NCBI RefSeq assembly: GCF_001693255.1
Contig: NZ_CP016474.1
Coordinates: forward strand, 1,134,661-1,198,660
Direction: 5' to 3'
DNA: 64,000 nucleotides
Source of the DNA: Picosynechococcus sp. PCC 7003
Lineage (GTDB): Bacteria > Cyanobacteriota > Cyanobacteriia > Cyanobacteriales > MRBY01
Part shown: piece by piece, positions 1 through 64,000 of the stretch
Layout: each line of letters opens with the position of its first letter
How positions within the stretch are numbered: the stretch's first letter is position 1
Program-made: the position numbers and the translations under genes
The notes under the pieces: model-generated
What the model was told of the DNA's origin: nothing
What the model saw: only the letters and a program-made list of their open reading frames with translations
The model's database searches: none

Positions 1-70
1 TTTAGAGTCTGAGAAAACAATTAAGATTTTACGGATGTGGAGCCACTACGAATAAGCATTTGATCGTTTC

Positions 71-964
71 TTAAAAACCCAATTTTTCGAGGATCGGCTT
101 CGTGGAAACAATATGTTTGCCGAGACCAAGTTCTTGGGGCGGAATACCCAACGCGAGGGCCACTAATTGGGGTAAATGGAGCACAGGAATCCCCAATTTC
201 TGGCCAATCACTTTTTCCACTTCCGGTTGGCGCGAATCTAAATTGAGATGACAGAGGGGACAGGGAGTCACTAGGCAGTCTGCCCCGGCGGCGATCGCCG
301 CTTGCAGGTGTTTCCCAGCGAGACGAAATGCCTGTTCCGTGGCATAACTAGAGAGGGGCCAGCCACAGCATTGGGTGCGCCCATCATAGATAATTGGCGT
401 TGCCCCAACTGCCGAGAAAACAGACTCCAGAGAATGGGGCTGGACAGGGTCATCGAAGGGCAGACTATTCTGAACCCGGAGCAGATAACACCCATAAAAG
501 GCGGCACATTTAAGTCCTTGGAGGGGCTTAATCACTTTTTGCGTAAGCTTATCGAGACCATAGTCTCCTACGAGCGCCCAGAGTAAATGTTTAACTTCGC
601 TGGTGCCTCTATAGGGGGAACAGTGGGACTCGCTGAGGAGGTGATTTACCTGGGAAAAATAATCTGGATTATTGTCTTTGGCTGCTTTGAGGCGTTCATC
701 AACATGGCCGATCACCCCTTGGCAGGTGCTGCAATGGGTGAGTAAGGGCAAATTCAGCGATTCAGCCAACGCGATATTGCGGGCATTGACGCTATCTTCT
801 AGGAGTTGGGATTCTTCTTTGTAGGTGCCAGAGCCGCAACAGGCAGCTTGTTTGAGTTCGATTAATTCAATGTCGAGGGCTTGGGTGAGGGCCGCCGTGG
901 AAAGGTACAGTTCCCGACAGGCTCCCTGGGCAACGCAACCGGGAAAATAAGCATAGCGCAACAT
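71..964 (-). CDS. HdrB-like CCG-domain protein (heterodisulfide reductase subunit B family)
   Basis: The protein (about 297 aa) has two cysteine-rich CCG modules: [11 protein letters not shown] and AACCGSG in the N-terminal half, then FYGC, TQCCGWP and TPCPLC in the C-terminal half. This is the layout of HdrB and of the SdhE-type subunit of class E succinate dehydrogenases, where the cysteines bind non-cubane or other Fe-S clusters for thiol/quinone electron transfer. I chose the ATG at 964. A TTG nine bases upstream is also in frame, but the AAGG upstream is too close to it and suits the ATG. The gene stands alone at the window edge. Because an sdhB gene lies at 43 kb, a role as membrane-side partner of succinate dehydrogenase is possible but inferred. 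A bona fide methanogen-type heterodisulfide reductase is unlikely. Confidence 0.85.
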
Positions 965-1050
965 TTCAGCCAAACCTTAGAATCTTGGAGGATGTAGGTT
1001 GATCTTATCGTTGGTCGTTTCGTAGTCTGTGGAAATAGTTATGTTTTGTT

Positions 1051-1809
1051 ATGTCTAATGGTTCTTCTGCTTTGAATACTGATTTGGCGATCGCCCTCCA
1101 GTGGGGGCAATTTCAGGCACGGTTTTTTGGTCAAGTGGCCCACGAACTGCGATCGCCCTTGAGTACGATCATGGGGCTGCAGCAGTTAATTTTGACGGAT
1201 TTATGCGAAAGTCCCGCCGAAGAACGGGCCTTTATTGCCGAAAGTTATGCGGCCAGCCAAAAGTTATTGGGGTTACTCGATTTGGCGATCGCCGTTTCGA
1301 AATTAGAGTATGGCCAAAGTTCTAAACGGGCGGAGTGGTTTGATCTTAAAACTCTCTGCGGCGAATTAGAAAGCCTGCTCAGGGTGAAGGCCCAGAATAA
1401 AAATTTGCGGTTGACTATTGCGCATCCCGTCGGCGCCACCCTGGATATTTTTGGCGATCGCCACCACCTGCAGCAGTTTTTTCTCACCCTGATCGACACA
1501 ACCCTGCAACGAGCCCAACAGGGGACGATTCACCTCAGTTACAGTCAGAAACAAAATAAAATTACGTTTCAATTAACCTCAACCCAAACCACGGACTTTT
1601 GGCGTGAAACCCATGTGCCGAATTTAACCCTAGGCGATCGCCCCAGCCTAGAAGAAGTCCAACAACTGGCCCAGGCCCTTGAATTTTCTCCGGCCCTGAA
1701 GTGGCAACTGTGTCAAAAGCTGCTGGCGAACTACGGAGGCACCCTGACCCGCCAGTACCAAGATCAAACTATGCAGGTAACGGGGCAGTTTCCTCAACCG
1801 CACAGGTGA
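1051..1809 (+). CDS. short sensor-histidine-kinase-like protein with degenerate ATPase domain
   Basis: This 252-aa protein has a clear HisKA dimerisation/phosphoacceptor helix near residues 24-40, with the H-box VAHELRSPLS and His31. The following region has the general length of a HATPase domain, but the usual N-box asparagines and the DxGxG and GxGxG glycine boxes are not visible. It may not bind ATP in the canonical way and could act as a phosphoacceptor or scaffold. No sensor domain or membrane segment is present, so it is cytoplasmic. Its 3' end overlaps the convergent acetyltransferase gene by 41 bp. Family assignment is firm from the H-box; catalytic competence is doubtful. Confidence 0.8.
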   Translation: MSNGSSALNTDLAIALQWGQFQARFFGQVAHELRSPLSTIMGLQQLILTDLCESPAEERAFIAESYAASQKLLGLLDLAIAVSKLEYGQSSKRAEWFDLKTLCGELESLLRVKAQNKNLRLTIAHPVGATLDIFGDRHHLQQFFLTLIDTTLQRAQQGTIHLSYSQKQNKITFQLTSTQTTDFWRETHVPNLTLGDRPSLEEVQQLAQALEFSPALKWQLCQKLLANYGGTLTRQYQDQTMQVTGQFPQPHR

Positions 1810-2251
1810 TCACACTAATTGGATGCTCGTGGTTGTGGAGGACCATGGTGGTCGTCGCATTTTCCTTAAAGCCGATGCGCTCATAAAAGGTCTGCTGGTG
1901 GGTGGTCATCAAATAAACTCGCTCGACCCGACACATCCGCGGATGGCTAATGAGGGTTTCTACTAACTTACGACCCAGGCCCAACCCTTGATAATCGGGG
2001 TGAATCACCACATCCCATACCGTCGCCCGAAAGACGCCGTCCGAAGTTCCCCGGGTGAATCCAATGAGGCGATCGCCATCCCACACCGTCACCACCGGAT
2101 CACTGTAGGCGATCGCCGTTTCCAAATCTGCCAGAGAACGTTCCCTCGCCCAAAATGCCGTCGCGTTAAACAACGCCTGCAACTGCACCAGATCAACCTT
2201 GGCCTTATCCACAGAAAATAAAATATTGCTGCAATCCGAAATCTTATTCAT
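1769..2251 (-). CDS. GNAT N-acetyltransferase, Ycf52/NSI-like
   Basis: This 160-aa single-domain GNAT enzyme transfers an acetyl group from acetyl-CoA. Motif A is evident as VIHPDYQGLGLGRKLVE (Q/RxxGxG/A pyrophosphate loop), preceded by the strand GVFRATVWDV and followed by TTHQQTFYERIGF. The run IGFTRGTSDGVFRATVWDVV closely matches the family encoded as ycf52 in algal plastids and related to plant chloroplast NSI/GNAT proteins, which acetylate amines or protein lysines and N-termini. The substrate here cannot be read from sequence. The gene converges on and overlaps the kinase-like gene. Starting at ATG 2251 gives the normal family length. Confidence 0.9.
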   Translation of the reverse strand: MNKISDCSNILFSVDKAKVDLVQLQALFNATAFWARERSLADLETAIAYSDPVVTVWDGDRLIGFTRGTSDGVFRATVWDVVIHPDYQGLGLGRKLVETLISHPRMCRVERVYLMTTHQQTFYERIGFKENATTTMVLHNHEHPISVITCAVEETAPLPA

Positions 2252-2592
2252 AGCCTTTTAGACGCAGAGGGAATAAAACAAAAACACCCAGGGCAACCCT
2301 TCCCTTGTCCCACGGGAATTTTTCTAGGACAGGCGGATCGCGAAGACAAAAGAATAATGACCCAAAAAGTCACCCATTCTCGTTAACCCATCAGCAATCT
2401 TAACCTGAAAAATTTGTCCCTCATTGTAACCAGTTCCGCCATACATCCGGTGATGAATTGTTGATTTTTAGCTTTTTTCCCAGAAAATAGCGATTTCCCA
2501 AACTGCTGTCCAAAAATCCTTAAATCCGCCCAAATCCCGTCATATCTTGATCCCAGCCCATCCATTCTCCCCAAGACTTTGCTAAGGAGTGA

Positions 2593-2601
2593 TGTTAGAA
2601 T
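2593..2601 (+). promoter_or_regulatory. extended -10 promoter element upstream of the TPP riboswitch
   Basis: TGTTAGAAT fits an extended -10 element (TGn plus a TATAAT-like hexamer). It would start transcription near 2608, exactly where the riboswitch aptamer begins. No good -35 is seen at the standard distance, which is usual for extended -10 promoters. The rest of the 2252-2592 gap holds no convincing gene; only a weak 5-bp hairpin with a T-run is present at 2300-2323. Confidence 0.45.
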
Positions 2602-2607
2602 TTATTG

Positions 2608-2694
2608 CCATAGCTAGGGGTGTCTGTCATAGGAATCAGACTGAGATAGTCCCTTAGAACCTGAGACTGGGTAATACCAGCGTAGGGAAGCTGT
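2608..2694 (+). promoter_or_regulatory. TPP (thiamine pyrophosphate) riboswitch
   Basis: The segment carries the conserved THI-box blocks in order: AGGGGTG (2616-2622), CTGAGA (2641-2646), CCCTTAGAACCTGA (2651-2664), and CTGGGTAATACCAGCGTAGGGAAG (2667-2690), which is the pyrophosphate and HMP sensing core. AGCT at each end can close P1. It sits directly before thiC, a classic target. The AGAGGA ribosome-binding site (2699-2704) follows within a few bases and no terminator hairpin intervenes, so control of translation initiation is the likelier mechanism: TPP binding would sequester the start region. Confidence 0.97.
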
Positions 2695-2708
2695 TAATAG
2701 AGGATTAA

Positions 2709-4100
<1,392 letters not shown>

Positions 4101-4108
4101 GCTCTATT

Positions 4109-4144
4109 TATAGGGTGTATTGTTGCGAAATAATGCACCCTATA
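4109..4144. repeat. 16-bp hairpin with GCGA tetraloop after thiC
   Basis: The left arm 4109-4124 and right arm 4129-4144 pair over 16 bp (two positions as G-U wobbles in RNA) around a GCGA (GNRA-type) loop. There is no long T-run, so it may serve as a 3'-end stabiliser or terminator for thiC, or as a dispersed palindromic repeat. The core TAGGGTG...CACCCTA resembles the GTGTGTTAGCG/CGTAACGCAC palindrome at 18157. Confidence 0.75.
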
Positions 4145-4158
4145 CTCACATTTCCTGC

Positions 4159-4395
4159 ATGAAATTCACACAATATTTTTTAACGACGAGACAACGCCCG
4201 GATCGAAGCTTAATAAAATTAGAATGGATTGAGTTCGTGATTCTAAACCCCGAAAAAGAGCAAATCCAAGAAGATGGACGTATCAAGAGATGGGCCAGAA
4301 TTCATGAAATGGATAACCGGGCATTGAGGGTTGTTTTGCTCCAGGATGGAGAAACTATTCACAATGCCTTTTTTGATCGGAGTTTTAAAACATGA
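4159..4395 (+). CDS. small protein of the DUF4258-like toxin type, paired with DUF2283
   Basis: The 78-aa product begins MKFTQYFLTTRQRPD and ends HNAFFDRSFKT, a compact alpha/beta fold typical of small proteins annotated DUF4258 or hypothetical and encoded directly before DUF2283 proteins. A TTG at 4120 would extend it but lies inside the thiC hairpin, so ATG 4159 is preferred. The stop overlaps the next start (ATGA), indicating translational coupling. The pair resembles a toxin-antitoxin cassette, though activity is inferred only from arrangement. Its codon use is AT-richer than thiC and it has no HIP1 octamer. Confidence 0.72.
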   Translation: MKFTQYFLTTRQRPDRSLIKLEWIEFVILNPEKEQIQEDGRIKRWARIHEMDNRALRVVLLQDGETIHNAFFDRSFKT

Positions 4396-4607
4396 AGATT
4401 CAATATTTTCAAGACACAGATACTCTATATTTAGAATTCAATCAAAATCCGATTGTAGAAACGAAAGATATTAACGAAAATACCCTTGTTGATTTAGATC
4501 AAGATGGCAAAGTTTGCGCGATCACTATCGAGCATGCTCAAAATTTGACAAGCTTAAATACTTTTTCTTTCGAGACTATTATTCCGGAAATTTCCCTTGC
4601 TTCTTGA
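4392..4607 (+). CDS. DUF2283 family small protein (putative antitoxin partner)
   Basis: The 71-aa protein starts MKIQYFQDTDTLYLEF and contains VDLDQDGKVCAITIEHA, the hallmark of DUF2283 (small beta-rich proteins of the form YDxxxDxLyI...DlDxdGkvvgIEil.A). It overlaps the upstream gene by 4 bp, so the two are co-translated. Such pairs are common in cyanobacteria and often treated as toxin-antitoxin-like; which partner is toxic is not established from sequence. Confidence 0.82.
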   Translation: MKIQYFQDTDTLYLEFNQNPIVETKDINENTLVDLDQDGKVCAITIEHAQNLTSLNTFSFETIIPEISLAS

Positions 4608-4756
4608 AGAATAAGTAGCCTGGGGTTTAAAAAAACGAGGTTGCATCGTCCACAACAGGCACTCTTACTGAATGCCTACCTCGAATTAATTCAACGTAGC
4701 TACTTAGGCAAAAAAAGAAGTTATGATAATTCATATATTTTCTGCATAAAAATACA

Positions 4757-4960
4757 ATGCAAATCCAACTTGATGACAGCAAAACCAAAGAACTCTTAAC
4801 AGAGATTGTAATCGACCTCTTACAAAATCGTCAGGAAGTTATTCGAGAAATTCTCCTTGATGCCCTTGAAGAGGTAGGACTTGGAAAAGCAATCATTGAA
4901 GGTAGACAAAATGATTTTGTGAGCGAGGAAGAGATTTTTACTTTGTTAAATGAAGAATAA
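4757..4960 (+). CDS. putative antitoxin of a RelE/ParE pair
   Basis: The 67-aa protein is largely helical and acidic, with LTEIVIDLLQNRQEVIREILLD followed by the tail VSEEEIFTLLNEE. The tail has the look of antitoxin C-termini that wrap the toxin. No ribbon-helix-helix or AbrB motif is obvious. Its stop codon shares one base with the toxin start (TAATG), the usual antitoxin-toxin order. Identification rests mainly on the partner. Confidence 0.75.
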   Translation: MQIQLDDSKTKELLTEIVIDLLQNRQEVIREILLDALEEVGLGKAIIEGRQNDFVSEEEIFTLLNEE

Positions 4961-5226
4961 TGGAAATACTGTTTGAATCTCACTTTCAGAAAGATCTCAA
5001 AAAAATCAAAGATAAAAAAATTCGCCAAAAAGCCAAAGAAGTTATTTTGCAGTGTAAACAGGCCGAGCAATTAAACGAAATTAATAATCTCAAAAAAATG
5101 CAAGGTTACCAGGCTTTTTATCGCATCAGGCTGGGGGATTACCGTATCGGCATTGAATTTTTAGACAATACACTGATTTTTACCCGCTTTTTGCATAGAA
5201 AAGAGATTTATCGATTTTTCCCGTAA
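4960..5226 (+). CDS. RelE/ParE-family toxin (mRNA interferase-like)
   Basis: The 88-aa basic protein has the RelE/ParE pattern: N-terminal ESHFQKDLKKIKDK helix pair, then YQAFYRIRLGDYRIGIEF strands and the C-terminal FTRFLHRKEIYRFFP. The YRIRxGDYRIxY and HRxxIY signatures are those of ribosome-dependent mRNA interferases of the RelE superfamily. It is translationally coupled to the preceding antitoxin. Together with the DUF4258/DUF2283 pair it forms an islet between thiC and the next housekeeping gene. Confidence 0.88.
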   Translation: MEILFESHFQKDLKKIKDKKIRQKAKEVILQCKQAEQLNEINNLKKMQGYQAFYRIRLGDYRIGIEFLDNTLIFTRFLHRKEIYRFFP

Positions 5227-5275
5227 GCCATGAACATGGAGTGATGTTTTGCGGCACTTTGGCGATCGCCTTTTG

Positions 5276-5743
5276 TTAGGGAGTCAAAGGGCAACCCTGG
5301 TCACGAGTCAGAGAAACAACACTATGGCGTGCATAGGGTTCTGCTTTGGAGCCTTTCGCAATGTCAATTTTGATCTTTAGGGCACTCATTTGGGGATGGT
5401 TCGCAAAAATCAACTCCGTTAAATGACGATTCACAATTTCCCAATAGTCCGTCTCGTTGGGATAAGCCTTTAAAAACCGATCAATTTCAGCGGCAATGGG
5501 GACGAGGTTAATGTAGTTTTTCCGTTGGGCAGTGGGCTGATCAACATAGCGAAAATCCACGGCAATATCGAGGATCGCCCATTCTTGATGCTCAATGGCG
5601 TAGTCGTCGATGGTGAAGCCAAAGCTTTCTTCCCGCAGCAGACAAGGATCTAGGGGCGTGGCGATCGCCTTTGGGGTCGGGAGCACCAAGAGCCAAAGGG
5701 CTAGACCGAAACAGAAGAGCTTTTTAAACAGAGAAAATGACAT
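5276..5743 (-). CDS. secreted hypothetical protein, cyanobacterial
   Basis: The 155-aa product has a typical Sec signal peptide (KKLFCFGLALWLLVLPTPKAIATP; likely cleavage near residue 28). The mature part of about 125 aa reads as a mixed alpha/beta domain with TDYWEIVNRHLTELI and two cysteines, one near the mature N-terminus and one near the C-terminus, that could form a disulfide. I do not recognise a characterised family. It is alone, divergent from lpd across a 160-bp gap. Confidence 0.75.
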   Translation of the reverse strand: MSFSLFKKLFCFGLALWLLVLPTPKAIATPLDPCLLREESFGFTIDDYAIEHQEWAILDIAVDFRYVDQPTAQRKNYINLVPIAAEIDRFLKAYPNETDYWEIVNRHLTELIFANHPQMSALKIKIDIAKGSKAEPYARHSVVSLTRDQGCPLTP

Positions 5744-5903
5744 CGTTTCCAGGGGAGATCAGCGAATATCCCCACCATCACATCCTGCTAAAAATCTGGA
5801 TGGCGATCGCCTATTGCAGTTTTACGGAGGAGATGACTGTGGGGGACGGCAATTAAGATAAGCTAACAAAAGCAAATTGGCTGAGTGAGAGCATTAAAAC
5901 TTC

Positions 5904-7340
5904 ATGAGTGAAACACAGTTTGATTATGATTTGGTGATTATCGGCGCAGGGGTCGGTGGCCACGGTGCCGCACTCCATGCCGTGAAATGTGGCCTAAAAA
6001 CGGCCATTGTCGAAGCCGCAGATATGGGCGGCACTTGCGTCAATCGCGGTTGCATTCCGTCTAAAGCCCTGTTGGCTGCCTCCGGGAAAGTCCGCGAAAT
6101 GCGTGACCAGAAACACCTCAGTGAAATGGGCATCAATGTCGGAGCAGTAGATTTTAGTCGTGAGGCGATCGCCGCCCATGCCACCGACTTGGTGAACAAA
6201 ATCCAAAGCGATCTCACCAATAGCCTCAAGCGTTTGAATGTCGATATTATTCGCGGTTGGGGCAAAATTGACGGCGTCCAGAAAGTTTGTGTTATTGGCG
6301 AAGACGGTGTGAAAAACATTACCGCCAAAGAAATTATGATCTGCACGGGATCGAAACCCTTTGTCCCCCCCGGCATCCAAGTCGATGGCAAAACCGTCTT
6401 CACTAGCGATGATGCCGTGCGCTTGGAAACTCTGCCCCAGTGGGTAGCGATCATTGGGAGCGGTTATATCGGCCTCGAATTTTCCGATGTCTACACCGCC
6501 CTCGGTTGCGAAATTACGATGATCGAAGCCCTCGATGATCTGATGCCTGGCTTTGATCCAGAGATTGCGAAACTCGCCAAACGCGCCCTAATCGATAGCC
6601 GTGACATCGAAACCTACACTGGCGTCTTTGCGACCAAAGTTATCCCTGGTTCCCCGGTGAAGATCGAACTCACCGACGCGAAAACCAAGGAAGTCGTCGA
6701 AAATCTCGAAGTGGATGCTTGCTTGGTAGCTACCGGACGCGTACCCGCCACGAAAAACCTCGGCTTAGATGCCGTTGGTGTAGAAACAGACCGCCGGGGT
6801 TTCATTGAGGTGAACGACAAAATGCAGGTGACCAAAGACGGCCAACCTGTGCCCCACCTCTGGGCCGTGGGCGATGCCACCGGGAAAATGATGCTGGCCC
6901 ATGCCGCCTCTGGTCAGGGGGTTGTGGCCGTCGAAAATATGATCGGCAATGCCATGACCGTTGACTATGCCGCGATTCCAGCAGCAGCCTTTACTCACCC
7001 AGAAATTAGCTATGTGGGGATGAGCGAACCCCAAGCGAAGGAAGCCGCCGCCGCAGGTGGTTTTGAAATTGCCACGGCAAAAACCTACTTTAAAGGCAAT
7101 TCCAAAGCCCTCGCTGAAAAAGAAACCGACGGGATCGCCAAAATTATCTACCGCAAAGATACCGGGGAATTATTGGGCGTCCATATCATGGGGATCCATG
7201 CTTCGGATCTGATCCAAGAGGCCGCCAATGCGATCGCCGAGAAAAAACCCGTCCAAGAATTAGCCTTTAACGTCCACGCCCACCCGACCTTATCGGAAGT
7301 CCTAGACGAAGCCTACAAGCGGGCTAAAGTCACTGCGTAA
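5904..7340 (+). CDS. lpd: dihydrolipoamide dehydrogenase (E3)
   Basis: The FAD-dependent disulfide oxidoreductase reoxidises dihydrolipoyl groups of pyruvate dehydrogenase and the glycine cleavage system, reducing NAD+. Seen: FAD-binding [13 protein letters not shown], redox disulfide [15 protein letters not shown] near residues 42-56, NAD-binding GSGYIGLEF, second FAD motif LWAVGDATG, and the C-terminal dimer-interface HAHPTLSE with the catalytic His-Glu. The length of 478 aa is normal. The gene is monocistronic, closed by a strong inverted-repeat terminator. Confidence 0.97.
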
Positions 7341-7360
7341 ATTACGTTAGAATTTGGCAT

Positions 7361-7408
7361 CAAAACAGAGGTTTTTCGCTGAGTAATTTTAAAGAAACCT
7401 CTGTTTTG
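7361..7408. terminator. 14-bp perfect inverted repeat, terminator of lpd
   Basis: CAAAACAGAGGTTT (7361-7374) is repeated as its exact complement at 7395-7408 around a 20-nt loop. The stem has A's at its base on the left arm and TTTTG on the right, giving a strong intrinsic-type terminator just after the lpd stop at 7340. Confidence 0.8.
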
Positions 7409-7464
7409 ACCTTATCCCATCCCTTTTTATAATCCCTTAAACCAAATCTTTGAGGCATAAAACC

Positions 7465-7671
7465 ATGGTTTCGATGACCCCCAAAAGTGGTGTTTTATTA
7501 TTGCTATGCTGCGTCTTTGCGATCGCCGCTGTGGGTTGCGTATTTGAACTCAGCTCCGGTGAACCTGATCTGGGCGCGACCAATACCACTATTATCCTGG
7601 CCCTCAGTATTCCCCTGACCATTGCCTCTTTTTTGTGGGCCGTCCAAGACACCCGTGCTAACCAAGACTAG
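7465..7671 (+). CDS. small two-helix membrane protein, hypothetical
   Basis: From ATG 7465 the protein is 68 aa (MVSMTPKSG...). It has two hydrophobic segments, GVLLLLCCVFAIAAVGCVFEL and TTIILALSIPLTIASFLWAV, separated by an acidic loop, and ends with a short charged tail. A TTG at 7450 is in frame but unlikely. The family looks conserved in cyanobacteria but has no function I can name. It lies between two strong monocistrons. Confidence 0.7.
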   Translation: MVSMTPKSGVLLLLCCVFAIAAVGCVFELSSGEPDLGATNTTIILALSIPLTIASFLWAVQDTRANQD

Positions 7672-7792
7672 GCACTTAACGGCCCGTATCGATTTACAAA
7701 AAATATCTTTAAGATTCGGCAATCTGTCGTTATAACTAAAGTTGGGGCGGGGTAATCCTCCGTCTTTTGCGTTTTAGAAAAAAATCATCACA

Positions 7793-9109
7793 ATGCAAGC
7801 TTCTGGTACTCTGCGCCAAATCTCTACTGGCGGTGTTCAAGCGCCGCTTCTGCCCGATGTTTCCCTTGAGCACCATCAAGAAATACTCATTGGCCGCGAA
7901 CCCAGTTGCCAGATTGCCCTCAATCCCAATCTTTACACCGTTGTTTCCCGTCGCCATGTCCTGATTCGTCCCCAGGGGCAAGGCTGGGAAGCGGTCGATC
8001 TAGGGAGTGCCAATGGCACCTTTATCAATGGCCAGCGTTTACAGGGAACACGAGTTCTTCAAGCAGGCGATCGCCTCACCCTCGGAGACAATGGCCCCAG
8101 CTTTAGCTTCGAAATCCAGAGCCAAAGTCATGATCCCAAGCCCCCCATTGATCCCGGCTCCCATATCCCCGTCCCCGGCCCCATTGTTAATCCCAACTCT
8201 AACCTCACCCTGACCCAGCTTTTCCCCATCGCTGCCACCGGCAAAGACCTCTCCAGCAAAGCCTATCTCGTGCCGGGGATTCTAACCGTTATTTTCGTCG
8301 TCCTCATGTTCGCCACTATCGGCGCTCCTGGCCTCTTTAATTTTTTACTGGGAACCTATATCGCTGGGGCCGCTTACTACTACATTTATCAACTCTGCGG
8401 CAAGCGCAAAGCCTGGTGGATTATTACCAGTTCAGGACTACTGACTGCTCTAATGTTAGTTACCCCCGTCGTTGACATCTTCATCTTTGTCTTCCGGGGC
8501 ATTCTGCCAGGCGATATCAGTGATACAGATGGCGTGGCCCGGCTCTTTGTCGGCATGTTTTTTGGAGCTGGCCTGATGGAGGAAATTCTGAAGGCGATCC
8601 CTATTTTCGTCGCGATGGGAATCGGCAACATATTTGGCTCGAAACGTCGCGAAAAAATTGGCGTCACCGAACCTCTTGATGGCATTTTGCTCGGAGCGGC
8701 CTCCGCCGTAGGCTTTACCCTGATTGAAACCCTCGGTCAGTACGTCCCCAACATCATTAACGAAGTGTCTCTCCAAGTCGATCCCGGCACCGGCGAATTA
8801 CTCGGCTTACAACTGCTCATTCCTAGGATTCTCGGTTCTGTCGCCGGACACATGGCCTACAGCGGTTACTTCGGTTATTTCATTGGCCTGAGCGTCCTCA
8901 AACCCTCAAAGCGCTGGCCGATCCTAATCATTGGCTGCCTTACTTCCTCATTGCTCCATGCCCTTTGGAATACCGTTGGTTCCTTCAGTAGTATCCTGTT
9001 GGCGGTGGTGGGAGTTTTCTCCTATGCCTTTCTTGCCGCTGCAATCCTCAAAGCCCGCGCCCTTTCCCCGACCCGAGCAGAGAATTTTGCCACCCGCATT
9101 GCTAAATAG
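7793..9109 (+). CDS. FHA domain fused to PrsW-type intramembrane protease
   Basis: Residues about 24-110 form an FHA phosphothreonine-binding domain, with LIGREPSCQIAL, SRRH and GSANGTFINGQRL in order. After a proline-rich linker, residues about 165-430 are a multi-spanning membrane domain with PrsW-family signatures: GLMEEILKAIP (paired glutamates), LIETLGQY, and histidines in GHMAYSGYFGYF and LLHALWNT. PrsW proteins are glutamic-type intramembrane peptidases; the B. subtilis founder cleaves an anti-sigma factor. The fusion suggests that cleavage is recruited to or gated by Ser/Thr phosphorylation. The substrate is unknown. Length 438 aa. Confidence 0.9.
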   Translation: MQASGTLRQISTGGVQAPLLPDVSLEHHQEILIGREPSCQIALNPNLYTVVSRRHVLIRPQGQGWEAVDLGSANGTFINGQRLQGTRVLQAGDRLTLGDNGPSFSFEIQSQSHDPKPPIDPGSHIPVPGPIVNPNSNLTLTQLFPIAATGKDLSSKAYLVPGILTVIFVVLMFATIGAPGLFNFLLGTYIAGAAYYYIYQLCGKRKAWWIITSSGLLTALMLVTPVVDIFIFVFRGILPGDISDTDGVARLFVGMFFGAGLMEEILKAIPIFVAMGIGNIFGSKRREKIGVTEPLDGILLGAASAVGFTLIETLGQYVPNIINEVSLQVDPGTGELLGLQLLIPRILGSVAGHMAYSGYFGYFIGLSVLKPSKRWPILIIGCLTSSLLHALWNTVGSFSSILLAVVGVFSYAFLAAAILKARALSPTRAENFATRIAK

Positions 9110-9217
9110 TCTGGCCTAGACGTGAAACGTAAAACAAGAATCTCCGGTATCCATCACGATTTTGTTGCGGGGAAGTTGCCATAATAGAATTTACAAAAAT
9201 TCACTTTTCCTAGACCT

Positions 9218-10114
9218 ATGGCCGATCAACTCATTCGCGGTACCGCAGCAGACAATGGCATTCGGGTAGTGGGCGTTATCTCCACGAACCTCACCGAGGA
9301 AGCCCGACAACGCCATAAATTATCCTATGTGGCGACGGCTGCCCTAGGTCGCACCATGGCCTCGGCTTTGTTAATTTCTTCGAGTATGAAAAAACAGGAG
9401 GCCCGCTTAAATCTGCGCATCAAAGGAGATGGCCCCCTGGGGGGATTATTAGTAGATGCTGGCCCAGATGGCACCGTGCGGGGTTATGTGCAAAATCCAG
9501 GTGTGGAGTTGCCCCCTAACGCGAAAGGTAAGTTAGACGTGGGTGGTGCCGTGGGCAAAGGATTTCTCTACGCGGTGAAAGATTTTGGCCGGGGCTACCC
9601 TTACTCCAGTACGGTAGAGCTGGTTTCTGGGGAGATTGGCGATGATGTTACCCATTATTTAGCGACCTCAGAACAAACTCCTTCGGCGTTGTTGGTAGGG
9701 GTCTTTGTCGGGGCAGAGGGGGTCACCGCGGCTGGAGGAATCTTGCTGCAGGTACTCCCAAAAGCGGCCCGTGATGAGGCATTAGTGACCAAACTAGAAG
9801 GTCGCCTGGGGCAATTATCTGGCTTTACACCGTTATTGCAGCAGGGTAAATCTCTCCATGATATTTTCCAGGACCTCCTCGGCGATGAAGACCTGAGAAT
9901 TTTCCCAGAAACACAAATGGTGCGCTTTGACTGTGGCTGTACCTTTGAGCGGATGATGGGGGCCCTCAAGATGCTAGGTCAGGATGAATTGCTCGATATG
10001 ATCGAAAAGGATGGGGGAGCAGAGGCCACCTGCAATTTCTGCAACGAGGTGTACCACGCGGATGTGGATCACCTAAGTCGCTTGGTTGAGGAACTCAAGG
10101 AAAATTCTAATTAG
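9218..10114 (+). CDS. hslO: redox-regulated chaperone Hsp33
   Basis: Hsp33 is a cytosolic holdase activated by oxidation of a zinc site. The 298-aa protein has the N-terminal ADQLIRGTAADNGIRV start and the C-terminal zinc motif, DCGCTF (CxC) and CNFCNEVY (CxxC), at about residues 235 and 270. These four cysteines release zinc and form disulfides under peroxide or hypochlorite plus heat. Length and motifs are complete. The neighbour downstream is convergent. Confidence 0.97.
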   Translation: MADQLIRGTAADNGIRVVGVISTNLTEEARQRHKLSYVATAALGRTMASALLISSSMKKQEARLNLRIKGDGPLGGLLVDAGPDGTVRGYVQNPGVELPPNAKGKLDVGGAVGKGFLYAVKDFGRGYPYSSTVELVSGEIGDDVTHYLATSEQTPSALLVGVFVGAEGVTAAGGILLQVLPKAARDEALVTKLEGRLGQLSGFTPLLQQGKSLHDIFQDLLGDEDLRIFPETQMVRFDCGCTFERMMGALKMLGQDELLDMIEKDGGAEATCNFCNEVYHADVDHLSRLVEELKENSN

Positions 10115-10170
10115 ACTTTTGACTCGCATGCTGCTTGGCTAGAAGGGAAAAGTCTCCTCTGGCTACGACA

Positions 10171-10185
10171 TTCCCCCTAGGGGAA
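10171..10185. terminator. short hairpin between convergent hslO and Tab2-family genes
   Basis: TTCCCC-CTA-GGGGAA gives a 6-bp GC-rich stem with a 3-nt loop in the 85-bp gap between two convergent genes. A bidirectional terminator is plausible; there is no T-run. Confidence 0.4.
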
Positions 10186-10199
10186 GATATTATGACGGA

Positions 10200-11057
10200 T
10201 TATTCCTGGAGCATCCAGAACCCGGCAAATTGTTCTGCGTCGGGGTTTTTTTGGATGGCAAGAAAGTGAATCCCTGCCGCCGCTTTTTTCGCAGCTTCAA
10301 ACGATTCTGCTTCCTTAAGGGTTTGGGCATTGGGCAAGTCGGCCGCAATCCAACTGTCGCTCACCCCTGTTTCGAGGACGAGGCTACTGCGGGGATTTTT
10401 TTGGAGATGGAGAAATCCGAGTTCGAGGCCAGACATCCAGCCGGCGAGGGGGACAGCTCTGGGGGAAAAAATCAACAGGCCGGGGATCTTTGTCGTGGGG
10501 TCGAGGTGGTTGAGGGGGAAGGGTTCGCCAAAGGCAATGTCCCATTCGTCAAAATCGCTGAAGGCGCTGGCTTCGAGGGAGACGATCGCCCATTTATCTC
10601 CTTTGTCCCCCCGGACGGCATCGGGGAGAGGAACGGCATTGAGGGCAGGATATTGGACGGAGCTAGATTTGGCAGACTTCTCGTCGTAGTTAGCTTCCTG
10701 GGGGTAAACTTCCTGTTCCCGCTGGGTGATCCAGGTCATCAGGGTATAGGTGCGGCGGGAAGGGGCAGCGGGAATGCCAGCATCTTCGCAACCTTTTGTG
10801 ATCATGTTATTCATCTGGCGGCGAAAGAAGCGGATCTTTGTGGGGCTTTGGCCGGAGGTGGCGATCGCCTTTTCGATGGCCGTCTTGAGGGTGATCGAAT
10901 TCACATCGGTATTGCCGCAAAATTCGCTGTAACGAAAAAGGGTCGTCGGATCCTGTTGGATGCGGGTGGGGGTTTCGCAGATGAGGATTTCCCATAGTTT
11001 TTTGTCGTTATCATCCAAAAGCGGGCGCGAATAAAAATCAAGTTCCCAAATAGTCAC
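10200..11057 (-). CDS. Tab2/Atab2-family RNA-binding protein (DUF1092)
   Basis: The protein begins TIWELDFYSRPLLDDNDKKLWE, the diagnostic N-terminus of the Tab2 family, and contains FFRRQMNNMI, RRTYTLMTWITQRE and WAIVSLEASAFSDF. In Chlamydomonas and Arabidopsis, Tab2/ATAB2 binds the psaB leader and is needed for its translation; the cyanobacterial members are presumed to act in photosystem synthesis. I chose GTG 11057, which places the family motif at the N-terminus; a TTG at 11069 would add four residues. Length about 285 aa. Confidence 0.92.
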   Translation of the reverse strand: MTIWELDFYSRPLLDDNDKKLWEILICETPTRIQQDPTTLFRYSEFCGNTDVNSITLKTAIEKAIATSGQSPTKIRFFRRQMNNMITKGCEDAGIPAAPSRRTYTLMTWITQREQEVYPQEANYDEKSAKSSSVQYPALNAVPLPDAVRGDKGDKWAIVSLEASAFSDFDEWDIAFGEPFPLNHLDPTTKIPGLLIFSPRAVPLAGWMSGLELGFLHLQKNPRSSLVLETGVSDSWIAADLPNAQTLKEAESFEAAKKAAAGIHFLAIQKNPDAEQFAGFWMLQE

Positions 11058-11186
11058 GGTAAATCTCAACTACACAACTAAAACCATTACTGATTTTGCC
11101 CTATTGCCTCAGCTTTGTTCAATTCCCCTTGCCAGCAGATATTTGCTATCAGTTAATTAACTCCTAAAACTTTAGAGGCGATCGCC

Positions 11187-11831
11187 ATGGCTACCTTTCT
11201 CCGGACTCTCAGCTACCGTTACCAGTGGCTTTACGACACCATTTCCCGCCTCGCGGCCCTAACCGTCGGTGGTGAGACCCGTTTTCGGAACCTCGCCCTC
11301 CAGGGCTTAACCGGCGATCAGACTCTAAAAATTCTCGATTTATGTTGTGGTGCTGGCCAAACCACCCAATTCCTCACCCAATATAGCAACGACGTCACCG
11401 GGCTTGATATTTCTCCCCTGGCCATTGAGCGAGCGAAAAAAAATGTCCCCCAGGCTAACTATGTCGTTGCCCCCGCCGAAAAAATCCCCCTGCCAGATCA
11501 ACATTTTGACCTTGTCCATACCAGTGCCGCCCTCCACGAAATGACCCCGCAGCAACTGAGCCAAATTTTTCAGGAAGTGTACCGTGTCCTCAAACCCGGC
11601 GGCATCTTTACCTTTATCGATTTGCACCAGCCGACCAACCCTTTTTTCATTCCGAGTCTCTATACTTTCATGTTCTTGTTTGAGACCGAAACGGCCTGGC
11701 AGATGATCAAAACTGATTTAGCCGAAAAACTGACGGCAACAGGCTTTGAGATTCACAAACAGGAACAATATGCGGGGGGGAGTTTGCAGATGATCCAGAG
11801 CCGAAAACCGGGGAGTGAGCGGCTAAAATAA
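11187..11831 (+). CDS. class I SAM-dependent methyltransferase
   Basis: The 214-aa protein has the Rossmann methyltransferase motifs: I (ILDLCCGAGQTTQFL), post-I (VTGLDISPLAI), II/III (HFDLVHTSAALHEMTP) and the YRVLKPGGIFTFIDLH strand-turn. It resembles UbiE/COQ5-like small-molecule methylases, but the substrate cannot be told. It starts at ATG 11187 inside GCGATCGCCATGG and is followed 31 bp later by yqeG-like, possibly co-transcribed. Confidence 0.88.
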   Translation: MATFLRTLSYRYQWLYDTISRLAALTVGGETRFRNLALQGLTGDQTLKILDLCCGAGQTTQFLTQYSNDVTGLDISPLAIERAKKNVPQANYVVAPAEKIPLPDQHFDLVHTSAALHEMTPQQLSQIFQEVYRVLKPGGIFTFIDLHQPTNPFFIPSLYTFMFLFETETAWQMIKTDLAEKLTATGFEIHKQEQYAGGSLQMIQSRKPGSERLK

Positions 11832-11862
11832 AAGCTTGGAAATCAACAGCAACTGAGGTGTT

Positions 11863-12426
11863 ATGGCGCTATTCAATTCCAACTTACTGGAGCCAAACTT
11901 AATTTTAGGGAAAACCATCTTGCATCTCAGTCCAGAGATTATCCGTCACTACCGTTTAAAGGGTTTGATCCTTGATGTGGATGACACATTGGTTTCGATG
12001 CGCCAGAGCTATGCCTCAGATGATGTCTTGCAGTGGGTGACCCAAGTAAGACGGGTAGCTGATATTTGGCTCGTGAGTAATAACCTCAGCCAAAAACGCA
12101 TTGGGCGGATTGCCGAGTCCCTGGAGTTGCCTTATTTGTTCGGGGCGAAAAAACCCTCTCGAAAAAAGCTCCGTAGAGCGATGGACGCGATGGATCTGCG
12201 CCCCCAGGAGGTGGCAATGGTTGGCGATCGCCTTTTTACCGATGTCCTCGCCGGTAATCGCCTGGGTTTATTTACGATTTTGGTCGAACCAATGATGGAT
12301 CCCCTCGTGGCGACGCGACAACACCCAGTGCGGAATGTCGAAGTCTGGATTTCAAAATTCCTTGGCGCTTCCTTTGATGACATGAAACAAACCTTTACAA
12401 AAGGGCACAAAAGTAAATCTAAATAA
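11863..12426 (+). CDS. YqeG-family HAD-IIIA phosphatase
   Basis: HAD motif I is GLILDVDDTLVSM (nucleophile Asp in DxD), motif II is WLVSNN, and motif III/IV is KKPSRKKLRRA followed by VAMVGDRLFTDVLAGNRLG. These fit the YqeG subfamily (B. subtilis YqeG, plant PGPP1), several of which dephosphorylate phosphatidylglycerophosphate in PG synthesis. PG is essential for photosystems, so that role is attractive but inferred. At 187 aa, length is normal. Confidence 0.9.
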   Translation: MALFNSNLLEPNLILGKTILHLSPEIIRHYRLKGLILDVDDTLVSMRQSYASDDVLQWVTQVRRVADIWLVSNNLSQKRIGRIAESLELPYLFGAKKPSRKKLRRAMDAMDLRPQEVAMVGDRLFTDVLAGNRLGLFTILVEPMMDPLVATRQHPVRNVEVWISKFLGASFDDMKQTFTKGHKSKSK

Positions 12427-12451
12427 ATATAAAAAAAATGTTACGAATCTG

Positions 12452-12480
12452 TTGAGATTGGCAATAATCAGGCATAATCT
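12452..12480 (+). promoter_or_regulatory. near-consensus sigma-70 promoter in the yqeG-smc gap
   Basis: TTGAGA (12452-12457), exactly 17 bp spacer, TAATCT (12475-12480). Both hexamers match consensus at four or more positions. It points away from any protein gene: only the convergent smc lies downstream, on the other strand. Confidence 0.6.
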
Positions 12481-12486
12481 TTTACA

Positions 12487-12597
12487 GAAAATATAACAAG
12501 GGATCGCCCAATATATATAGATCCCAACATAATAAACCACTAAAATTCTTTTCAACTTGTTTCGTTCGGGTCGATTCCTCAGGGGATCGATTTTTTG
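12487..12597 (+). ncRNA. candidate small non-coding RNA, about 110 nt
   Basis: A promoter at 12452-12480 would start a transcript near 12487. The transcript carries a 5' hairpin (GGGATC 12500-12505 with GATCCC 12520-12525, 14-nt AU-rich loop), about 45 nt of mostly unpaired CU/A-rich sequence, and ends in a strong intrinsic terminator at 12571-12597. No ORF with a start and ribosome-binding site fits. It does not match Yfr1, Yfr2, 6S or tmRNA signatures I know. The remainder of the gap (12598-12851) shows nothing else. This is an inference from architecture only. Confidence 0.5.
12571..12597 (+). terminator. intrinsic terminator of the small-RNA candidate
   Basis: TCGATTCC - TCA - GGGGATCGA (8 to 9 bp stem with one wobble and a tight loop) runs straight into TTTTTT. 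It lies 145 bp past the yqeG stop, too far to be the usual terminator of that gene, and has the wrong orientation for smc. Confidence 0.75.
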
Positions 12598-12851
12598 TCT
12601 GTTTTGGGTAAAATAACAGCGTTTCTTCTGGTTTTCCGCGAAAATCGTTACAGACCGAAACCAAAGAAAACATTTATCAATATTCCGAAAAGCGCAACTA
12701 GCTAAAGGTAGATTTATTTCGTCGATTAAGTTTAAATACCTATTTCCAAATCAGGATTTCTTAATTTTGGCATTCTAAAGAGGGGTTATTGCCTGTTAAA
12801 CAAGTCCGACAAATGGCACGAAAAAATGGCGATCGCCACCCCCCAAAAGCA

Positions 12852-15800
12852 TCACAATTGAATCCCTAAAACTTGGGTATAGGCCCCCCGGGCTTGGGTC
12901 ACCCCAATGGTGCGCTGGGAAGCCTCGATCATCGGCCGCCGCAGACTGACTACCAAAAATTGTGCCTGGGCCGCCTGTTGCTTAATCATTTTAGAGAGAC
13001 GCTCCACATTGGCCCCGTCTAAAAACATATCCACCTCATCAAAGGCATAGAAAGGGGAGGGACGATAGCGCTGGAGTGAAAAAATAAACGATAGGGCCGT
13101 GAGAGATTTTTCGCCCCCAGACATAGAACTGAGCCGCTGTACCAGTTTCCCTTTGGGGTGAGCCACCAAGTTCAAGCCCCCCGCAAACGGATCCGTCGGG
13201 TCATCTAATTGAAGATAGCCATCGCCGTCGGAGAGGGTGGCAAAGATTTTTTGAAAATTTTCGTTGACGGCATCGAAGGCTTTTTTAAATTCCTGGAAGC
13301 GGCGGGTGGTAAAACGTTCGATGCGGGCCAGGACTTCGAGGCGTTCCTGTTCGAGGGTAGTTAGTTTCTCGGATAGCTCCCTAAGGCGGATTTGGGTTTG
13401 TTCATATTCCTTGAGGGCGAGCATATTGACCGGCTCTAGGTCTTCAATTTTCTTTTGGGTGCGACGGCTGGCCCGCTGTAGTTTTTCGATCTGTTCTGTG
13501 ATCTCCTGGAGAGCTTGGTCGAGTTTTTCGGGGATTACCTCCAGCACCAGATGAGTCGGATCAAGATCCGCCGGCAGTTCAGCTTCCTGGGCTTGGAGTT
13601 GCTGGTGCAGTTTTTCGAGTTGTTGCGCCCGTTCCTGTTGTTGGGTTTGCAATTTCTCCAGACGCCATTGCACATCTTGGTGTTGTTTTTGAAGATTTTT
13701 GAGCTGGATCTCCGTCTGATCCCGCTGTTTTTTGACGTCGCCCATCTGGGCCGAGAGTTCCGTCAACAATGTTTCGGTGGTTTGAATTTCCGTATCGATT
13801 TGATCGAGTTGGGTTTGGATGACGGCGATCTGGCCCTGGAGATCTTCGAGGTGGGTTTGGGTTTCCTGGAGCCGTTGTTCGTCGTTGGTTAATTTTTCAC
13901 TGAGACGAATCAGCTGGGCGTCGCGGTCTTGGATCGTTTGCTGGGTGCTGTTGAGGGTCTGGAGCGCCGTTTGGAGATGACTTTCCTGGGTTTTGATTTC
14001 CCGTTGAATCCCTTGCCATTCCCGGTGGGTTTGCTGGGCTTCGAGTTGGGCGAGATGTTGTTGTTGGGTCGTCAGTTGTTGTTCGAGCTTGGGAATCTCT
14101 AGGGCGAGGCTTTCTCGGCTGGTCTGGGCGATCGCCAATTCGTTTTGAGATTGCTGCTGCTGTTGCTGGCTTTGTTCAAGTTGGGGGCGCAATTTTGCCA
14201 GGGATTTCGTGAGTTGCGCCTGGTGCAGTTGGGCTTCCCGTTCCCGTTGGCGGGCTTGGGTTAGTTGCTGGCTGAGATCCTGGAGGCGATCGCCTTTGTC
14301 GAGGAGGGCATTTTCGGTGTAGCGCAACAGGTGCTCAATTTCTTCGAGGCGTTCGCGCAGGGCAACAATTTCCGCCGAATCCCCCGTGGCCATGCTGCCG
14401 AAATGGAGGGTTGATTTTTGGGAGAGACTCCCCCCGGTCATCGCTCCCGTGGTCTCTAGGAGTTCGCCATCGAGGGTGACAATGCGGGTTTGCCCCATAA
14501 AATTCCGGGCGAGATCAAGGCTTTCAAAGACGGCGGTACTGCCAAAGACGTAGCGAAAAATATTTAGATAACGGCGATCGCATTGAATCAGGTTAACGGC
14601 AAAATCAACAAAGCCCTGGGCGTAGCGGGGAATGGTGTTGGTGTGCAATTTCGGGGCGCGGATTTTATTCAGAGGCAAAAAAGTAGCACGGCCCGCCCGC
14701 TGATTTTTTAGGAGTTTGATCCCCATCGCCGCCGTTTCATCATCTTCGACAACAAGGTAACCGAGGCGACCCCCAGCGGCAATTTCCAAGGCCCGTTGGT
14801 AAGCTTTTTCCACTTGACCCAGTTGGGCGACTAACCCATGGACACCGAGTAAATTGGCATTCAAAATCACCTTTGTGGCGTAGGTGCCCTGGGCTTCCTG
14901 TTGGGCCTGGGAGAGGGCTTCGAGTTGATCCAGTTGCCGTTGTTTGTCCCGCTGTTCCCGCTGGAGGCGATCGCCAGTTTCCTGGTCGAGCTTGCGGCTT
15001 TCTTCCAGTTGGGCAAACTGTTGGGCGAGGGTTTGAATGGTTTCCTGCTGACGGATGATCTCCGTTTGGGCCGTGGCTAATTCTGTGTCCTGTTGGGTGA
15101 TATCGGCGCTAAATTGGGCGATTTGCTCGGTTTGGCTAGTGATATTTTGCTGAAGCTGACTAATGCGTTCCTGGAGGAGGGCTTGCTCGGTGCGTTGGGG
15201 ATTGAGCTGGTCTTGGATGCCTTGAATATCCTTGGCGATCGCCGCCTGTTCCTGTACCCAAGCTTCCGAAGAACTGGCTAACTCATCGGCCCGTTGGCGA
15301 CTGTCTTGGAGGATTTTTTCAGCGGCAGCTTGGGCGGCCTGGTGTTGGGGGAGGGTTTCTTCTTGGAGGGTGAGTTTTTCTTCTTCGAGGCGTAGGAGTT
15401 GTTGCTGGTTGACCTGGACCGTTTCTAAAAGTTGGCGGTGGAGTTGGAGCGATCGCCGTTGGTCTTCCTCCAGTTCCGTTTGCCGCTGGCTCCATTGGTG
15501 CCGTTTTGCTTTTTGGGTAGCCAGTTTGGAAGCGACCGAAAGCTGTTCATCTTCCCCGAGGGCTTTCACCTTGGCGTTCAAGCTTTCTAGGGTTTGGCCC
15601 GTCTGGAAAATTTCTCCATCTAAGGCGTTGAGGCTTTGGGTTAGTTGGGTGCGTTCCTGGGCACTGCTGGCGAGATCCCGTTGGAGTTTCTCTTCTTGCA
15701 GTTGGAGCGATCGCCAAGTCAAGAGAATTTCTTCCTGCTGCTGGCGAGCCAGGTCAATTTTGAGCCGTTGGTATTGTTCAGCCTTGAGGCGATCGTCGGC

Positions 15801-16481
15801 CAGCTTTTCTAAATTCCGTTCTAGCTCCTGGCGAATAATGTGGCATTTTTCTTCCCGTTCCTTCACCGCATTGAGAGTTTCCCTAGTCTGGGTAATTTTG
15901 CGGTCAAATTCGGCGACCCCTGCCAGTTCATCGATAATTTCGCGCCGTTCCCGCCCATTCATCGTAATAATCCGCGTCACATCCCCCTGGAGCACGACGT
16001 TATAGCCTTCGGGGTAAATGCGCAGGCGATTCAGTTGTTCGTGGAGTTCTGTAGCGGTACAGGGCTGGTCATTAATGTAATAGGTCGATGCATAACTGCC
16101 GCTTTTGGTAACCCGGAGTTTGCGCGTCACCGTCCAATCATGGCTCTGGAATTGCGCTAAAAAGTCCTTTAATTCCGAAGCTTCTGTGGCTTCTGTTTGA
16201 TATTGCTGGGCCAGGTCACTGAGATCAAAGGTAACTGACACCACCGTTTCCGCAGAACCTTTCCCTTGGCTGTGTTTGTGATTGATCAAGTCCGGCAACC
16301 GTTCCGCCCGCATTCCCTTAGAACTGGCGAGGCCCAAGCAAAACAAAATGCCGTCGAGGATATTGGATTTTCCAGAACCATTTGGCCCAGAAACCACCGT
16401 AAAACCAGGACGTAGGGGCACAGCGACGGTACCACCGAAGGATTTGAAGTGGGAAAGCTCGATTTGCTTGATGTGTACCAT
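12852..16481 (-). CDS. smc: chromosome segregation protein SMC
   Basis: The 1209-aa SMC ATPase condenses and organises the chromosome as a ring with ScpA and ScpB. N-terminal head: FKSFGG and Walker A GPNGSGKSN near residue 35. Two long Gln/Glu-rich coiled coils flank the hinge (about residues 525-690, with GRATFLPLNKI and a glycine-rich GAMTGGSL segment). C-terminal head: signature motif LSSMSGGEKSLTALS and Walker B FYAFDEVDMFLD. Length and order are complete. It is transcribed alone, with a 196-bp gap to the divergent glycosyltransferase. Confidence 0.98.
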   Translation of the reverse strand: MVHIKQIELSHFKSFGGTVAVPLRPGFTVVSGPNGSGKSNILDGILFCLGLASSKGMRAERLPDLINHKHSQGKGSAETVVSVTFDLSDLAQQYQTEATEASELKDFLAQFQSHDWTVTRKLRVTKSGSYASTYYINDQPCTATELHEQLNRLRIYPEGYNVVLQGDVTRIITMNGRERREIIDELAGVAEFDRKITQTRETLNAVKEREEKCHIIRQELERNLEKLADDRLKAEQYQRLKIDLARQQQEEILLTWRSLQLQEEKLQRDLASSAQERTQLTQSLNALDGEIFQTGQTLESLNAKVKALGEDEQLSVASKLATQKAKRHQWSQRQTELEEDQRRSLQLHRQLLETVQVNQQQLLRLEEEKLTLQEETLPQHQAAQAAAEKILQDSRQRADELASSSEAWVQEQAAIAKDIQGIQDQLNPQRTEQALLQERISQLQQNITSQTEQIAQFSADITQQDTELATAQTEIIRQQETIQTLAQQFAQLEESRKLDQETGDRLQREQRDKQRQLDQLEALSQAQQEAQGTYATKVILNANLLGVHGLVAQLGQVEKAYQRALEIAAGGRLGYLVVEDDETAAMGIKLLKNQRAGRATFLPLNKIRAPKLHTNTIPRYAQGFVDFAVNLIQCDRRYLNIFRYVFGSTAVFESLDLARNFMGQTRIVTLDGELLETTGAMTGGSLSQKSTLHFGSMATGDSAEIVALRERLEEIEHLLRYTENALLDKGDRLQDLSQQLTQARQREREAQLHQAQLTKSLAKLRPQLEQSQQQQQQSQNELAIAQTSRESLALEIPKLEQQLTTQQQHLAQLEAQQTHREWQGIQREIKTQESHLQTALQTLNSTQQTIQDRDAQLIRLSEKLTNDEQRLQETQTHLEDLQGQIAVIQTQLDQIDTEIQTTETLLTELSAQMGDVKKQRDQTEIQLKNLQKQHQDVQWRLEKLQTQQQERAQQLEKLHQQLQAQEAELPADLDPTHLVLEVIPEKLDQALQEITEQIEKLQRASRRTQKKIEDLEPVNMLALKEYEQTQIRLRELSEKLTTLEQERLEVLARIERFTTRRFQEFKKAFDAVNENFQKIFATLSDGDGYLQLDDPTDPFAGGLNLVAHPKGKLVQRLSSMSGGEKSLTALSFIFSLQRYRPSPFYAFDEVDMFLDGANVERLSKMIKQQAAQAQFLVVSLRRPMIEASQRTIGVTQARGAYTQVLGIQL

Positions 16482-16677
16482 CAGCGCCGGACAGGGGACA
16501 AAACAAAGGTTGAGTTAGAATTTTAGCGTCTAACTGCCCAGGCAAAGTGTTTTATCGGTGGCGATCGCCAAATCTTCCTCAGAACTTTGGACAAGCGCAA
16601 TCAATAGCCTGCTAGAGTGGATGCTATATATAACGCCTAATTTTTTGTCCATTCCACTAAGGTGTTGATGTTGGTCT

Positions 16678-17403
16678 ATGTTGACTGCTGAATCTTTTCT
16701 GCCGAGTGTCCCCGTGTTCCAGGTGTTGGTACATCTTCACCCCAACTATTGCCAATGGCTCACTGAGCGGATCCAGCACCGTCAGGGAACCCATGTGGTC
16801 ACCCTCAATGCCGAAATTGCGATGATGACCGAAAAAAGTAAGGCGATCGCCCGGGTGATTAAGCAGGCAGATTTGATCATTCCTGATGGAGCGGGGATCG
16901 TCCTCTACCTCAAGCTCAAGGGCAAAAAACAGCACCGGGTTCCCGGCATCGAACTAGCAGAACAACTCCTGACCCAGGCGGCGGCCCACAATTGGCGCGT
17001 CGTCTTTTTTGGTGGTTCTCCTGGGATTGCTGACCAAGCAAAAGAAAATTGGCTCAAGCGCTATCCTGATTTAGACATCACGACCCAGCACGGCTATTTA
17101 ACTCCAGAAATGGCGGCGGACTGGGAGCATCAGTTGCAGCAGTTGCAACCCCAACTCATCTTCACTTGCCTCGGCGTCCCGAAACAGGAATTTTGGATCG
17201 AAGAACATCGCCACATTTGTCCCCACAGCACTTGGATTGGCTTGGGGGGAAGTTTTGATGTGTGGGCTGGCGTGAAACAGCGCGCCCCAAAACTCTGGCA
17301 AAAACTCCATTTAGAGTGGCTTTATCGTCTCTATCAGGAACCTTGGCGCTGGCGACGGATGTTAGCGCTACCGCAATTTGTTTGGCGTGCTCTGTGGTCT
17401 TAG
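16678..17403 (+). CDS. WecB/TagA/CpsF family glycosyltransferase
   Basis: The 241-aa GT26-family enzyme adds N-acetylmannosaminuronate, GlcNAc or a similar sugar to lipid-linked intermediates of surface polysaccharides. Seen: VVTLNAEIAMM, LIIPDGAGIVLYLKL, VFFGGSPGIAD, IFTCLGVPKQEFWIEEH, and GLGGSFDVWAGVKQRAP, all family blocks. The C-terminal WLYRLYQEPWRWRRM is a typical membrane-associating basic-aromatic tail. An in-frame TGA lies just upstream, so ATG 16678 is the earliest ATG; AAGG lies about 15 bases before it. Confidence 0.93.
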   Translation: MLTAESFLPSVPVFQVLVHLHPNYCQWLTERIQHRQGTHVVTLNAEIAMMTEKSKAIARVIKQADLIIPDGAGIVLYLKLKGKKQHRVPGIELAEQLLTQAAAHNWRVVFFGGSPGIADQAKENWLKRYPDLDITTQHGYLTPEMAADWEHQLQQLQPQLIFTCLGVPKQEFWIEEHRHICPHSTWIGLGGSFDVWAGVKQRAPKLWQKLHLEWLYRLYQEPWRWRRMLALPQFVWRALWS

Positions 17404-17489
17404 CCAATTCATCTGCTTGAAATCAAAAGCAACATCAGCAGAATTGAGTAGGATTGAGGAAATATCATCAACGAATCAAGGTGCTTGCT

Positions 17490-18050
17490 ATGGTAGACAC
17501 TCTTGCTCAAGGACTCACCCTCCAAGCTTTTTTACAGCAACCAGAAACAACACCTGCCAGTGAATATATTGATGGAGAAGTAATTCAGAAGCCGATGCCA
17601 AAGGGAAGGCATAGTGGTTTACAAGGAAAACTTTGTGCTGTGATTAATCAGGTCGCAGAAGACCAAAAAGTTGCCTATGCTTTCCCTGAATTAAGATGTA
17701 GCTTTGGTACACGCTCCATTGTGCCTGATATTGCAGTTTTTCGGTGGGATCGAATTCCCTTTACCGCAACTGGCAGCCTTCGCGATAATTTCAACCTAGC
17801 GCCAGATTGGACGATCGAAATTCTTTCACCGGATCAAAGAGCGAATAAAGTGCTTGGTAATATTCTGTATTGTCTAGAACATGGTAGCCATTTAGGTTGG
17901 TTTATCGATCCTGATGATTTGAGTGTTTTATTTTTGCGATCGCAACAGCAACCCGCATTATATCTTGGCGATCAAGTTATTCCTGTTCTCTCTGATTTAG
18001 ATTTAAAACTTACAGTGAATCAGGTTTTTGGTTGGTTAAAAATGCTCTGA
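17490..18050 (+). CDS. Uma2 family (DUF820) putative endonuclease
   Basis: From ATG 17490 (AAGG about 8 bases upstream) the protein is 186 aa. It has the Uma2 order: YIDGEVIQKPMPKGRHS, LRCSFGTRSIVPDIAVF, and WTIEILSPDQRANKV, giving the PD-(D/E)xK-type Asp and Glu positions. The family is hugely expanded in cyanobacteria and of unclear role. An upstream GTG/ATG extension to 17454 exists but lacks family similarity. It lies next to an accessory AAA gene. Confidence 0.88.
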   Translation: MVDTLAQGLTLQAFLQQPETTPASEYIDGEVIQKPMPKGRHSGLQGKLCAVINQVAEDQKVAYAFPELRCSFGTRSIVPDIAVFRWDRIPFTATGSLRDNFNLAPDWTIEILSPDQRANKVLGNILYCLEHGSHLGWFIDPDDLSVLFLRSQQQPALYLGDQVIPVLSDLDLKLTVNQVFGWLKML

Positions 18051-18156
18051 TGAGAGTGAGGGAGTTAGAGGCGATCGCATAGACAGAACGTAGATCGCCC
18101 ATCATCCAACCCCTGTTGAAAATACATATCGTCTAAACAAGACTTTCCTCTGTAGC

Positions 18157-18180
18157 GTGTGTTAGCGCAGCGTAACGCAC
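18157..18180. repeat. imperfect palindrome GTGTGTTAGCG..CGTAACGCAC
   Basis: The 24-bp imperfect palindrome is a form of the dispersed GTGCGTTACG/CGTAACGCAC hairpin found between cyanobacterial genes. It sits between the Uma2 gene and the convergent AAA gene and resembles the core of the hairpin at 4109-4144. Confidence 0.55.
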
Positions 18181-18221
18181 AAATAAAAACTGTAGAGATT
18201 TGAAATTAATTTAATAATGTT

Positions 18222-19481
18222 TTAACTGATATCGGAGATAGAGATTTTTTCGACTTTATCTACATTGTCTCTTTTTCTTAGCATCGCTCTTAAACACATT
18301 CTATATTTTGGGTCTGAAAAACAGTAAGCATCTCCTTTAGGAGAACGTTTGATAATTGGATTATTTTGGCTAGCTAAATAGCTAAGAGCTTTGGAAATAT
18401 TTAATGTTAGATCAACAGTGGATTCGGGGAATTCTTTACGGAGAATTTCTTCTATATCAGTAACCCTAAACTCTTCTGTCTCGACTAAACCTAGTGAATA
18501 TAGTGTTTGATTACGTCGCTGTACTTTTGTTTCACGCTCATTCATCATGGACTCTACGATGGCATAACTAGCAGATAGTGAAGTCTGCAACCAATATCTA
18601 TCAACATCATCTAGTAAATTTTTAGTTATTTTTCCGCCATTTTCTTGACCTAAAAATGCAAGCTCTAAACAATACTCATGCAATCTTTGTGGCAACTTAT
18701 CTGTCGTCCAAGAAATATGATTGACAATTTCATCGAAGTCCTCAATTTCATAGCCTAACTCATTTATAAAACCTGTTTTTACCAGATTTTTACATTGTTC
18801 AGATGTCATTCTAGAAACTTCAGGGATTTCCCTAATTCGATTCGCGATCGTTGTAAGATGAGGAGTGTTATTGTAGTACGAACGAAGATCTCCAGGAACT
18901 CCTACAATCAAGATCTTGACTTCATATTTTGCGTATCTTGAATCATCGATCAATGTAATTATGTCAGCTAACTCTTTTAATAGTTTGGGATCTGAGTGAA
19001 TTGTTTCCAAATTATCTAGTACAAGAACTGATGGCTTTCCAGAACTTTTTTGAGATATATGCTTTAGCAATGCTTCAAATGGTTCCATTTCACCAATCTT
19101 ATAATTGCTTTGATGTTGAACGGAAGCAGATGCAACACCTGCACTAACATCTCCTTTTTTTATCTCGGAGTATCCTGTCTTTTGTGGTTCTTCATAGCTG
19201 TTAATTAAATCTGAAAATTCAGCAGTAATACTTCCTAAGCGAGAAGCGGTTGCCAAATTTGCAATAAAAATTTCAAATTTATTTTCTTTTAAAACTTTTT
19301 TATAGAGCCATGTTTTTCCACTTCCACTTTCTCCATGAATCAACAAATGCAGATTTGTCCTTAATCCTCTCTTTAATGCTTGTTCTAGTTCTGGTCTTTG
19401 GACATACATTTTATCATTAATATCTGGTGCTCTAGGAGTAAAAACATTTTCTGGTTTTTTACCTTTATGACTGGGTGACAT
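18222..19481 (-). CDS. solitary AAA-family ATPase, accessory
   Basis: The 419-aa protein has Walker A IHGESGSGKTWLYKK (about residues 48-62), Walker B PSVLVLDNLETI (about 150), a sensor-like strand VKILIVGVPGD, and an arginine-rich box IANRIREIPEVSRM, as in AAA_16/ORC-like P-loop ATPases. The C-terminal 130 aa look like helical lid plus winged-helix (RRNQTLYSLGLVETEEFRVTDIEEILRKEFP). It is AT-rich, HIP1-free and lies alone in an otherwise HIP1-rich neighbourhood, suggesting horizontal gain. A defence or mobile-element role is conceivable but no partner nuclease is adjacent except possibly Uma2. Confidence 0.75.
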   Translation of the reverse strand: MSPSHKGKKPENVFTPRAPDINDKMYVQRPELEQALKRGLRTNLHLLIHGESGSGKTWLYKKVLKENKFEIFIANLATASRLGSITAEFSDLINSYEEPQKTGYSEIKKGDVSAGVASASVQHQSNYKIGEMEPFEALLKHISQKSSGKPSVLVLDNLETIHSDPKLLKELADIITLIDDSRYAKYEVKILIVGVPGDLRSYYNNTPHLTTIANRIREIPEVSRMTSEQCKNLVKTGFINELGYEIEDFDEIVNHISWTTDKLPQRLHEYCLELAFLGQENGGKITKNLLDDVDRYWLQTSLSASYAIVESMMNERETKVQRRNQTLYSLGLVETEEFRVTDIEEILRKEFPESTVDLTLNISKALSYLASQNNPIIKRSPKGDAYCFSDPKYRMCLRAMLRKRDNVDKVEKISISDIS

Positions 19482-19588
19482 AAGATATTACTTAAAGAAG
19501 TAAATTATTAAGACTCAAATAAAAGTATAGCCCAGAGTTTTGCTAAAGCCGTTAAGCTATATTACGTACTCATTTTCAGACGGCAGAC

Positions 19589-21094
19589 ATGGCACGGGAT
19601 TTACGCGCATTTATCAAACTGGTAGAAGAACGGGGGCAACTGCGCCGCATTAAGGCCCTAGTGGATTCGGATCTAGAGATTGCCGAGATTGCAAACCGGA
19701 TGCTCCAGTTGGGTGGCCCGGCGTTGCTATTTGAGAATGTGCGGGGGACTTCCGTTCCGGTGGTTGTCAATCTGCTGGGGACAGTGGAGCGGATTTGCTG
19801 GGCGATGAAAATGGAAAAGCCCGAAGAATTAGAAGATTTAGGCCGAAAATTGGCGATGCTTCAGCAGCCGAAGCCCCCGAAAAAGATTTCCCAGGCCATT
19901 GATTTTGGTAAGGTGCTGTTTGATGTGCTGAAGGCAAAACCTGGTGGTAGCTTTTTTCCTCCCTGTCAGCAAGTAGTCGTTGAGCAGGAAGAATTGGATC
20001 TGGGTTTGATCCCGATGTTGCGCCCCTACCCGAAGGATGCGGGGAAAAATATTACCCTCGGTTTGGTGATTACGAAGGATTGTGAAACGGGGGTGCCCAA
20101 TGTAGGAGTTTATCGCCTGCAATTGCAATCGAAAAATACGATGACGGTGCATTGGCTCTCGGTGCGGGGGGGCGCGCGTCATCTACGGAAAGCAGCAGAA
20201 AATGGCAAAAAACTGGAAGTGGCGATCGCCATTGGGATTGACCCGATTTTGATTATGGCGGCAGCGACGCCGATCCCGGTAGATTTATCAGAATGGCTGT
20301 TTGCGGGGCTATATGGTGGTTCTGGGGTGGCATTGACCAAATGTAAAACTGTCGATCTTGAAGTGCCAGCCGATGCCGAATTTATCCTCGAAGGCACGAT
20401 TACCCCTGGGGAAATGCTCCCTGATGGGCCGTTTGGCGATCACATGGGTTATTACGGCGGCGTTGAGGATTCACCCTTGGTGCGGTTCCACTGTATGACC
20501 CACCGCAAAGAGCCAATTTATCTCGCCACCTTTAGCGGTCGCCCTCCGAAAGAAGAAGCGATGATGGCGATCGCCTTGAACCGGATTTATACGCCGATCC
20601 TGCGGCAACAGGTTTCCGAGATTGTGGATTTTTTCCTGCCCATGGAAGCCCTTAGTTACAAGGCCGCGATTATCTCCATCGATAAAGCCTACCCCGGCCA
20701 AGCCCGTCGGGCGGCCCTTGCCTTTTGGAGTGCCCTGCCCCAATTTACCTATACAAAATTTGTGATCGTGGTGGATAAGGATGTGAATATCCGCGACCCG
20801 CGCCAGGTGGTTTGGGCCATTAGTTCTAAAGTTGATCCCGTGCGGGATGTCTTTATCCTGCCGGATACCCCCTTCGATACCCTCGATTTTGCCAGCGAAA
20901 AAATTGGGATGGGCGGCCGCATGGGCATTGATGCGACAACAAAAATTCCCCCCGAAACTGACCACGAGTGGGGTGAAGTCCTCGAGTCCGATCCAAAGAT
21001 TGCCGAAAGGTGCGATCGCCGTTGGGCAGAATATGGCCTTGCAGATATCGATTTAACCGCCGTTGATCCCAACAAATTCGGCTACGAAATGTAA
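19589..21094 (+). CDS. ubiD: UbiD-family decarboxylase
   Basis: UbiD enzymes use prenylated FMN to decarboxylate aromatic acids; in cyanobacteria the housekeeping member acts on the 4-hydroxybenzoate-derived intermediate of plastoquinone synthesis. The 501-aa protein shows RDLRAFIKLVEERGQLRRI at the N-terminus, the central PVDLSEWLFAGLYGG, the E-E region EGTITPGEMLPDGPFGDHMGYY, and FVIVVDKDVNIRDPRQVVWA. Length matches. It is monocistronic. Confidence 0.94.
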   Translation: MARDLRAFIKLVEERGQLRRIKALVDSDLEIAEIANRMLQLGGPALLFENVRGTSVPVVVNLLGTVERICWAMKMEKPEELEDLGRKLAMLQQPKPPKKISQAIDFGKVLFDVLKAKPGGSFFPPCQQVVVEQEELDLGLIPMLRPYPKDAGKNITLGLVITKDCETGVPNVGVYRLQLQSKNTMTVHWLSVRGGARHLRKAAENGKKLEVAIAIGIDPILIMAAATPIPVDLSEWLFAGLYGGSGVALTKCKTVDLEVPADAEFILEGTITPGEMLPDGPFGDHMGYYGGVEDSPLVRFHCMTHRKEPIYLATFSGRPPKEEAMMAIALNRIYTPILRQQVSEIVDFFLPMEALSYKAAIISIDKAYPGQARRAALAFWSALPQFTYTKFVIVVDKDVNIRDPRQVVWAISSKVDPVRDVFILPDTPFDTLDFASEKIGMGGRMGIDATTKIPPETDHEWGEVLESDPKIAERCDRRWAEYGLADIDLTAVDPNKFGYEM

Positions 21095-21306
21095 CAAAAC
21101 CATACCAATACACAGTCCAAAAACCCTCCTTTTTTTAATGAAGGAACTTATTTTTGTAAACAATGTCTCTTGTGTAAGATGGATGTATTCAGTACGTGAT
21201 TTGACACAATCATTATTGAGAGCTTTCAAAATAAATGTTTTAACATCGAGTATTGTTAGTCAAATCACACTCGTTTATAAATTCAAACAACATGTGAGAG
21301 TAAACA

Positions 21307-22275
21307 ATGCCCGAAATCAATAAAGCCCTGCAAGACCTCAAATTCGACATACCAATTCGAAGACGGATCTTTATCCGTAACGCAGTTATGGGGGCAATGG
21401 CAGTCAGCGTTTTATCGCCGTTCCAAAAGTCTTTGCTCGCCCAGGCAGTCGATGAAGAAATTGTTGTCTACCCAGGTAGAAGCCCCGAAGAAATTGAACG
21501 AGAGCTTAATAAGCGAAAAGCTGGAGCACTAGCAGATACATACGACTCTTGGGGATCCGCTGCCATAGCACTAGGTGCAGCCGCATTTGGATTAGCGGTA
21601 GCCGCAGTTGAGGTTCCCCCAGCAGCAGTATTGTTAGTACTCGATGGCGCAGCTTTCGTTATTTCAGGAGTCGGGTTTCTTTGGTTAGCCCACTTGATGA
21701 GAATGATTGCGGCAGATCCGCCACGCTACCCTTACATGATTGATGCAAACTTGACAGATTCTTTCTTGGTTGAAGGAGTTTTAGAGAAAATTCAAGACCC
21801 AGCAGATCAAGCCCTACTAACAACTTCAGATAATCTAATTCGTTCCGTAAGATCAATATGGGATCACTTGGAATGGTGGCAAGCAGCCAAAGAACAACAA
21901 GACCCTAAGTGGATGACTATCCATTCAGATCAATTTTGGTCCAGTGTAGATAGCTTCGCTGCAACCTTACCCTCGCTATCTGCTCGCTTAAGAACATCCG
22001 TTACCAGTCTCGAGGCACGCTTGAATTTACCGAACAACCAAAGTCTTTTTGATGCCACAAATCAAATTGCGGGTCGTCGCCTAAGTAATATTCCAGGCAT
22101 CAGGCAGTTTTTGAATAAAGTCATTAACTGGGATTCTGAGCTTTTTGATAATGGTGTTCGAGAAGCCGTGCGAGACAAATTACAAAATACAGTGCTTCAA
22201 CCGGTCTCTGAGAGTGACTTCAACCGACTACTCAATGAGCTTGATGACGCCGCAAGATATTTTTCTTCTGTCTAA
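21307..22275 (+). CDS. unrecognised exported protein with long hydrophobic segment
   Basis: The 322-aa product is not a family I recognise. Residues 18-47 look like a twin-arginine signal: RRRIFIRN (RRxFI), hydrophobic NAVMGAMAVSVLS, then LLAQA as a cleavage site. Residues about 84-131 form a 45-residue Gly/Ala/Val-rich hydrophobic stretch broken at VEVPP, a helical hairpin shape. The remaining 190 residues are predicted all-helical and Trp-containing (IWDHLEWWQAAKEQQ). A pore-forming or membrane-inserting helical protein is one reading; a plain membrane protein is another. It is HIP1-free and AT-richer than its neighbours, between ubiD and mnmG. Confidence 0.7.
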   Translation: MPEINKALQDLKFDIPIRRRIFIRNAVMGAMAVSVLSPFQKSLLAQAVDEEIVVYPGRSPEEIERELNKRKAGALADTYDSWGSAAIALGAAAFGLAVAAVEVPPAAVLLVLDGAAFVISGVGFLWLAHLMRMIAADPPRYPYMIDANLTDSFLVEGVLEKIQDPADQALLTTSDNLIRSVRSIWDHLEWWQAAKEQQDPKWMTIHSDQFWSSVDSFAATLPSLSARLRTSVTSLEARLNLPNNQSLFDATNQIAGRRLSNIPGIRQFLNKVINWDSELFDNGVREAVRDKLQNTVLQPVSESDFNRLLNELDDAARYFSSV

Positions 22276-22290
22276 AAGCTTATTTATCAA

Positions 22291-22384
22291 GCCCCCTGCC
22301 CCCGGTTTGGGGGAGATTTTAAGATGATTAACGGGATCAACGTCCCCCATTTTGCCGGAGCTTTAGTGAGGAGATTTAGGGGGC
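22291..22384. repeat. nested G/C-tract hairpin repeat downstream of the exported-protein gene
   Basis: An outer inverted repeat GCCCCCT (22291-22297) / AGGGGGC (22378-22384) encloses a hairpin CCCCC (22299-22303) / GGGGG (22309-22313) and a further CGTCCCCC block. GAGATTTTA and GAGATTTAG recur. It resembles the GGGGGATTTAGGGGG-type intergenic repeats and small transposon relics of cyanobacteria. The rest of the gap to 22581 holds only a terminator. Confidence 0.5.
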
Positions 22385-22463
22385 GGTTCAAGACATTGAC
22401 TAACTTTATAAACAGCCTCTAAACTTGCCGACTTAATTAAGTATTCGTTAACTCCTTATTGGT

Positions 22464-22488
22464 TTCTCCAAAAAGGAGGATTTTTTTT
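22464..22488 (+). terminator. intrinsic terminator before mnmG
   Basis: A 6-bp stem TTCTCC / GGAGGA (one wobble) with an AAAAA loop is followed by eight T residues. It would end transcripts from the 21307 gene or the repeat region before mnmG. Confidence 0.6.
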
Positions 22489-22581
22489 AATACTGACATT
22501 GTTCTCCTCATCTTCCCGGGCTTGATAGAATAGACGATCCATTCTTAAGTTCTACCGAAGATTTCCTCAATCACACTAGCC

Positions 22582-24501
22582 ATGCTGCGAACCCCCGTTG
22601 ATTTTCAAGATGAGTTTGATGTCATTGTCATTGGCGCTGGCCATTCTGGTTGTGAAGCAGCCCTGGCCTCAGCTCGTTTAGGTTGCCGCACGCTGATGTT
22701 GACCCTCAACCTCGACAAAATCGCCTGGCAACCCTGCAACCCGGCTGTCGGTGGCCCCGCAAAATCCCAGTTAACCCATGAAGTGGACGCCCTGGGGGGA
22801 GAAATCGGTAAGATGGCAGACCGTACCTATCTCCAAAAGCGGGTGCTCAATGCCTCCCGGGGGCCAGCCGTCTGGGCTTTGCGTGCCCAAACCGATAAGC
22901 GCGAATATGCTGCGGTAATGAAAAATATCGTCGAAAACCAAGACAACCTTGTGATTCGCGAGGGAATGGCGACGGATCTTGTGTTGGGCAACAACGATGA
23001 AATTTGTGGGATTCAAACCTATTTTGGCACTTGTTTTGGGGCCAAGGCCGTTGTCCTGACAACGGGGACCTTCCTCGGCGGAATGATTTGGATTGGGAAC
23101 AAATCGATGCCTGCGGGCCGGGCCGGAGAATTTGCAGCAGTGGGCATGACAGAAACCTTAAACGAGTTGGGGTTTGAGACAGGGCGCTTAAAAACAGGGA
23201 CCCCTGCCCGGGTGGATCGCCGTTCGGTCGATTACAGCAAAATGGAAATTCAGCCGGCGGACGAAGAAGTGCGGTGGTTTAGCTTTGATCCAGAAGCCTG
23301 GGTAGAGCGTGAGCAAATGCCCTGTTACCTCACTCGGACAACCCAAAAAACCCATCAACTGATCAAGGATAATCTGCACCTGTCCCCTATCTATGGTGGC
23401 TTCATTGATTCCAAAGGTCCCCGTTATTGTCCGAGCATTGAAGACAAGATTGTCCGGTTTGCCGATAAAGATTCCCACCAAATTTTCATCGAACCGGAAG
23501 GGCGCACCATTCCAGAACTTTATATCCAAGGTTTTTCGACGGGACTGCCCGAAAGTCTCCAGTTGCAGATGCTCCAGAGTCTGCCGGGGATGGAAGATTG
23601 TGTGATGCTCCGCCCAGCCTATGCGGTGGAATATGACTACTTACCCGCAACCCAGTGTTACCCCACCCTGATGACCAAACGGGTGGAAGGTTTATTCTCG
23701 GCGGGACAAATTAATGGCACCACGGGCTACGAAGAAGCAGCGGCCCAGGGGATCGTGGCGGGTATCAACGCGGCAAAATTTGCCCAGGGTCAGGACATGG
23801 TCGTTTTCCCCCGGGAACAGAGTTATCTCGGCACTTTAATTGATGATCTGTGCACGAAGGATTTGCGGGAACCCTACCGGATGCTGACCTCCCGTTCGGA
23901 ATATCGCTTAATTCTCCGTTCCGATAATGCCGATCAGCGGTTAACGCCCCTGGGTCGGGAGATTGGCTTGATTGGCGATCGCCGTTGGGCCTTGTACCAA
24001 ACTAAGCAAGAAAACATTGCGGCCGAAAAGGAACGACTCCACACAGAACGGGTTAAAGAATTAGATCCCTTGGGTCAGCAAATTGCGGCGGATACAGGCC
24101 AAAAAATCAAAAGTTCTGTGACTTTAGCAGATTTATTGCGGCGACCCAAGTTCCACTACGCTGATCTCGCCAGTTATGGCTTGGGGAATGAAGCACTCAC
24201 CCAGGCGGAGCAGGCCGGGGCAGAAATTGATATTAAATATTCTGGTTATATCAAGCGGCAACAAAATCAAATTGACCAAATCAGCCGCCATGCTAATCGG
24301 AAATTGCCGGAAAGTTTAGATTACTTGACGGTGGAGACCCTTTCGATGGAAGCCCGGGAAAAATTAAATAAGGTGCGTCCCCTCACCATTGGCCAGGCCA
24401 CGCGCATTGGTGGGGTAAACCCAGCGGACATTAATGCATTGCTGGTTTATTTAGAGGTGCAACACCGTCAAAAAAATGCCCAGGAACCCGTTACCTCTTA
24501 A
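22582..24501 (+). CDS. mnmG: tRNA uridine-34 carboxymethylaminomethyl modification enzyme MnmG (GidA)
   Basis: MnmG with MnmE modifies the wobble uridine of tRNAs reading split codon boxes. The 639-aa FAD protein begins with [19 protein letters not shown], has [14 protein letters not shown], the [15 protein letters not shown] block and [15 protein letters not shown], and ends with the helical MnmE-binding domain ([23 protein letters not shown]). Length is standard. Its last 4 bp overlap the convergent ferredoxin gene. Confidence 0.97.
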
Positions 24502-24857
24502 GTCAATGATCCTGGGGGATGGATTCTGGGGTTGAGCTTTGCTCGCACAGGATTAGCAATACCTGGATCTCCTAGGGGATCATCCCGGTGGAGCGCCGCG
24601 CAAATATGGGGCACGTCGGCAGGGGTGACTTGGCAGTACCACACCTCTGTGGGCACCAAGCGCACAGTGACGCCCAAATGACATTGGCCTTGGCAAGGAC
24701 TTGGGATCGCAAAAACCTGTGGTGGTAGGGACGTTTGTTGAAAAGCTTGCAGAACAAAAGCACTCCCCCGCTCACGACAACTCTGGTGCTGGCAAATCAA
24801 AAGATGGCGATCGCCGGGCTGACCGGGCGGAATAATGGTCACACTTTCTGGGGACAT
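24498..24857 (-). CDS. thioredoxin-like [2Fe-2S] ferredoxin-domain protein
   Basis: The 119-aa protein matches the short cyanobacterial (2Fe-2S) ferredoxin-domain family: [19 protein letters not shown], then [31 protein letters not shown]. The four cysteines in the CxxxxC ... CxxxC arrangement are those of the NuoE/thioredoxin-like cluster fold. The redox partner is unknown. It overlaps mnmG tail to tail by 4 bp, and its promoter region faces the sensor kinase gene. Confidence 0.85.
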
Positions 24858-24946
24858 GGTGAAAAAGAGCGCAGAATGGGGCAGCGGGCAATTTTTAGAT
24901 TAGGCGCGACAATGGGAATGAGCACTGATCCATCTCAACCAGGCCA

Positions 24947-27544
24947 ATGACGTATCTTCCGCTGGCACAAGCATCAACCCTGACAAAGTCATTACTACAT
25001 ATTTTGATTGTAGGGGAAGATTTAGGGCGATCGCCCCTGGAGAATTGCCTAGAAAAAATTTCTCGGTGGGATCTCCGTTGGCGATCGCAGCCCTTTGTGA
25101 CACCCCTAGAGCCCGCCGACTTGATCATTCTCTTTTGCCCTGAGGCACCAACCGCAACGTGGCTCGATCAAATTTTAGCCCTGCCACTCCCTGTAGTGGT
25201 CATTACCACAGCACCCCTTCCCGATCAGCCGGGTTTAACCGTAATTCCCCCGGGGGAACTCTCTCCTTTGACCCTCGAACTTGGTTTTCGGGCTGTACTT
25301 CAGGAAAAATCCTCCGACTTAGTACACCAGCCAGCCCCCCGTCCCCTAGAAACCCATCTCCAGCTCACCACCATTCTAGTCAAATTTTCCCAAGCCCTTT
25401 TCCGTCCCGAAGCCACCCTCGATCAGGCCTTGGGAATTTTGGGACGCCATCTCCAGATGGAGCGGATCACGATTTTTCAATGGCATTGGGATCGGGCCGG
25501 CCAAATCAATTCGCCCCCCAAAATTGTCGAACAATGGTCCTATGATGGGTCTCCCCCTTGTCAAAAAAAGGTCGCGGCGTTTCCCCTCCATTGGTGGCAG
25601 TTGCTCCTAGAGCTTGGTGATGTCATGGCGATCGCCCACCAAAACCAAGACCCGAAATTAGTTCCCCTGTTGGAATTTCTGGAGGTCAAGGCATTTTTGG
25701 GGCTACCGATTTTTGACCACCAAGGCCACCACTGGGGGCATTTAATTTTCACCAGCGAAGCTCCCCGCGCTCATCCCTGGTCGGCCCTCGAAATTCAAAC
25801 CCTGAAGATGGCGGCGGAACTGCTCCACCACAACTTGATCCGCACCGTTACCCAGCGGGAACTAGAAGCCTCTGAAGCGCTCTACGCCGGGATTGTGACC
25901 CATTCTGCGGAGGCCATTTTTTTGGTGCGTGTTCACCGGGCGATCGCCATTACCACCGCTGCCCCCGTTGACCTAACCGAGGCGGTGACTAAATTTACCT
26001 TTGAAATGGTCAACCCCACCTACTGCGAAAAAATGGGGGTTTATCCCCGGCAAGTCATTGGTAAATCCCCCCAAACCGTCTTTCCCGAAAAGCTGGCCCA
26101 ACAACTGTGTGATTCTTTCCAGGGTTGTCTCGAAATTGGCGAAACCCTGCTGTTTGAAGAAGTGATCGAACTCCCCGACTGTACCCAAATTTGGCGTACC
26201 TGTCTGATTCCGATCCGCGATCGCCAGGGCACCATCCAACAGATCCAGGGCAGTGCCCGGGATGTCACCGAAGAACGCCAGCTAGAACTGACCAAAATGC
26301 GCTACAGCCGCCATCAACATATGTTGGCTTCCTTGACGGTTAAAATTTTGCGCTCCTGGGATATGGAAAAAATGCTGACCACCACGGTGCAGGAACTCCG
26401 CAAAACCCTCCAAGCCGACCGGGTGATTTTTTGGGAGATGTTAAATGAAACCGAAGGCAAAGTGACGGCGGAGGCGACTCACCCCAACGTCCGCTCGATG
26501 CTCTACCATCGGTTCCCCGTTGCAGCCTTTAACCGGGGCGATTTTGATCTGTTTCGTCAGGGGGAACTCCAGACCTGCATCGACGTAGAAGCCGCGAAAT
26601 TTCCCCCGGCCCACGATGCCATGCTCCGGGAATATGGCGTTGTCGCCTATGCTGTTCTGCCCGTCCTCGTGAGCGCCATGGACGATCCAGAAGGAGAGCC
26701 GCACCTGAAGGGCTTGATTTGTGTCCAGCAGTGCCATTTCCCCCAAATTTGGAATGCCGATGAATTACATCTCCTGCGCCAGCTCATTAATCAAATCTGC
26801 ATTGCCCTAAACCAGGCGGAACTGCTACAGCGCCAACGCCATTACACCAACGAACTGGCCCGTTCTAACCAAGAACTTGAACAGTTTGCCTACGTGGCTT
26901 CCCACGACCTCCAGGAACCGCTGCAATTGGTGGCCAATTACGCCCAACTGCTGGCCCGTCGCAATGGCGATCGCCTGGATGAGCGCTCCCAACGGTATCT
27001 CCAGCACATCACCGCCGGCACCCGCACGATGCAAACGCAAATTCAAGATTTGCTGCGTTATTCCCGCCTGAATACCCGTCAAAGTAAACTGGAACTGGTA
27101 TCCATGGGAGATTGTCTCCAACGGGCGATCGCCAACCTCAAACTCAAACTTAAGCGGACCCACACCCAACTCCACTGCCCCAAAACTCTCCCAGAAGTCC
27201 TTGGGGATGGGAGTCAACTCCAGAGCCTCTGGCAAAATCTTCTCAGTAATGCAATTAAATACCGGGGCGATCGCCCACCCGAAATCACGATCAACGTTAC
27301 CCAAGACGAACACCACTGGCAGTTTGGGGTCAAAGATAACGGTATTGGCATCGATCCCAAACATCAAAAGCGCATTTTCCAAATTTTCCAGCGGCTCCAC
27401 ACCCAGGAAGAATATCCCGGTACTGGCATTGGCCTCGCCATCTGTCACCGCATTGTCAAAATCCACGGGGGCGATATTTGGGTCACTTCTGAACCCCAGG
27501 CCGGGGCGACATTTTACTTTACCCTACCGATTTATCACCATTGA
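24947..27544 (+). CDS. multidomain sensor histidine kinase (GAF-PAS-GAF-HisKA-HATPase), phytochrome-type
   Basis: The 865-aa soluble kinase reads: a receiver-like N-terminus (1-125, no full phosphoacceptor set), GAF (about 135-300), PAS (about 310-440, ending in the PAC-like IPIRDRQGTIQQIQGSARDVTEERQ), a second GAF (about 455-630), HisKA with YVASHDLQEPLQLV, and HATPase with LWQNLLSNAIKY, KDNGIGIDP and GTGIGLAICHRIV. H-box and linker resemble phytochrome-family kinases such as Cph1. I see no clear chromophore cysteine in GAF2, so light sensing is unproven. The response-regulator gene 1.1 kb downstream is its likely partner, now separated by an insertion element. Confidence 0.92.
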   Translation: MTYLPLAQASTLTKSLLHILIVGEDLGRSPLENCLEKISRWDLRWRSQPFVTPLEPADLIILFCPEAPTATWLDQILALPLPVVVITTAPLPDQPGLTVIPPGELSPLTLELGFRAVLQEKSSDLVHQPAPRPLETHLQLTTILVKFSQALFRPEATLDQALGILGRHLQMERITIFQWHWDRAGQINSPPKIVEQWSYDGSPPCQKKVAAFPLHWWQLLLELGDVMAIAHQNQDPKLVPLLEFLEVKAFLGLPIFDHQGHHWGHLIFTSEAPRAHPWSALEIQTLKMAAELLHHNLIRTVTQRELEASEALYAGIVTHSAEAIFLVRVHRAIAITTAAPVDLTEAVTKFTFEMVNPTYCEKMGVYPRQVIGKSPQTVFPEKLAQQLCDSFQGCLEIGETLLFEEVIELPDCTQIWRTCLIPIRDRQGTIQQIQGSARDVTEERQLELTKMRYSRHQHMLASLTVKILRSWDMEKMLTTTVQELRKTLQADRVIFWEMLNETEGKVTAEATHPNVRSMLYHRFPVAAFNRGDFDLFRQGELQTCIDVEAAKFPPAHDAMLREYGVVAYAVLPVLVSAMDDPEGEPHLKGLICVQQCHFPQIWNADELHLLRQLINQICIALNQAELLQRQRHYTNELARSNQELEQFAYVASHDLQEPLQLVANYAQLLARRNGDRLDERSQRYLQHITAGTRTMQTQIQDLLRYSRLNTRQSKLELVSMGDCLQRAIANLKLKLKRTHTQLHCPKTLPEVLGDGSQLQSLWQNLLSNAIKYRGDRPPEITINVTQDEHHWQFGVKDNGIGIDPKHQKRIFQIFQRLHTQEEYPGTGIGLAICHRIVKIHGGDIWVTSEPQAGATFYFTLPIYHH

Positions 27545-27595
27545 GTGATTGATCAGCAGTCAGTCTAGGGCGATCGCCTTGAGCACGACAAAATA

Positions 27596-28495
27596 TAGTA
27601 AATTCGAATAAAGAATGGAGGAAAAAGATGTATAGCTTAGACCTCAGAACAAGAGTGGTGAACTTTGTCCGCTCTGGCGGCAGCAAAGCAGAGGCTGCAA
27701 GACGCTATGAAGTTTCAGAAGCGACAGTCTATAGTTGGCTCAAGCGTCCCGACCTGAAACCAACAGTAGTGAATCGTCGTCGTCGTAAGCTCGACTGGCA
27801 AGCAGTCGCCGAGCATGTCAGGCAGTATCCAGAAGCAAGACTGCTCGATAGAGCCAAGCACTTTGGGGTGACCACAAGTTCAATGCATTATGCCCTCAAA
27901 CAGATGAAGATAACGAGAAAAAAAACAGCAAAAATATCGAGAGCGTAACCATCGAGAACGGCAACAATATCTCAGAGAACTACGAGAGTTACTCCAAAGG
28001 GTAGGAGCAGAGAAATTAGCCTTTATCGATGAATCAGGTTTCGATAACCGCGTGCATCGAAGACATGGATGGGCACCCAGAGGTCAGAAATTATTTGGAG
28101 AGAGGACAGGAAAACGCGAAAAGCGAGAGAATCTGTTGGCCGCTCGACAAGAGGGCAAGATGATTGCCCCGATGTTGGTCACAGGAAGCGTGAATGCCAT
28201 CTGTTTTGAGACATGGTTATCCCATTGGTTGATGCCGCAGCTGAAGGAGAACTCAATATTAGTCATGGATAATGCTCCAATTCACCGCAAAAGCAGGATA
28301 AGGGAACTCGCCGACCAGAAGGGTCACATCGTCAAGTTTCTGCCAAAGTACTCCCCAGATTTCAACAAAATAGAACATGATTTTGCTGCTCTCAAGAAGA
28401 GAAGGGAATATTTGCCGGAGGGAACCAGTCTTGACCAGCTTATTAGAGATTATTGCGATGACCCTTAATCCTCTAGAACTTATTCGAATTAACTA
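27596..28495 (+). mobile_element. IS630-type insertion sequence, 900 bp
   Basis: The terminal inverted repeats TAGTAAATTCGAATAA (27596-27611) and TTATTCGAATTAACTA (28480-28495) match at 15 of 16 positions. TA dinucleotides flank both ends (27594-27595, 28496-28497), the target duplication expected of the IS630/Tc1 group. One transposase gene in two frames fills the element. It separates the sensor kinase from the response regulator. Intact ends with one mismatch indicate a fairly recent insertion. Confidence 0.92.
27628..28468 (+). pseudogene. IS630-family transposase in two overlapping frames
   Basis: The first frame (27628-27948, 106 aa) is the DNA-binding half: MYSLDLRTRVVNFVRSGGSK with helix-turn-helix AARRYEVSEATVYSWLKRP. 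The second frame, open from about 27914 to 28468, holds the DDE catalytic half: FIDESGF (first Asp), ILVMDNAPIHRKS (second Asp), and YSPDFNKIEHDFAALKKR (Glu). A run of eight A residues (27918-27925) lies at the junction, and the downstream frame is +1 relative to the first. Either programmed frameshifting or transcript slippage at the A-run makes a fused protein, or one base has been lost. All three catalytic residues remain. Confidence 0.88.
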
Positions 28496-28626
28496 TAACA
28501 GAAAAACTTAAGGTACCCATGGGGTCACACCCCTAGATAGGTTCGATAAGATCGAGGTCAATAGTATATTTTGAAAAATTTAGAGTCATCGTAGCCTAGA
28601 CCCTTTGGCTTCTAACCCAAACGCCC

Positions 28627-29145
28627 TTGACCCAAACGCCAAACGCCCCCATCTACCATGCTTGTTCTTTGACGGCCATCCAACGCTCCATTTTGATGGT
28701 GGATGATCAACCTGGCTATCTAGAGTTGATGGCAGAAGTCATCGAAGAATATTTCCCAGAATTAGACCTCCAGACAGCCCCAGATGGGGAACAAGCCTGG
28801 CAGTTTCTCAACCAAGGACAATCCCCTGTCCCGTCGACATCTGAGAGCCCCTGGAATTGGATTTATCCATCGTTGATTATTTCAGACTTAAATTTGCCCA
28901 AAATATCCGGCGTCGAACTCCTCCATCGCATCAAACATGATCCTTATCTCCAGGCGATCCCCGTGATTATTTTCAGCACCTCCCAGGCCGAACAAGATAT
29001 CTTGCGTTGCTACCAGGCCCAGGCAAATTGCTTCATCACGAAGCCTGATAACGTGGATGATTTCTTTAGCGTGGTGCAGCAAATCATTGCTTTTTGGTTA
29101 AATTTGGTGGCTTTACCCCATTTTCCGCCGCAACAGATCCCTTGA
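28627..29145 (+). CDS. response regulator, single receiver domain
   Basis: The 172-aa protein is a lone CheY-like receiver: ILMVDDQPGY (acidic pair), LIISDLNLPKISGVELL (phospho-acceptor Asp), VIIFSTS (Thr/Ser switch), and CFITKPDNVDDF (conserved Lys). There is no output domain, only a short tail. No ATG is in frame upstream; TTG 28627 or TTG 28669 must start it. The original leader may have been lost with the IS insertion. The sequence CCCAAACGCC is repeated at the 5' end (28616 and 28631). Probable partner of the kinase at 24947. Confidence 0.85.
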   Translation: MTQTPNAPIYHACSLTAIQRSILMVDDQPGYLELMAEVIEEYFPELDLQTAPDGEQAWQFLNQGQSPVPSTSESPWNWIYPSLIISDLNLPKISGVELLHRIKHDPYLQAIPVIIFSTSQAEQDILRCYQAQANCFITKPDNVDDFFSVVQQIIAFWLNLVALPHFPPQQIP

Positions 29146-29204
29146 GACAATTTTGACGTATAGTTTTAGGTCTATTTTTCGGTTATCGCAGTTAGGGAAT
29201 GTCC

Positions 29205-30098
29205 ATGTCTCAATTTGCCTTACAAGATTTCATTGGTTCTGAAGTGGAACGGAATTACACCGAATCTCCGGTGGTTATTTTGCCCATTCCCTATGAAGCC
29301 ACAACCACCTATCGCAAAGGGTGTGAATGGGGGCCGGATGCCTTGTTAGAAGCGTCCCACCAGTTGGAATGTTATGACGATGAGTTGCGCCGGGAAACTT
29401 GTTTTGATGTGGGGATTTTTACCCATGGGGCGATCGCCGATACACGCCAGAATCCCGAACTGTCCGCCGAGGAAATGTTAGCAGTCACCAGCGAGACTAC
29501 CCAAAATCTGCTGCAAGATGGCAAATTTGTCATTGCCCTGGGGGGAGAACACGCCATCACCACAGGCGTTGTCAAAGGGCATCTGGAGTTTTACCAAGAA
29601 CCCTTTACAGTGGTGCAAATTGACGCCCATGCAGATCTGCGCCAGAGCTACGAAGGCTCCGAACACAACCATGCTTGCATTATGCGACGGGTGATGGATT
29701 TGGGGTTGCCGAGTTTGCCTGTGGCGATCCGGAGTCTCTGTCGGGAAGAAGCGGATCTATTAGCCGCGAAAGAAATTCCTGTCATTTGGGCTTGGGATAT
29801 GCAAAATGACCCCAACTGGATTGACAGGGCGATCGCCAATATTAAAACCGAAAAAGTCTTCCTCACCATTGACCTAGACGGCATTGATCCGACCCTCATC
29901 GCTGGTGTCGGCACTCCCGAACCCGGTGGCATGGATTGGTACAGCACCCTACGTTTCCTGCGTCGCCTGTTCCGGGAAAAACAGGTGATCGGCTGCGACA
30001 TTATGGAACTGGCACCTCTAGATGACTCTGTAGTGTCTGAGTATACCGCCGCCAAGCTCGTGTATAAACTAATCGGCTACTGGTACGAAAATCGCTAA
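29205..30098 (+). CDS. speB: agmatinase/ureohydrolase family protein
   Basis: Ureohydrolases split agmatine (or a related guanidine) to urea with a Mn2+ pair. Metal-binding blocks are all present: LGGEHAITTG, QIDAHADLRQSYEGSEHNHA, and LTIDLDGIDPTL, plus the C-terminal DIMELAPLDDS. The protein is about 297 aa, the normal size. Of two in-frame ATGs (29199, 29205) the second is preferred because AGGGA lies six bases before it. In cyanobacteria some members of this group hydrolyse other guanidino compounds, so the exact substrate is uncertain. Confidence 0.9.
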   Translation: MSQFALQDFIGSEVERNYTESPVVILPIPYEATTTYRKGCEWGPDALLEASHQLECYDDELRRETCFDVGIFTHGAIADTRQNPELSAEEMLAVTSETTQNLLQDGKFVIALGGEHAITTGVVKGHLEFYQEPFTVVQIDAHADLRQSYEGSEHNHACIMRRVMDLGLPSLPVAIRSLCREEADLLAAKEIPVIWAWDMQNDPNWIDRAIANIKTEKVFLTIDLDGIDPTLIAGVGTPEPGGMDWYSTLRFLRRLFREKQVIGCDIMELAPLDDSVVSEYTAAKLVYKLIGYWYENR

Positions 30099-30210
30099 AC
30101 TTCTCCAGAGGCTTGAAGCGGGGCTGATCCCAAGGCCCACTGTAGAGATCTGCTCTGGCCTTAAGGAATAATACAGTTGTCAATTCTTAGATCATCCGAC
30201 TCTTAATTCC

Positions 30211-30822
30211 ATGACGCCCCTTTCCCTCGGCCAAGCGGCCCCTAATTTTACCCTCACCAATGCCCAAGGCGAACCCCGTACCCTAGCGGACTACGGCGGC
30301 AAATGGCTCATTTTTTATTTCTACCCCAAGGACAATACCCCCGGTTGCACCACCGAAGCGCTAGATTTTACGGCCCTTGCTTCCGAATTTACAGCTTTAG
30401 ATGCCGTGATCGTAGGGGTTAGTCCCGATTCGGAAAAATCCCATGGCCGTTTCATTGAAAAGAAAGAATTAACCATCGAACTGTTGAGTGATCCTGACCA
30501 TCAAACTGCCGAGGCCTACGGGGTCTGGCAACTGAAAAAATTCATGGGTAAAGAATATATGGGAATCGTTCGGAGCACGTTTTTGATTGATCCCCAGGGT
30601 CAAGTGGCGGCAATTTGGTCAAAGGCCACGCCCAAACAGTGCTGGAGACGCTCAAGGCGCAACTGTCGGGAAATTAATTTAGCAAAGAGTTTGGTGATCC
30701 CGTTGGCGACGGGCTTCATAGAGCATCAGCGCACAGGCGATCGCCACATTGAGCGATTCCACCCCTGGCCCCATGGGAATCTGTACCGTTTCGTTGGCGA
30801 GGCGGGCGATCACTGGGGATAA
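30211..30822 (+). CDS. bcp: BCP-type peroxiredoxin with frameshifted C-terminus
   Basis: The first 138 residues are a standard thiol peroxidase: FYFYPKDNTPGCTTEALDF with peroxidatic Cys46 and no second Cys five residues on (1-Cys form), then VIVGVSPDSEKSH and RSTFLIDPQGQVAAIWSK. After IWSK the frame departs from the family. In another frame, starting at base 30624, the expected ending GHAQTVLETLKAQLSGN is read to a TAA at 30675-30677, one base before the stop of the convergent neighbour. A small deletion (about 13 bases by family comparison) near 30621-30624 explains this. The present ORF runs on over 144 bp of the antisense trmH gene. Catalytic core intact; C-terminal helix lost, or a sequencing error. 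Confidence 0.88.
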   Translation: MTPLSLGQAAPNFTLTNAQGEPRTLADYGGKWLIFYFYPKDNTPGCTTEALDFTALASEFTALDAVIVGVSPDSEKSHGRFIEKKELTIELLSDPDHQTAEAYGVWQLKKFMGKEYMGIVRSTFLIDPQGQVAAIWSKATPKQCWRRSRRNCREINLAKSLVIPLATGFIEHQRTGDRHIERFHPWPHGNLYRFVGEAGDHWG

Positions 30823-31467
30823 ACCAGCCCCTTCGTTACCCAACAAAATCAAACTCGGTTGTCGCCAGTCGATATCCCAATAGGTTTTGGTCGCCTGGGG
30901 CAGGGTAGCCACAATCTGCACCCCCTGGGCGCGATACCGTTGCAGTTGTTCAGCAAAGGTGGGAATGACCACAGGCGTCGTCTGGAACCAAGCCCCCACC
31001 GAGGCCCGCAACACCTTCGGATTACTGGGGTTGACGCTGTCATGGCTCAGTAACAGACCATCGACCGCCGTGGCCGTGGCCGTGCGAATAATCGTCCCCA
31101 GGTTACCCGGATCTTGGAGTCGCTCCACTGCAACCCCCAGTTGGAGGGTTTGGGGTGGGGTTTGGGAAATCAATGCTTGGTTGAGGGTTGCGACGATGCC
31201 ATCGGGATTCACCGTGGTTGCTACCTTTTGCAGCACCTCTTCAGAAACCAAGGTTTGGCGATCGCCTTTGAGTTGACTGGCCAATGTCGGATATTTCCTC
31301 TGCCAAGCTTCCGTAAACAGTACCGTCTCAAAGGTAAATCCCTTGGCGATCGCCGCCTCGATTAAATTTGTCCCCTCGAGTAGTAAATAACCCCGCTTCT
31401 GCCGCTCCCGCCCTTGGTGCAGCTTCCGAATCTCCTTAACCAGTGGGTTTTGTAAACTTGTGAGCAT
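30679..31467 (-). CDS. TrmH/SpoU-family RNA 2'-O-methyltransferase
   Basis: The 262-aa SPOUT enzyme has an N-terminal L30e-like substrate-binding domain (LTSLQNPLVKEIRKLHQGRERQKRGYLLLEG, kept to short blocks: VKEIRKL, LLLEGTNLIEAA) and the knotted methylase core with RLQDPGNLGTIIRTA, LILLGNEGAGLSPVI and VESLNVAIACALMLYEARRQ. It methylates a ribose in rRNA or tRNA; which nucleotide is not evident. It converges with bcp and would have been separated from it by a single base before the bcp frameshift. Confidence 0.92.
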   Translation of the reverse strand: MLTSLQNPLVKEIRKLHQGRERQKRGYLLLEGTNLIEAAIAKGFTFETVLFTEAWQRKYPTLASQLKGDRQTLVSEEVLQKVATTVNPDGIVATLNQALISQTPPQTLQLGVAVERLQDPGNLGTIIRTATATAVDGLLLSHDSVNPSNPKVLRASVGAWFQTTPVVIPTFAEQLQRYRAQGVQIVATLPQATKTYWDIDWRQPSLILLGNEGAGLSPVIARLANETVQIPMGPGVESLNVAIACALMLYEARRQRDHQTLC

Positions 31468-31537
31468 CTTTACATTATTAACCTTGCCGTTGCCGTCGAA
31501 GGGCCTAGGGCAAAGTTAACAATTTCTGAAGGGTGAA

Positions 31538-31623
31538 TGCGGAACGCGAGACTTGAACTCGCAAGGGATAAAACTCCCACTAGAACCTGAATCTAGCGCG
31601 TCTACCAATTCCGCCAGTTCCGC
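31538..31623 (-). tRNA. tRNA-Leu (CAG)
   Basis: The minus strand folds as a class II tRNA: acceptor GCGGAAC/GTTCCGC with discriminator A, D arm with AATTGGTAGA, anticodon stem CTAGA/TCTAG with loop TTCAGGT (anticodon CAG), a long variable arm, and T arm GTTCAAGTC. 86 nt, CCA not encoded. It lies between the divergent trmH and murA genes in a 357-bp gap. Confidence 0.96.
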
Positions 31624-31824
31624 AGGTGAATATGTAATCACACAATCAACAATTATTACTTGAACTGCGAGGGGCGTCAAGTCAATTGCTAAAAGATTAT
31701 CTATCGCTAAGGAACCTATTCTAAACCATGAACAAAAAAGTGTAATTTTGATCAACATAGACCAAGACTTTCCGGTAGAATCAAGACGAAAATTTGACAA
31801 AATTTCCCCATCTTCTTTCCATTT

Positions 31825-33159
31825 GTGGAGGATCGACCCATTAAAACTTCTGCCCCCCCCCTCACCAGCCCCAGCACGACCACCGAAACCATCCTCAAAA
31901 TTGAAGGACAACACCCCCTCAGTGGCGAAGTCAAGATCAGTGGCGCAAAAAATTCAGCCCTCGCCATCATGGCCGGCACCCTGCTCTGTAGCGATCAATG
32001 TCGCCTGACAAATATTCCTAACCTCGCTGATATCAAGCGTATGGTGGAGGTGATCGCCGCTTTGGGCGTTAATATTACTGCTGCTCCCGGTAGTCTTGAC
32101 TTTGATACCCGTCACCTCAGCACCACCGAAGCCCCCTATGAACTGGTTTCTAAATTGCGGGCCAGCTTTTTTATCATTGGGCCTCTCCTCGCTCGTCTAG
32201 GGGAAGCAAAGGTACCGATGCCAGGGGGCTGTGCTATTGGGGCAAGGCCGGTAGATCTTCATGTCCGAGGGCTCCAGGCTATGGGGGCAGATGTGATCAT
32301 TGAACATGGAGTTGTCCAAGCAAAAATTAGGGGTAATCGCCGCCGACTGCAGGGGACAAAAATTTATCTGGATTATCCCAGTGTTGGGGCGACAGAAACC
32401 CTGATGATGGCAGCAACCCTCGCAGAAGGGGAAACAGTGCTGGAAAATGCCGCCCAGGAACCGGAGATCGTCGATCTGGCCAATTTTTGTCGCTCCATGG
32501 GGGCCAAAATTACAGGGGATGGCAGCAATAAAATTGTGATTCAAGGGTGCGATCGCCTCCACACCACCGATTATCCAATCATCCCTGACCGCATTGAAGC
32601 AGGGACTTTTCTCGTGGCAGGGGCCATTACCCAGTCAGAATTTAGTATATTTCCCGTCGTCCCAGACCACCTTTTACCGGTGATTGCCAAGCTCGAAGCA
32701 ACGGGAACAAAAGTAATTGCCGAAGGGCCAAACCGTCTTCGCATTAAACCCCAAGGGATTCTCCGGGCGACAGATATTGAAACATTGCCCTATCCCGGTT
32801 TTCCCACGGATATGCAAGCCCAATTCATGGCGTTACTTACCCTCTGTGAAGGTAGCAGTGTGGTCACGGAAACGGTCTTTGAAAATCGGATGCACCACGT
32901 AGCAGAATTTAAGCGCATGGGGGCGGATGTCAAGGTCAAGGGCAATAACGCCATTATCAAAGGCGTTCCTTTCTTATCTGGGGCGCCGGTCATGGCAACA
33001 GATCTCCGGGCTTCAGCAGCCTTGGTTTTGGTCGGTTTAGCGGCTGAGGGGACAACCATCATGCGCGAAGTGCACCATATGGATCGCGGCTACGATGACC
33101 TCGAAGGGAAGTTCAAGGCTCTCGGTGCAAAAATCGAACGTCTGACCGCCACCCTCTAA
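31825..33159 (+). CDS. murA: UDP-N-acetylglucosamine 1-carboxyvinyltransferase
   Basis: MurA commits UDP-GlcNAc to peptidoglycan by transferring enolpyruvate. The 444-aa protein has [19 protein letters not shown] at the start of the fold, the catalytic-cysteine loop [31 protein letters not shown], and the C-terminal [13 protein letters not shown] and [14 protein letters not shown] blocks. The N-terminal 25 residues (Ser/Thr/Pro-rich) precede the usual family start; GTG 31825 is the only in-frame standard start before the core. A clear terminator follows. Confidence 0.96.
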
Positions 33160-33196
33160 CCACTCTTTCAATTCCTTTAAATTTAAGAAACACAAG

Positions 33197-33225
33197 AAGG
33201 TTCAGCCCCAGGGTTGAGCCTTTTT
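33197..33225 (+). terminator. intrinsic terminator of murA
   Basis: AGGTTCA / TGAGCCT stem (one wobble) around CCCCAGGGT-rich loop, then TTTTT, 38 bases after the murA stop. Confidence 0.85.
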
Positions 33226-33297
33226 CTATTGTGGTTCTCCCCAAAGCCAAAAATAACGATCACGGCCCAAGGAGCAATCGTTTTAGCTGATCGCGGA

Positions 33298-33332
33298 GAA
33301 GCCCCGCGCTGTAATTTTAATTCAGCGTCGGG
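33298..33332 (+). repeat. left-flank copy of the TnpB-element hairpin
   Basis: GAAGCCCCGCGCTG...CAGCGTCGGGA here matches GAAGCCCGCGCTG...AGCGTCGGGA at the right end, differing in loop (TAATTTTAATT versus TACCATTAGGTG). It lies 88 bp before the tnpB start. It may be the right-end remnant of an earlier, now lost element or a second guide-RNA scaffold. Confidence 0.6.
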
Positions 33333-33419
33333 ATGAGGAGCGGTGAGTCGGAGCGAAGCAGAGACGAACAACTCTAGGGAGTTACTGATTTCCTCCTAAG
33401 ATCCTGATATGATCGAAAA

Positions 33420-34625
33420 ATGCTTAACCTGACTTACGAATACAGGCTCTATCCGACGGTCAATCAATCTTCCAAAATGGAGGAATGGCTGGACACGTGC
33501 AAGCGCGTCTATAACTACGCCTTGGCAGAACGTCGTGACTGGATTCAGTCCCGTAAGTGCCCAGTTAATGCTTGTAGTATTCAGCGGGAATTTATTTATC
33601 CCATGGATGCGGAAAAACCGACTTATTACAGTCAAAAGCGAAATTTGACCGCTGCGCGAAAAGAGAGTCCTTTTCTGCAAAACGTTCATTCTCAAGTGCT
33701 CCAGGACGTAATGGGTCGGCTGGAAAAGGCATTTAACGCCCTGTGGAATAGTGGGTTCGGATTCCCACGGTTTAAGAAGCGTTTTCGCAGCTTTAACTTT
33801 CCGCAGTTGGGGAAAAATCCCATTGACAGCAATCGAATCAAGCTGCCGGTATTTGGCTGGGTTAAGACCGTAATGCACCGCCCGATCCCTGATGGGTTTG
33901 AGGCGAAGCAAGCACGGGTCGTTAAACGCGCTTCTGGTTGGTATATCCAGCTAGTTATCCAAAGCGACGTTAAAATCCCATATCCTGTCATTGGAGGTCA
34001 CGCCATCGGGATTGATGTGGGATTGACCGATTTTGTTGCGACATCAGACAACGAGTTAATTGCGAGACCCCGATTCTTTGTGGAGGCACAACACAGGCTG
34101 AAAGTGCTGAACCGTGCCGTTGCCAGAAAGCAGAAAGGGTCAAAGAACCAGCAAAAAGCTCGTCAACGAGTCGCAAGATTTCACGAACGAATTACAAACC
34201 GACGTAAGGACTTTCACCGTAAACTAGCCCATTATCTCTGTGATCAAGCAGGGATGATATTTGCGGAGGAATTAAACCTAAAAGGACTGGCAAAAGGAAT
34301 GCTGGGGAAGCATTGTCTGGATGCTGGGTGGGGACAATTCCTCGATACGCTTAAATGGGTTTGCTTCAAGCGTGGTGTACATTTCCAAAAAGTTGCCGCC
34401 TATGGCACTAGCCAGGAATGCCCATCCTGTGGAGTAGCGGTGAGGAAAGATTTGTCTGTGCGTCGGCATGAATGCCCGGAATGTGGTTACATCACCAATC
34501 GAGATGTGGCTAGCGGACAAGTGATTCGCAATCGTGGACTAATAGCGGTTGGACAGACCGTTCAATCCTGTGGAGCTACGCCCAGTGGGGAGGCTTTGAA
34601 GCAGGAATTTCTTAAGGCGACTTAA
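33420..34625 (+). CDS. tnpB: TnpB RNA-guided nuclease (IS605 OrfB family)
   Basis: The 401-aa TnpB is apparently intact. RuvC-like catalytic residues: Asp199 in IGIDVGLTDF, Glu283 in IFAEELNL, Asp362 in TNRDVASGQ. The inserted zinc ribbon is C334-P-S-C337 and C352-P-E-C355. N-terminal LTYEYRLYPTVNQ and LDTCKRVYNYALAERRD are the family start. TnpB proteins, ancestors of Cas12, use an RNA from the element's 3' end as a guide to cut DNA at empty donor sites, favouring retention of the element. The start ATG follows a purine-rich GATCGAAAA. Confidence 0.95.
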   Translation: MLNLTYEYRLYPTVNQSSKMEEWLDTCKRVYNYALAERRDWIQSRKCPVNACSIQREFIYPMDAEKPTYYSQKRNLTAARKESPFLQNVHSQVLQDVMGRLEKAFNALWNSGFGFPRFKKRFRSFNFPQLGKNPIDSNRIKLPVFGWVKTVMHRPIPDGFEAKQARVVKRASGWYIQLVIQSDVKIPYPVIGGHAIGIDVGLTDFVATSDNELIARPRFFVEAQHRLKVLNRAVARKQKGSKNQQKARQRVARFHERITNRRKDFHRKLAHYLCDQAGMIFAEELNLKGLAKGMLGKHCLDAGWGQFLDTLKWVCFKRGVHFQKVAAYGTSQECPSCGVAVRKDLSVRRHECPECGYITNRDVASGQVIRNRGLIAVGQTVQSCGATPSGEALKQEFLKAT

Positions 34626-34628
34626 GAA

Positions 34629-34669
34629 GCCCGCGCTGTACCATTAGGTGAGCGTCGGGAGTATGTCAC
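34629..34669 (+). ncRNA. right-end segment, probable 3' scaffold of the TnpB guide RNA (reRNA/omegaRNA)
   Basis: Just after the tnpB stop lies a stable hairpin CCCGCGCT..GTACC/GGTG..AGCGTCGGG with a single-base bulge and the terminal GTATGTCAC. In characterised TnpB systems the guide RNA spans the end of tnpB and the right end, and its guide is the adjoining chromosomal DNA. The first 20 bases after the presumed end are TGATTCTGGTTTGTTCAAGG. Boundary set by recalled similarity, not alignment. Confidence 0.55.
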
Positions 34670-34723
34670 TGATTCTGGTTTGTTCAAGGAAAAAATGCTG
34701 GTTTGGGGAAGACTTTCGGAAGA

Positions 34724-35653
34724 TTAAGCGCGATGTTTCAGGGCCTGTACCAATTGGGCCAGTTGCGCTTCGCTAAAGGCGCTGTTCAGGATTTGGGCGG
34801 CCTCCTTGGGTTCTGTGGGAATCAAGATGTAGGGGAGTTGGGCGATCGCCAAATTTTTCAAATCCGTTGGCAAGCTAATGCGCTCTGGTTCGTTGCGTTC
34901 TAAATGGTCGGCAGCTTCTTTAATGCTTTTAATCACAATGGGGGCGAGGGTCGAAAAACGATGGGCCGGATTGGCGATCGCCTTGTGACTTGCCTTCAGG
35001 AGTTTTTGCCAAGATTTCGTCTTTTTATTGAGCTTGGCCAGTTCAATACAGAGCTTTTGGAGTTGCTGGCGAGATTCTGGAGTGGCATCCTGGCGAAATA
35101 GCCCCAACATTTGTTGCAACAGCCCACGGACTTGTGGCCCAAAGGAAGGCTCTGGCGCGGCTGGTGATCCGGTGGGGGCAGGTGTTACTGGCGGCGAAAC
35201 CTCTGGAGTAATTACAGCGCCACGGTTGTCGCTGACGGCGAGACGATCCAAATATTTTTGTAACTCGCTGAACTGGGGATCCGCCTCCGCCATGATTTTT
35301 TCAATTTCTTCTTCCTGGAGGCCAAAAGGACTTTGGAGTTTTTCGAGGAGCTCTTGGAGTACATCATAGGCGCTCAGAAAAAGAGACTTGAGCGTCTCAT
35401 CGACGGTAATCGTATTGTCCTTAAAGACTTTGAACGCATCTTCGAGGCGGTGGGCCGTTTTTTGGATGCTTGTGTAGCCCAACATCGCTGCGCCCCCTTT
35501 CACGGAGTGGGCAGCCCGGAAGAGTTCATTAACCCGTTCGGTATCATCGACCACCTCCGACAGCTCCAGGATGCCCTGTTCTAAGGTTTCGAGGTGTTCT
35601 TTGGCTTCTTCAATGAAATAGCCGAGAATTTTTTGTTGACTGGCGGCATCCAC
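34724..35653 (-). CDS. Hpt-domain phosphotransfer protein
   Basis: Residues 1-110 form a CheA-P1-like Hpt domain with LFRAAHSVKGGAAMLGY (phosphohistidine His49), preceded by ILGYFIEEAKEHLETLEQG. A proline-rich linker (about 150-170) leads to a C-terminal helical domain of about 130 aa that I do not recognise. No kinase or CheW domain follows, so it is a stand-alone phosphotransfer protein, probably taking phosphate from a kinase encoded elsewhere. Length 309 aa. It is transcribed towards the TnpB element. Confidence 0.88.
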   Translation of the reverse strand: MDAASQQKILGYFIEEAKEHLETLEQGILELSEVVDDTERVNELFRAAHSVKGGAAMLGYTSIQKTAHRLEDAFKVFKDNTITVDETLKSLFLSAYDVLQELLEKLQSPFGLQEEEIEKIMAEADPQFSELQKYLDRLAVSDNRGAVITPEVSPPVTPAPTGSPAAPEPSFGPQVRGLLQQMLGLFRQDATPESRQQLQKLCIELAKLNKKTKSWQKLLKASHKAIANPAHRFSTLAPIVIKSIKEAADHLERNEPERISLPTDLKNLAIAQLPYILIPTEPKEAAQILNSAFSEAQLAQLVQALKHRA

Positions 35654-35804
35654 AGTAGATTCTCCTCACACTTTGGGGCTGGGCTTAGACAGATCGAGAG
35701 GCGTCTTAATCACTCTCTTTTAACGTTATCAAGGAACGGTGATTTCAGCTTGGATCGATGGTCGGTTTGGGGGATTTTTATTTTTTGCCAATATTCCCAA
35801 TATT

Positions 35805-36995
35805 CTAAGGATGATAAATCATATCGAGCAGGTTATTCTGCACTTCGTATTGCATTGCTTCTGTGAGTTGTTGGAGAGTGCCTTGGCGATCGCCTTTATA
35901 TTGGGCGACATAATCCTGGAGATTAATCGGGGTGCCCACCCGGAGCCAGCCCTCGTGGAGTCCTTTTGGCGCGGGAATTTCAACCCGAAACACTTCCCGC
36001 TCCAGACGAGTGAGGGTATCGATAAATCGTTCGGGGCTTGGATGATCTCCTACATAACCATCGTAGATCGCATCAAAATTTAGCAAGCGTACCGTTGTTT
36101 GGTAGAGGGTTTCATAGGTGTCGAGGTCGAGGGCCATGTCACCGTCGGCTTTTTCGATGAGGAGCGCCTGCATTTTATAAACCCGTTCCCGGAGGGGGAA
36201 ATCCTCTGGAAAATTGAGGCCCAACTCCGTTTCACAGAGACTAAGGGCCTGGTTGCGAATCCGTTCAATCCGCTCATTCCAATTATCATCGGCCCCCGGA
36301 GTGAGGTTATATTCCGCTTCCAGTTGCTGCAGTACCACCTGGGCGATCCCCCGCAGACGGCCGTAGGGTTCGGGGTCGCTGGGAGTAATCTCTAGTTTCT
36401 GCTCTAGGTTTTTGAGGCTTTGCTGAATGATTATTTCAGGGGCTTTGAGGTAGCGGTATTTGATGCTAATGGGCACCAAGTAACAGGGGGGAAATTGATC
36501 TTCTTGTTTGGCGATCGCCAACATCGCTTGCATCGGCAACTGGATCGCCCCGGTGCGAAAGGGCATGATCGCATCATTCTGAAAAGAACAGCCCCCCTCT
36601 GGAAAAATTACCATTCGCGATCGCTCCTGTTTCAACAGATCTAACGTGTGGGCAATACTGCGGCGATCGCCAAGGCCCCGACGAATGGAATAACACCCCA
36701 TTTTTTGCAAAAACCCTGCAAGTTGCGCCGTAAAATTTTCGTAGGCCACCAGGTAATGAAAGATTTCTCCTAACTGAGCCGAGAGCAAAAACATCACCAA
36801 GCCATCGTCAAAGGTGGGATGATTGGGCATAAAGATCAAACGCGCATCCCCTAAATCCCGAATTTTGCCGAGATCTGCCTCGCTCACCCGCAATTTCAAC
36901 TGATACTTAAAACGCCCCACCCAATAGGCAATACTTTGCACTAAACGCACGAGCATCGGCTTGGTTTGGGTTGGAAAAAAATCAGGTTTAGACAT
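35805..36995 (-). CDS. PlsC-like lysophospholipid acyltransferase family protein
   Basis: The acyltransferase motifs are FMPNHPTFDDGL (block I HxxxxD), the RRGLGDRRSIAHTL segment (block II) and VIFPEGGCSF (block III). The C-terminal half of about 180 aa is additional and helical. Enzymes of this fold add acyl chains to lysophosphatidate or similar acceptors at the membrane. I chose ATG 36995 (MSKPDFFP); a TTG at 37019 adds eight residues without support. About 396 aa. Confidence 0.86.
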   Translation of the reverse strand: MSKPDFFPTQTKPMLVRLVQSIAYWVGRFKYQLKLRVSEADLGKIRDLGDARLIFMPNHPTFDDGLVMFLLSAQLGEIFHYLVAYENFTAQLAGFLQKMGCYSIRRGLGDRRSIAHTLDLLKQERSRMVIFPEGGCSFQNDAIMPFRTGAIQLPMQAMLAIAKQEDQFPPCYLVPISIKYRYLKAPEIIIQQSLKNLEQKLEITPSDPEPYGRLRGIAQVVLQQLEAEYNLTPGADDNWNERIERIRNQALSLCETELGLNFPEDFPLRERVYKMQALLIEKADGDMALDLDTYETLYQTTVRLLNFDAIYDGYVGDHPSPERFIDTLTRLEREVFRVEIPAPKGLHEGWLRVGTPINLQDYVAQYKGDRQGTLQQLTEAMQYEVQNNLLDMIYHP

Positions 36996-37169
36996 GGAAA
37001 CAGGATTACTCTCAGGCAAGCGTTTCTAATATTCTGCCTAAATCCAGCGCCCCAGCACGGGAAAATCTCCCGAAAATTTCATTTATTCACAAACTAGGTC
37101 ACTTGCCATTGGGACGACGAGCGTTCTCTATCCCAGGAAAAAATATTGATTAAACTGAAATGCTGGGTA

Positions 37170-37256
37170 CGGAGAGGGGGGGATTCGAACCCCCGTCCGA
37201 GTTGCCCCGAAACCTGATTTCAAGTCAGGCGCATTCAACCGCTCTGCCACCTCTCC
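37170..37256 (-). tRNA. tRNA-Ser (TGA)
   Basis: The minus strand gives acceptor GGAGAGG/CCTCTCC with discriminator G, D arm GGCAGAGCGGTTGAATGCGCC, anticodon stem CCTGA/TCAGG with loop CTTGAAA (anticodon TGA), a long variable arm and T arm GGTTCGAATCC. 87 nt, class II, CCA not encoded. Confidence 0.97.
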
Positions 37257-37275
37257 AAAAGTGATGAGCAAAAAT

Positions 37276-37281
37276 ATCATA
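37276..37281 (-). promoter_or_regulatory. -10 element of tRNA-Ser
   Basis: TATGAT on the minus strand lies 20 bases before the tRNA 5' end, placing the transcription start about 12 bases upstream of the mature tRNA. The -35 is weak. Confidence 0.4.
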
Positions 37282-37343
37282 GCGTGAATCTCGACCGCTG
37301 ATCGGAAAAATTCTAAGAAAACCCGTGCTACCAAGGCTTACTG

Positions 37344-38063
37344 CTAGAACGATAAAAAGGGGGTAACGGCGATCGCCTCTAGGGGCAGTTGGCGCTTTTC
37401 GGCGGTGTGACTATTCACTTGATAGATTTGACGCCGATCAATATCAAAGGCCGTTAACCAACCGCTTTTGGTGTGGTAGACCCCGGTGTCGATGTCCAGC
37501 CAGCCGGGCCCCTGTACCACTTGTCCCGGCTGTACCCCCGGAAAGGTGAAGGTGATCGTATGGCCGACGATAATCAATTTATTGGCAAAGTAGGGTTGGG
37601 TCATGGAATGGAACTCACTGCGTACCCAACAAAATTGTTCCGCCCCCTGTTCCTCGATGGGTAGGTGGGGCGACAGACCCGCATGGACCAACCAAACGTC
37701 CCCCAGATCGAGGTGGGTGGGCCGCTGGCGCAACCATTGCAAATGCTCGGCAGGGATGCGGTGGTTATAGCTTTGGAGGGTGTTGGCACCGCCGCTATGG
37801 TACCAGGCGATAAAGGTTTCTTGTTGGACGCTACCATCGTTGGCGATCGCCTCTAGCATCATCATTTCATGGTTGCCGAGGAGAGACTGATAGGAACTAC
37901 GGCGCACAAACTCGATAATATCCGCACTTTTGGGGCCTCGGTCAATTAAATCACCGAGGAAATACACGGCATCTTCTGTTCCGGGCGCAACCAACTCTAG
38001 CAGGGCCATCAACGTATCGTAATGACCATGCACATCTCCTATACAGATTCGCCGCTGACCCAT
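37344..38063 (-). CDS. PPP-type metallophosphatase (serine/threonine phosphatase-like)
   Basis: The 239-aa enzyme has the three calcineurin-like signatures: GDVHGHYD, FLGDLIDRGPKS and LLGNHEMMM, plus the downstream VHAGLSP and VGHTI histidines. These coordinate the dimetal centre. Bacterial PrpA-like enzymes of this size dephosphorylate Ser/Thr proteins or diadenosine tetraphosphate; sequence alone cannot decide. Its start is 16 bp from the end of menG on the same strand, so the two are likely co-transcribed. Confidence 0.93.
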   Translation of the reverse strand: MGQRRICIGDVHGHYDTLMALLELVAPGTEDAVYFLGDLIDRGPKSADIIEFVRRSSYQSLLGNHEMMMLEAIANDGSVQQETFIAWYHSGGANTLQSYNHRIPAEHLQWLRQRPTHLDLGDVWLVHAGLSPHLPIEEQGAEQFCWVRSEFHSMTQPYFANKLIIVGHTITFTFPGVQPGQVVQGPGWLDIDTGVYHTKSGWLTAFDIDRRQIYQVNSHTAEKRQLPLEAIAVTPFLSF

Positions 38064-38079
38064 GTGTCCCCTATCCCCG

Positions 38080-38784
38080 TCACTTGGTAGCCACTAGTAC
38101 ACCCATCATATCCCCGACGATGCCGTAGTGAATTGCGTTCCGAAACCCCGCTTCTTTGGCCAGTTCTTCTTGGGTTTTTCCGGTGGGAAACCGCTCGATA
38201 CTGGGTTGAATGTAGGCATATTCAGGGGTAAGTTGGAATCGTTCTGCGAGGGGCACGACAAAGCGATCCAGATACCATTGTTGGAACACCTGTTTCCCAG
38301 GGTGATCGGGACGATGAAAATCTAAAATAGCGACTTTTTTGCCTGGTTTTAGCACCCGCTGTAATTCCCGCAGTGCCTGGGGAATATCGGTAACGTTCCG
38401 GAGTCCATAGCCCATGGTGGCCCCATCAAAGTGGTTGTCTGGGTAGGGTAAGGCCAAGGCATCCCCTTCTTGCCACTGGATATCGAGGTGGGGGCAGAAG
38501 CGGGCCTGTTTTTGGGCGGCGATCGCCAGTTGTTGGCTGGCAAAATCAATCCCAATAGTTTTACCGTAGACGCCGACGGTCTTCGCCAGTAGTAACGTTA
38601 AATCACCACTCCCACAGCACACATCCAGGGCGAGGTCTCCCCCAGTGACACCACTCCATTTCACGGCCATTTTTTTCCAAATGCGGTGCTGACCGAGGCT
38701 AATCCATTCATTGAGCACGTCATACTGGGGCGCAATGCGATTAAAAATTCCTTGGATTTCAGTGGCAGCGTTTGGTTTAGACAT
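38080..38784 (-). CDS. menG: UbiE/MenG quinone-ring C-methyltransferase
   Basis: The 234-aa enzyme has IQGIFNRIAPQYDVLNEWISLGQHRIWK (family start: FNRIAPxYDxLN), motif I LALDVCCGSGDLTLLLAK, FDGATMGYGLRNVTD, and LRELQRVLKPGKKVAILDF. In cyanobacteria this gene makes the final ring methylation of phylloquinone, needed as A1 acceptor of photosystem I. The upstream 213-bp gap has one HIP1 site and no further gene. Confidence 0.94.
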   Translation of the reverse strand: MSKPNAATEIQGIFNRIAPQYDVLNEWISLGQHRIWKKMAVKWSGVTGGDLALDVCCGSGDLTLLLAKTVGVYGKTIGIDFASQQLAIAAQKQARFCPHLDIQWQEGDALALPYPDNHFDGATMGYGLRNVTDIPQALRELQRVLKPGKKVAILDFHRPDHPGKQVFQQWYLDRFVVPLAERFQLTPEYAYIQPSIERFPTGKTQEELAKEAGFRNAIHYGIVGDMMGVLVATK

Positions 38785-39021
38785 GGTTTTGGGGGCAGGA
38801 CGATTCCCCTGGGAAGATTCAAGGGATAAACCTAAAAATTAAAACAGTTTAATCGGCATTAAAGACATTCAGCCATTGTAAAGAAAGACGGGTAGAGATG
38901 TCTTGTTCTAGCGCTGGGATTTGCGGAAAAAAACGAGGCGATCGCCTTAAACTGAGAAATTAAACGGTCAATTTGTCCTCCCCTGATCCTTCGATAGTTG
39001 CGCTTGCCGCTGGAACTGCCC

Positions 39022-39372
39022 ATGTCCCAAACCATGACAGAGCCTTTTAAACCACAACAGATCGTCTGTTTAACCGCAGGCGATCGCCGCTTATACAGTG
39101 CCGTTATTCAATATATTGAAGCCCAGGCTAGCTATTGGCTGCGCCCCCTGTGTTTATTGAACCCAACCGCCGCAACCCCGACCCCCCTCCACCGCAGCGC
39201 CGATATTATCATTGCCGCCCCAAAAATTCGCGCCGCCTTGGATACCGAAATTCTCGATTACTGGTCGGTCCTCTATGACGACTCCGGGGACTATGGCGAC
39301 AATGTGGCTGGTCGCAGACTGGTGCAAGATTTTTTGCGTAATCTGGATTGGGGCACGGCCACCGAGGACTAG
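39022..39372 (+). CDS. conserved cyanobacterial hypothetical protein
   Basis: From ATG 39022 the protein is 116 aa (MSQTMTEPF). It is globular with no signal or membrane segment, and has QQIVCLTAGDRRLYSAVIQYI, a WLRPLCLL strand, and the acidic end YDDSGDYGDNVAGRRLVQDFLRNLDW. I cannot name a function. It precedes pabB by 111 bp on the same strand. Confidence 0.7.
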   Translation: MSQTMTEPFKPQQIVCLTAGDRRLYSAVIQYIEAQASYWLRPLCLLNPTAATPTPLHRSADIIIAAPKIRAALDTEILDYWSVLYDDSGDYGDNVAGRRLVQDFLRNLDWGTATED

Positions 39373-39483
39373 GTTTCGCATTTACGGATCAAAAAATAAG
39401 CCCCATTTGCAGGGTTGGCGGCAATACCATCGCGTCAAAAAAGTATGTCAAAATCCTAGGGAGTTTCCCTTGGGGTTGAATGT

Positions 39484-40842
39484 ATGTGGCATTGGCGATC
39501 GCAACCGTTAGCACAACGCACTGGTGCAGAAATTTTCACGAGACTATACGGCCAAGCGAGCATTGCCACCCTCCTCGAAAGCCCCTACCCTACCCCCAAG
39601 GACTATCCCCAGCTTTCCCGCTACTCCATCTGTGCCGGGGAACCAAGGGCCAATCAACTTTTTACGCCTGCCCTGGGGGAGATCACTGCTTGTTTAAAGC
39701 AGCTCCTCGCCACAAAAACCGATCCTCCTGAGGCGATCGCCCATTTACCCTTTACGGGGGGATACCTGGGTTGGCTCGGCTATGACTTTGCCTGGGAAAT
39801 TGAAACGCTCCCCTACGAAAATCCCGATCCGCTGCCTTTTCCAGTGGCCTATTGGTACCAGCCCGATTCCTTTGCGGTGCTTGATCACCATCAACAGGTG
39901 CTTTGGCTGGCGGCGGCCACTGTTGCGGATCTCGATCATTTGACAGCTCAACTCAGTCAACCGTGTGCATCCTTCGGTTTTGATCAGCCTCCAGTCAACT
40001 CTGAGGTGGCTTCCCTCGAATTTCTGAGCGATCGCCAAGCCTACATCAATGCCGTGCGCCAGGCAAAACAATACATCCAAGCGGGAGATATTTTTCAGAC
40101 CAACCTTTCCCTGCGCTTCCGTACCCAAACCGCCCAGAGCAGTTGGGCCATTTATCAGCACCTCCAGCAGATCAATCCTTCCCCCTTTGCTAGCTATTGG
40201 CGATCGCCCTGGGGGGAGATGATCAGTTGCTCCCCAGAACGCCTAATCCAAAAACAAGGACGCTTTGCCCAGACCCGTCCCATCGGTGGCACCAGACCCA
40301 GGGGACAAACCCCCAGTGAAGACCAAGCCCTCGGCGAAGAACTGTTGCATAACACTAAGGAACGGGCCGAACACACCATGTTGGTGGACTTAGAGCGGAA
40401 TGACCTTGGCCGTGCCTGTACCTGGGGCAGCGTCGTGGTGGATGAGCAATTTGTCCTAGAACGCTATAGCCACGTCATTCACTTGGTCAGTAATGTGGTG
40501 GGGGAACTGGCCGCCGACAAAGATGCGGTAGATCTGATCCGGGGCATGTTTCCGGGGGGGACGATTACCGGTTGCCCGAAGGTGCGCTGTATGGAAATTA
40601 TCGAAGCCCTAGAACCGGTGCGGCGCAGTTTATTCTACGGTTCCTGTGGCTACCTAGATCAACGGGGAAATTTGGATCTCAATATCTTAATTCGTACCTT
40701 ACTGTATGTGCCGAATGCCCAGGGGCCAGCGACGGTCTACGGGCAGGTGGGGGCGGGTATCGTTGCCGATAGTGATCCAGAGCAAGAATGGGTCGAGTCG
40801 CTCCAAAAAGCTAAAGCCCAACGCCAAGCCCTCAATTGCTAG
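39484..40842 (+). CDS. pabB: chorismate-binding enzyme, aminodeoxychorismate synthase component I (PabB)
   Basis: The 452-aa anthranilate/aminodeoxychorismate synthase fold shows QAKQYIQAGDIFQTNLSLRF, SPERLIQ, RPIGGTRPRGQTPSEDQALG, LVDLERNDLGRACTWGSV, FPGGTITGCPKVRCMEIIEALEP and YGSCGYLDQRGNLDLNILIRT. The PIGGT signature (where anthranilate synthases carry PIAGT-like forms with LLSSPE) and size point to PabB, which makes 4-amino-4-deoxychorismate for folate. A TrpE paralogue function is less likely. It contains its own HIP1 sites, including codons 5 to 7. Confidence 0.88.
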   Translation: MWHWRSQPLAQRTGAEIFTRLYGQASIATLLESPYPTPKDYPQLSRYSICAGEPRANQLFTPALGEITACLKQLLATKTDPPEAIAHLPFTGGYLGWLGYDFAWEIETLPYENPDPLPFPVAYWYQPDSFAVLDHHQQVLWLAAATVADLDHLTAQLSQPCASFGFDQPPVNSEVASLEFLSDRQAYINAVRQAKQYIQAGDIFQTNLSLRFRTQTAQSSWAIYQHLQQINPSPFASYWRSPWGEMISCSPERLIQKQGRFAQTRPIGGTRPRGQTPSEDQALGEELLHNTKERAEHTMLVDLERNDLGRACTWGSVVVDEQFVLERYSHVIHLVSNVVGELAADKDAVDLIRGMFPGGTITGCPKVRCMEIIEALEPVRRSLFYGSCGYLDQRGNLDLNILIRTLLYVPNAQGPATVYGQVGAGIVADSDPEQEWVESLQKAKAQRQALNC

Positions 40843-40978
40843 GGGAATTTTCTGAGGCGATCGCCCGCTGAAATTTTCATCTCCGCCATTTTCACGAAAT
40901 CTCCATTAACCCGAAAAAAGCCTTTTAAATTCGCTATAACAGTCAAGACATCATTTCGACATCCCTTGAGAAATAATT

Positions 40979-41446
40979 ATGGAACGCCGTCAATTTGTAG
41001 GTTTATTCGGTTTAGGTTTACTTGCGAGTTCTTTCCCGACGATTTTAGCTGCCTGTTCTAGCGACTCGGAGTCAACAGCAGTGAGCGAAGCAGAAGAGGC
41101 GGCAGCCAACGATGGGGCGATCGCCGAAGCAGAAGACGCCGCGAACCTGGTGGCTGATTTCACCGCCGTGGGGAGTCTCGATGCCAATGGTGAACTTTCC
41201 ACAGAGGTCAATGGACAGAAAGTCTATGTCTTCCGCAATCCCAATGACCAAAGCCTTGTGGCTGTCGACCCCACCTGTAACCATCGGGGCTGTCCCGTAA
41301 AACTCGCCGATGCTGACCTGGTTTGTGATTGCCATGGTTCGCGGTTTGCCTTGGATGGGGAACTGCTCCAGGGGCCAGCCACCGCCGGATTAGCCCGCTA
41401 CGAAGTCCGTGAAGAAGGCGAGAATATTTTCGTTAAAGTGGCTTAG
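40979..41446 (+). CDS. Rieske [2Fe-2S] protein with Tat/lipobox leader, PetC3-like
   Basis: The 155-aa protein starts MERRQFVGLFGLGLLASS (RRxF twin-arginine pattern) and has a possible lipobox ILAAC with Cys26. After an Ala/Glu-rich linker the Rieske fold has C100-N-H102-R-G-C105 and C116-D-C118-H119: two Cys and two His cluster ligands, plus the C105/C118 disulfide pair of high-potential Rieske proteins. Size and leader resemble the minor cyanobacterial PetC3, placed in the cytoplasmic membrane rather than in the main b6f complex. It overlaps the convergent carbonic anhydrase gene by 4 bp. Confidence 0.88.
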   Translation: MERRQFVGLFGLGLLASSFPTILAACSSDSESTAVSEAEEAAANDGAIAEAEDAANLVADFTAVGSLDANGELSTEVNGQKVYVFRNPNDQSLVAVDPTCNHRGCPVKLADADLVCDCHGSRFALDGELLQGPATAGLARYEVREEGENIFVKVA

Positions 41447-42243
41447 GTTGCCGTTTTCTCATCGGGAACATAATATTGCACCCCATGGGTCATTATTTTT
41501 TGGAGGGGGCGAGCATTCGGGGCATACAAAGCTTGGTATTGTTCAATTTGCTCAGCCCCCAAAGAAATGGGTTGGACCAAGACCAACCAGCGAACCCCTT
41601 CAGTGCAAGGGGGAGTCGTTAGAGAACCAAGATAACGGTAATAAGGGCGATCGCCTTGGGGAAGCAACGCTGCCGGGTCGAAATAAATCACCTGACTAAG
41701 ATGTGCTTGGATTGGACACCGTTGCAAAATATGAGCAAACATCGGATTTGTCGCCCCGGGTTCAACCAGCACCGCCAAAACCGCGATTTCTTGGGAGGTA
41801 TGCCGGTGGACAAAGTGAACTTCCATGGCAGATTGTTTTCCCTGGATATGGTGCTCACTGGGATAATGAAAATGAATTTGCTCAAGTTTGTAGCGGTCAG
41901 CGCCAAGCTGTAGGGTATTACTTCCCGTGACTCGGATTTGTAAAGTGGTATTGGCCGCCTGGACAATCCCCAGACTCGGTTGGTAGTGCCAAGATACTGA
42001 AGACTCTAAAGCTGGGGCAGATGATTGAGAAAAAAGCGCCAAGGGTGATTGGGTTTGGCCAACGGCACAAGTTTGAAACTCTGGTTGCAAATCTCCCCAC
42101 TGGTGGGGGCCGAGATCCGTGTAATTCCAGGAAGTTGCGACAGTTTTATCGGTTATCACAAACTGCGGTTGAGGGGCCATCCAAACGACCCAGATTCCCC
42201 ACAATAAGGCGATGGCGATCGCCAACATTACTCGCCCTAACAT
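41443..42243 (-). CDS. alpha-class carbonic anhydrase, exported (EcaA-like)
   Basis: The zinc histidines are in EQIHFHYPSEH (HxH) and AMEVHFVHRH, with the family WGDLQPEFQTCAVGQTQSPL start and the SLTTPPCTEGVRWLVL strand. An N-terminal hydrophobic helix (MLAIAIALLWGIWVVWM) is a signal anchor or signal peptide, so it should act in the periplasm, interconverting CO2 and bicarbonate. ATG 42243 has AAGGA upstream; an ATG at 42312 would add 23 residues. Two Cys (about 80 and 240) match the conserved disulfide of alpha-CAs. Confidence 0.92.
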   Translation of the reverse strand: MLGRVMLAIAIALLWGIWVVWMAPQPQFVITDKTVATSWNYTDLGPHQWGDLQPEFQTCAVGQTQSPLALFSQSSAPALESSVSWHYQPSLGIVQAANTTLQIRVTGSNTLQLGADRYKLEQIHFHYPSEHHIQGKQSAMEVHFVHRHTSQEIAVLAVLVEPGATNPMFAHILQRCPIQAHLSQVIYFDPAALLPQGDRPYYRYLGSLTTPPCTEGVRWLVLVQPISLGAEQIEQYQALYAPNARPLQKIMTHGVQYYVPDEKTAT

Positions 42244-42366
42244 GATCCGAAATCCTTTCCCTGAAACGTCTAAACAATAAAAAAGAGCCATGGTGATCAC
42301 AGCTCCCATCAAAATTAGCCGAAAATAGCTTTAAAAAATAAGCAACAGATCACCCGGACTCCATAC

Positions 42367-42417
42367 CCTTGATTGATGCATCAACCACAGAATTTTGTCA
42401 GAGGGAATCAATCAAGG
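42367..42417. repeat. 11-bp perfect inverted repeat upstream of the carbonic anhydrase gene
   Basis: CCTTGATTGAT (42367-42377) recurs as ATCAATCAAGG (42407-42417), 29 bp apart. The left arm overlaps a 12-bp perfect palindrome TTGATGCATCAA (42373-42384). A looser AACCCC/GGGGTT dyad follows at about 42457-42495. It could be an operator for the anhydrase gene or a terminator for cyAbrB2; no T-run is present. Nothing else was seen in 42244-42532. Confidence 0.6.
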
Positions 42418-42532
42418 CAGTTGATATTTTCTAAATAGCAACCCGTAAATTTAGCAAACCCCAAGGATAAAATTAGGGATGTCAAGGGGTTGCCTTAAGA
42501 AATCACCAAAAAGCTTGACTATCTTTGCCTTT

Positions 42533-42901
42533 TTAGCCTTCGTTGATCTGTTTTAGGTGAATGTGCTTGTAGCCAATCTTAATTTCAAATTCATCCCCTG
42601 GTTTCAGGTTCATTTGATTCGTGTAAGTCGAACCAATGACGATTTGACCATTTTTGTGAACACTCACGCGATAGGTCGGTTCTCTACCACGGCCATCTTG
42701 ACTGCCACCGGGGTCTAAGGGGAGTCCTTTTGCTTCAAGGACAGCATCATAAAACCCCGTCAAATTGACACGAGTTGAGCCATTTTTCGTACTGCTATAT
42801 CCACAAAGCTTTGCTGTTTCTCGCCGTGGCAAATGGGATAATTCCTTTACTTTACTCAGCAGAGCCTTTCCTTTCAAAGGAGTTGTCGGGATGTCACTCA
42901 T
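42533..42901 (-). CDS. cyAbrB2 transcriptional regulator
   Basis: The 122-aa protein has the cyanobacterial AbrB arrangement: N-terminal LTGKALL-like segment (LKGKALLSKVKELSHLPRR), a linker KDGRGREPTYRVSVH (here QDGRGREPTYRVSVH), and the C-terminal AbrB-like DNA-binding fold GQIVIGSTYTNQMNLKPGDEF. ELSHLPRRETAKLCGY is characteristic of the cyAbrB2 clade (Sll0822 of Synechocystis), a global regulator balancing carbon and nitrogen metabolism. It is divergent from sdhB; Sll0822 also neighbours sdhB (sll0823), supporting orthology. Confidence 0.9.
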   Translation of the reverse strand: MSDIPTTPLKGKALLSKVKELSHLPRRETAKLCGYSSTKNGSTRVNLTGFYDAVLEAKGLPLDPGGSQDGRGREPTYRVSVHKNGQIVIGSTYTNQMNLKPGDEFEIKIGYKHIHLKQINEG

Positions 42902-43150
42902 ATTTCTAAAACGCTTGTTTTTGAGTCTAAATTTTTGTCGGCAATAAACTTACCACATTTGTAAATATAACTGCAAAAATTCTGTTTTGCGCAGTTTTTT
43001 TAAAAAGTTTTTTACAAGAGGCCCTAGAATTTTTTTAAGTTCCCGTAGTGACGATGATTATTTGTTAACTTTATCGACAATGATTTTAACTGCCGAATTC
43101 ATCCCGATAGACTAGGAAGAGAAGAAATTTGTGGCAAAAAGAGGTTGGCC

Positions 43151-44152
43151 ATGGACATCGCCTTCAATATTTTGCGCCAACGGCAACGAAACGCCGCCCC
43201 AGAATTTTTTACTTATCAGCTTTCTGTGCCAGAAAGTACGACGATTTTAGATTGTCTAAATCAGATCAAATGGCAGCAGGATGGTAGTTTAGCTTTCCGC
43301 AAAAATTGTCGCAATACCATCTGTGGCAGTTGTGCCATGGGGATTAATGGCCGGGCGGCCTTGGCCTGTAAAGAAAATGTGGGCCAAGAAATCACCCGTC
43401 TCCAAGGCACCGATTCTGATCCGGAAGCCGTCCCCAAAATTACGATTACTCCCCTGAATAATTTTCCGGTGATTAAGGATTTGGTGGTGGATATGACGGC
43501 CTTTTGGCAACAGCTAGAAGCGGTGGTTCCCTACGTCCAAAGGCGATCGCCCCAGGTTCCCGCAACAGAATTTCGTCAATCTCCCCAGGAGCGAGAAGCC
43601 CTAAACCAAGCCGGTAACTGCATCCTGTGTGGCGCTTGCTACGCCGAATGCAATGCCGTCAGCGTCAACCCCGAATTTTTAGGCCCCCATGCCCTCGCTA
43701 AAGGGGAACGACTGATCCTGGACTCTCGGGATGATACGACCACCACGAGGCTGGATCACTACCATCAACCGGACGCTGGGGTCTGGGCATGCACCCGTTG
43801 CTATCAATGCAACTATGTCTGTCCCCAGGAAGTTGACCCCCTCGACCGCATTACCCAAATCAAAAGCACCCTCCTCCAGCAAAAAGACCCCGCTGAAAGT
43901 CGCGCAGTACGCCACCGAAAAACCCTCCTTCACCTGGTGCAAACAGGAGGCTGGATCGATGAACGGCGCTTTGCCTTGATGGTGATTGGCCTCCAGAGTG
44001 TTGGTGAGATTTTCCCGTTGGGTTGGCGGATGCTGTGGCATGGCAAATTCCCCGTAACCTTCGAGGCTTCAGAGGGCACCACCGCCGTGGCCGATCTCAT
44101 GGCCCAGGTAATGGCTTCCAAGCAGGGAAGTCAAGATTATCCAGTAAAATGA
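43151..44152 (+). CDS. sdhB: succinate dehydrogenase/fumarate reductase iron-sulfur subunit
   Basis: SdhB carries electrons from the FAD subunit to quinone through three clusters. Seen: plant-type 2Fe-2S CRNTICGSCAMGINGRAALAC, then CILCGACYAEC (4Fe-4S) and CTRCYQCNYVCPQE (3Fe-4S or 4Fe-4S). At 333 aa it is longer than E. coli SdhB (about 240 aa), with a C-terminal extension of about 80 aa as in other cyanobacteria. ATG 43151 is used; the TTG at 43145 is less likely. In cyanobacteria this enzyme feeds the thylakoid plastoquinone pool. No sdhA, C or D is adjacent. Confidence 0.95.
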   Translation: MDIAFNILRQRQRNAAPEFFTYQLSVPESTTILDCLNQIKWQQDGSLAFRKNCRNTICGSCAMGINGRAALACKENVGQEITRLQGTDSDPEAVPKITITPLNNFPVIKDLVVDMTAFWQQLEAVVPYVQRRSPQVPATEFRQSPQEREALNQAGNCILCGACYAECNAVSVNPEFLGPHALAKGERLILDSRDDTTTTRLDHYHQPDAGVWACTRCYQCNYVCPQEVDPLDRITQIKSTLLQQKDPAESRAVRHRKTLLHLVQTGGWIDERRFALMVIGLQSVGEIFPLGWRMLWHGKFPVTFEASEGTTAVADLMAQVMASKQGSQDYPVK

Positions 44153-44191
44153 GGGGGCTTAAATTAAATAAATTTTCTACAAAAAACGTTT

Positions 44192-44758
44192 ATGGCAGCA
44201 CAGGTGACAACTTCAACGGATAAAGTTTTGCGGCAGCCGATCCTCGGCTCTCGTCGTTTTAGTAATATGCTTTGGGCCAGTGTTTCTGCCATTGGTGGCA
44301 TTGGTTTTCTGCTGGCTGGTCTTTCGAGTTATTTCCACAAAAATCTGCTGGGGGTGAGTGACCCCAGTAATATTCAGTTCATTCCCCAAGGGGCTGCCTT
44401 AACGTTCTATGGGGTTGCGGGAACGCTATTGTCTGCCTATCTCTGGTTTGTGTTTTTCCTTGATGTGGGCGGTGGTTACAACGAATTCAATAAAGAAACG
44501 GGAAAAGTGACCATTTTCCGCCATGGTTTCGTGGGCAAAAATCGCATTATTAATTTTCAGTATCCCCTCAAGGATATTTTGTCGATTCGGGCAGAAATCA
44601 AAGAAGGTTTAAACCCCCGGCGGGTGCTTTATCTCCGAGTGAAAAACCGGGGTGATATTCCCCTCAACCGCGTCGGAGAGCCAATTCCCTTGGCAGAACT
44701 GGAAAATCAAGGGGCAGAGTTGGCACGCTTTTTAACGATTCCTTTGGAAGGTCTCTAG
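44192..44758 (+). CDS. ycf4: photosystem I assembly protein Ycf4
   Basis: The 188-aa protein has the Ycf4 features: LGSRRFSNMLWASVSAIGGIGF (first membrane helix), GLSSYFHKNLLGVSDPSNI loop, second helix LTFYGVAGTLLSAYLWFVFFLDVG, and the stromal-side domain with FRHGFVGKNRIINFQYPLKDI. Ycf4 is a thylakoid scaffold for photosystem I assembly. It begins 39 bp after the sdhB stop, so co-transcription is possible. Confidence 0.97.
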   Translation: MAAQVTTSTDKVLRQPILGSRRFSNMLWASVSAIGGIGFLLAGLSSYFHKNLLGVSDPSNIQFIPQGAALTFYGVAGTLLSAYLWFVFFLDVGGGYNEFNKETGKVTIFRHGFVGKNRIINFQYPLKDILSIRAEIKEGLNPRRVLYLRVKNRGDIPLNRVGEPIPLAELENQGAELARFLTIPLEGL

Positions 44759-44877
44759 GTTACGCTAAATCGGCAAAACAGATTCAACAAACAAAAAAGG
44801 GACAGTGGGCGATCGCCCCTGCTGCTTCCTATAATTTTCCCAGGCTTTATTTAAAACAAGAGTACGACTAAATTTCT

Positions 44878-45648
44878 ATGGAACGACCTTGGCAGCTATT
44901 ATGTCTCGCATTCTTGGTGAGCAGTCTCAGTTTGGGCGGCTGTGCGCCGACAACGGAAACACCTCCCAATAACCCACCGGCCACCCCACCCAGCGCCGAA
45001 AATTATAAGCCCCGTTTAAATTGCCCGAACCCCACTTCTACCGAGGCAGCTTCAGAAGATACCTGTACAGCAGTGGTTGAAATGGTACTCCAGAGCCAAT
45101 CGGAGGCGGTGGATGGCCAAACAATCCGCATTGAACTCAATGGTGCAGACGCGCCGGTGACGGCGGGGAACTTTGTGGATCTAGTCAGCCGTGGCGTCTA
45201 TGATGGCACGGCTTTCCACCGCGTAATTCGAACCCCAGAACCCTTTGTCGTCCAAGGGGGAGATCCCCTCAGTAAGGATAGTCAAGTACCCCTTAATGCC
45301 TTAGGACGTGGTGGTTTTACGGATCCGGAGACGGGCATTCGTCGGGATGTCCCCCTAGAAATTAAGCTCCAGGGTGAGGAACAGCCGGTTTATGGCAAGG
45401 CAGAGCTTGATCCGAATCAGGTGGTGCTCAAACATGATAAGGGGGCGATCGCCATGGCCCGTTCTCAACTGCCGAACTCCGCCTCGTCTCAGTTTTATTT
45501 TTCTTTAGGCCCCAATGATTTCCTCAATGGAAACTATGCAGTGTTTGGCCAAATCACCGAAGGTCTCGCGGTCATCGACAAAATTGAAATGGGCGATCGC
45601 ATTAAATCGGCGCGGGTCGTAGAAGGCGAAGATCTCCTCGTGAAATAA
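44878..45648 (+). CDS. lipoprotein cyclophilin-type peptidyl-prolyl isomerase
   Basis: The signal peptide ends in a lipobox LGGC (Cys22), followed by a proline-rich tether. Residues about 70-255 are a cyclophilin: APVTAGNFVDLVSRGVYDGTAFHRVI, FVVQGGDPL, GAIAMARSQLPNSASSQFYFSL, NGNYAVFGQITEGLAVIDKI. The catalytic Arg (FHRV) and QxGDP are present. It is thus a membrane-anchored foldase on the periplasmic or lumenal side. Single gene. Confidence 0.94.
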   Translation: MERPWQLLCLAFLVSSLSLGGCAPTTETPPNNPPATPPSAENYKPRLNCPNPTSTEAASEDTCTAVVEMVLQSQSEAVDGQTIRIELNGADAPVTAGNFVDLVSRGVYDGTAFHRVIRTPEPFVVQGGDPLSKDSQVPLNALGRGGFTDPETGIRRDVPLEIKLQGEEQPVYGKAELDPNQVVLKHDKGAIAMARSQLPNSASSQFYFSLGPNDFLNGNYAVFGQITEGLAVIDKIEMGDRIKSARVVEGEDLLVK

Positions 45649-45828
45649 AGGGACTGAGTCGCATTTAAAGTTCACAGCGTCCCGCAACAGTTCAGAAAAT
45701 TGCCAGTGATCCAAATCTATCTGGGTCACTTTTTTGTTGGGAAAATGCAAGGGCGATCGCCCCCTGCGCCCCCCCAGAAAAAAACGATACACTGTTGGGC
45801 ATAGGTTTTCTCTGTCCCGTCGCCATCC

Positions 45829-46329
45829 ATGAACAATTCTCCAACCACCTTTTGTCCCGTCCCGGAAGAGCAACAGCCCCTCAACGAATATGACCAACTC
45901 AAGGAATCGTGGTTTTTTAGTTGGGGCAACATGGAGATGGTCTGCTACATCCGCAAGGTAACCTGGGTATGGTTTTGGGCGACCTTGATCTTTACCCCCA
46001 TTGCTTGGGCGAGTTTTCCCTTTGACCGCTATCCGATTAAATTGATCCTGAGTGCGAACCTCGGCGGGATGTTTTTGTTGAGTTTGGTTTTACTACGCCT
46101 CTATCTGGGGTGGCGCTACATCCGCGATCGCCTCCAGACCGAGAAACTCACCTACGAAGAATCCGGCTGGTACGATGGCCAAATTTGGCGCAAACCCGAA
46201 GCCGTCCTCCAGCGCGATCGCCTGATTGTGTCCTACCAAATTGCGCCGATCCTCGCCCGTATCCAACAAACCAGTTTCATTGTCGTGGCGATCGCCATTG
46301 GTTTGATCAGCGGTTTGTGGCTGCTATAA
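45829..46329 (+). CDS. Ycf36/CGLD27-like membrane protein (DUF1230)
   Basis: The 166-aa protein has the family start CPVPEEQQPLNEYDQLKESWFFSW, two membrane helices (VWFWATLIFTPIAWASF and LILSANLGGMFLLSLVLLRLYLGW), the motif YEESGWYDGQIWRKP, and a third helix at the C-terminus. The family is conserved in cyanobacteria, red algal plastids (ycf36) and green plants (CGLD27), linked to photosynthetic fitness and iron responses in algae; molecular role unresolved. Confidence 0.92.
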   Translation: MNNSPTTFCPVPEEQQPLNEYDQLKESWFFSWGNMEMVCYIRKVTWVWFWATLIFTPIAWASFPFDRYPIKLILSANLGGMFLLSLVLLRLYLGWRYIRDRLQTEKLTYEESGWYDGQIWRKPEAVLQRDRLIVSYQIAPILARIQQTSFIVVAIAIGLISGLWLL

Positions 46330-46412
46330 ACCCTTAAATCTTCACAATTATTCCCGCTACGCCCGTACTTTTCCCCTATTCTTTTACTGCTGAACCTTTA
46401 CCCCCAATCGTT

Positions 46413-47366
46413 ATGTCCAGAGGCAAACGCGTCCAAGCTCCCCCCCTTGAAATTAACCTCCTTCGGGAAGGTCTCAAAGAATCCACCCACATCGCCGAAG
46501 CCGTCGTGTGTGACACCAAAGGCCGTGTCCTGTCCATGGCCGGGGATGCCGAAAGCTCTGCCTTTATCCGGTCGGCCCTCAAACCCTTCCAGGCCCTCGC
46601 CGTGATTGGCACCGGGGCCCTAGATCATTACAAACTCTCCGATAAAGATTTAGCCGTCATTTGTAGTTCCCACCAAGGCACCAAGGAACATGCCCGCCAA
46701 GTGTTTCGCATCCTGTGGCAAGCGGATCTAGAGTCCAATGTCTTGCAATGTCCCATTCCCCACGGCAAAGACAGCGCCCTCGAACATAATTGTTCAGGGA
46801 AACACGCAGGCATGCTGTTGACCTGTAAGCATTGCAACTGGGGCCTCGGTAGCTACATGGAAAAGTCTCACCCTGTCCAGGCCCTAATCCTCGATAAAAT
46901 TGCCGAATTACTCCAGATGCCCGCCCAGGAATTTATCGGCGCGCGGGATGATTGCGGCGTCCCCACCTATTTGATGCAACTCAGCCAAATGGCCACCCTC
47001 TATGCTCACCTCGCGTCTGGCGATCGCCTGGATGTCGAGCGAGTCGTGCGGGCGATGACCTACCACCCCACCATGGTGTCTGGACGAGGCGGCTTCGATA
47101 CAGAATTGATGCGCCTCTCAGAGGGAGAAATCGTCAGTAAATCCGGTGCAGAGGGAATTCAATGCATCGGCCGCGTTGGAGAAGGTTTAGGCTTGGCGAT
47201 TAAGGTCAAAGATGGCGCGAAACGAGCTAAATATGCCGTCGCCCTCTATCTTTTGACCCGTTTGGGCTGGATCACCCCCGCAGTCTCTGATACCTTGGCG
47301 GAACAATTTTTATCTCTCAGTCCCTACAAGCGTTTGGATGTGGTGGGCGAGTTATCGTTGGTCTAA
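46413..47366 (+). CDS. asparaginase II family protein
   Basis: The 317-aa protein shows the blocks of the asparaginase II (Rhizobium AnsA-like, serine-type) family: LLREGLKESTHIAEAVV, FIRSALKPFQALAVI (the S-x-x-K pair of the active site), ICSSHQGTKEH, LEHNCSGKHAGML, DDCGVPTYLM and VSGRGGFDTELM. It should hydrolyse L-asparagine to aspartate and ammonia. Usual length. A 73-bp gap precedes ccdA. Confidence 0.92.
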   Translation: MSRGKRVQAPPLEINLLREGLKESTHIAEAVVCDTKGRVLSMAGDAESSAFIRSALKPFQALAVIGTGALDHYKLSDKDLAVICSSHQGTKEHARQVFRILWQADLESNVLQCPIPHGKDSALEHNCSGKHAGMLLTCKHCNWGLGSYMEKSHPVQALILDKIAELLQMPAQEFIGARDDCGVPTYLMQLSQMATLYAHLASGDRLDVERVVRAMTYHPTMVSGRGGFDTELMRLSEGEIVSKSGAEGIQCIGRVGEGLGLAIKVKDGAKRAKYAVALYLLTRLGWITPAVSDTLAEQFLSLSPYKRLDVVGELSLV

Positions 47367-47439
47367 GCTGGAGATACCTTCTTTGCCGTTGCCCCCAGGA
47401 AACCCGATACAATAGCAAACAGTCTTTGGGCACGGCACC

Positions 47440-48189
47440 ATGTGGGAAAATTTCAGTCTGCAACTGTATCACCTCCAACAATTTAGTGACAGCCTGGTCA
47501 ATGAGCAACTCAGCCATTGGAGTGTGTTGAGCATTTTTCTCGTGTTTGGGGCGGGCCTCCTCACTAGCTTGACTCCCTGCACCCTCTCCATGTTGCCCAT
47601 CACCATTGGTTACATCGGCGGCACTCAGGATCAACAAGGCAATAATCGCCTCCAAACCTTTTTGCAATCCCTGTGGTTTTGTTTTGGGCTAGCGACGACC
47701 CTGGCGGGCCTGGGGATTATGGCGGCAGGTTTCGGCCAGATCTACGGTCAGATTGGCATTGGCTTACCGATCATTGTCAGTGCGATCGCCATTTTGATGG
47801 GGTTAAATTTGCTCGAAATTGTTCCCCTGCGTTTTCCTTCCCTGGGAGCAACGGACTGGATCAAACAGGATTTCCCAAAAGCGCTACGGGCCTATCTCGT
47901 GGGCTTAACCTTTGGTTTGGTGGCCTCCCCCTGTAGTACCCCGGTGCTGGCAACCCTCTTGGCTTGGGTCAGTACCACCCAAAACCTGGCGTTGGGGGCG
48001 GCGCTGCTCCTTGCCTATACCCTTGGTTATGTGGTGCCTGTTTTAATTGCCGGGATTTTTACCGCTTCCCTGAAGCGCTTGCTGTCCCTGCGGCAATGGT
48101 CGGGCTGGATTAACCCCGTGAGTGGAGCCTTACTCCTGGGATTTGGGCTGTTTTCGCTCCTCATTCGTCTGCCCATTGGCCTCGCCTAG
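47440..48189 (+). CDS. ccdA: cytochrome c biogenesis protein CcdA
   Basis: CcdA passes reducing equivalents across the thylakoid or cytoplasmic membrane to keep apocytochrome c heme-binding cysteines reduced. The 249-aa protein has six membrane helices and the two redox cysteines in LTPCTLSMLPITIGYIGG and ASPCSTPVLATLLAW. It precedes ccs1 by 67 bp in the same direction, forming the system II cytochrome c maturation pair. Confidence 0.95.
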   Translation: MWENFSLQLYHLQQFSDSLVNEQLSHWSVLSIFLVFGAGLLTSLTPCTLSMLPITIGYIGGTQDQQGNNRLQTFLQSLWFCFGLATTLAGLGIMAAGFGQIYGQIGIGLPIIVSAIAILMGLNLLEIVPLRFPSLGATDWIKQDFPKALRAYLVGLTFGLVASPCSTPVLATLLAWVSTTQNLALGAALLLAYTLGYVVPVLIAGIFTASLKRLLSLRQWSGWINPVSGALLLGFGLFSLLIRLPIGLA

Positions 48190-48256
48190 GGGATTTGCAG
48201 CCCTGGACTTAAGCTTTTTTGTTTTAATTAATTTCTCTTTTCTTATCCCCTAAACC

Positions 48257-49645
48257 ATGACAGTTTCTGATTCTTCTCCTAATTCCCCATGGCACGGCTT
48301 CCCCCGCAAGATCTGGCGCACGGGTTTAAAGTGGATTGCGGATCTCCGGGTGGCGATCGCCCTGCTGCTGCTCATTGCGGTATTTAGTATTTTAGGAACG
48401 GTCATTGAACAGGGCAGTAGCCTCTCTTTCTACCAAGAAAACTATCCAGAAGATCCGGCGCTCCTGGGCTTTTTATCCTGGAAAGTGCTGCTGGCGGTAG
48501 GGCTTGACCATGTTTACACGACTTGGTGGTACTTGGTTTTACTCCTGGCCTTTGGGGTGAGTTTGATTGCCTGTACCTTTCGGCGGCAACTCCCGGCCCT
48601 GAAAACGGCCCAAAACTGGAACTACTACAGCCAAGCCCGGCAATTCAACAAATTAGCCCTGAGTACCGAATTAGATCATGGTTCGCTCCAAAGCCTAAAA
48701 CCCCAGCTCGAAAAAAAGCGCTACAAAATTTTCCAGGATGGCGAAAAGCTCTACGCCCGGAAAGGAATTGTGGGACGCATTGGGCCAATTATTGTCCATA
48801 TCGGCATGATCGTGACCTTGGTAGGGTCTATTTGGGGCGCCTTTGGGGGATTCATGGCCCAGGAAATGATTCCCAGCGGTATGAATTTTAAGGTTAATAA
48901 TGTGTTTAAGGCGGGGATCTTTTCCCAGAGCGATCGCCCTTGGTCAGTGAATGTAAATCGCTTTTGGATCGACTACACCCCCACGGGCGACATTGATCAA
49001 TTTTATTCGGATCTCTCGGTGGTCGATGAGCAGGGCCAGGAGCTTGATCGCAAAACAATTTCTGTGAACCACCCCCTCCGCTACGACGGCATTACTTTTT
49101 ATCAAACCAGTTGGGCCATTGGCGGCGTCCAGGTGCAACTGAACAATAGCCCGATTTTTCAATTACCCGCGGCCCAAATCCCCACAGATAATGGGGCGAA
49201 ACTCTGGGGCAGTTGGGTACCCATTAAGCCAGATCTCAGCGCTGGGGTCTCGATTTTGATGCAGGATCTCCAGGGTAGCGCCATTGTTTATAACGAACAG
49301 GGAGAACTGGTCGGGGCTGTCCGGGTTGGCGATCGCCTAGAGGTGGGGGACATTAACATGAAATTAGTCGATCTTGTCGGTAGCACCGGACTCCAGATCA
49401 AGGCCGATCCCGGTGTCCCCGTGGTTTATACAGGCTTTTTGTTGGTGATGGTTGGGGTGGTGATGAGCTACGTTTCCTATTCCCAAGTGTGGGCCCTCGC
49501 CGCTGGCGATCGCTTTTATCTGGGCGGGAAAACTAACCGCGCCCAGGTAGCCTTTGAGCGGGAACTCCTAGAAATTATTGACACCCTCGAAACACCATCT
49601 CCTCAAGCAACCCCAGAAAATACCTTGACTTCAATTGACCAGTAA
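48257..49645 (+). CDS. ccs1: cytochrome c biogenesis protein Ccs1 (ResB/CcsB)
   Basis: The 462-aa protein has the ResB layout: [25 protein letters not shown] (helix 1), a second helix pair around [42 protein letters not shown], a large lumenal domain, and the final helix [22 protein letters not shown]. With CcsA it forms the heme delivery and ligation complex for c-type cytochromes such as cytochrome f and c6. Its last 15 bp overlap the convergent DUF445 gene. Confidence 0.96.
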
Positions 49646-50851
49646 GATGACCGATTGGGCGATCCCAACGAGGAAGCCCAACACTCCCCCTAAATTAACG
49701 ATGGCTTGGAGTTCATTTTTGACAATGCCCTGGATGGCGCGTTCTAGTTCCCTGGGGCTGGTGTTATTGACCCGTTCAATGATCACTTGATCAATGGCAA
49801 GAATCGGAATCACCTGACTAATAATTTTTTCGAGGTCTTTTTCTAAATAGCGATCCAAAAGTAAAGACAATTCTTGGCTCACAACACCCAGGGAATTATC
49901 TAAGACCTGGGAAGCTTGGAGCCGCCGTAAAATTACCACCGACAAATTGTCCCAATCCACCGAGTCACCAATGTATTCCATCAAGCCCGCCCCTTTATCC
50001 TGGAAATACTGACGGATTGTTTGGTGAAAACTTTTGCGGAGCTGCCGCACCGTAGACACAGGCAGATTTTGAAGGGACAAACCCTGGAGCCAGAGGCGCA
50101 ATTTTAAACGAATTTCGAGGGTAAGGATTAACTCTTGGAGACGGGCGTTGGCAATTTCTCGTTCTTCTAAACAGAAAGCCCGGAGGCGGGTCAAGCTATT
50201 TTTAACACCAAATAGATTCGCGACGACCCAATAGGTGCCGCTGGTTTTTTCCCGGAGGCTGGTGTCGATAATTTCAATATTTTTGTCGGTGAGAAAATCA
50301 ATGGTCGCTTGACGGAGAATATCGGGGGTTAAAACGGTACGCAACAGCCAATCGGTGAGCTGGCGGGCTTGGGCTTCTGTGAGCTTAAAATCCAGCAGCA
50401 GTTGATCGAAAATTTGGTAAACCTGGGCCTCTAAAAAGGTATCTTCCCGAGACCAAACCTTAATCAGTCGGGGCAAAGATTCGCTGGCGAGATCTCGCAG
50501 AATTGCGGCCAAAATTCCGGCGGTTTTTTGCTCCTGTTCCCCTTGGATTTGCGCAAAGGCCAATTGTAACAGCCACCGGATCGCGGCTTCGATGCGCTCG
50601 GTTTGAAGCAGTTTTTGGGCGAGCTTTTGGATTTCTTCGGGGGTGAGCAGCGACCCCATAATAATCCGGGAAATGTTGCGGGCAAGGCGGTCTTGGTTGG
50701 CGGGGATCAGGCCTGGGGTGAAGGGTAAACGGCGATCGCCAATGTAGATAGCCTTGTAGGGACGAAACAGCATATTGATCGCAATGTCATTGGTGAAATA
50801 CCCAATCACAGTGCCAGCGACGGGGGGCAACAGTAACGTCCAAAAATTCAA
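49631..50851 (-). CDS. DUF445 family membrane protein
   Basis: The 406-aa protein starts [27 protein letters not shown] and continues [21 protein letters not shown], the signature of DUF445 (YheB/YjiN-like). It has one N-terminal and one C-terminal membrane helix ([20 protein letters not shown]) around a long helical repeat region. Function is not established; a structural or envelope role is often suggested. Its 3' end overlaps ccs1. Confidence 0.9.
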
Positions 50852-50939
50852 AGCTGTGCGTCATGATGTACTTAACATTTCTGATTTTAGAGCTTTTGGT
50901 TTGGCGATCGCCCAGATTGAGACGTAACTTTATCGACTG

Positions 50940-52673
50940 TTAGGGCACAAAGGCTTCGGTTCCTTGGGAGGACGGGAAGGGGTTAAAGGCCACTTCTGGA
51001 TTGCTGGGTTCCTTGCGCCACAGCTTTTGGAGGCCATTGGCGGCGATGGTGATGTAGAGCACATCCTGGGGCTGCAGTTGCCGTTGCAGGAGGGGCCAAC
51101 CGTGAACCGCTTCCCCTTGGGATTCGAGGTAGAGGGGCACAAAATTTTGGGCGATCGCCGCATCCTGGACTCGCTGTCCACAAAAAGGATGGTTTGGGGT
51201 AATCAGAGTTGCAAGGGCAATCCACAACAAATCATCGGTCATGCCATTGCCAAGAATGCGTCCCCCCAGAGCCGCTGCCGCAAAAGAATGGGTCGCCAAC
51301 TCCGTCGGGGAAAGCACCAGATCAAAGGAAAAGACTTCCTGGGCCGACTGGGCGAAATTGGTATCCTGAATCCGGACGATCACATTGACCTTGGGGGCGA
51401 TCGCCTTGGCACTCAGGGCAATTTCAACGTTGGTCATGTCTTGGCTAGTGGCAGCAATGAGGGCCGTTGCTTTGGCAATCCGCGCATCCCGTAAACTGTT
51501 GGTCACGCTAGCATCGGCGAGAATGACCGGAACCCCCAAGGCCCTAGCCGACCGCAAAAAGCGGTTGTTGTGGTCAGTTTCAAGAACCACGACGTCATAA
51601 CCTTGGTGGTGGAGTTGGCGGGCGATCGCCATACCCATGCCCCCTAGGCCACAGATCACATAATGGTTTTGGTGGGGGATTTTCGTTGCATCCCAAAACT
51701 GACGGATTCGGCTCCCCAGAATGAAATCATTAATTAAGGCGTAGCAGATCCCCACGACCCCAGCGCCGACCACCATCATCACCGCCGTAAAAACCTTGAC
51801 CCAATCGGGGGCGAGTTCCGCAACTTCTTCTTTACCCCCGGCCCCGGTGATCATCCCCACCGAAAAATAGAGGGCATCCACCAGGGACAAATTAAAATTC
51901 ACACAAACATAGGTAAAGGTGGCAATGCAGATGGTCACCAACAACGCCATCGTCACGAGGGTCATGGGTCGTACATGGTGTTGGTACTGCCGCAGATTGG
52001 CGATCGCCTTGCGAAATTTTTGCCAGAGGGAATGGCGTTGACTTTTGACCTGGGGCGGCGTTCCTAGGATTAAGTGATCCCCCACCTGGAGGCTTTGGTC
52101 GGCCACCACCGCCGACACCAGATCCATTTCCCCCTGGGCCGGCAGATAATGAATAAACATCCGCTCCGGATTTTCCCAAAGGGCGCTGAGGGGCTGGCCC
52201 AGCCAGGGATGATCCGCGGTGATCACTTCTTCATAAATCGGCCAGGTTTTTTCGTAGAGATGCAGTTGGCCAATGGCCTTATTGCCTAGGGCGGCAAAGG
52301 CAAAAATAGGAGCAGCCAGGGCCGAAACACTCATGGTCACATGATCCGGCAGGGTTTGATCGAGGCGATCGCCCAGGGCTTGATTATAAATACGATTAAC
52401 AATGCGAATATTTGGATTCAGCACCCGGGCCTGGGTCAAGACCGCGAGGTTGAGGGCATCATCATTACTGGCGAGGACGAGGGTTTGGGCCGAGTGTATT
52501 CCCGCCCGCACGAGGAGTTGCCCCTGCCTGGGGTCTCCCACAATAATGCCCGCTGCGCGTTGATGACTGGGGCGATCACTAATGCCGATCACCTCAGCCC
52601 CTTGATTTTGGAGTAAACGAAAAATCTTATATCCCGTTCGTCCTAAACCACAGACAATAATTTTTGGTTGCAT
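50940..52673 (-). CDS. RCK-pore-RCK potassium-channel-like protein
   Basis: The 577-aa protein has an N-terminal TrkA-N Rossmann domain (IIVCGLGRTGYKIFRLL), a TrkA-C-like segment (about 160-210), a two-helix pore module (TLVTMALLVTICIATFTYVCV ... pore ... VFTAVMMVVGAGVVGICYAL) and a second TrkA-N domain (YVICGLGGMGMAIARQL) with C-terminal TrkA-C. The pore loop reads ALYFSVGMITGAGG, without the TVGYG filter, so it is probably not a K+-selective channel in the usual sense. NAD(H)-regulated ion transport is the likely theme. Confidence 0.85.
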   Translation of the reverse strand: MQPKIIVCGLGRTGYKIFRLLQNQGAEVIGISDRPSHQRAAGIIVGDPRQGQLLVRAGIHSAQTLVLASNDDALNLAVLTQARVLNPNIRIVNRIYNQALGDRLDQTLPDHVTMSVSALAAPIFAFAALGNKAIGQLHLYEKTWPIYEEVITADHPWLGQPLSALWENPERMFIHYLPAQGEMDLVSAVVADQSLQVGDHLILGTPPQVKSQRHSLWQKFRKAIANLRQYQHHVRPMTLVTMALLVTICIATFTYVCVNFNLSLVDALYFSVGMITGAGGKEEVAELAPDWVKVFTAVMMVVGAGVVGICYALINDFILGSRIRQFWDATKIPHQNHYVICGLGGMGMAIARQLHHQGYDVVVLETDHNNRFLRSARALGVPVILADASVTNSLRDARIAKATALIAATSQDMTNVEIALSAKAIAPKVNVIVRIQDTNFAQSAQEVFSFDLVLSPTELATHSFAAAALGGRILGNGMTDDLLWIALATLITPNHPFCGQRVQDAAIAQNFVPLYLESQGEAVHGWPLLQRQLQPQDVLYITIAANGLQKLWRKEPSNPEVAFNPFPSSQGTEAFVP

Positions 52674-52903
52674 GGAAACTGGGCCTGGGTTGATCAGGAC
52701 TATCTCAACAGATTCAATTACCCTTCCTGTTTTAAACCCAAACGTTCCCGGCGAGTGTAATGAACCACACAGAGCAAAACAACTTCACATTTAAGCTCAG
52801 AATTAGCCCCCCACCAGGGGCAACCCAGGACGATTCCCCCAGACTTGCCCCCAAAGCCCTGTAGAATATTCTTGAAAAAATCAACAGTTTTCCCAACGTA
52901 GCT

Positions 52904-53812
52904 ATGGTAGTTGCAGACGCTCACACCCAGGGCTTTTCCCTCGCGCAATATCTCCAAGAACAAAAGACCATCGTCGAAGCCGCCCTTGACCAATCCCTAG
53001 TTGTCACTGAGCCTGTCACCATCTACGAAGCGATGCGTTATTCTCTCCTGGCTGGAGGGAAACGGTTACGCCCGATCCTTTGTCTTGCCGCCTGTGAAAT
53101 GTTAGGGGGCACCGTCGCCATGGCGATGAATACGGCCTGCGCCCTAGAGATGATCCACACCATGTCTTTGATCCATGATGATCTACCTGCCATGGACAAT
53201 GATGACCTCCGCCGGGGCAAACCCACGAACCACAAAATTTATGGGGAAGATATTGCGATTTTGGCGGGGGATGCCCTGCTGTCCTATGCCTTTGAGTATG
53301 TGGCCCGCACCCCGGATGTTCCGGCGGAACGTCTGTTGCAAGTGATCATGCGCCTCGGCCAAGCAGTCGGATCAGAAGGCCTCGTCGGTGGCCAGGTGGT
53401 GGATCTCGAATCGGAAGGAAAAACTGATGTTTCCGTAGAAACCTTGAATTTTATCCATACCCATAAAACGGGGGCATTGCTGGAAGTTTGCGTCACAGCA
53501 GGGGCAATTTTGGCCGGGGCGAAACCCAAAGAGGTGCAATTACTCTCCCGCTATGCGCAAAATATTGGTCTGGCCTTCCAGATTGTGGACGATATTCTCG
53601 ATATCACCGCAACCGCTGAAGAATTGGGTAAAACGGCGGGCAAAGACCTCGAAGCCCAGAAGGTGACCTATCCGAGCCTGTGGGGTCTGGAAAAGTCCCA
53701 GGCCGAGGCCCGCAAGCTGGTGGAAGAGGCGATCGCCTCCCTCGATCCCTATGGTGAAAAGGCCAATCCCCTCAAAGCCCTGGCGGAATATATCGTTAAC
53801 CGTAAAAACTAA
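52904..53812 (+). CDS. crtE: geranylgeranyl diphosphate synthase
   Basis: The trans-prenyltransferase condenses isopentenyl units to GGPP for carotenoids, chlorophyll phytol and quinone tails. The 302-aa protein has [13 protein letters not shown], the first aspartate motif [50 protein letters not shown] and the second motif [11 protein letters not shown]. The DDxxxxD insert type is usual for bacterial GGPP/FPP synthases; cyanobacterial orthologues are CrtE. A 21-bp gap precedes the next gene, suggesting an operon. Confidence 0.95.
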
Positions 53813-53833
53813 CCCGCGTCACGGCCAAGCACC

Positions 53834-54289
53834 ATGGATAATTTCAGCGCAGTTTTCCAAAATCACATCCTGATCGTGGCATTAGTGGCCTGCATTACGG
53901 CACAGTTGCTCAAAATTCCCATTGATTTGATTCGCTATAAAAAAACCAGTCTCCGTTCTCTTTTTAGCGCCGGGGGAATGCCCAGTGCCCACTCTGCCTT
54001 GGTGGGGGCCTTGGCGACAGGGGTGGGTCAAGCGAAGGGATGGGATAGTTCTGAGTTTGCGATCGCCTGTTTGTTTGCGGTGATTGTGATGTACGATGCC
54101 GCCGGGGTGCGCCAAGCTGCGGGTAAGCAGGCGCGCATTCTCAACCAAATTATTGACGATATGTTCCAGGAAAAAGAGTTCAGCGAAGAACGGCTCAAGG
54201 AATTACTTGGTCACACACCAGTGCAAGTGTTTGTGGGGCTTTCCCTGGGCATTGTGATTGCCTTTTTCGCCAATAGCCAACTCGTCTAG
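53834..54289 (+). CDS. divergent PAP2 family membrane protein (DUF212)
   Basis: The 151-aa protein has four membrane helices and the DUF212 motifs ITAQLLKIPIDLIRYKK, SAGGMPSAHSALVGALAT (PSxH of acid phosphatase-like enzymes), and VIVMYDAAGVRQAAGKQARILNQII, ending LGHTPVQVFVGLSLGI. The family is related to PAP2/vanadium haloperoxidase phosphatases. With crtE 21 bp upstream, a role with prenyl diphosphates is plausible but inferred. Confidence 0.92.
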   Translation: MDNFSAVFQNHILIVALVACITAQLLKIPIDLIRYKKTSLRSLFSAGGMPSAHSALVGALATGVGQAKGWDSSEFAIACLFAVIVMYDAAGVRQAAGKQARILNQIIDDMFQEKEFSEERLKELLGHTPVQVFVGLSLGIVIAFFANSQLV

Positions 54290-54355
54290 ACCCTGATTCC
54301 GACCCACACTTTCTAAACTGGAATGTGGCCAATTTCTCTTTACTCCTAACGCTTC

Positions 54356-55156
54356 ATGATGCAATCTACGACTTATCTTTTCGGGGCGATCGCTCTAGCT
54401 ATTTCCCTGGGAGCCTGTAACCAAAACAGCACCACTACCCCAGAATCAAACGCCACTGGGGGAGGTATTTCTAGCTCAGAAGCCGCACCGGAAACCCCGG
54501 AATCACCTCCTACTCTCCAATTTACTGCCCTGGAATGGGACGCAAGCCCCGTTAGCCTCGAACTTCAAGACCAGGTGGGACAGACCTTTGAGTTTTCCTG
54601 TCCGCCGGGGGATGCCAGCCAAACCATCTGGGGGACAGGTGTTTACACTAGCGATTCATCTATTTGTACCGCCGCCGTCCATGCGGGCCTGTTTTCCGCA
54701 GAGATCGGGGGGAATTTAACCTTAGAAATCCTTGCAGGTCAGGACCTCTACACCGGTAGTCAACAAAATGAAGTGACCAGTAGTGATTATGGTGCTTGGG
54801 ATGGGAGTTTTCGTTTTCCTGAAGCCAGTGGCAACGCTGCAACAACGCCAAATATTCAGTGGGATTCGACCCCAGGTTCCTTTGGAATCGCTGAAAATGT
54901 TGGCGATCGCTACAGCTTCAATTGTCCAGCCAACGGTGAACTGGGAGCCTCAGTCTGGGGGACAGATACTTATACGAACGATTCCGCGATCTGTGTAGCA
55001 GCCGTACACGCCGGGAAAATTGACCCGACCACAGGTGGCCTAATCACCATTGAAATTGCCCCTGGTCAGAACAGCTATACCGGCGGCGATCGCAATGGCG
55101 TGGTGACGGCTGACTATGGCTCCTGGGGTGGCAGCTTTATCTTTGTGGACGAATAA
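54356..55156 (+). CDS. lipoprotein with two tandem LCCL domains
   Basis: The signal peptide ends LGAC (lipobox Cys), followed by a Ser/Thr/Pro-rich tether. Residues about 60-160 and 165-266 are two copies of the LCCL fold, each with IWGTGVYTSDSSICTAAVHAG-type blocks (second copy SVWGTDTYTNDSAICVAAVHAG), a GG...EI.PGQ.xYTG turn, and SxDYGxWxGSF at the end. Each copy has the two conserved Cys. LCCL is best known from eukaryotic extracellular proteins (Limulus factor C, cochlin) and binds carbohydrates or lipopolysaccharide there. A cell-surface ligand-binding lipoprotein is the likely role. Confidence 0.88.
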   Translation: MMQSTTYLFGAIALAISLGACNQNSTTTPESNATGGGISSSEAAPETPESPPTLQFTALEWDASPVSLELQDQVGQTFEFSCPPGDASQTIWGTGVYTSDSSICTAAVHAGLFSAEIGGNLTLEILAGQDLYTGSQQNEVTSSDYGAWDGSFRFPEASGNAATTPNIQWDSTPGSFGIAENVGDRYSFNCPANGELGASVWGTDTYTNDSAICVAAVHAGKIDPTTGGLITIEIAPGQNSYTGGDRNGVVTADYGSWGGSFIFVDE

Positions 55157-55175
55157 AGCAACCTAAGAAAGTTCC

Positions 55176-56234
55176 TTAGGGTTCGGGGTAAGCGTGGGTC
55201 ACATAGGGAACAGCGACAACCTTTCCGGTCACTTCCCCTGTTGTGACTTCTAATCCTTCTCCACCGACTTTGGTACGGATATAACCAAGGGCAAAGGCAT
55301 CATCCGGATCAACACTGGTGATTACGCCGGCCCGTTCTTCCCCGACAAAAATTTTGCAAGGGACTTCTACAGGAGCAGCAAGTTGGATACCGAAGAGCCG
55401 CTGTTTAACGCCTTTGTAGGTATTGAGGCGGGCGATGGTTTCCTGGCCAATGTAGCAGCCCTTATCAAAGGAAATGCAATCCCAAAGGCCTGCTTCCAGG
55501 GGATTATAGTCTTCGGTGAGTTCCTGATCCGGGGCGGGCCGACCCTGGTGGATGCGCAATTTTTCCCAGGCTGTTTCACCGCAGGGAGTCACCCCCAGAG
55601 CCATGAGATTTTGCCACACTTCAACACCCGCTTCGGCAGGCACATACAGGGTATAGCCCGGTACTTTTAAACTGTTCCCCGTTGCACAAAGGATTTTTTG
55701 ACCCTGGATTGTAATTTGTTGGTGTCCCCCCGCCGGAAAGTCAACTAAAGTTGTTTCGGTCAGTTTTTCAAGAATGTCTTTTGCCTGGGAACCCATCAAA
55801 GACAGAATATTAAACTGGCCAGAGAGATCACTGATTTCTACTTTGTCCATCGGAAAGAGAAACCGATCAAACCACTCCAGGAGAAAAGTTTTTTTCTGGG
55901 GCGAAACCTGTACCCAAAGGGCATCATCCAGAATATGTACCGTGGTGAGATCGATGGTGCGGGCGGTGGAATTGACTAGCACAGTGTCGCAGCTTTGGCC
56001 GGGTTGAAGCTGCTGGATTTGATTGGTGCTTTGATTGTGGAGGTAGCGTTGACGGTCAGCGCCTGTAAAGTTGAGGAGACCCCAATGGCTTTGGTCATAG
56101 AGCAGACAGCCATTGCTAAAATCTTGGGAAATGTCGGCGTCGTTCTCAAAGGTGACAACAGCCTCACCGGAAGCGGTTAAAGGAAAACCTTGGTGCTGGT
56201 GGTATTGCAAAAGGGGGGTCATGGCAATGGTCAT
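55176..56234 (-). CDS. ygfZ: YgfZ/GcvT-like folate-binding protein
   Basis: The 352-aa protein has the GcvT fold with GADRQRYLHNQSTNQIQQL and the diagnostic KGCYIGQETIARLNTYKGV (K-G-C-Y-x-G-Q-E) whose Cys is essential in E. coli YgfZ. These folate-binding proteins (mitochondrial Iba57 type) support assembly of certain Fe-S enzymes, such as MiaB. ATG 56234 or 56222 could start it. Confidence 0.9.
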   Translation of the reverse strand: MTIAMTPLLQYHQHQGFPLTASGEAVVTFENDADISQDFSNGCLLYDQSHWGLLNFTGADRQRYLHNQSTNQIQQLQPGQSCDTVLVNSTARTIDLTTVHILDDALWVQVSPQKKTFLLEWFDRFLFPMDKVEISDLSGQFNILSLMGSQAKDILEKLTETTLVDFPAGGHQQITIQGQKILCATGNSLKVPGYTLYVPAEAGVEVWQNLMALGVTPCGETAWEKLRIHQGRPAPDQELTEDYNPLEAGLWDCISFDKGCYIGQETIARLNTYKGVKQRLFGIQLAAPVEVPCKIFVGEERAGVITSVDPDDAFALGYIRTKVGGEGLEVTTGEVTGKVVAVPYVTHAYPEP

Positions 56235-56325
56235 GGATACTCAATTTGGCACAGATTCCATTATGCCAAGGGGAGAGGTTACACTGACAGAGATATTTTT
56301 TATGTGTTGTTTGGGATCGCCATCT

Positions 56326-56460
56326 ATGGACTTATTTCGTCAACAGATTCTGCCGTTTTTAATTTTGCTGGTCTTCCTCCTGGCATTAGGCATTGTCAGC
56401 GCCCGGATTTTCCTCCCTACCGATATGCTCGCCCCAGCACCCATTGGTTTTTTGGGCTAG
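56326..56460 (+). CDS. 44-aa single-helix membrane protein
   Basis: A short ORF encodes MDLFRQQILPF followed by a 20-residue hydrophobic helix (LILLVFLLALGIVSARIFL) and a short tail LPTDMLAPAPIGFLG. It is placed between ygfZ (divergent) and a GNAT gene on the same strand. Start-to-stop integrity and membrane-protein composition argue for a real gene; I cannot name a family and the ribosome site is weak. Confidence 0.5.
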   Translation: MDLFRQQILPFLILLVFLLALGIVSARIFLPTDMLAPAPIGFLG

Positions 56461-56500
56461 GTCAATGCTACCAGCGGGCTTTTCTCTCAGACGGGGTGCG

Positions 56501-56917
56501 ATGATCGACCGACCGTTGTTGTTGAAGTTTTTGCACCGCAGTTACCAGGAACTTTATCCGGAAACGGGCTTTGATCACCTCCGTACAACCTTGAACCATT
56601 ACTTCACGGTGGATACGCCCCTCTGGTGGATACGCACGGAAACGGAACAGGTGGTGGGTTGTCTCTGGCTGGGCAATAGTGTTGATCAAATTAGCGGCGA
56701 TCGCCACAGTCATATTTTTCTGTTGTACGTAATGCCGGAGTATCGTCGTCGGGGTCTGGGTTCGGCGCTCATGGCCACCGCAGAACGCTATGCAAAAACC
56801 AAAGGCGATCGCCAAATCACCCTCCAGGTTTTTACCAATAACCAAACGGCCCAAAGCTTTTACCAAACCCTCACCTACCAGCCCCATGCAATTTTGATGC
56901 GAAAAATCCTCCCCTAA
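56501..56917 (+). CDS. GNAT family N-acetyltransferase
   Basis: From ATG 56501 the protein is 138 aa. It has the acetyl-CoA loop YVMPEYRRRGLGSALMATAERYA (RxxGxG/A) and the C-terminal LQVFTNNQTAQSFYQTLTYQP, standard GNAT motifs. The substrate is unknown. A longer reading from 56393 would run over the preceding small ORF and lacks similarity. The next gene starts 7 bp after its stop, so they are one transcription unit. Confidence 0.88.
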   Translation: MIDRPLLLKFLHRSYQELYPETGFDHLRTTLNHYFTVDTPLWWIRTETEQVVGCLWLGNSVDQISGDRHSHIFLLYVMPEYRRRGLGSALMATAERYAKTKGDRQITLQVFTNNQTAQSFYQTLTYQPHAILMRKILP

Positions 56918-56924
56918 AGGATCT

Positions 56925-57596
56925 ATGGCTCAACCCCTACTCCAAGTTTTTTGCGATCGCCTCGAACAGGAACTCCGGCCCCACCTCGATCTCATCAGCG
57001 AGCATCCCCACCATCCTGTGATCGTGCACCATTGTCCCAGCCCTTGGTATTGCGTGGGCACAGGGAACTATGCTGCGGTTGTCGCCCACCCTGATTTTCC
57101 GGCGTGGGTGGTAAAAGTCTATGCGCCTCACCGGGAGGGATTTGCCGCTGAAGCAGAAGTTTATCGCCGCCTGGGGATACATCCTGCGTTCTCGGAATGC
57201 TACTACGCCAAAAATGGCCTTTTAGTGCTGCGGCGTTTGCATGGCACGACCCTTTATGACTGCGCCCATCGGGGTATTCCGATTCCAAAACAAGTCATCG
57301 AAGATATCGACCAAGCTTTGGATTATGTGTATGCCCAGGGCCTCAATCCCCACGATGTCCACGGGAAAAATGTGATGCTGGGGGTCGATGGTCGGGGGCT
57401 TGTGGTGGATATTTCAGACTTCCTCAAACCAGAACCCTGCTATGCCTGGAAAGATCTTAAACGGGCCTACTATTGCCTTTATCGACCCCTGATCGCCGGC
57501 CTAAAACTGAAAATTCCCTATGCTTTTTTAGATCAAATCCGCACGGTCTATCGCGTTTACCGTCGGGTTGGCGATCGCCTTTTTTTGAAACCTTGA
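56925..57596 (+). CDS. small protein-kinase-fold protein
   Basis: In 223 aa the kinase landmarks appear in order: glycine loop GTGNYAAVV, VAIK-like lysine VVKVY, helix-C Glu EAEVYRRLG, hinge LLVLRRLHG, catalytic loop LNPHDVHGKNVML (Asp and Asn present; HRD replaced), and a metal Asp region VVDISDF. It is shorter than Ser/Thr kinases (about 250-280 aa) and lacks the C-terminal lobe helices and the APE motif, like RIO or lipopolysaccharide-kinase types. Substrate unknown. AAGGATCT precedes the ATG. Confidence 0.8.
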   Translation: MAQPLLQVFCDRLEQELRPHLDLISEHPHHPVIVHHCPSPWYCVGTGNYAAVVAHPDFPAWVVKVYAPHREGFAAEAEVYRRLGIHPAFSECYYAKNGLLVLRRLHGTTLYDCAHRGIPIPKQVIEDIDQALDYVYAQGLNPHDVHGKNVMLGVDGRGLVVDISDFLKPEPCYAWKDLKRAYYCLYRPLIAGLKLKIPYAFLDQIRTVYRVYRRVGDRLFLKP

Positions 57597-57600
57597 AACC

Positions 57601-58143
57601 CTAGAGTCCGTGGCGCAACTGACGTAAAATTTGTTGGGTTTTCGGATCAAGACTATTTAATAATTGCCCCCGTCGTTGATGGCGTTGGCGTTTGCGGTGA
57701 TCCTGGGAGCGTCGATTGGCCGCCGCCACAGCCGATTGCAACTTTAAAGAAGACATCCACTCGGCCCCATAACCGACCACCGTGTGCCGTTGGGCCTGGT
57801 CAGAGGTCACCACAATCACCCGTCGGGGCGTATTATAATCGTGCCGCAAAGCAGCGCAGGCTTTTTCGATGTAAGTATCAGCGGTTTCCGAGAAAGCGGT
57901 GTAGTAAGCCGAAACAAATTGGGTATGTTCTTCTTCTTGGCTAGGGGTCTGCTGGTAGTGGGCGTCAAAAACGACTTTTGTCCTGTAGCAGTTGTGGGAG
58001 GCATAGTTAATTAAAACTTCGATTAATTCGTCCCGGGCCATCTCAAGGCCATGGCGATCGCGGGTTGTCTTGAGCTCATGCCACGCACCAATGACGTTAT
58101 AACCATCCACTAAGAGTAGCGCTTCGGGGGATTGGGACTTCAT
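57601..58143 (-). CDS. NYN-domain ribonuclease-like protein (YacP/Rae1 family)
   Basis: The 180-aa protein has LLVDGYNVIGAW at the N-terminus (catalytic Asp), DELIEVLINYA, TKVVFDAHY, SETADTYIEKAC, VIVVTSDQAQR and the basic tail HRKRQRHQRRGQL. This is the YacP-like NYN (PIN-fold) family; B. subtilis Rae1 is a ribosome-associated endonuclease. A role in mRNA or rRNA processing is expected. Convergent with the kinase-like gene, 4 bp apart. Confidence 0.9.
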   Translation of the reverse strand: MKSQSPEALLLVDGYNVIGAWHELKTTRDRHGLEMARDELIEVLINYASHNCYRTKVVFDAHYQQTPSQEEEHTQFVSAYYTAFSETADTYIEKACAALRHDYNTPRRVIVVTSDQAQRHTVVGYGAEWMSSLKLQSAVAAANRRSQDHRKRQRHQRRGQLLNSLDPKTQQILRQLRHGL

Positions 58144-58345
58144 GACTCACTCGTGACCTCCATGGTGAAAAAACAAAGGGATTTTAATGAATAAAAACCT
58201 CATCCTAACAAGTTTTGCCACGCTTCTGCCATCGTCGAAATTATGGCTGTGGTCTGCTAATATCTTTCACCATTGCAAGAAGACAACGATGCCCCTGGGG
58301 TTACCTCCCCTTTCCATTCATTTTAGTTAAGGCTTAATTTTTAAG

Positions 58346-60079
58346 TTGCAATTCTTTTTAAATACCTCCCCAAAAAATCTTGTTTCAAGCAAAACATTGC
58401 CCTTTTCTTTATTATCGTTTTGGCTAATTTTAGGCGGAATTATTCGTCTGACCAACCTTGGTGCAAAACCCCCTTGGACTGATGAATTTGCAACCATTCT
58501 CTACAGTCGGGCGGAAAATTATAATCAACTGCCCTACGGCGAAATTCTCACGGGGAAAGAACTTTTAGCGCCCCTCCTCGGCTACCCAGATCAAGGGGTC
58601 ACTGAGGCGGCCCATTTTTTGATCAATTACGATAATCACCCACCGTTGTATTTCATGGTGGTTAACCTCTGGCAGCGCCTATTTCCCCTAGAGATGGGGG
58701 ACTACATTTCCATTGATGGGGTGCGTCTCCTTTCGGTATTGTTCAGTTTGTTGGGGATTGGGGCGCTTTATGGTTTGGCAAAGTGGCTCTTTCAGTCGGA
58801 AAAAATAGCCCAACTTACGGCGGCTTTGGTGGCTTTTTCGCCCTTTGATATTTACTTAGCCCAGGAAGCTCGTCACTATACCTTGATCGGCTTGGGGGTG
58901 ATTGCTTCCCTGGGATTTAGCCTACTCGTGTTGCGCCAAATTAAAACCCAACAAGCTTTATCCTGGGGGCAAGTTGCCGTGGGGATTGTCCTCAGTGGGA
59001 TCGGGCTATTGGTACATTACTTTTTTGTTTTGACGCTTTTGGCTGAGGCGATCGCCCTGGGGTGGTGGATGGTGGCCCAGCGCAAATATCCGATTCCCAG
59101 GCAATGGTGGCGTTTAGGCACGATTATCGTGACGGTGGGGCTTCTGGGGCTGATCTGGAAAACCCAGGTACTCCCCGACAGCTATGGCACGAGTATGACC
59201 GCCTGGATTCGCCTCGATCACAGTGATTGGCTGGCATGGCTCAGTCCGGTCTTTCAGTTGTTGGCCACCGTTGTCACCATGGTGATGCTGTTGCCCATTG
59301 AGGTGGATTTTTGGCCGACGGTGATTGTCTGTGGTGCGGTGATGCTCGTGGTGGGCATTCGCTTTTTGACCCTGTGGCGACAAGGCATCAAGACCCAGAG
59401 CACTGTCCCTCAGTTTCAGGATGAGTTATTTTTTCTCTGTCGTTTTGTGGGGGCCGCCTGGGGACTTTTTGGGGTGCTCAGTTTTGGCCTCGGCATCGAT
59501 ATTACCCGTGGGGCCCGCTACAGTTTTGTGTATTTTCCGGCAGTAATTCTGTTGGGGGCCGTTGGCCTAAGCTACTTTTGGCAACGGGAGAAGATTCGTT
59601 GTTTAGGGGTTGAAACGATTGGAACTCGTTTTCCCCAGGTGAAATCTGGCACAAAGGCGATCGCCTTTGTGGTGCTGATTAGTTTCTGTAGTGCCTTGAC
59701 CGTCGTCCACGATTGGGGCTACCAAAAGTACTACCATCCCGACAAAATCATTGATCGACTGACGACAGGAAGCCAACCTGTGCTGATGGTGCTCCCCCGG
59801 GAAAGCACCGTGCAAATTGGCGAAATGATGGGGATCGCCTGGGAACAACAACGGCGCGACCTCGAACGCCCCGTCTTTTTTGCATTCATCCCGAAACAAG
59901 ATATGCCAGCAGCTTACACTGACGACCTGGAGAGCATCACCGCTCAATTTCCCCAGACGTCCTTTGAATTGTGGTCGATCAACATCTTCGAACCGATTCC
60001 TCTGTCAAACTGCGAAGCTTCTGAACAGGTTTGGGTCTCCGGGTACTACAGCGACGTTTATCAATGTGATGCCCCCTGA
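58346..60079 (+). CDS. membrane glycosyltransferase, GT39/ArnT-like
   Basis: The 577-aa polytopic protein (about ten membrane helices) has GGIIRLTNLGAKPPWTDEFATI in the first loop, an acidic D-E catalytic type motif, and NHPPLYFMVVNLW, both typical of GT-C enzymes of the dolichyl-phosphate-mannose family (GT39/GT83), which move sugars from polyprenyl phosphate to lipid or protein. TTG 58346 is the only reasonable start. A 202-bp gap upstream has nothing notable. Confidence 0.85.
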   Translation: MQFFLNTSPKNLVSSKTLPFSLLSFWLILGGIIRLTNLGAKPPWTDEFATILYSRAENYNQLPYGEILTGKELLAPLLGYPDQGVTEAAHFLINYDNHPPLYFMVVNLWQRLFPLEMGDYISIDGVRLLSVLFSLLGIGALYGLAKWLFQSEKIAQLTAALVAFSPFDIYLAQEARHYTLIGLGVIASLGFSLLVLRQIKTQQALSWGQVAVGIVLSGIGLLVHYFFVLTLLAEAIALGWWMVAQRKYPIPRQWWRLGTIIVTVGLLGLIWKTQVLPDSYGTSMTAWIRLDHSDWLAWLSPVFQLLATVVTMVMLLPIEVDFWPTVIVCGAVMLVVGIRFLTLWRQGIKTQSTVPQFQDELFFLCRFVGAAWGLFGVLSFGLGIDITRGARYSFVYFPAVILLGAVGLSYFWQREKIRCLGVETIGTRFPQVKSGTKAIAFVVLISFCSALTVVHDWGYQKYYHPDKIIDRLTTGSQPVLMVLPRESTVQIGEMMGIAWEQQRRDLERPVFFAFIPKQDMPAAYTDDLESITAQFPQTSFELWSINIFEPIPLSNCEASEQVWVSGYYSDVYQCDAP

Positions 60080-60127
60080 TTTACCATTTCCCAGGGGATA
60101 AATTTAAGCACTTTTTTACTGCTGTCT

Positions 60128-60502
60128 CTAACCTTGGGCCTCTAGCCTTTGGTTAGCGTGACTCAAACGCTCGGCTAAGGTTTTCATAATTTCGATGGCA
60201 AAGTAGGGGTTTTGCTGAATGAGGAAGGTAAATCGCTTTTGATCAATTACCACGAGGCGACAGTCTGTTTTGGCGATCGCCGTCGCACTACGGGGAGAAC
60301 CCGGCTCAATCACACCCATTTCTCCCAGGGCTTCTCCTTCGCCGAGGATACTCAAGGGTTGCCCTTGAAACCGAATTTCCACTTCCCCTGTCTGGATAAT
60401 GTAGAGATGATCGCCGGGAGTGCCTGCGGTAAAGATCGTCGTACCCGCCGCGAAATCTTGGGTGTCGTGGTCATGTCTAAATAAGTCAAAATGCGCCATC
60501 AT
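60128..60502 (-). CDS. cyclic nucleotide-binding domain protein
   Basis: From ATG 60502 (AAGGA seven bases upstream) the protein is 124 aa, a lone Crp-type cNMP-binding beta-barrel: FTAGTPGDHLYIIQTGEVEI, and the phosphate-binding cassette LGEMGVIEPGSPRSATA. There is no helix-turn-helix, so it acts as a sensor subunit rather than as a regulator by itself. Ends with helix EIMKTLAERLSHANQRL. Confidence 0.92.
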   Translation of the reverse strand: MMAHFDLFRHDHDTQDFAAGTTIFTAGTPGDHLYIIQTGEVEIRFQGQPLSILGEGEALGEMGVIEPGSPRSATAIAKTDCRLVVIDQKRFTFLIQQNPYFAIEIMKTLAERLSHANQRLEAQG

Positions 60503-60648
60503 GATTAGTTCCTTTTGAACCATCGAAATAAATTGCTAAAAACAAGCCAATGCCCGTCTATTCACGATCATAGTGGAGCTAAGACCGCTTTTTTGAGTAT
60601 TTCTTTGGGCTTATCGCGAATTTAACATTCTCTTTACCAAGGGTATTT

Positions 60649-61947
60649 TTAACGGGGCGCTTCGGTAAATGCCTGGACACGACCATCGGGATTAAGCACC
60701 AGGCGAAATGTCCGACTCCCGGCCGGGAGACTCGCCCCCACATTGCGGCCCACTGAGAGGAAAGACAATTGGGGTTGATACAGCTCGGCAGCTTTACCAA
60801 TGGGGAAAACCGTTTCAATGGCTCCTTGTTCACTGAGTTTTAAGCGATATTCTAGGACTTCACCGAGGTCGTCAGGACTCTGCCACTGGGTTTGGAAATA
60901 GCGTTCGATCCGCTGTTCGGGGTTTAGCCTTGGGGCATTGGCGGGAGAAAGGGCGATCGCCTCTTGTTGGGGCGCATCGGCAAATTGCTCTGCTTGATCG
61001 ACTGCGGTGGTTCTGGCCATTTGTCCTGCGAAGCTAGGAGCGACGCTCAGGGTGGCGTTCTCCCTGGGGGCGGTAGCTGTGATCGGCGCAGGAGAATTAC
61101 TGGGGGGACTGGGGATTGGTGCGGCTGGGGGAGCTGGATTCGTAGTCGTGGTTTCCCCTGGGGCAGGCTGAGTAAGATCAACGGTTTGGGGGGCAACCCG
61201 TGGGTCGTCTAAGGGGGCATCGGCCGCAGGTGGCACCGGCGAGAAGGTATAGGAGGCATGGGGATTTGGCGGGATAAGCTCTGCTTGGTTGCCTGCTTCA
61301 TCTGTGGCCTCAAGGTTGAGGGCGCTACCTGTTTCTGGGAGTTGCTGCTGTTGCCAAACGGCGTTACTAATCCCCACCACAAGGAGGACAGAGGCGGCGA
61401 TCGCCCCCCAGCGGGTGACGGTGCGGCGTTGTTGACTAGCCGTGAGACTGGGTAAGGCCACCATATCGGTCTGGTAGGTTTCTAGGGCCTCGGCCAGGTC
61501 ATGGAGTTGGGTGGCGTTGAGCTGGAGAGTGGGGCCAGATTCCTTGGTGGCTAGGCGACCCAAGTGGAGGGTATGGGACAAAAGCCCCTGGGTGACAAGC
61601 TGGGGTTGGGGCAGGGTCGCGACGGTCTGACCAGGGGTATTGTGATAACCATAGACAGAAGTGGCTTGGGGCAGCCATTCTAAGTCAGGACTGAGGTCTT
61701 GGAGAAAGCCTTGGACATAATCATTGACGGCGGTGGCGAGGGATTCTAACTGGGGGCGATCGCCTTTGATGACGATGCGCTGATCGGGGCCAAGGCGCGG
61801 ATCATCAAAACTCAACTCAAAATTCAATTCTTTAATCAGCGGCTTCCCTGTCCACTGGGAGAGGGCCGAGGTTTTCGCTGCCACTTCCAGGCTACAGGTG
61901 GGGGGGGTATAGCGACGGGTGAGGGTGGGAGAGAGCATAGGAACCAT
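60649..61947 (-). CDS. DUF4335 family membrane-anchored protein
   Basis: Residues 1-165 form the conserved domain (TRRYTPPTCSLEVAAKTSALSQW, RIVIKGDRPQLESLATAVNDYVQGFL). A membrane helix follows (WGAIAASVLLVVGISNAVW, about 183-201), then a long Pro/Thr/Ala-rich linker and a C-terminal domain ending in RTFRLVLNPDGRVQAFTEAP. It follows the DUF3038 gene by 74 bp; the pair is kept together in cyanobacteria. Function unknown. 432 aa. Confidence 0.9.
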   Translation of the reverse strand: MVPMLSPTLTRRYTPPTCSLEVAAKTSALSQWTGKPLIKELNFELSFDDPRLGPDQRIVIKGDRPQLESLATAVNDYVQGFLQDLSPDLEWLPQATSVYGYHNTPGQTVATLPQPQLVTQGLLSHTLHLGRLATKESGPTLQLNATQLHDLAEALETYQTDMVALPSLTASQQRRTVTRWGAIAASVLLVVGISNAVWQQQQLPETGSALNLEATDEAGNQAELIPPNPHASYTFSPVPPAADAPLDDPRVAPQTVDLTQPAPGETTTTNPAPPAAPIPSPPSNSPAPITATAPRENATLSVAPSFAGQMARTTAVDQAEQFADAPQQEAIALSPANAPRLNPEQRIERYFQTQWQSPDDLGEVLEYRLKLSEQGAIETVFPIGKAAELYQPQLSFLSVGRNVGASLPAGSRTFRLVLNPDGRVQAFTEAPR

Positions 61948-62021
61948 CTAAAAACGAAAACAAACTACGGGAGAATTGGGTAAAAAAGAGGAAAAATCAA
62001 GGATAGGTTTGGGGACAGTCC

Positions 62022-62612
62022 CTAGGTTTTGCCTTGATCGATTAACGCTAACCAGAGTCGTCGATGTCCGTTTTTGGCCCCGTAGAACAGCAAATCAATC
62101 AGTAATTTCAGGGCGAGTCCCACTAAAGAGGCTGAGGCGATCGCCTCCCCTTCCTCCATGCGTTCTTGGTAGGTATTGCTAAAGTTATCGAGGTAATCCC
62201 CTAAAAGGGCGGCCCGGTGCGGTTCTTGGCCCTGTTCCGTCATCTGTTCGAGGAGGGCACAGGCGCGGCGAATATCATCCTGCTGCTGACGGGCTAAATG
62301 GCAGATGATCAACACCAAAGAGCGGGCTTCTTCCACATCTAATTTTTTGCGGCCCCCACTACTTTTCCGGAGAGGATTAGACTGCCGCAGCCGCCACAAC
62401 GTCACGCGATCGCCAATGACCGCTTCCAAATTTAGCTCTTTGGCCGCCTGTAACATGGCTTCTGAACTCAAACCCGCTAGGGATTCTAACGCCAATAACA
62501 CCAAGTCTAGGTGACTTTTAATATTCTCTAGCTGCTGACCATCGGGGGGCTGGGCCAGGGGCAAATCCGCAAAAGACGCAGGGGTAGGAACGGCTTGGAG
62601 ACTAGGGCGCAT
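62022..62612 (-). CDS. DUF3038 family protein
   Basis: The 196-aa cytoplasmic protein, mainly helical, has NIKSHLDLVLLALESLAGLSSEAML, VTLWRLRQSNPLRKSSGGR and VEEARSLVLIICHLA, which are DUF3038 blocks. It is the first gene of a pair with the DUF4335 gene (74 bp), likely one transcript. I cannot assign a function. Confidence 0.9.
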   Translation of the reverse strand: MRPSLQAVPTPASFADLPLAQPPDGQQLENIKSHLDLVLLALESLAGLSSEAMLQAAKELNLEAVIGDRVTLWRLRQSNPLRKSSGGRKKLDVEEARSLVLIICHLARQQQDDIRRACALLEQMTEQGQEPHRAALLGDYLDNFSNTYQERMEEGEAIASASLVGLALKLLIDLLFYGAKNGHRRLWLALIDQGKT

Positions 62613-62771
62613 AGTTACAGCTTAGGTGGAAAAAACAGAGACCAGCGTTGGGTTACAGATTTTGCAACTTCCTTGTGGCGACCCCATGGTGGGCGACATC
62701 TCCCCAATATTATGCCCCACCCCTAGGGCGCGACCCTTGATCGCTGTATTTTTCCGCAGCCACAGCCGTCG

Positions 62772-63299
62772 TTATTTTAGGTCGAGGAGTCCCTGTTCTT
62801 TGAGCTTGGGCTGGAAGCGGAGGTCAGTCTTGAGGCCCCGGCCGATCAGGTAGTCTTTGATGGCTGCTTCCCGCTGGCGAGCGTAGTTTTTCAGGTGTTT
62901 GACCATCTCCAATTCGGTGCTCTGCTGGAGGGTCTCCTGCTCTGCTGGCTGCAAATCTTGTTTAATGTCGATGGGTTGAGTCCAGAGAGATTTTGCCTCG
63001 CCGTTGCCGGGGGGGATGGTGCCATTTTCCGTCAGCCAAGCAGCCCGCATTTCTTCTAGGAGGGTACGACTGGGGCGATCGCCTAAGAAAACCTTGACCC
63101 AATGGCATTGCTCCGGGCAGCGGACTAAATGTTGCTGCAAGCTTTTGGACACATCACGGGAATAGCCGACATAACAGAGGGTTTGGTTGGCATCAAAAAT
63201 CCCATAGAGGCCCAGCTTACCGTTAAATGCGGGGCAAATTAGGCCCTCGGCATCGATGTAGGGAAGAAAATCGAGGGCGGCAAGTTTTGGTAAAGACAT
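62772..63299 (-). CDS. GIY-YIG nuclease-domain protein
   Basis: From ATG 63299 the protein is 175 aa. Residues about 25-80 are a GIY-YIG domain: KLGLYGIFDANQTLCYVGYSRDVSKSLQQHL, with GLYGIF and YVGYSRD as the two signature elements, and RTLLEEMRAAW holding the possible metal Glu. The C-terminal 60 aa are a basic-acidic helical tail. Role (DNA repair or other) unknown. Upstream in-frame starts to 63368 lack support. Confidence 0.85.
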   Translation of the reverse strand: MSLPKLAALDFLPYIDAEGLICPAFNGKLGLYGIFDANQTLCYVGYSRDVSKSLQQHLVRCPEQCHWVKVFLGDRPSRTLLEEMRAAWLTENGTIPPGNGEAKSLWTQPIDIKQDLQPAEQETLQQSTELEMVKHLKNYARQREAAIKDYLIGRGLKTDLRFQPKLKEQGLLDLK

Positions 63300-63397
63300 A
63301 GACAATGGGATAAGGACAGATAGGATTAATCCTAGGTAAGACCACGGCTCCCCTGGGGGCGATCGCAAATATCCTTAATGGTTTCTCATCAAAATCT

Positions 63398-64000
63398 ATG
63401 GCACCTCTTCCTTCCCCCCGCAGTACTTTTTATCAGCGCCTTGAACGGCGTTGGGTGGCCCCAGCTTACGGAGGCGGCATTCTGCTCACCATTGCCCTCT
63501 GTTTTTTTGGAGCCGCCACGAATACGATGGCAGGTTGGTTGTATGTCCTCAGTGGTACGATCCTCGCCATTTTGCTTCTGGGGGCAATCCTGCCAGTGCG
63601 GGCCTTGAGGCAACTGGAGATCCAGCGATCGCCCATTGCTCCGGTCAGCGTGGGGGAAGTTTTAAGTGTCCATCTGAGCTTAAGCAATCACAGTAAAGCC
63701 GCAAAAACTCTGGTAGCTGTTACCGATAAAATTCCTGCTCCCTTGGGTGCTCCCCGCCGCACTGTGATTGAAGCCCTACTGCCCCAGGAAAGCTTAGATT
63801 GGGAATACGAATTGGATGCGAAAAAACGGGGGGTTTTCCCATGGGGAGAGATTGAACTACGCACCGCCAATCCCCTCGGTTTATTTTGGTGCCGCCGCGA
63901 TCGCCCGGTGCCGGGTCGCATTGTGATTTATCCGCAAATTTTCCCCCTGAGCAATTGCCCGATCATCGAGAATATCGGCGCGGAGGACAGCACCAAATTT
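63398..64000 (+). CDS. DUF58 family membrane protein, 5' part
   Basis: The ORF runs off the window end, with 201 aa visible. It begins MAPLPSPRSTFYQRLERRW, has two membrane helices (YGGGILLTIALCFFGAAT and LYVLSGTILAILLLGAIL), then a beta-rich domain with LSLSNHSKAAKTL, PLPQ-type strands, KRGVFPWGEIELRTANPLGLFWCRR and VIYPQIFPL. The RGxFxxGxxxlxtxDPfGLf motif is the DUF58 signature. DUF58 genes usually accompany MoxR ATPases, which would lie beyond the window. Confidence 0.9.
   Translation, partial: MAPLPSPRSTFYQRLERRWVAPAYGGGILLTIALCFFGAATNTMAGWLYVLSGTILAILLLGAILPVRALRQLEIQRSPIAPVSVGEVLSVHLSLSNHSKAAKTLVAVTDKIPAPLGAPRRTVIEALLPQESLDWEYELDAKKRGVFPWGEIELRTANPLGLFWCRRDRPVPGRIVIYPQIFPLSNCPIIENIGAEDSTKF

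Follow-up and report, generated by a model that had tools for sequence, protein, structure and literature searches.

The stretch between yqeG and smc in Picosynechococcus sp. PCC 7003 (NZ_CP016474.1) raises the question of whether it holds a gene of its own, and of what kind. It was studied as part of a window of 64,000 nt, in which the element lies on the plus strand. A first-pass annotation had described it as an orphan transcription unit with a candidate small RNA, and this description is supported here as far as sequence allows. The features of the locus are collected in Table 1.

Table 1. Features of the yqeG-smc locus, in positions of the window
Feature	Position	Strand	Remarks
yqeG (YqeG family HAD IIIA phosphatase)	11863..12426	+	conserved upstream neighbour at yqeG-type loci; outside the RNA gene
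Upstream promoter stretch, AAATAT + AAAAAAAATGTTACGAAT	12425..12448	+	probable activator site; its 18-letter part, 12431-12448, has 12 of the 15 fixed letters of the family block AAAGAAANNATTANGAAA
-10 element CATAAT	12473..12478	+	in six of six genus genomes
Predicted small RNA	12485..12600	+	about 115 nt; ends predicted from the positions of the -10 and T run, to within some nt
5' hairpin GGGATC / 14-nt loop / GATCCC	12500..12525 (12500-12505 / 12520-12525)	+	conserved core of the family
A/U-rich linker	12526..12567	+	poorly conserved, except around ATAA directly after the stem
Intrinsic terminator	12568..12596	+	11-bp stem 12568-12578/12583-12593, T run 12591-12596, -12.3 kcal/mol
smc	12852-16481	-	opposite strand to the element

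The neighbours had been read correctly, yqeG ending upstream of the element (at 12426) and smc lying on the opposite strand, and the intrinsic terminator, an 11-pair stem running into the T run, was found where it had been placed. The claim that no reading frame crosses the element holds for the plus strand, for which the ORF list of the window includes none of at least 40 aa overlapping it, and fails for the minus strand, where two ORFs of 67 and 63 aa overlap. The promoter had been given as TTGAGA (12452-12457) and, 17 nt further, TAATCT (12475-12480). These letters are present, although the term near-consensus was too strong for a site absent among the 10 listed at a cut-off of 9/12 matches. 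As a -35, TTGAGA did not hold up, being conserved in only two of the six genus genomes (G000, G002), and the conserved -10 hexamer reads better as CATAAT than as TAATCT. A scan of the window's own sequence found 7 terminator-like sites versus 8.0 expected in shuffles, and the fold of the RNA at 12487-12600 has a z of -1.73, with 11 of 200 shuffles equal or better. One genome alone is weak evidence, with features within chance, and it is the comparison with relatives that decides.

In the genus, the hairpin GGGATC/GATCCC and the -10 element are present behind yqeG in all six genomes examined, so that the 5' stem does persist in the relatives that keep yqeG, as the first-pass annotation had asked of a real RNA. 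The genes for a methyltransferase and for yqeG precede the element at all six loci, and smc was found at four, one of the two misses being at a contig end. A 17-nt core, AAATATAACAAGGGATC, running from AAATATAAC into the stem, is identical in the six genomes, while the position of the terminator holds differing hairpins (AGCTACTTCC/GGAGTAGCT in G001, AGCCATTTC/GAAATGGCT in G003 and a less regular one in G005). The fold of the genus alignment has exactly two stems, the 5' hairpin and the terminator. Covariation is uninformative inside the genus, because the 5' stem does not vary there. The paired changes expected in both stems were seen for the 5' stem in wider relatives, and the terminator was found to be replaced by hairpins of other sequence.

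The distribution of the element was followed with two covariance models and a consensus pattern. Model R1, built from genus sequences only with the promoter included, was too narrow and matched 11 of 388 genomes of the order; its matches in G222 and G330 lie away from yqeG and were put down to chance. R1 also reached three genomes of the genus g8, presumably Synechocystis, in which the element lies behind yqeG and its stem has G-C in place of an A-U pair. The yqeG gene is present in 376 of the 388 genomes, and a wider consensus, approximately TTCAAATG[G/A]GGTCAGCYNANATAAAGACC[C/T]TAANNATAA, was derived from stretches downstream of it, 20 of which were read by position. A scan with this pattern gave at least 116 stretches in named genomes, including, among the matches listed, Nostoc, Fischerella, Calothrix, Microcoleus, Microcystis, Lyngbya, Leptolyngbya, Spirulina and others; a few of the matches listed are outside cyanobacteria, and these are taken for chance or wrong binning. 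In the first 80 loci among the matches listed, yqeG ends within 400 nt upstream at 25 of 82 sites. One locus (L111), on a contig filed as Candidatus Gracilibacteria, has yqeG and the RNA in their cyanobacterial form and was probably wrongly binned, and another (L131) has the RNA twice behind a single yqeG, at a spacing of about 290 nt, with a terminator-like hairpin after each copy.

Model R2, built from 33 hairpins including the one of the window, had matches in 85 of 386 genomes of the phylum when strict filters were set. A smaller set, restricted to genomes with a completeness of 95% or more and scored more fully, gave matches in 22 of 40 class genomes, from 17 families. R2 also matched 37 of the 54 yqeG loci tested, some of them training rows, at about 60-190 nt behind the yqeG match. 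Because R2 has no match in 18 of the 40 class genomes and at 17 of the 54 yqeG loci, the family is not universal, at least in the form that this model sees; diverged copies that R2 did not list were found behind yqeG in G317 and G320 (family f33), for example with the stem AGAGTC/GACTCT. In the genome of PCC 7003 the hairpin was found only once in a search with E values up to 10, and thus no mRNA leaders sharing it were found there. For counting, 203 unique clusters were reduced to 177 loci by a stem-letter filter, with identical sequences entered once; the loci do not stand for independent genomes. Excluded from this set were L007-L020, as weak DNA matches, and L028, L029, L130 and L164, as matches considered due to chance. 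Judged by these comparisons, the element belongs to a widespread family that has more than one locus and in which the hairpin can be repeated in tandem.

The 5' hairpin is the part in which the family shows its structure. In an alignment of 33 sequences, 97.4% of cells pair versus 90.5 in shuffles, the cells changed on both sides number 22 versus 6.6, and the covariation score is 0.328 versus 0.191, each value being reached by none of 500 shuffles, although kinship among sequences can by itself exceed shuffles without any structure. Two of the five measures do not exceed the shuffles: doubly changed pairs number 3 versus 2.5 (reached by 296 of 500 shuffles) and further pair types 6 versus 6.6 (reached by 487 of 500). 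When the partner is shifted by one column, pairing falls to about 50%, and a second, model-aligned set, which shares rows with the R2 set, has 16 double-changed cells versus 4.5. By score and by double-changed cells, compensatory pair changes are therefore above control, as looked for in a conserved structured RNA. Alignment A4 was chosen by a pattern restricting some stem letters to R or Y, and L025 is out of it, MAFFT having set its stem off by one. Versions of the stem include GGGGTC/GACCCT, GAGGTC/GACCTT, GGGATC/GATCCC, GGAGTC/GACTCC and GGAGCC/GGCTCT, among others; since the hairpin finder demanded pairing, its counts are no proof of pairing, and it is this variety that is the evidence. 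At one position of the stem, 185 of 227 hairpins have a G-U pair, as fits an RNA and not a DNA palindrome.

The loop is 10-15 nt long with a variable apex, and its near-invariant letters form short runs at both ends. On the 5' side these are A in 218, G in 192 and C in 204 of the 227 hairpins, and on the 3' side U is at the fourth place from the end in all 227, a place at which the finder accepted A or U. The finder itself imposed the C-G closing pair and the final A's of the loop. One hairpin was counted at 129 of the 177 loci, two at 46 and three at 2, making 48 tandem loci by a filter that misses imperfect second hairpins. The tandem hairpins have different stems and similar loop ends, as in one array of three (GGAGTC/GACTCC, GGGATC/GATCCC and GGGGTC/GACCCC). 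Behind yqeG in G014 and G098, three hairpins with three self-complementary stems share the AUAAA loop end (L250, L251). Outside the genus of the window, a leader, GTTCAAAT, is conserved together with the loop ends; in the genus of the window and three Synechocystis-like genomes this leader has diverged. From the first stem to the end of the terminator, the middle half of the loci measure 97-147 nt. Across the loci the stem changes in pairs, and the linker and terminator sequences are free to change.

Upstream of the hairpin, the family has an 18-letter block, AAAGAAANNATTANGAAA, within a conserved stretch of about 24 bp. At least 12 of its 15 fixed letters are present at 160 of the 177 loci, versus 21 of 177 when each locus is letter-shuffled once, an excess that is somewhat flattered because the block was derived from the counted loci themselves. 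In 120 of the 160 loci the block starts 62-66 nt before the stem, and it is more conserved than the sequence adjoining it. Between block and stem, the clearest further signal is a TG-N-hexamer with A at position 2 and T at position 6, which is an extended -10, without a -35. The sequence TNANGAAA is found twice in the block, eleven bases apart, giving the look of an 11-bp direct repeat, and regulators of the OmpR/PhoB type often bind such direct repeats. Within 120 nt downstream, a hairpin of -15 kcal/mol or lower is present at 158 of 175 loci, versus 9 in shuffles and 3 upstream, and a hairpin of -12 kcal/mol or lower whose eight following bases include four T or more at 125 of 175, versus 9 in shuffles; two of the 177 loci have too little flank for these counts. 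Fold energy replaced a stricter terminator finder (perfect stems, five T in seven), which had given 25 of 175 versus 4.6 in shuffles and 0 upstream.

The block is kept in different gene contexts. Within 900 nt upstream and on the same strand, the neighbour is yqeG at 68 of the 177 loci, DUF3493 at 57 and neither at 39, with too little flank at 13, and the block is kept at 64, 53, 31 and 12 of these, respectively. In G448 (L238, 188-2627) the nearest convincing upstream genes are divergent and a gene follows on the same strand; these neighbours are taken here to be a divergent rubredoxin-like/ycf48-like pair upstream and an sfsA-like gene on the other side. According to its Pfam description, DUF3493 is Low psii accumulation1 / Rep27 (LPA1/REP27), and yqeG also matches the profile of phosphatidylglycerophosphate phosphatase, so that several neighbours may be related to photosystem II or its lipids, possibly by chance. 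A second type of locus (L087, L085, L097, L136, L150) has a weaker block of 10-12 out of 15 and an upstream sequence resembling TTTGATGGGAATCTAAATAG; the copy at L087 is on a plasmid of Calothrix sp. PCC 7716.

Sites of known regulators were scored in the 177 loci by the best match to their motifs. Compared with letter shuffles, no enrichment was found for the NtcA site, GTA-N8-TAC (4.15 versus 4.44 out of 6, with 5 out of 6 in the window), for the HLR1 of RpaB (10.2 versus 10.24 out of 14) or for the Fur 19-mer (10.83 versus 11.03 out of 19), and the Pho box was slightly higher (9.8 versus 9.18 out of 16). The promoter of the window (12400-12495) has a 12/14 match to the HLR1 motif, which the family as a whole does not have, and because of this match RpaB is possible as a regulator of the window's member. 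Searched with one mismatch in eight genomes, the block had 12 matches versus 4 for the reversed-pattern control in G320 and one versus none, at the RNA, in G448; it was not above control in G000, G001, G012, G303, G317 and G037, the blocks at the RNA in G000, G001 and G012 being too diverged for such a search. No clear regulon is indicated by these counts.

Because the promoter block, the hairpin or hairpins and the terminator-like hairpin stay together in different neighbourhoods, here it is proposed that the element is, in all probability, a free-standing small-RNA gene that has a promoter and a terminator to itself and belongs to a family across the class Cyanobacteriia. The features looked for in an independent small RNA are its own promoter signal, the lack of a long sense ORF, its own terminator and different contexts, and these were found. 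That the element is merely the 3' UTR and terminator of yqeG, perhaps a processed fragment, agrees with the 68 of 177 loci that have yqeG upstream on their own strand at up to 900 nt; it is very improbable in view of the 57 loci behind DUF3493 and the 39 with neither gene within 900 nt, mostly with the same block, of the divergent upstream genes in G448 and of a block more conserved than the adjoining sequence. A site acting as DNA without any RNA, such as a protein-binding palindrome or a replication or segregation site, would account for an inverted repeat near smc in the genus, and the upstream block does itself resemble a DNA-binding site. This explanation is more improbable still, as the stem changes in pairs with G-U dominant at one position, the loop is not symmetric, the same strand continues into a terminator-like hairpin, and smc, present at four of six genus loci, was not recognised downstream at the selected wider loci. 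The least credible of the alternatives, given next to no weight here, is a short mRNA for a micropeptide starting from an AUG at the base of the stem: ATG is present there at 77 of the 177 loci, TTG at 20 and GTG at 2, against ACG at 59 and AAG, the triplet of the window, at 10, and the position varies with its stem partner (UA 20, CG 7, other 6; n=33). The variable loop length of 10-15 nt and reading frames of very different length also speak against this candidate, which was rejected. A leader or riboswitch of the downstream gene was also rejected, as smc is on the other strand and the downstream genes at the selected loci differ, many of them being on the opposite strand.

If the element is such a small-RNA gene, transcription would start near 12485 from a promoter of the extended -10 type, which would depend on an activator bound at the block, and would end near 12597. 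The hairpin would then dock a protein that reads the C-G-closed stem and the loop ends, AGC on the 5' side and UAAA-like on the 3' side, and the RNA would titrate or recruit that protein in the manner of CsrB/RsmZ, with a different protein; in part of the family, tandem copies would raise the number of docking sites. A protein partner is favoured because tandem hairpins with differing stems and similar loop ends look like a repeated recognition element, although the capacity for titration would be low, since most members, the window's included, have one hairpin. Given a small-RNA gene, the role of the hairpin as a protein-docking module is granted slightly less than an even chance. The main competitor, a trans-acting small RNA whose hairpin loop or single-stranded leader would pair with mRNAs, is a serious possibility held with less conviction. 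Cyanobacterial small RNAs do act in this way, PsrR1 and IsaR1 being described as acting on target mRNAs (PMC6202907) and NsiR4 likewise, and the conservation of the leader GTTCAAAT and of the loop ends outside the window genus is consistent with it. Against it, the window genus and the three Synechocystis-like genomes have a different leader, the tandem hairpins keep their loop ends and change their stems, and the near-invariant loop letters are limited to runs at the two ends, which are short for a base-pairing seed. The first-pass annotation had placed the pairing region in the centre (12526-12567), described as CU-rich; this centre has A+U at 31 of 42 positions and C+U at 25 of 42, and is unlikely to serve for base pairing, because it is the least conserved part of the family and it is the 5' hairpin that is conserved instead. 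Overall, a small-RNA gene with a protein-docking hairpin is considered the best explanation, with moderate confidence.

Known RNA families do not account for the element. In the whole window, the 4227 families of Rfam 15 gave at gathering score only a TPP riboswitch (2606-2705, plus strand, 69.6 bits with a gathering score of 54.3) and two tRNA genes (31538-31623 and 37170-37256, both on the minus strand), none over the element. At lax E values (E<=10 for 12400-12900, E<=5 for 11 loci and E<=3 for 6 loci) all matches were far below gathering, the mir-221 model overlapping the window's terminator at 12.9 of the 46.6 bits of its gathering score. In the main text of open-licence papers no published small RNA tied to yqeG was found, nor one tied to DUF3493 among the papers listed, nor a matching named small RNA, and the letters of the family motif gave only one 10-letter string, in unrelated work. 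The RNA may well be an unnamed entry in published tables of start sites. From its letters and its distribution, the candidate is a new family of a known kind, the bacterial small RNA, and an unusually widespread one.

Among the described cyanobacterial RNAs, Yfr1 has a conserved unpaired CACUCCUCACACC (PMC4734099) and was rejected as CACUCCUCACACC is absent from 12485-12600 and from the family consensus. The Yfr2 family is similar in comprising short free-standing RNAs at several loci per genome with their own start behind unrelated genes, and in having a conserved 12-nt hairpin loop, a wide occurrence in cyanobacteria and a suspected binding of protein (PMC2662882). Yfr2 has motifs resembling GGA/ANGGA on a long bulged stem, in contrast to the AGC...AUAAA loop on a stem of 6-7 bp, possibly in tandem, found here; Yfr2 was rejected, as the present loop starts with A-G-C (218, 192 and 204 of 227) and ends with U-A-A/U-A, GGA motifs being absent. 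PsrR1/SyR1 and SyR2 of Synechocystis are also described as starting on their own downstream of a protein gene of the same strand, at the fabF-hoxH and apcC-prmA loci (PMC2662882). They were rejected because all five g8 genomes, with g8 assumed to be Synechocystis, have one R2 match each, behind yqeG. Sye_sRNA1 is likewise conserved over many cyanobacteria at few syntenic places and differs in its length of about 200 nt and its position, mostly behind psbD or cobB (PMC6091082).

Other conserved cyanobacterial small RNAs of roughly similar size, namely IsaR1, NsiR4 and PmgR1/Ncr0700, were compared by their descriptions. IsaR1 is 68 nt long (PMC6202907), and for Ncr0700 an aligned stretch of 195 nt is reported. 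For IsaR1 the comparison covered its description and the Fur score before the present family, given above. IsaR1 is reportedly controlled by Fur. An NtcA-activated small RNA like NsiR4 was rejected for the lack of NtcA-site enrichment (with 5 out of 6 in the window). CsrB, RsmY and RsmZ are protein-titrating RNAs with repeated hairpins. Part of the present family resembles them in its repeated hairpins with the same loop ends, two or three at 48 of 177 loci and one at 129, imperfect second hairpins being missed; it differs in that the GGA loop motif for CsrA/RsmA is absent and the window's member has one hairpin. Attempts to identify RsmA/RsmE in cyanobacteria had no success (PMC2662882).

Few regulatory RNAs have so far been recognised as conserved throughout the cyanobacteria. 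That this one is of old cyanobacterial origin, serves to titrate or recruit a hairpin-binding protein, is switched by a dedicated activator at the block and, judging by its neighbours yqeG and DUF3493 and in one genome a ycf48-like ORF, is tied to the upkeep of photosystem II or the thylakoid is doubtful when taken as a whole; if true, it would be, to the authors' knowledge, the first hairpin-sponge system in the phylum. With the covariance model, dRNA-seq, Term-seq and Grad-seq data that already exist for model strains can be searched, and the strict promoter block offers a handle on its putative regulator. Furthermore, the modular hairpin may serve as bait for an RNA-binding protein, in a phylum for which the search for RsmA/RsmE homologs has been unsuccessful (PMC2662882). 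The presence of the RNA in many families, with its own block across different neighbourhoods and the multiplication of its hairpin in several lineages, would lead one to expect that it has a basic task.
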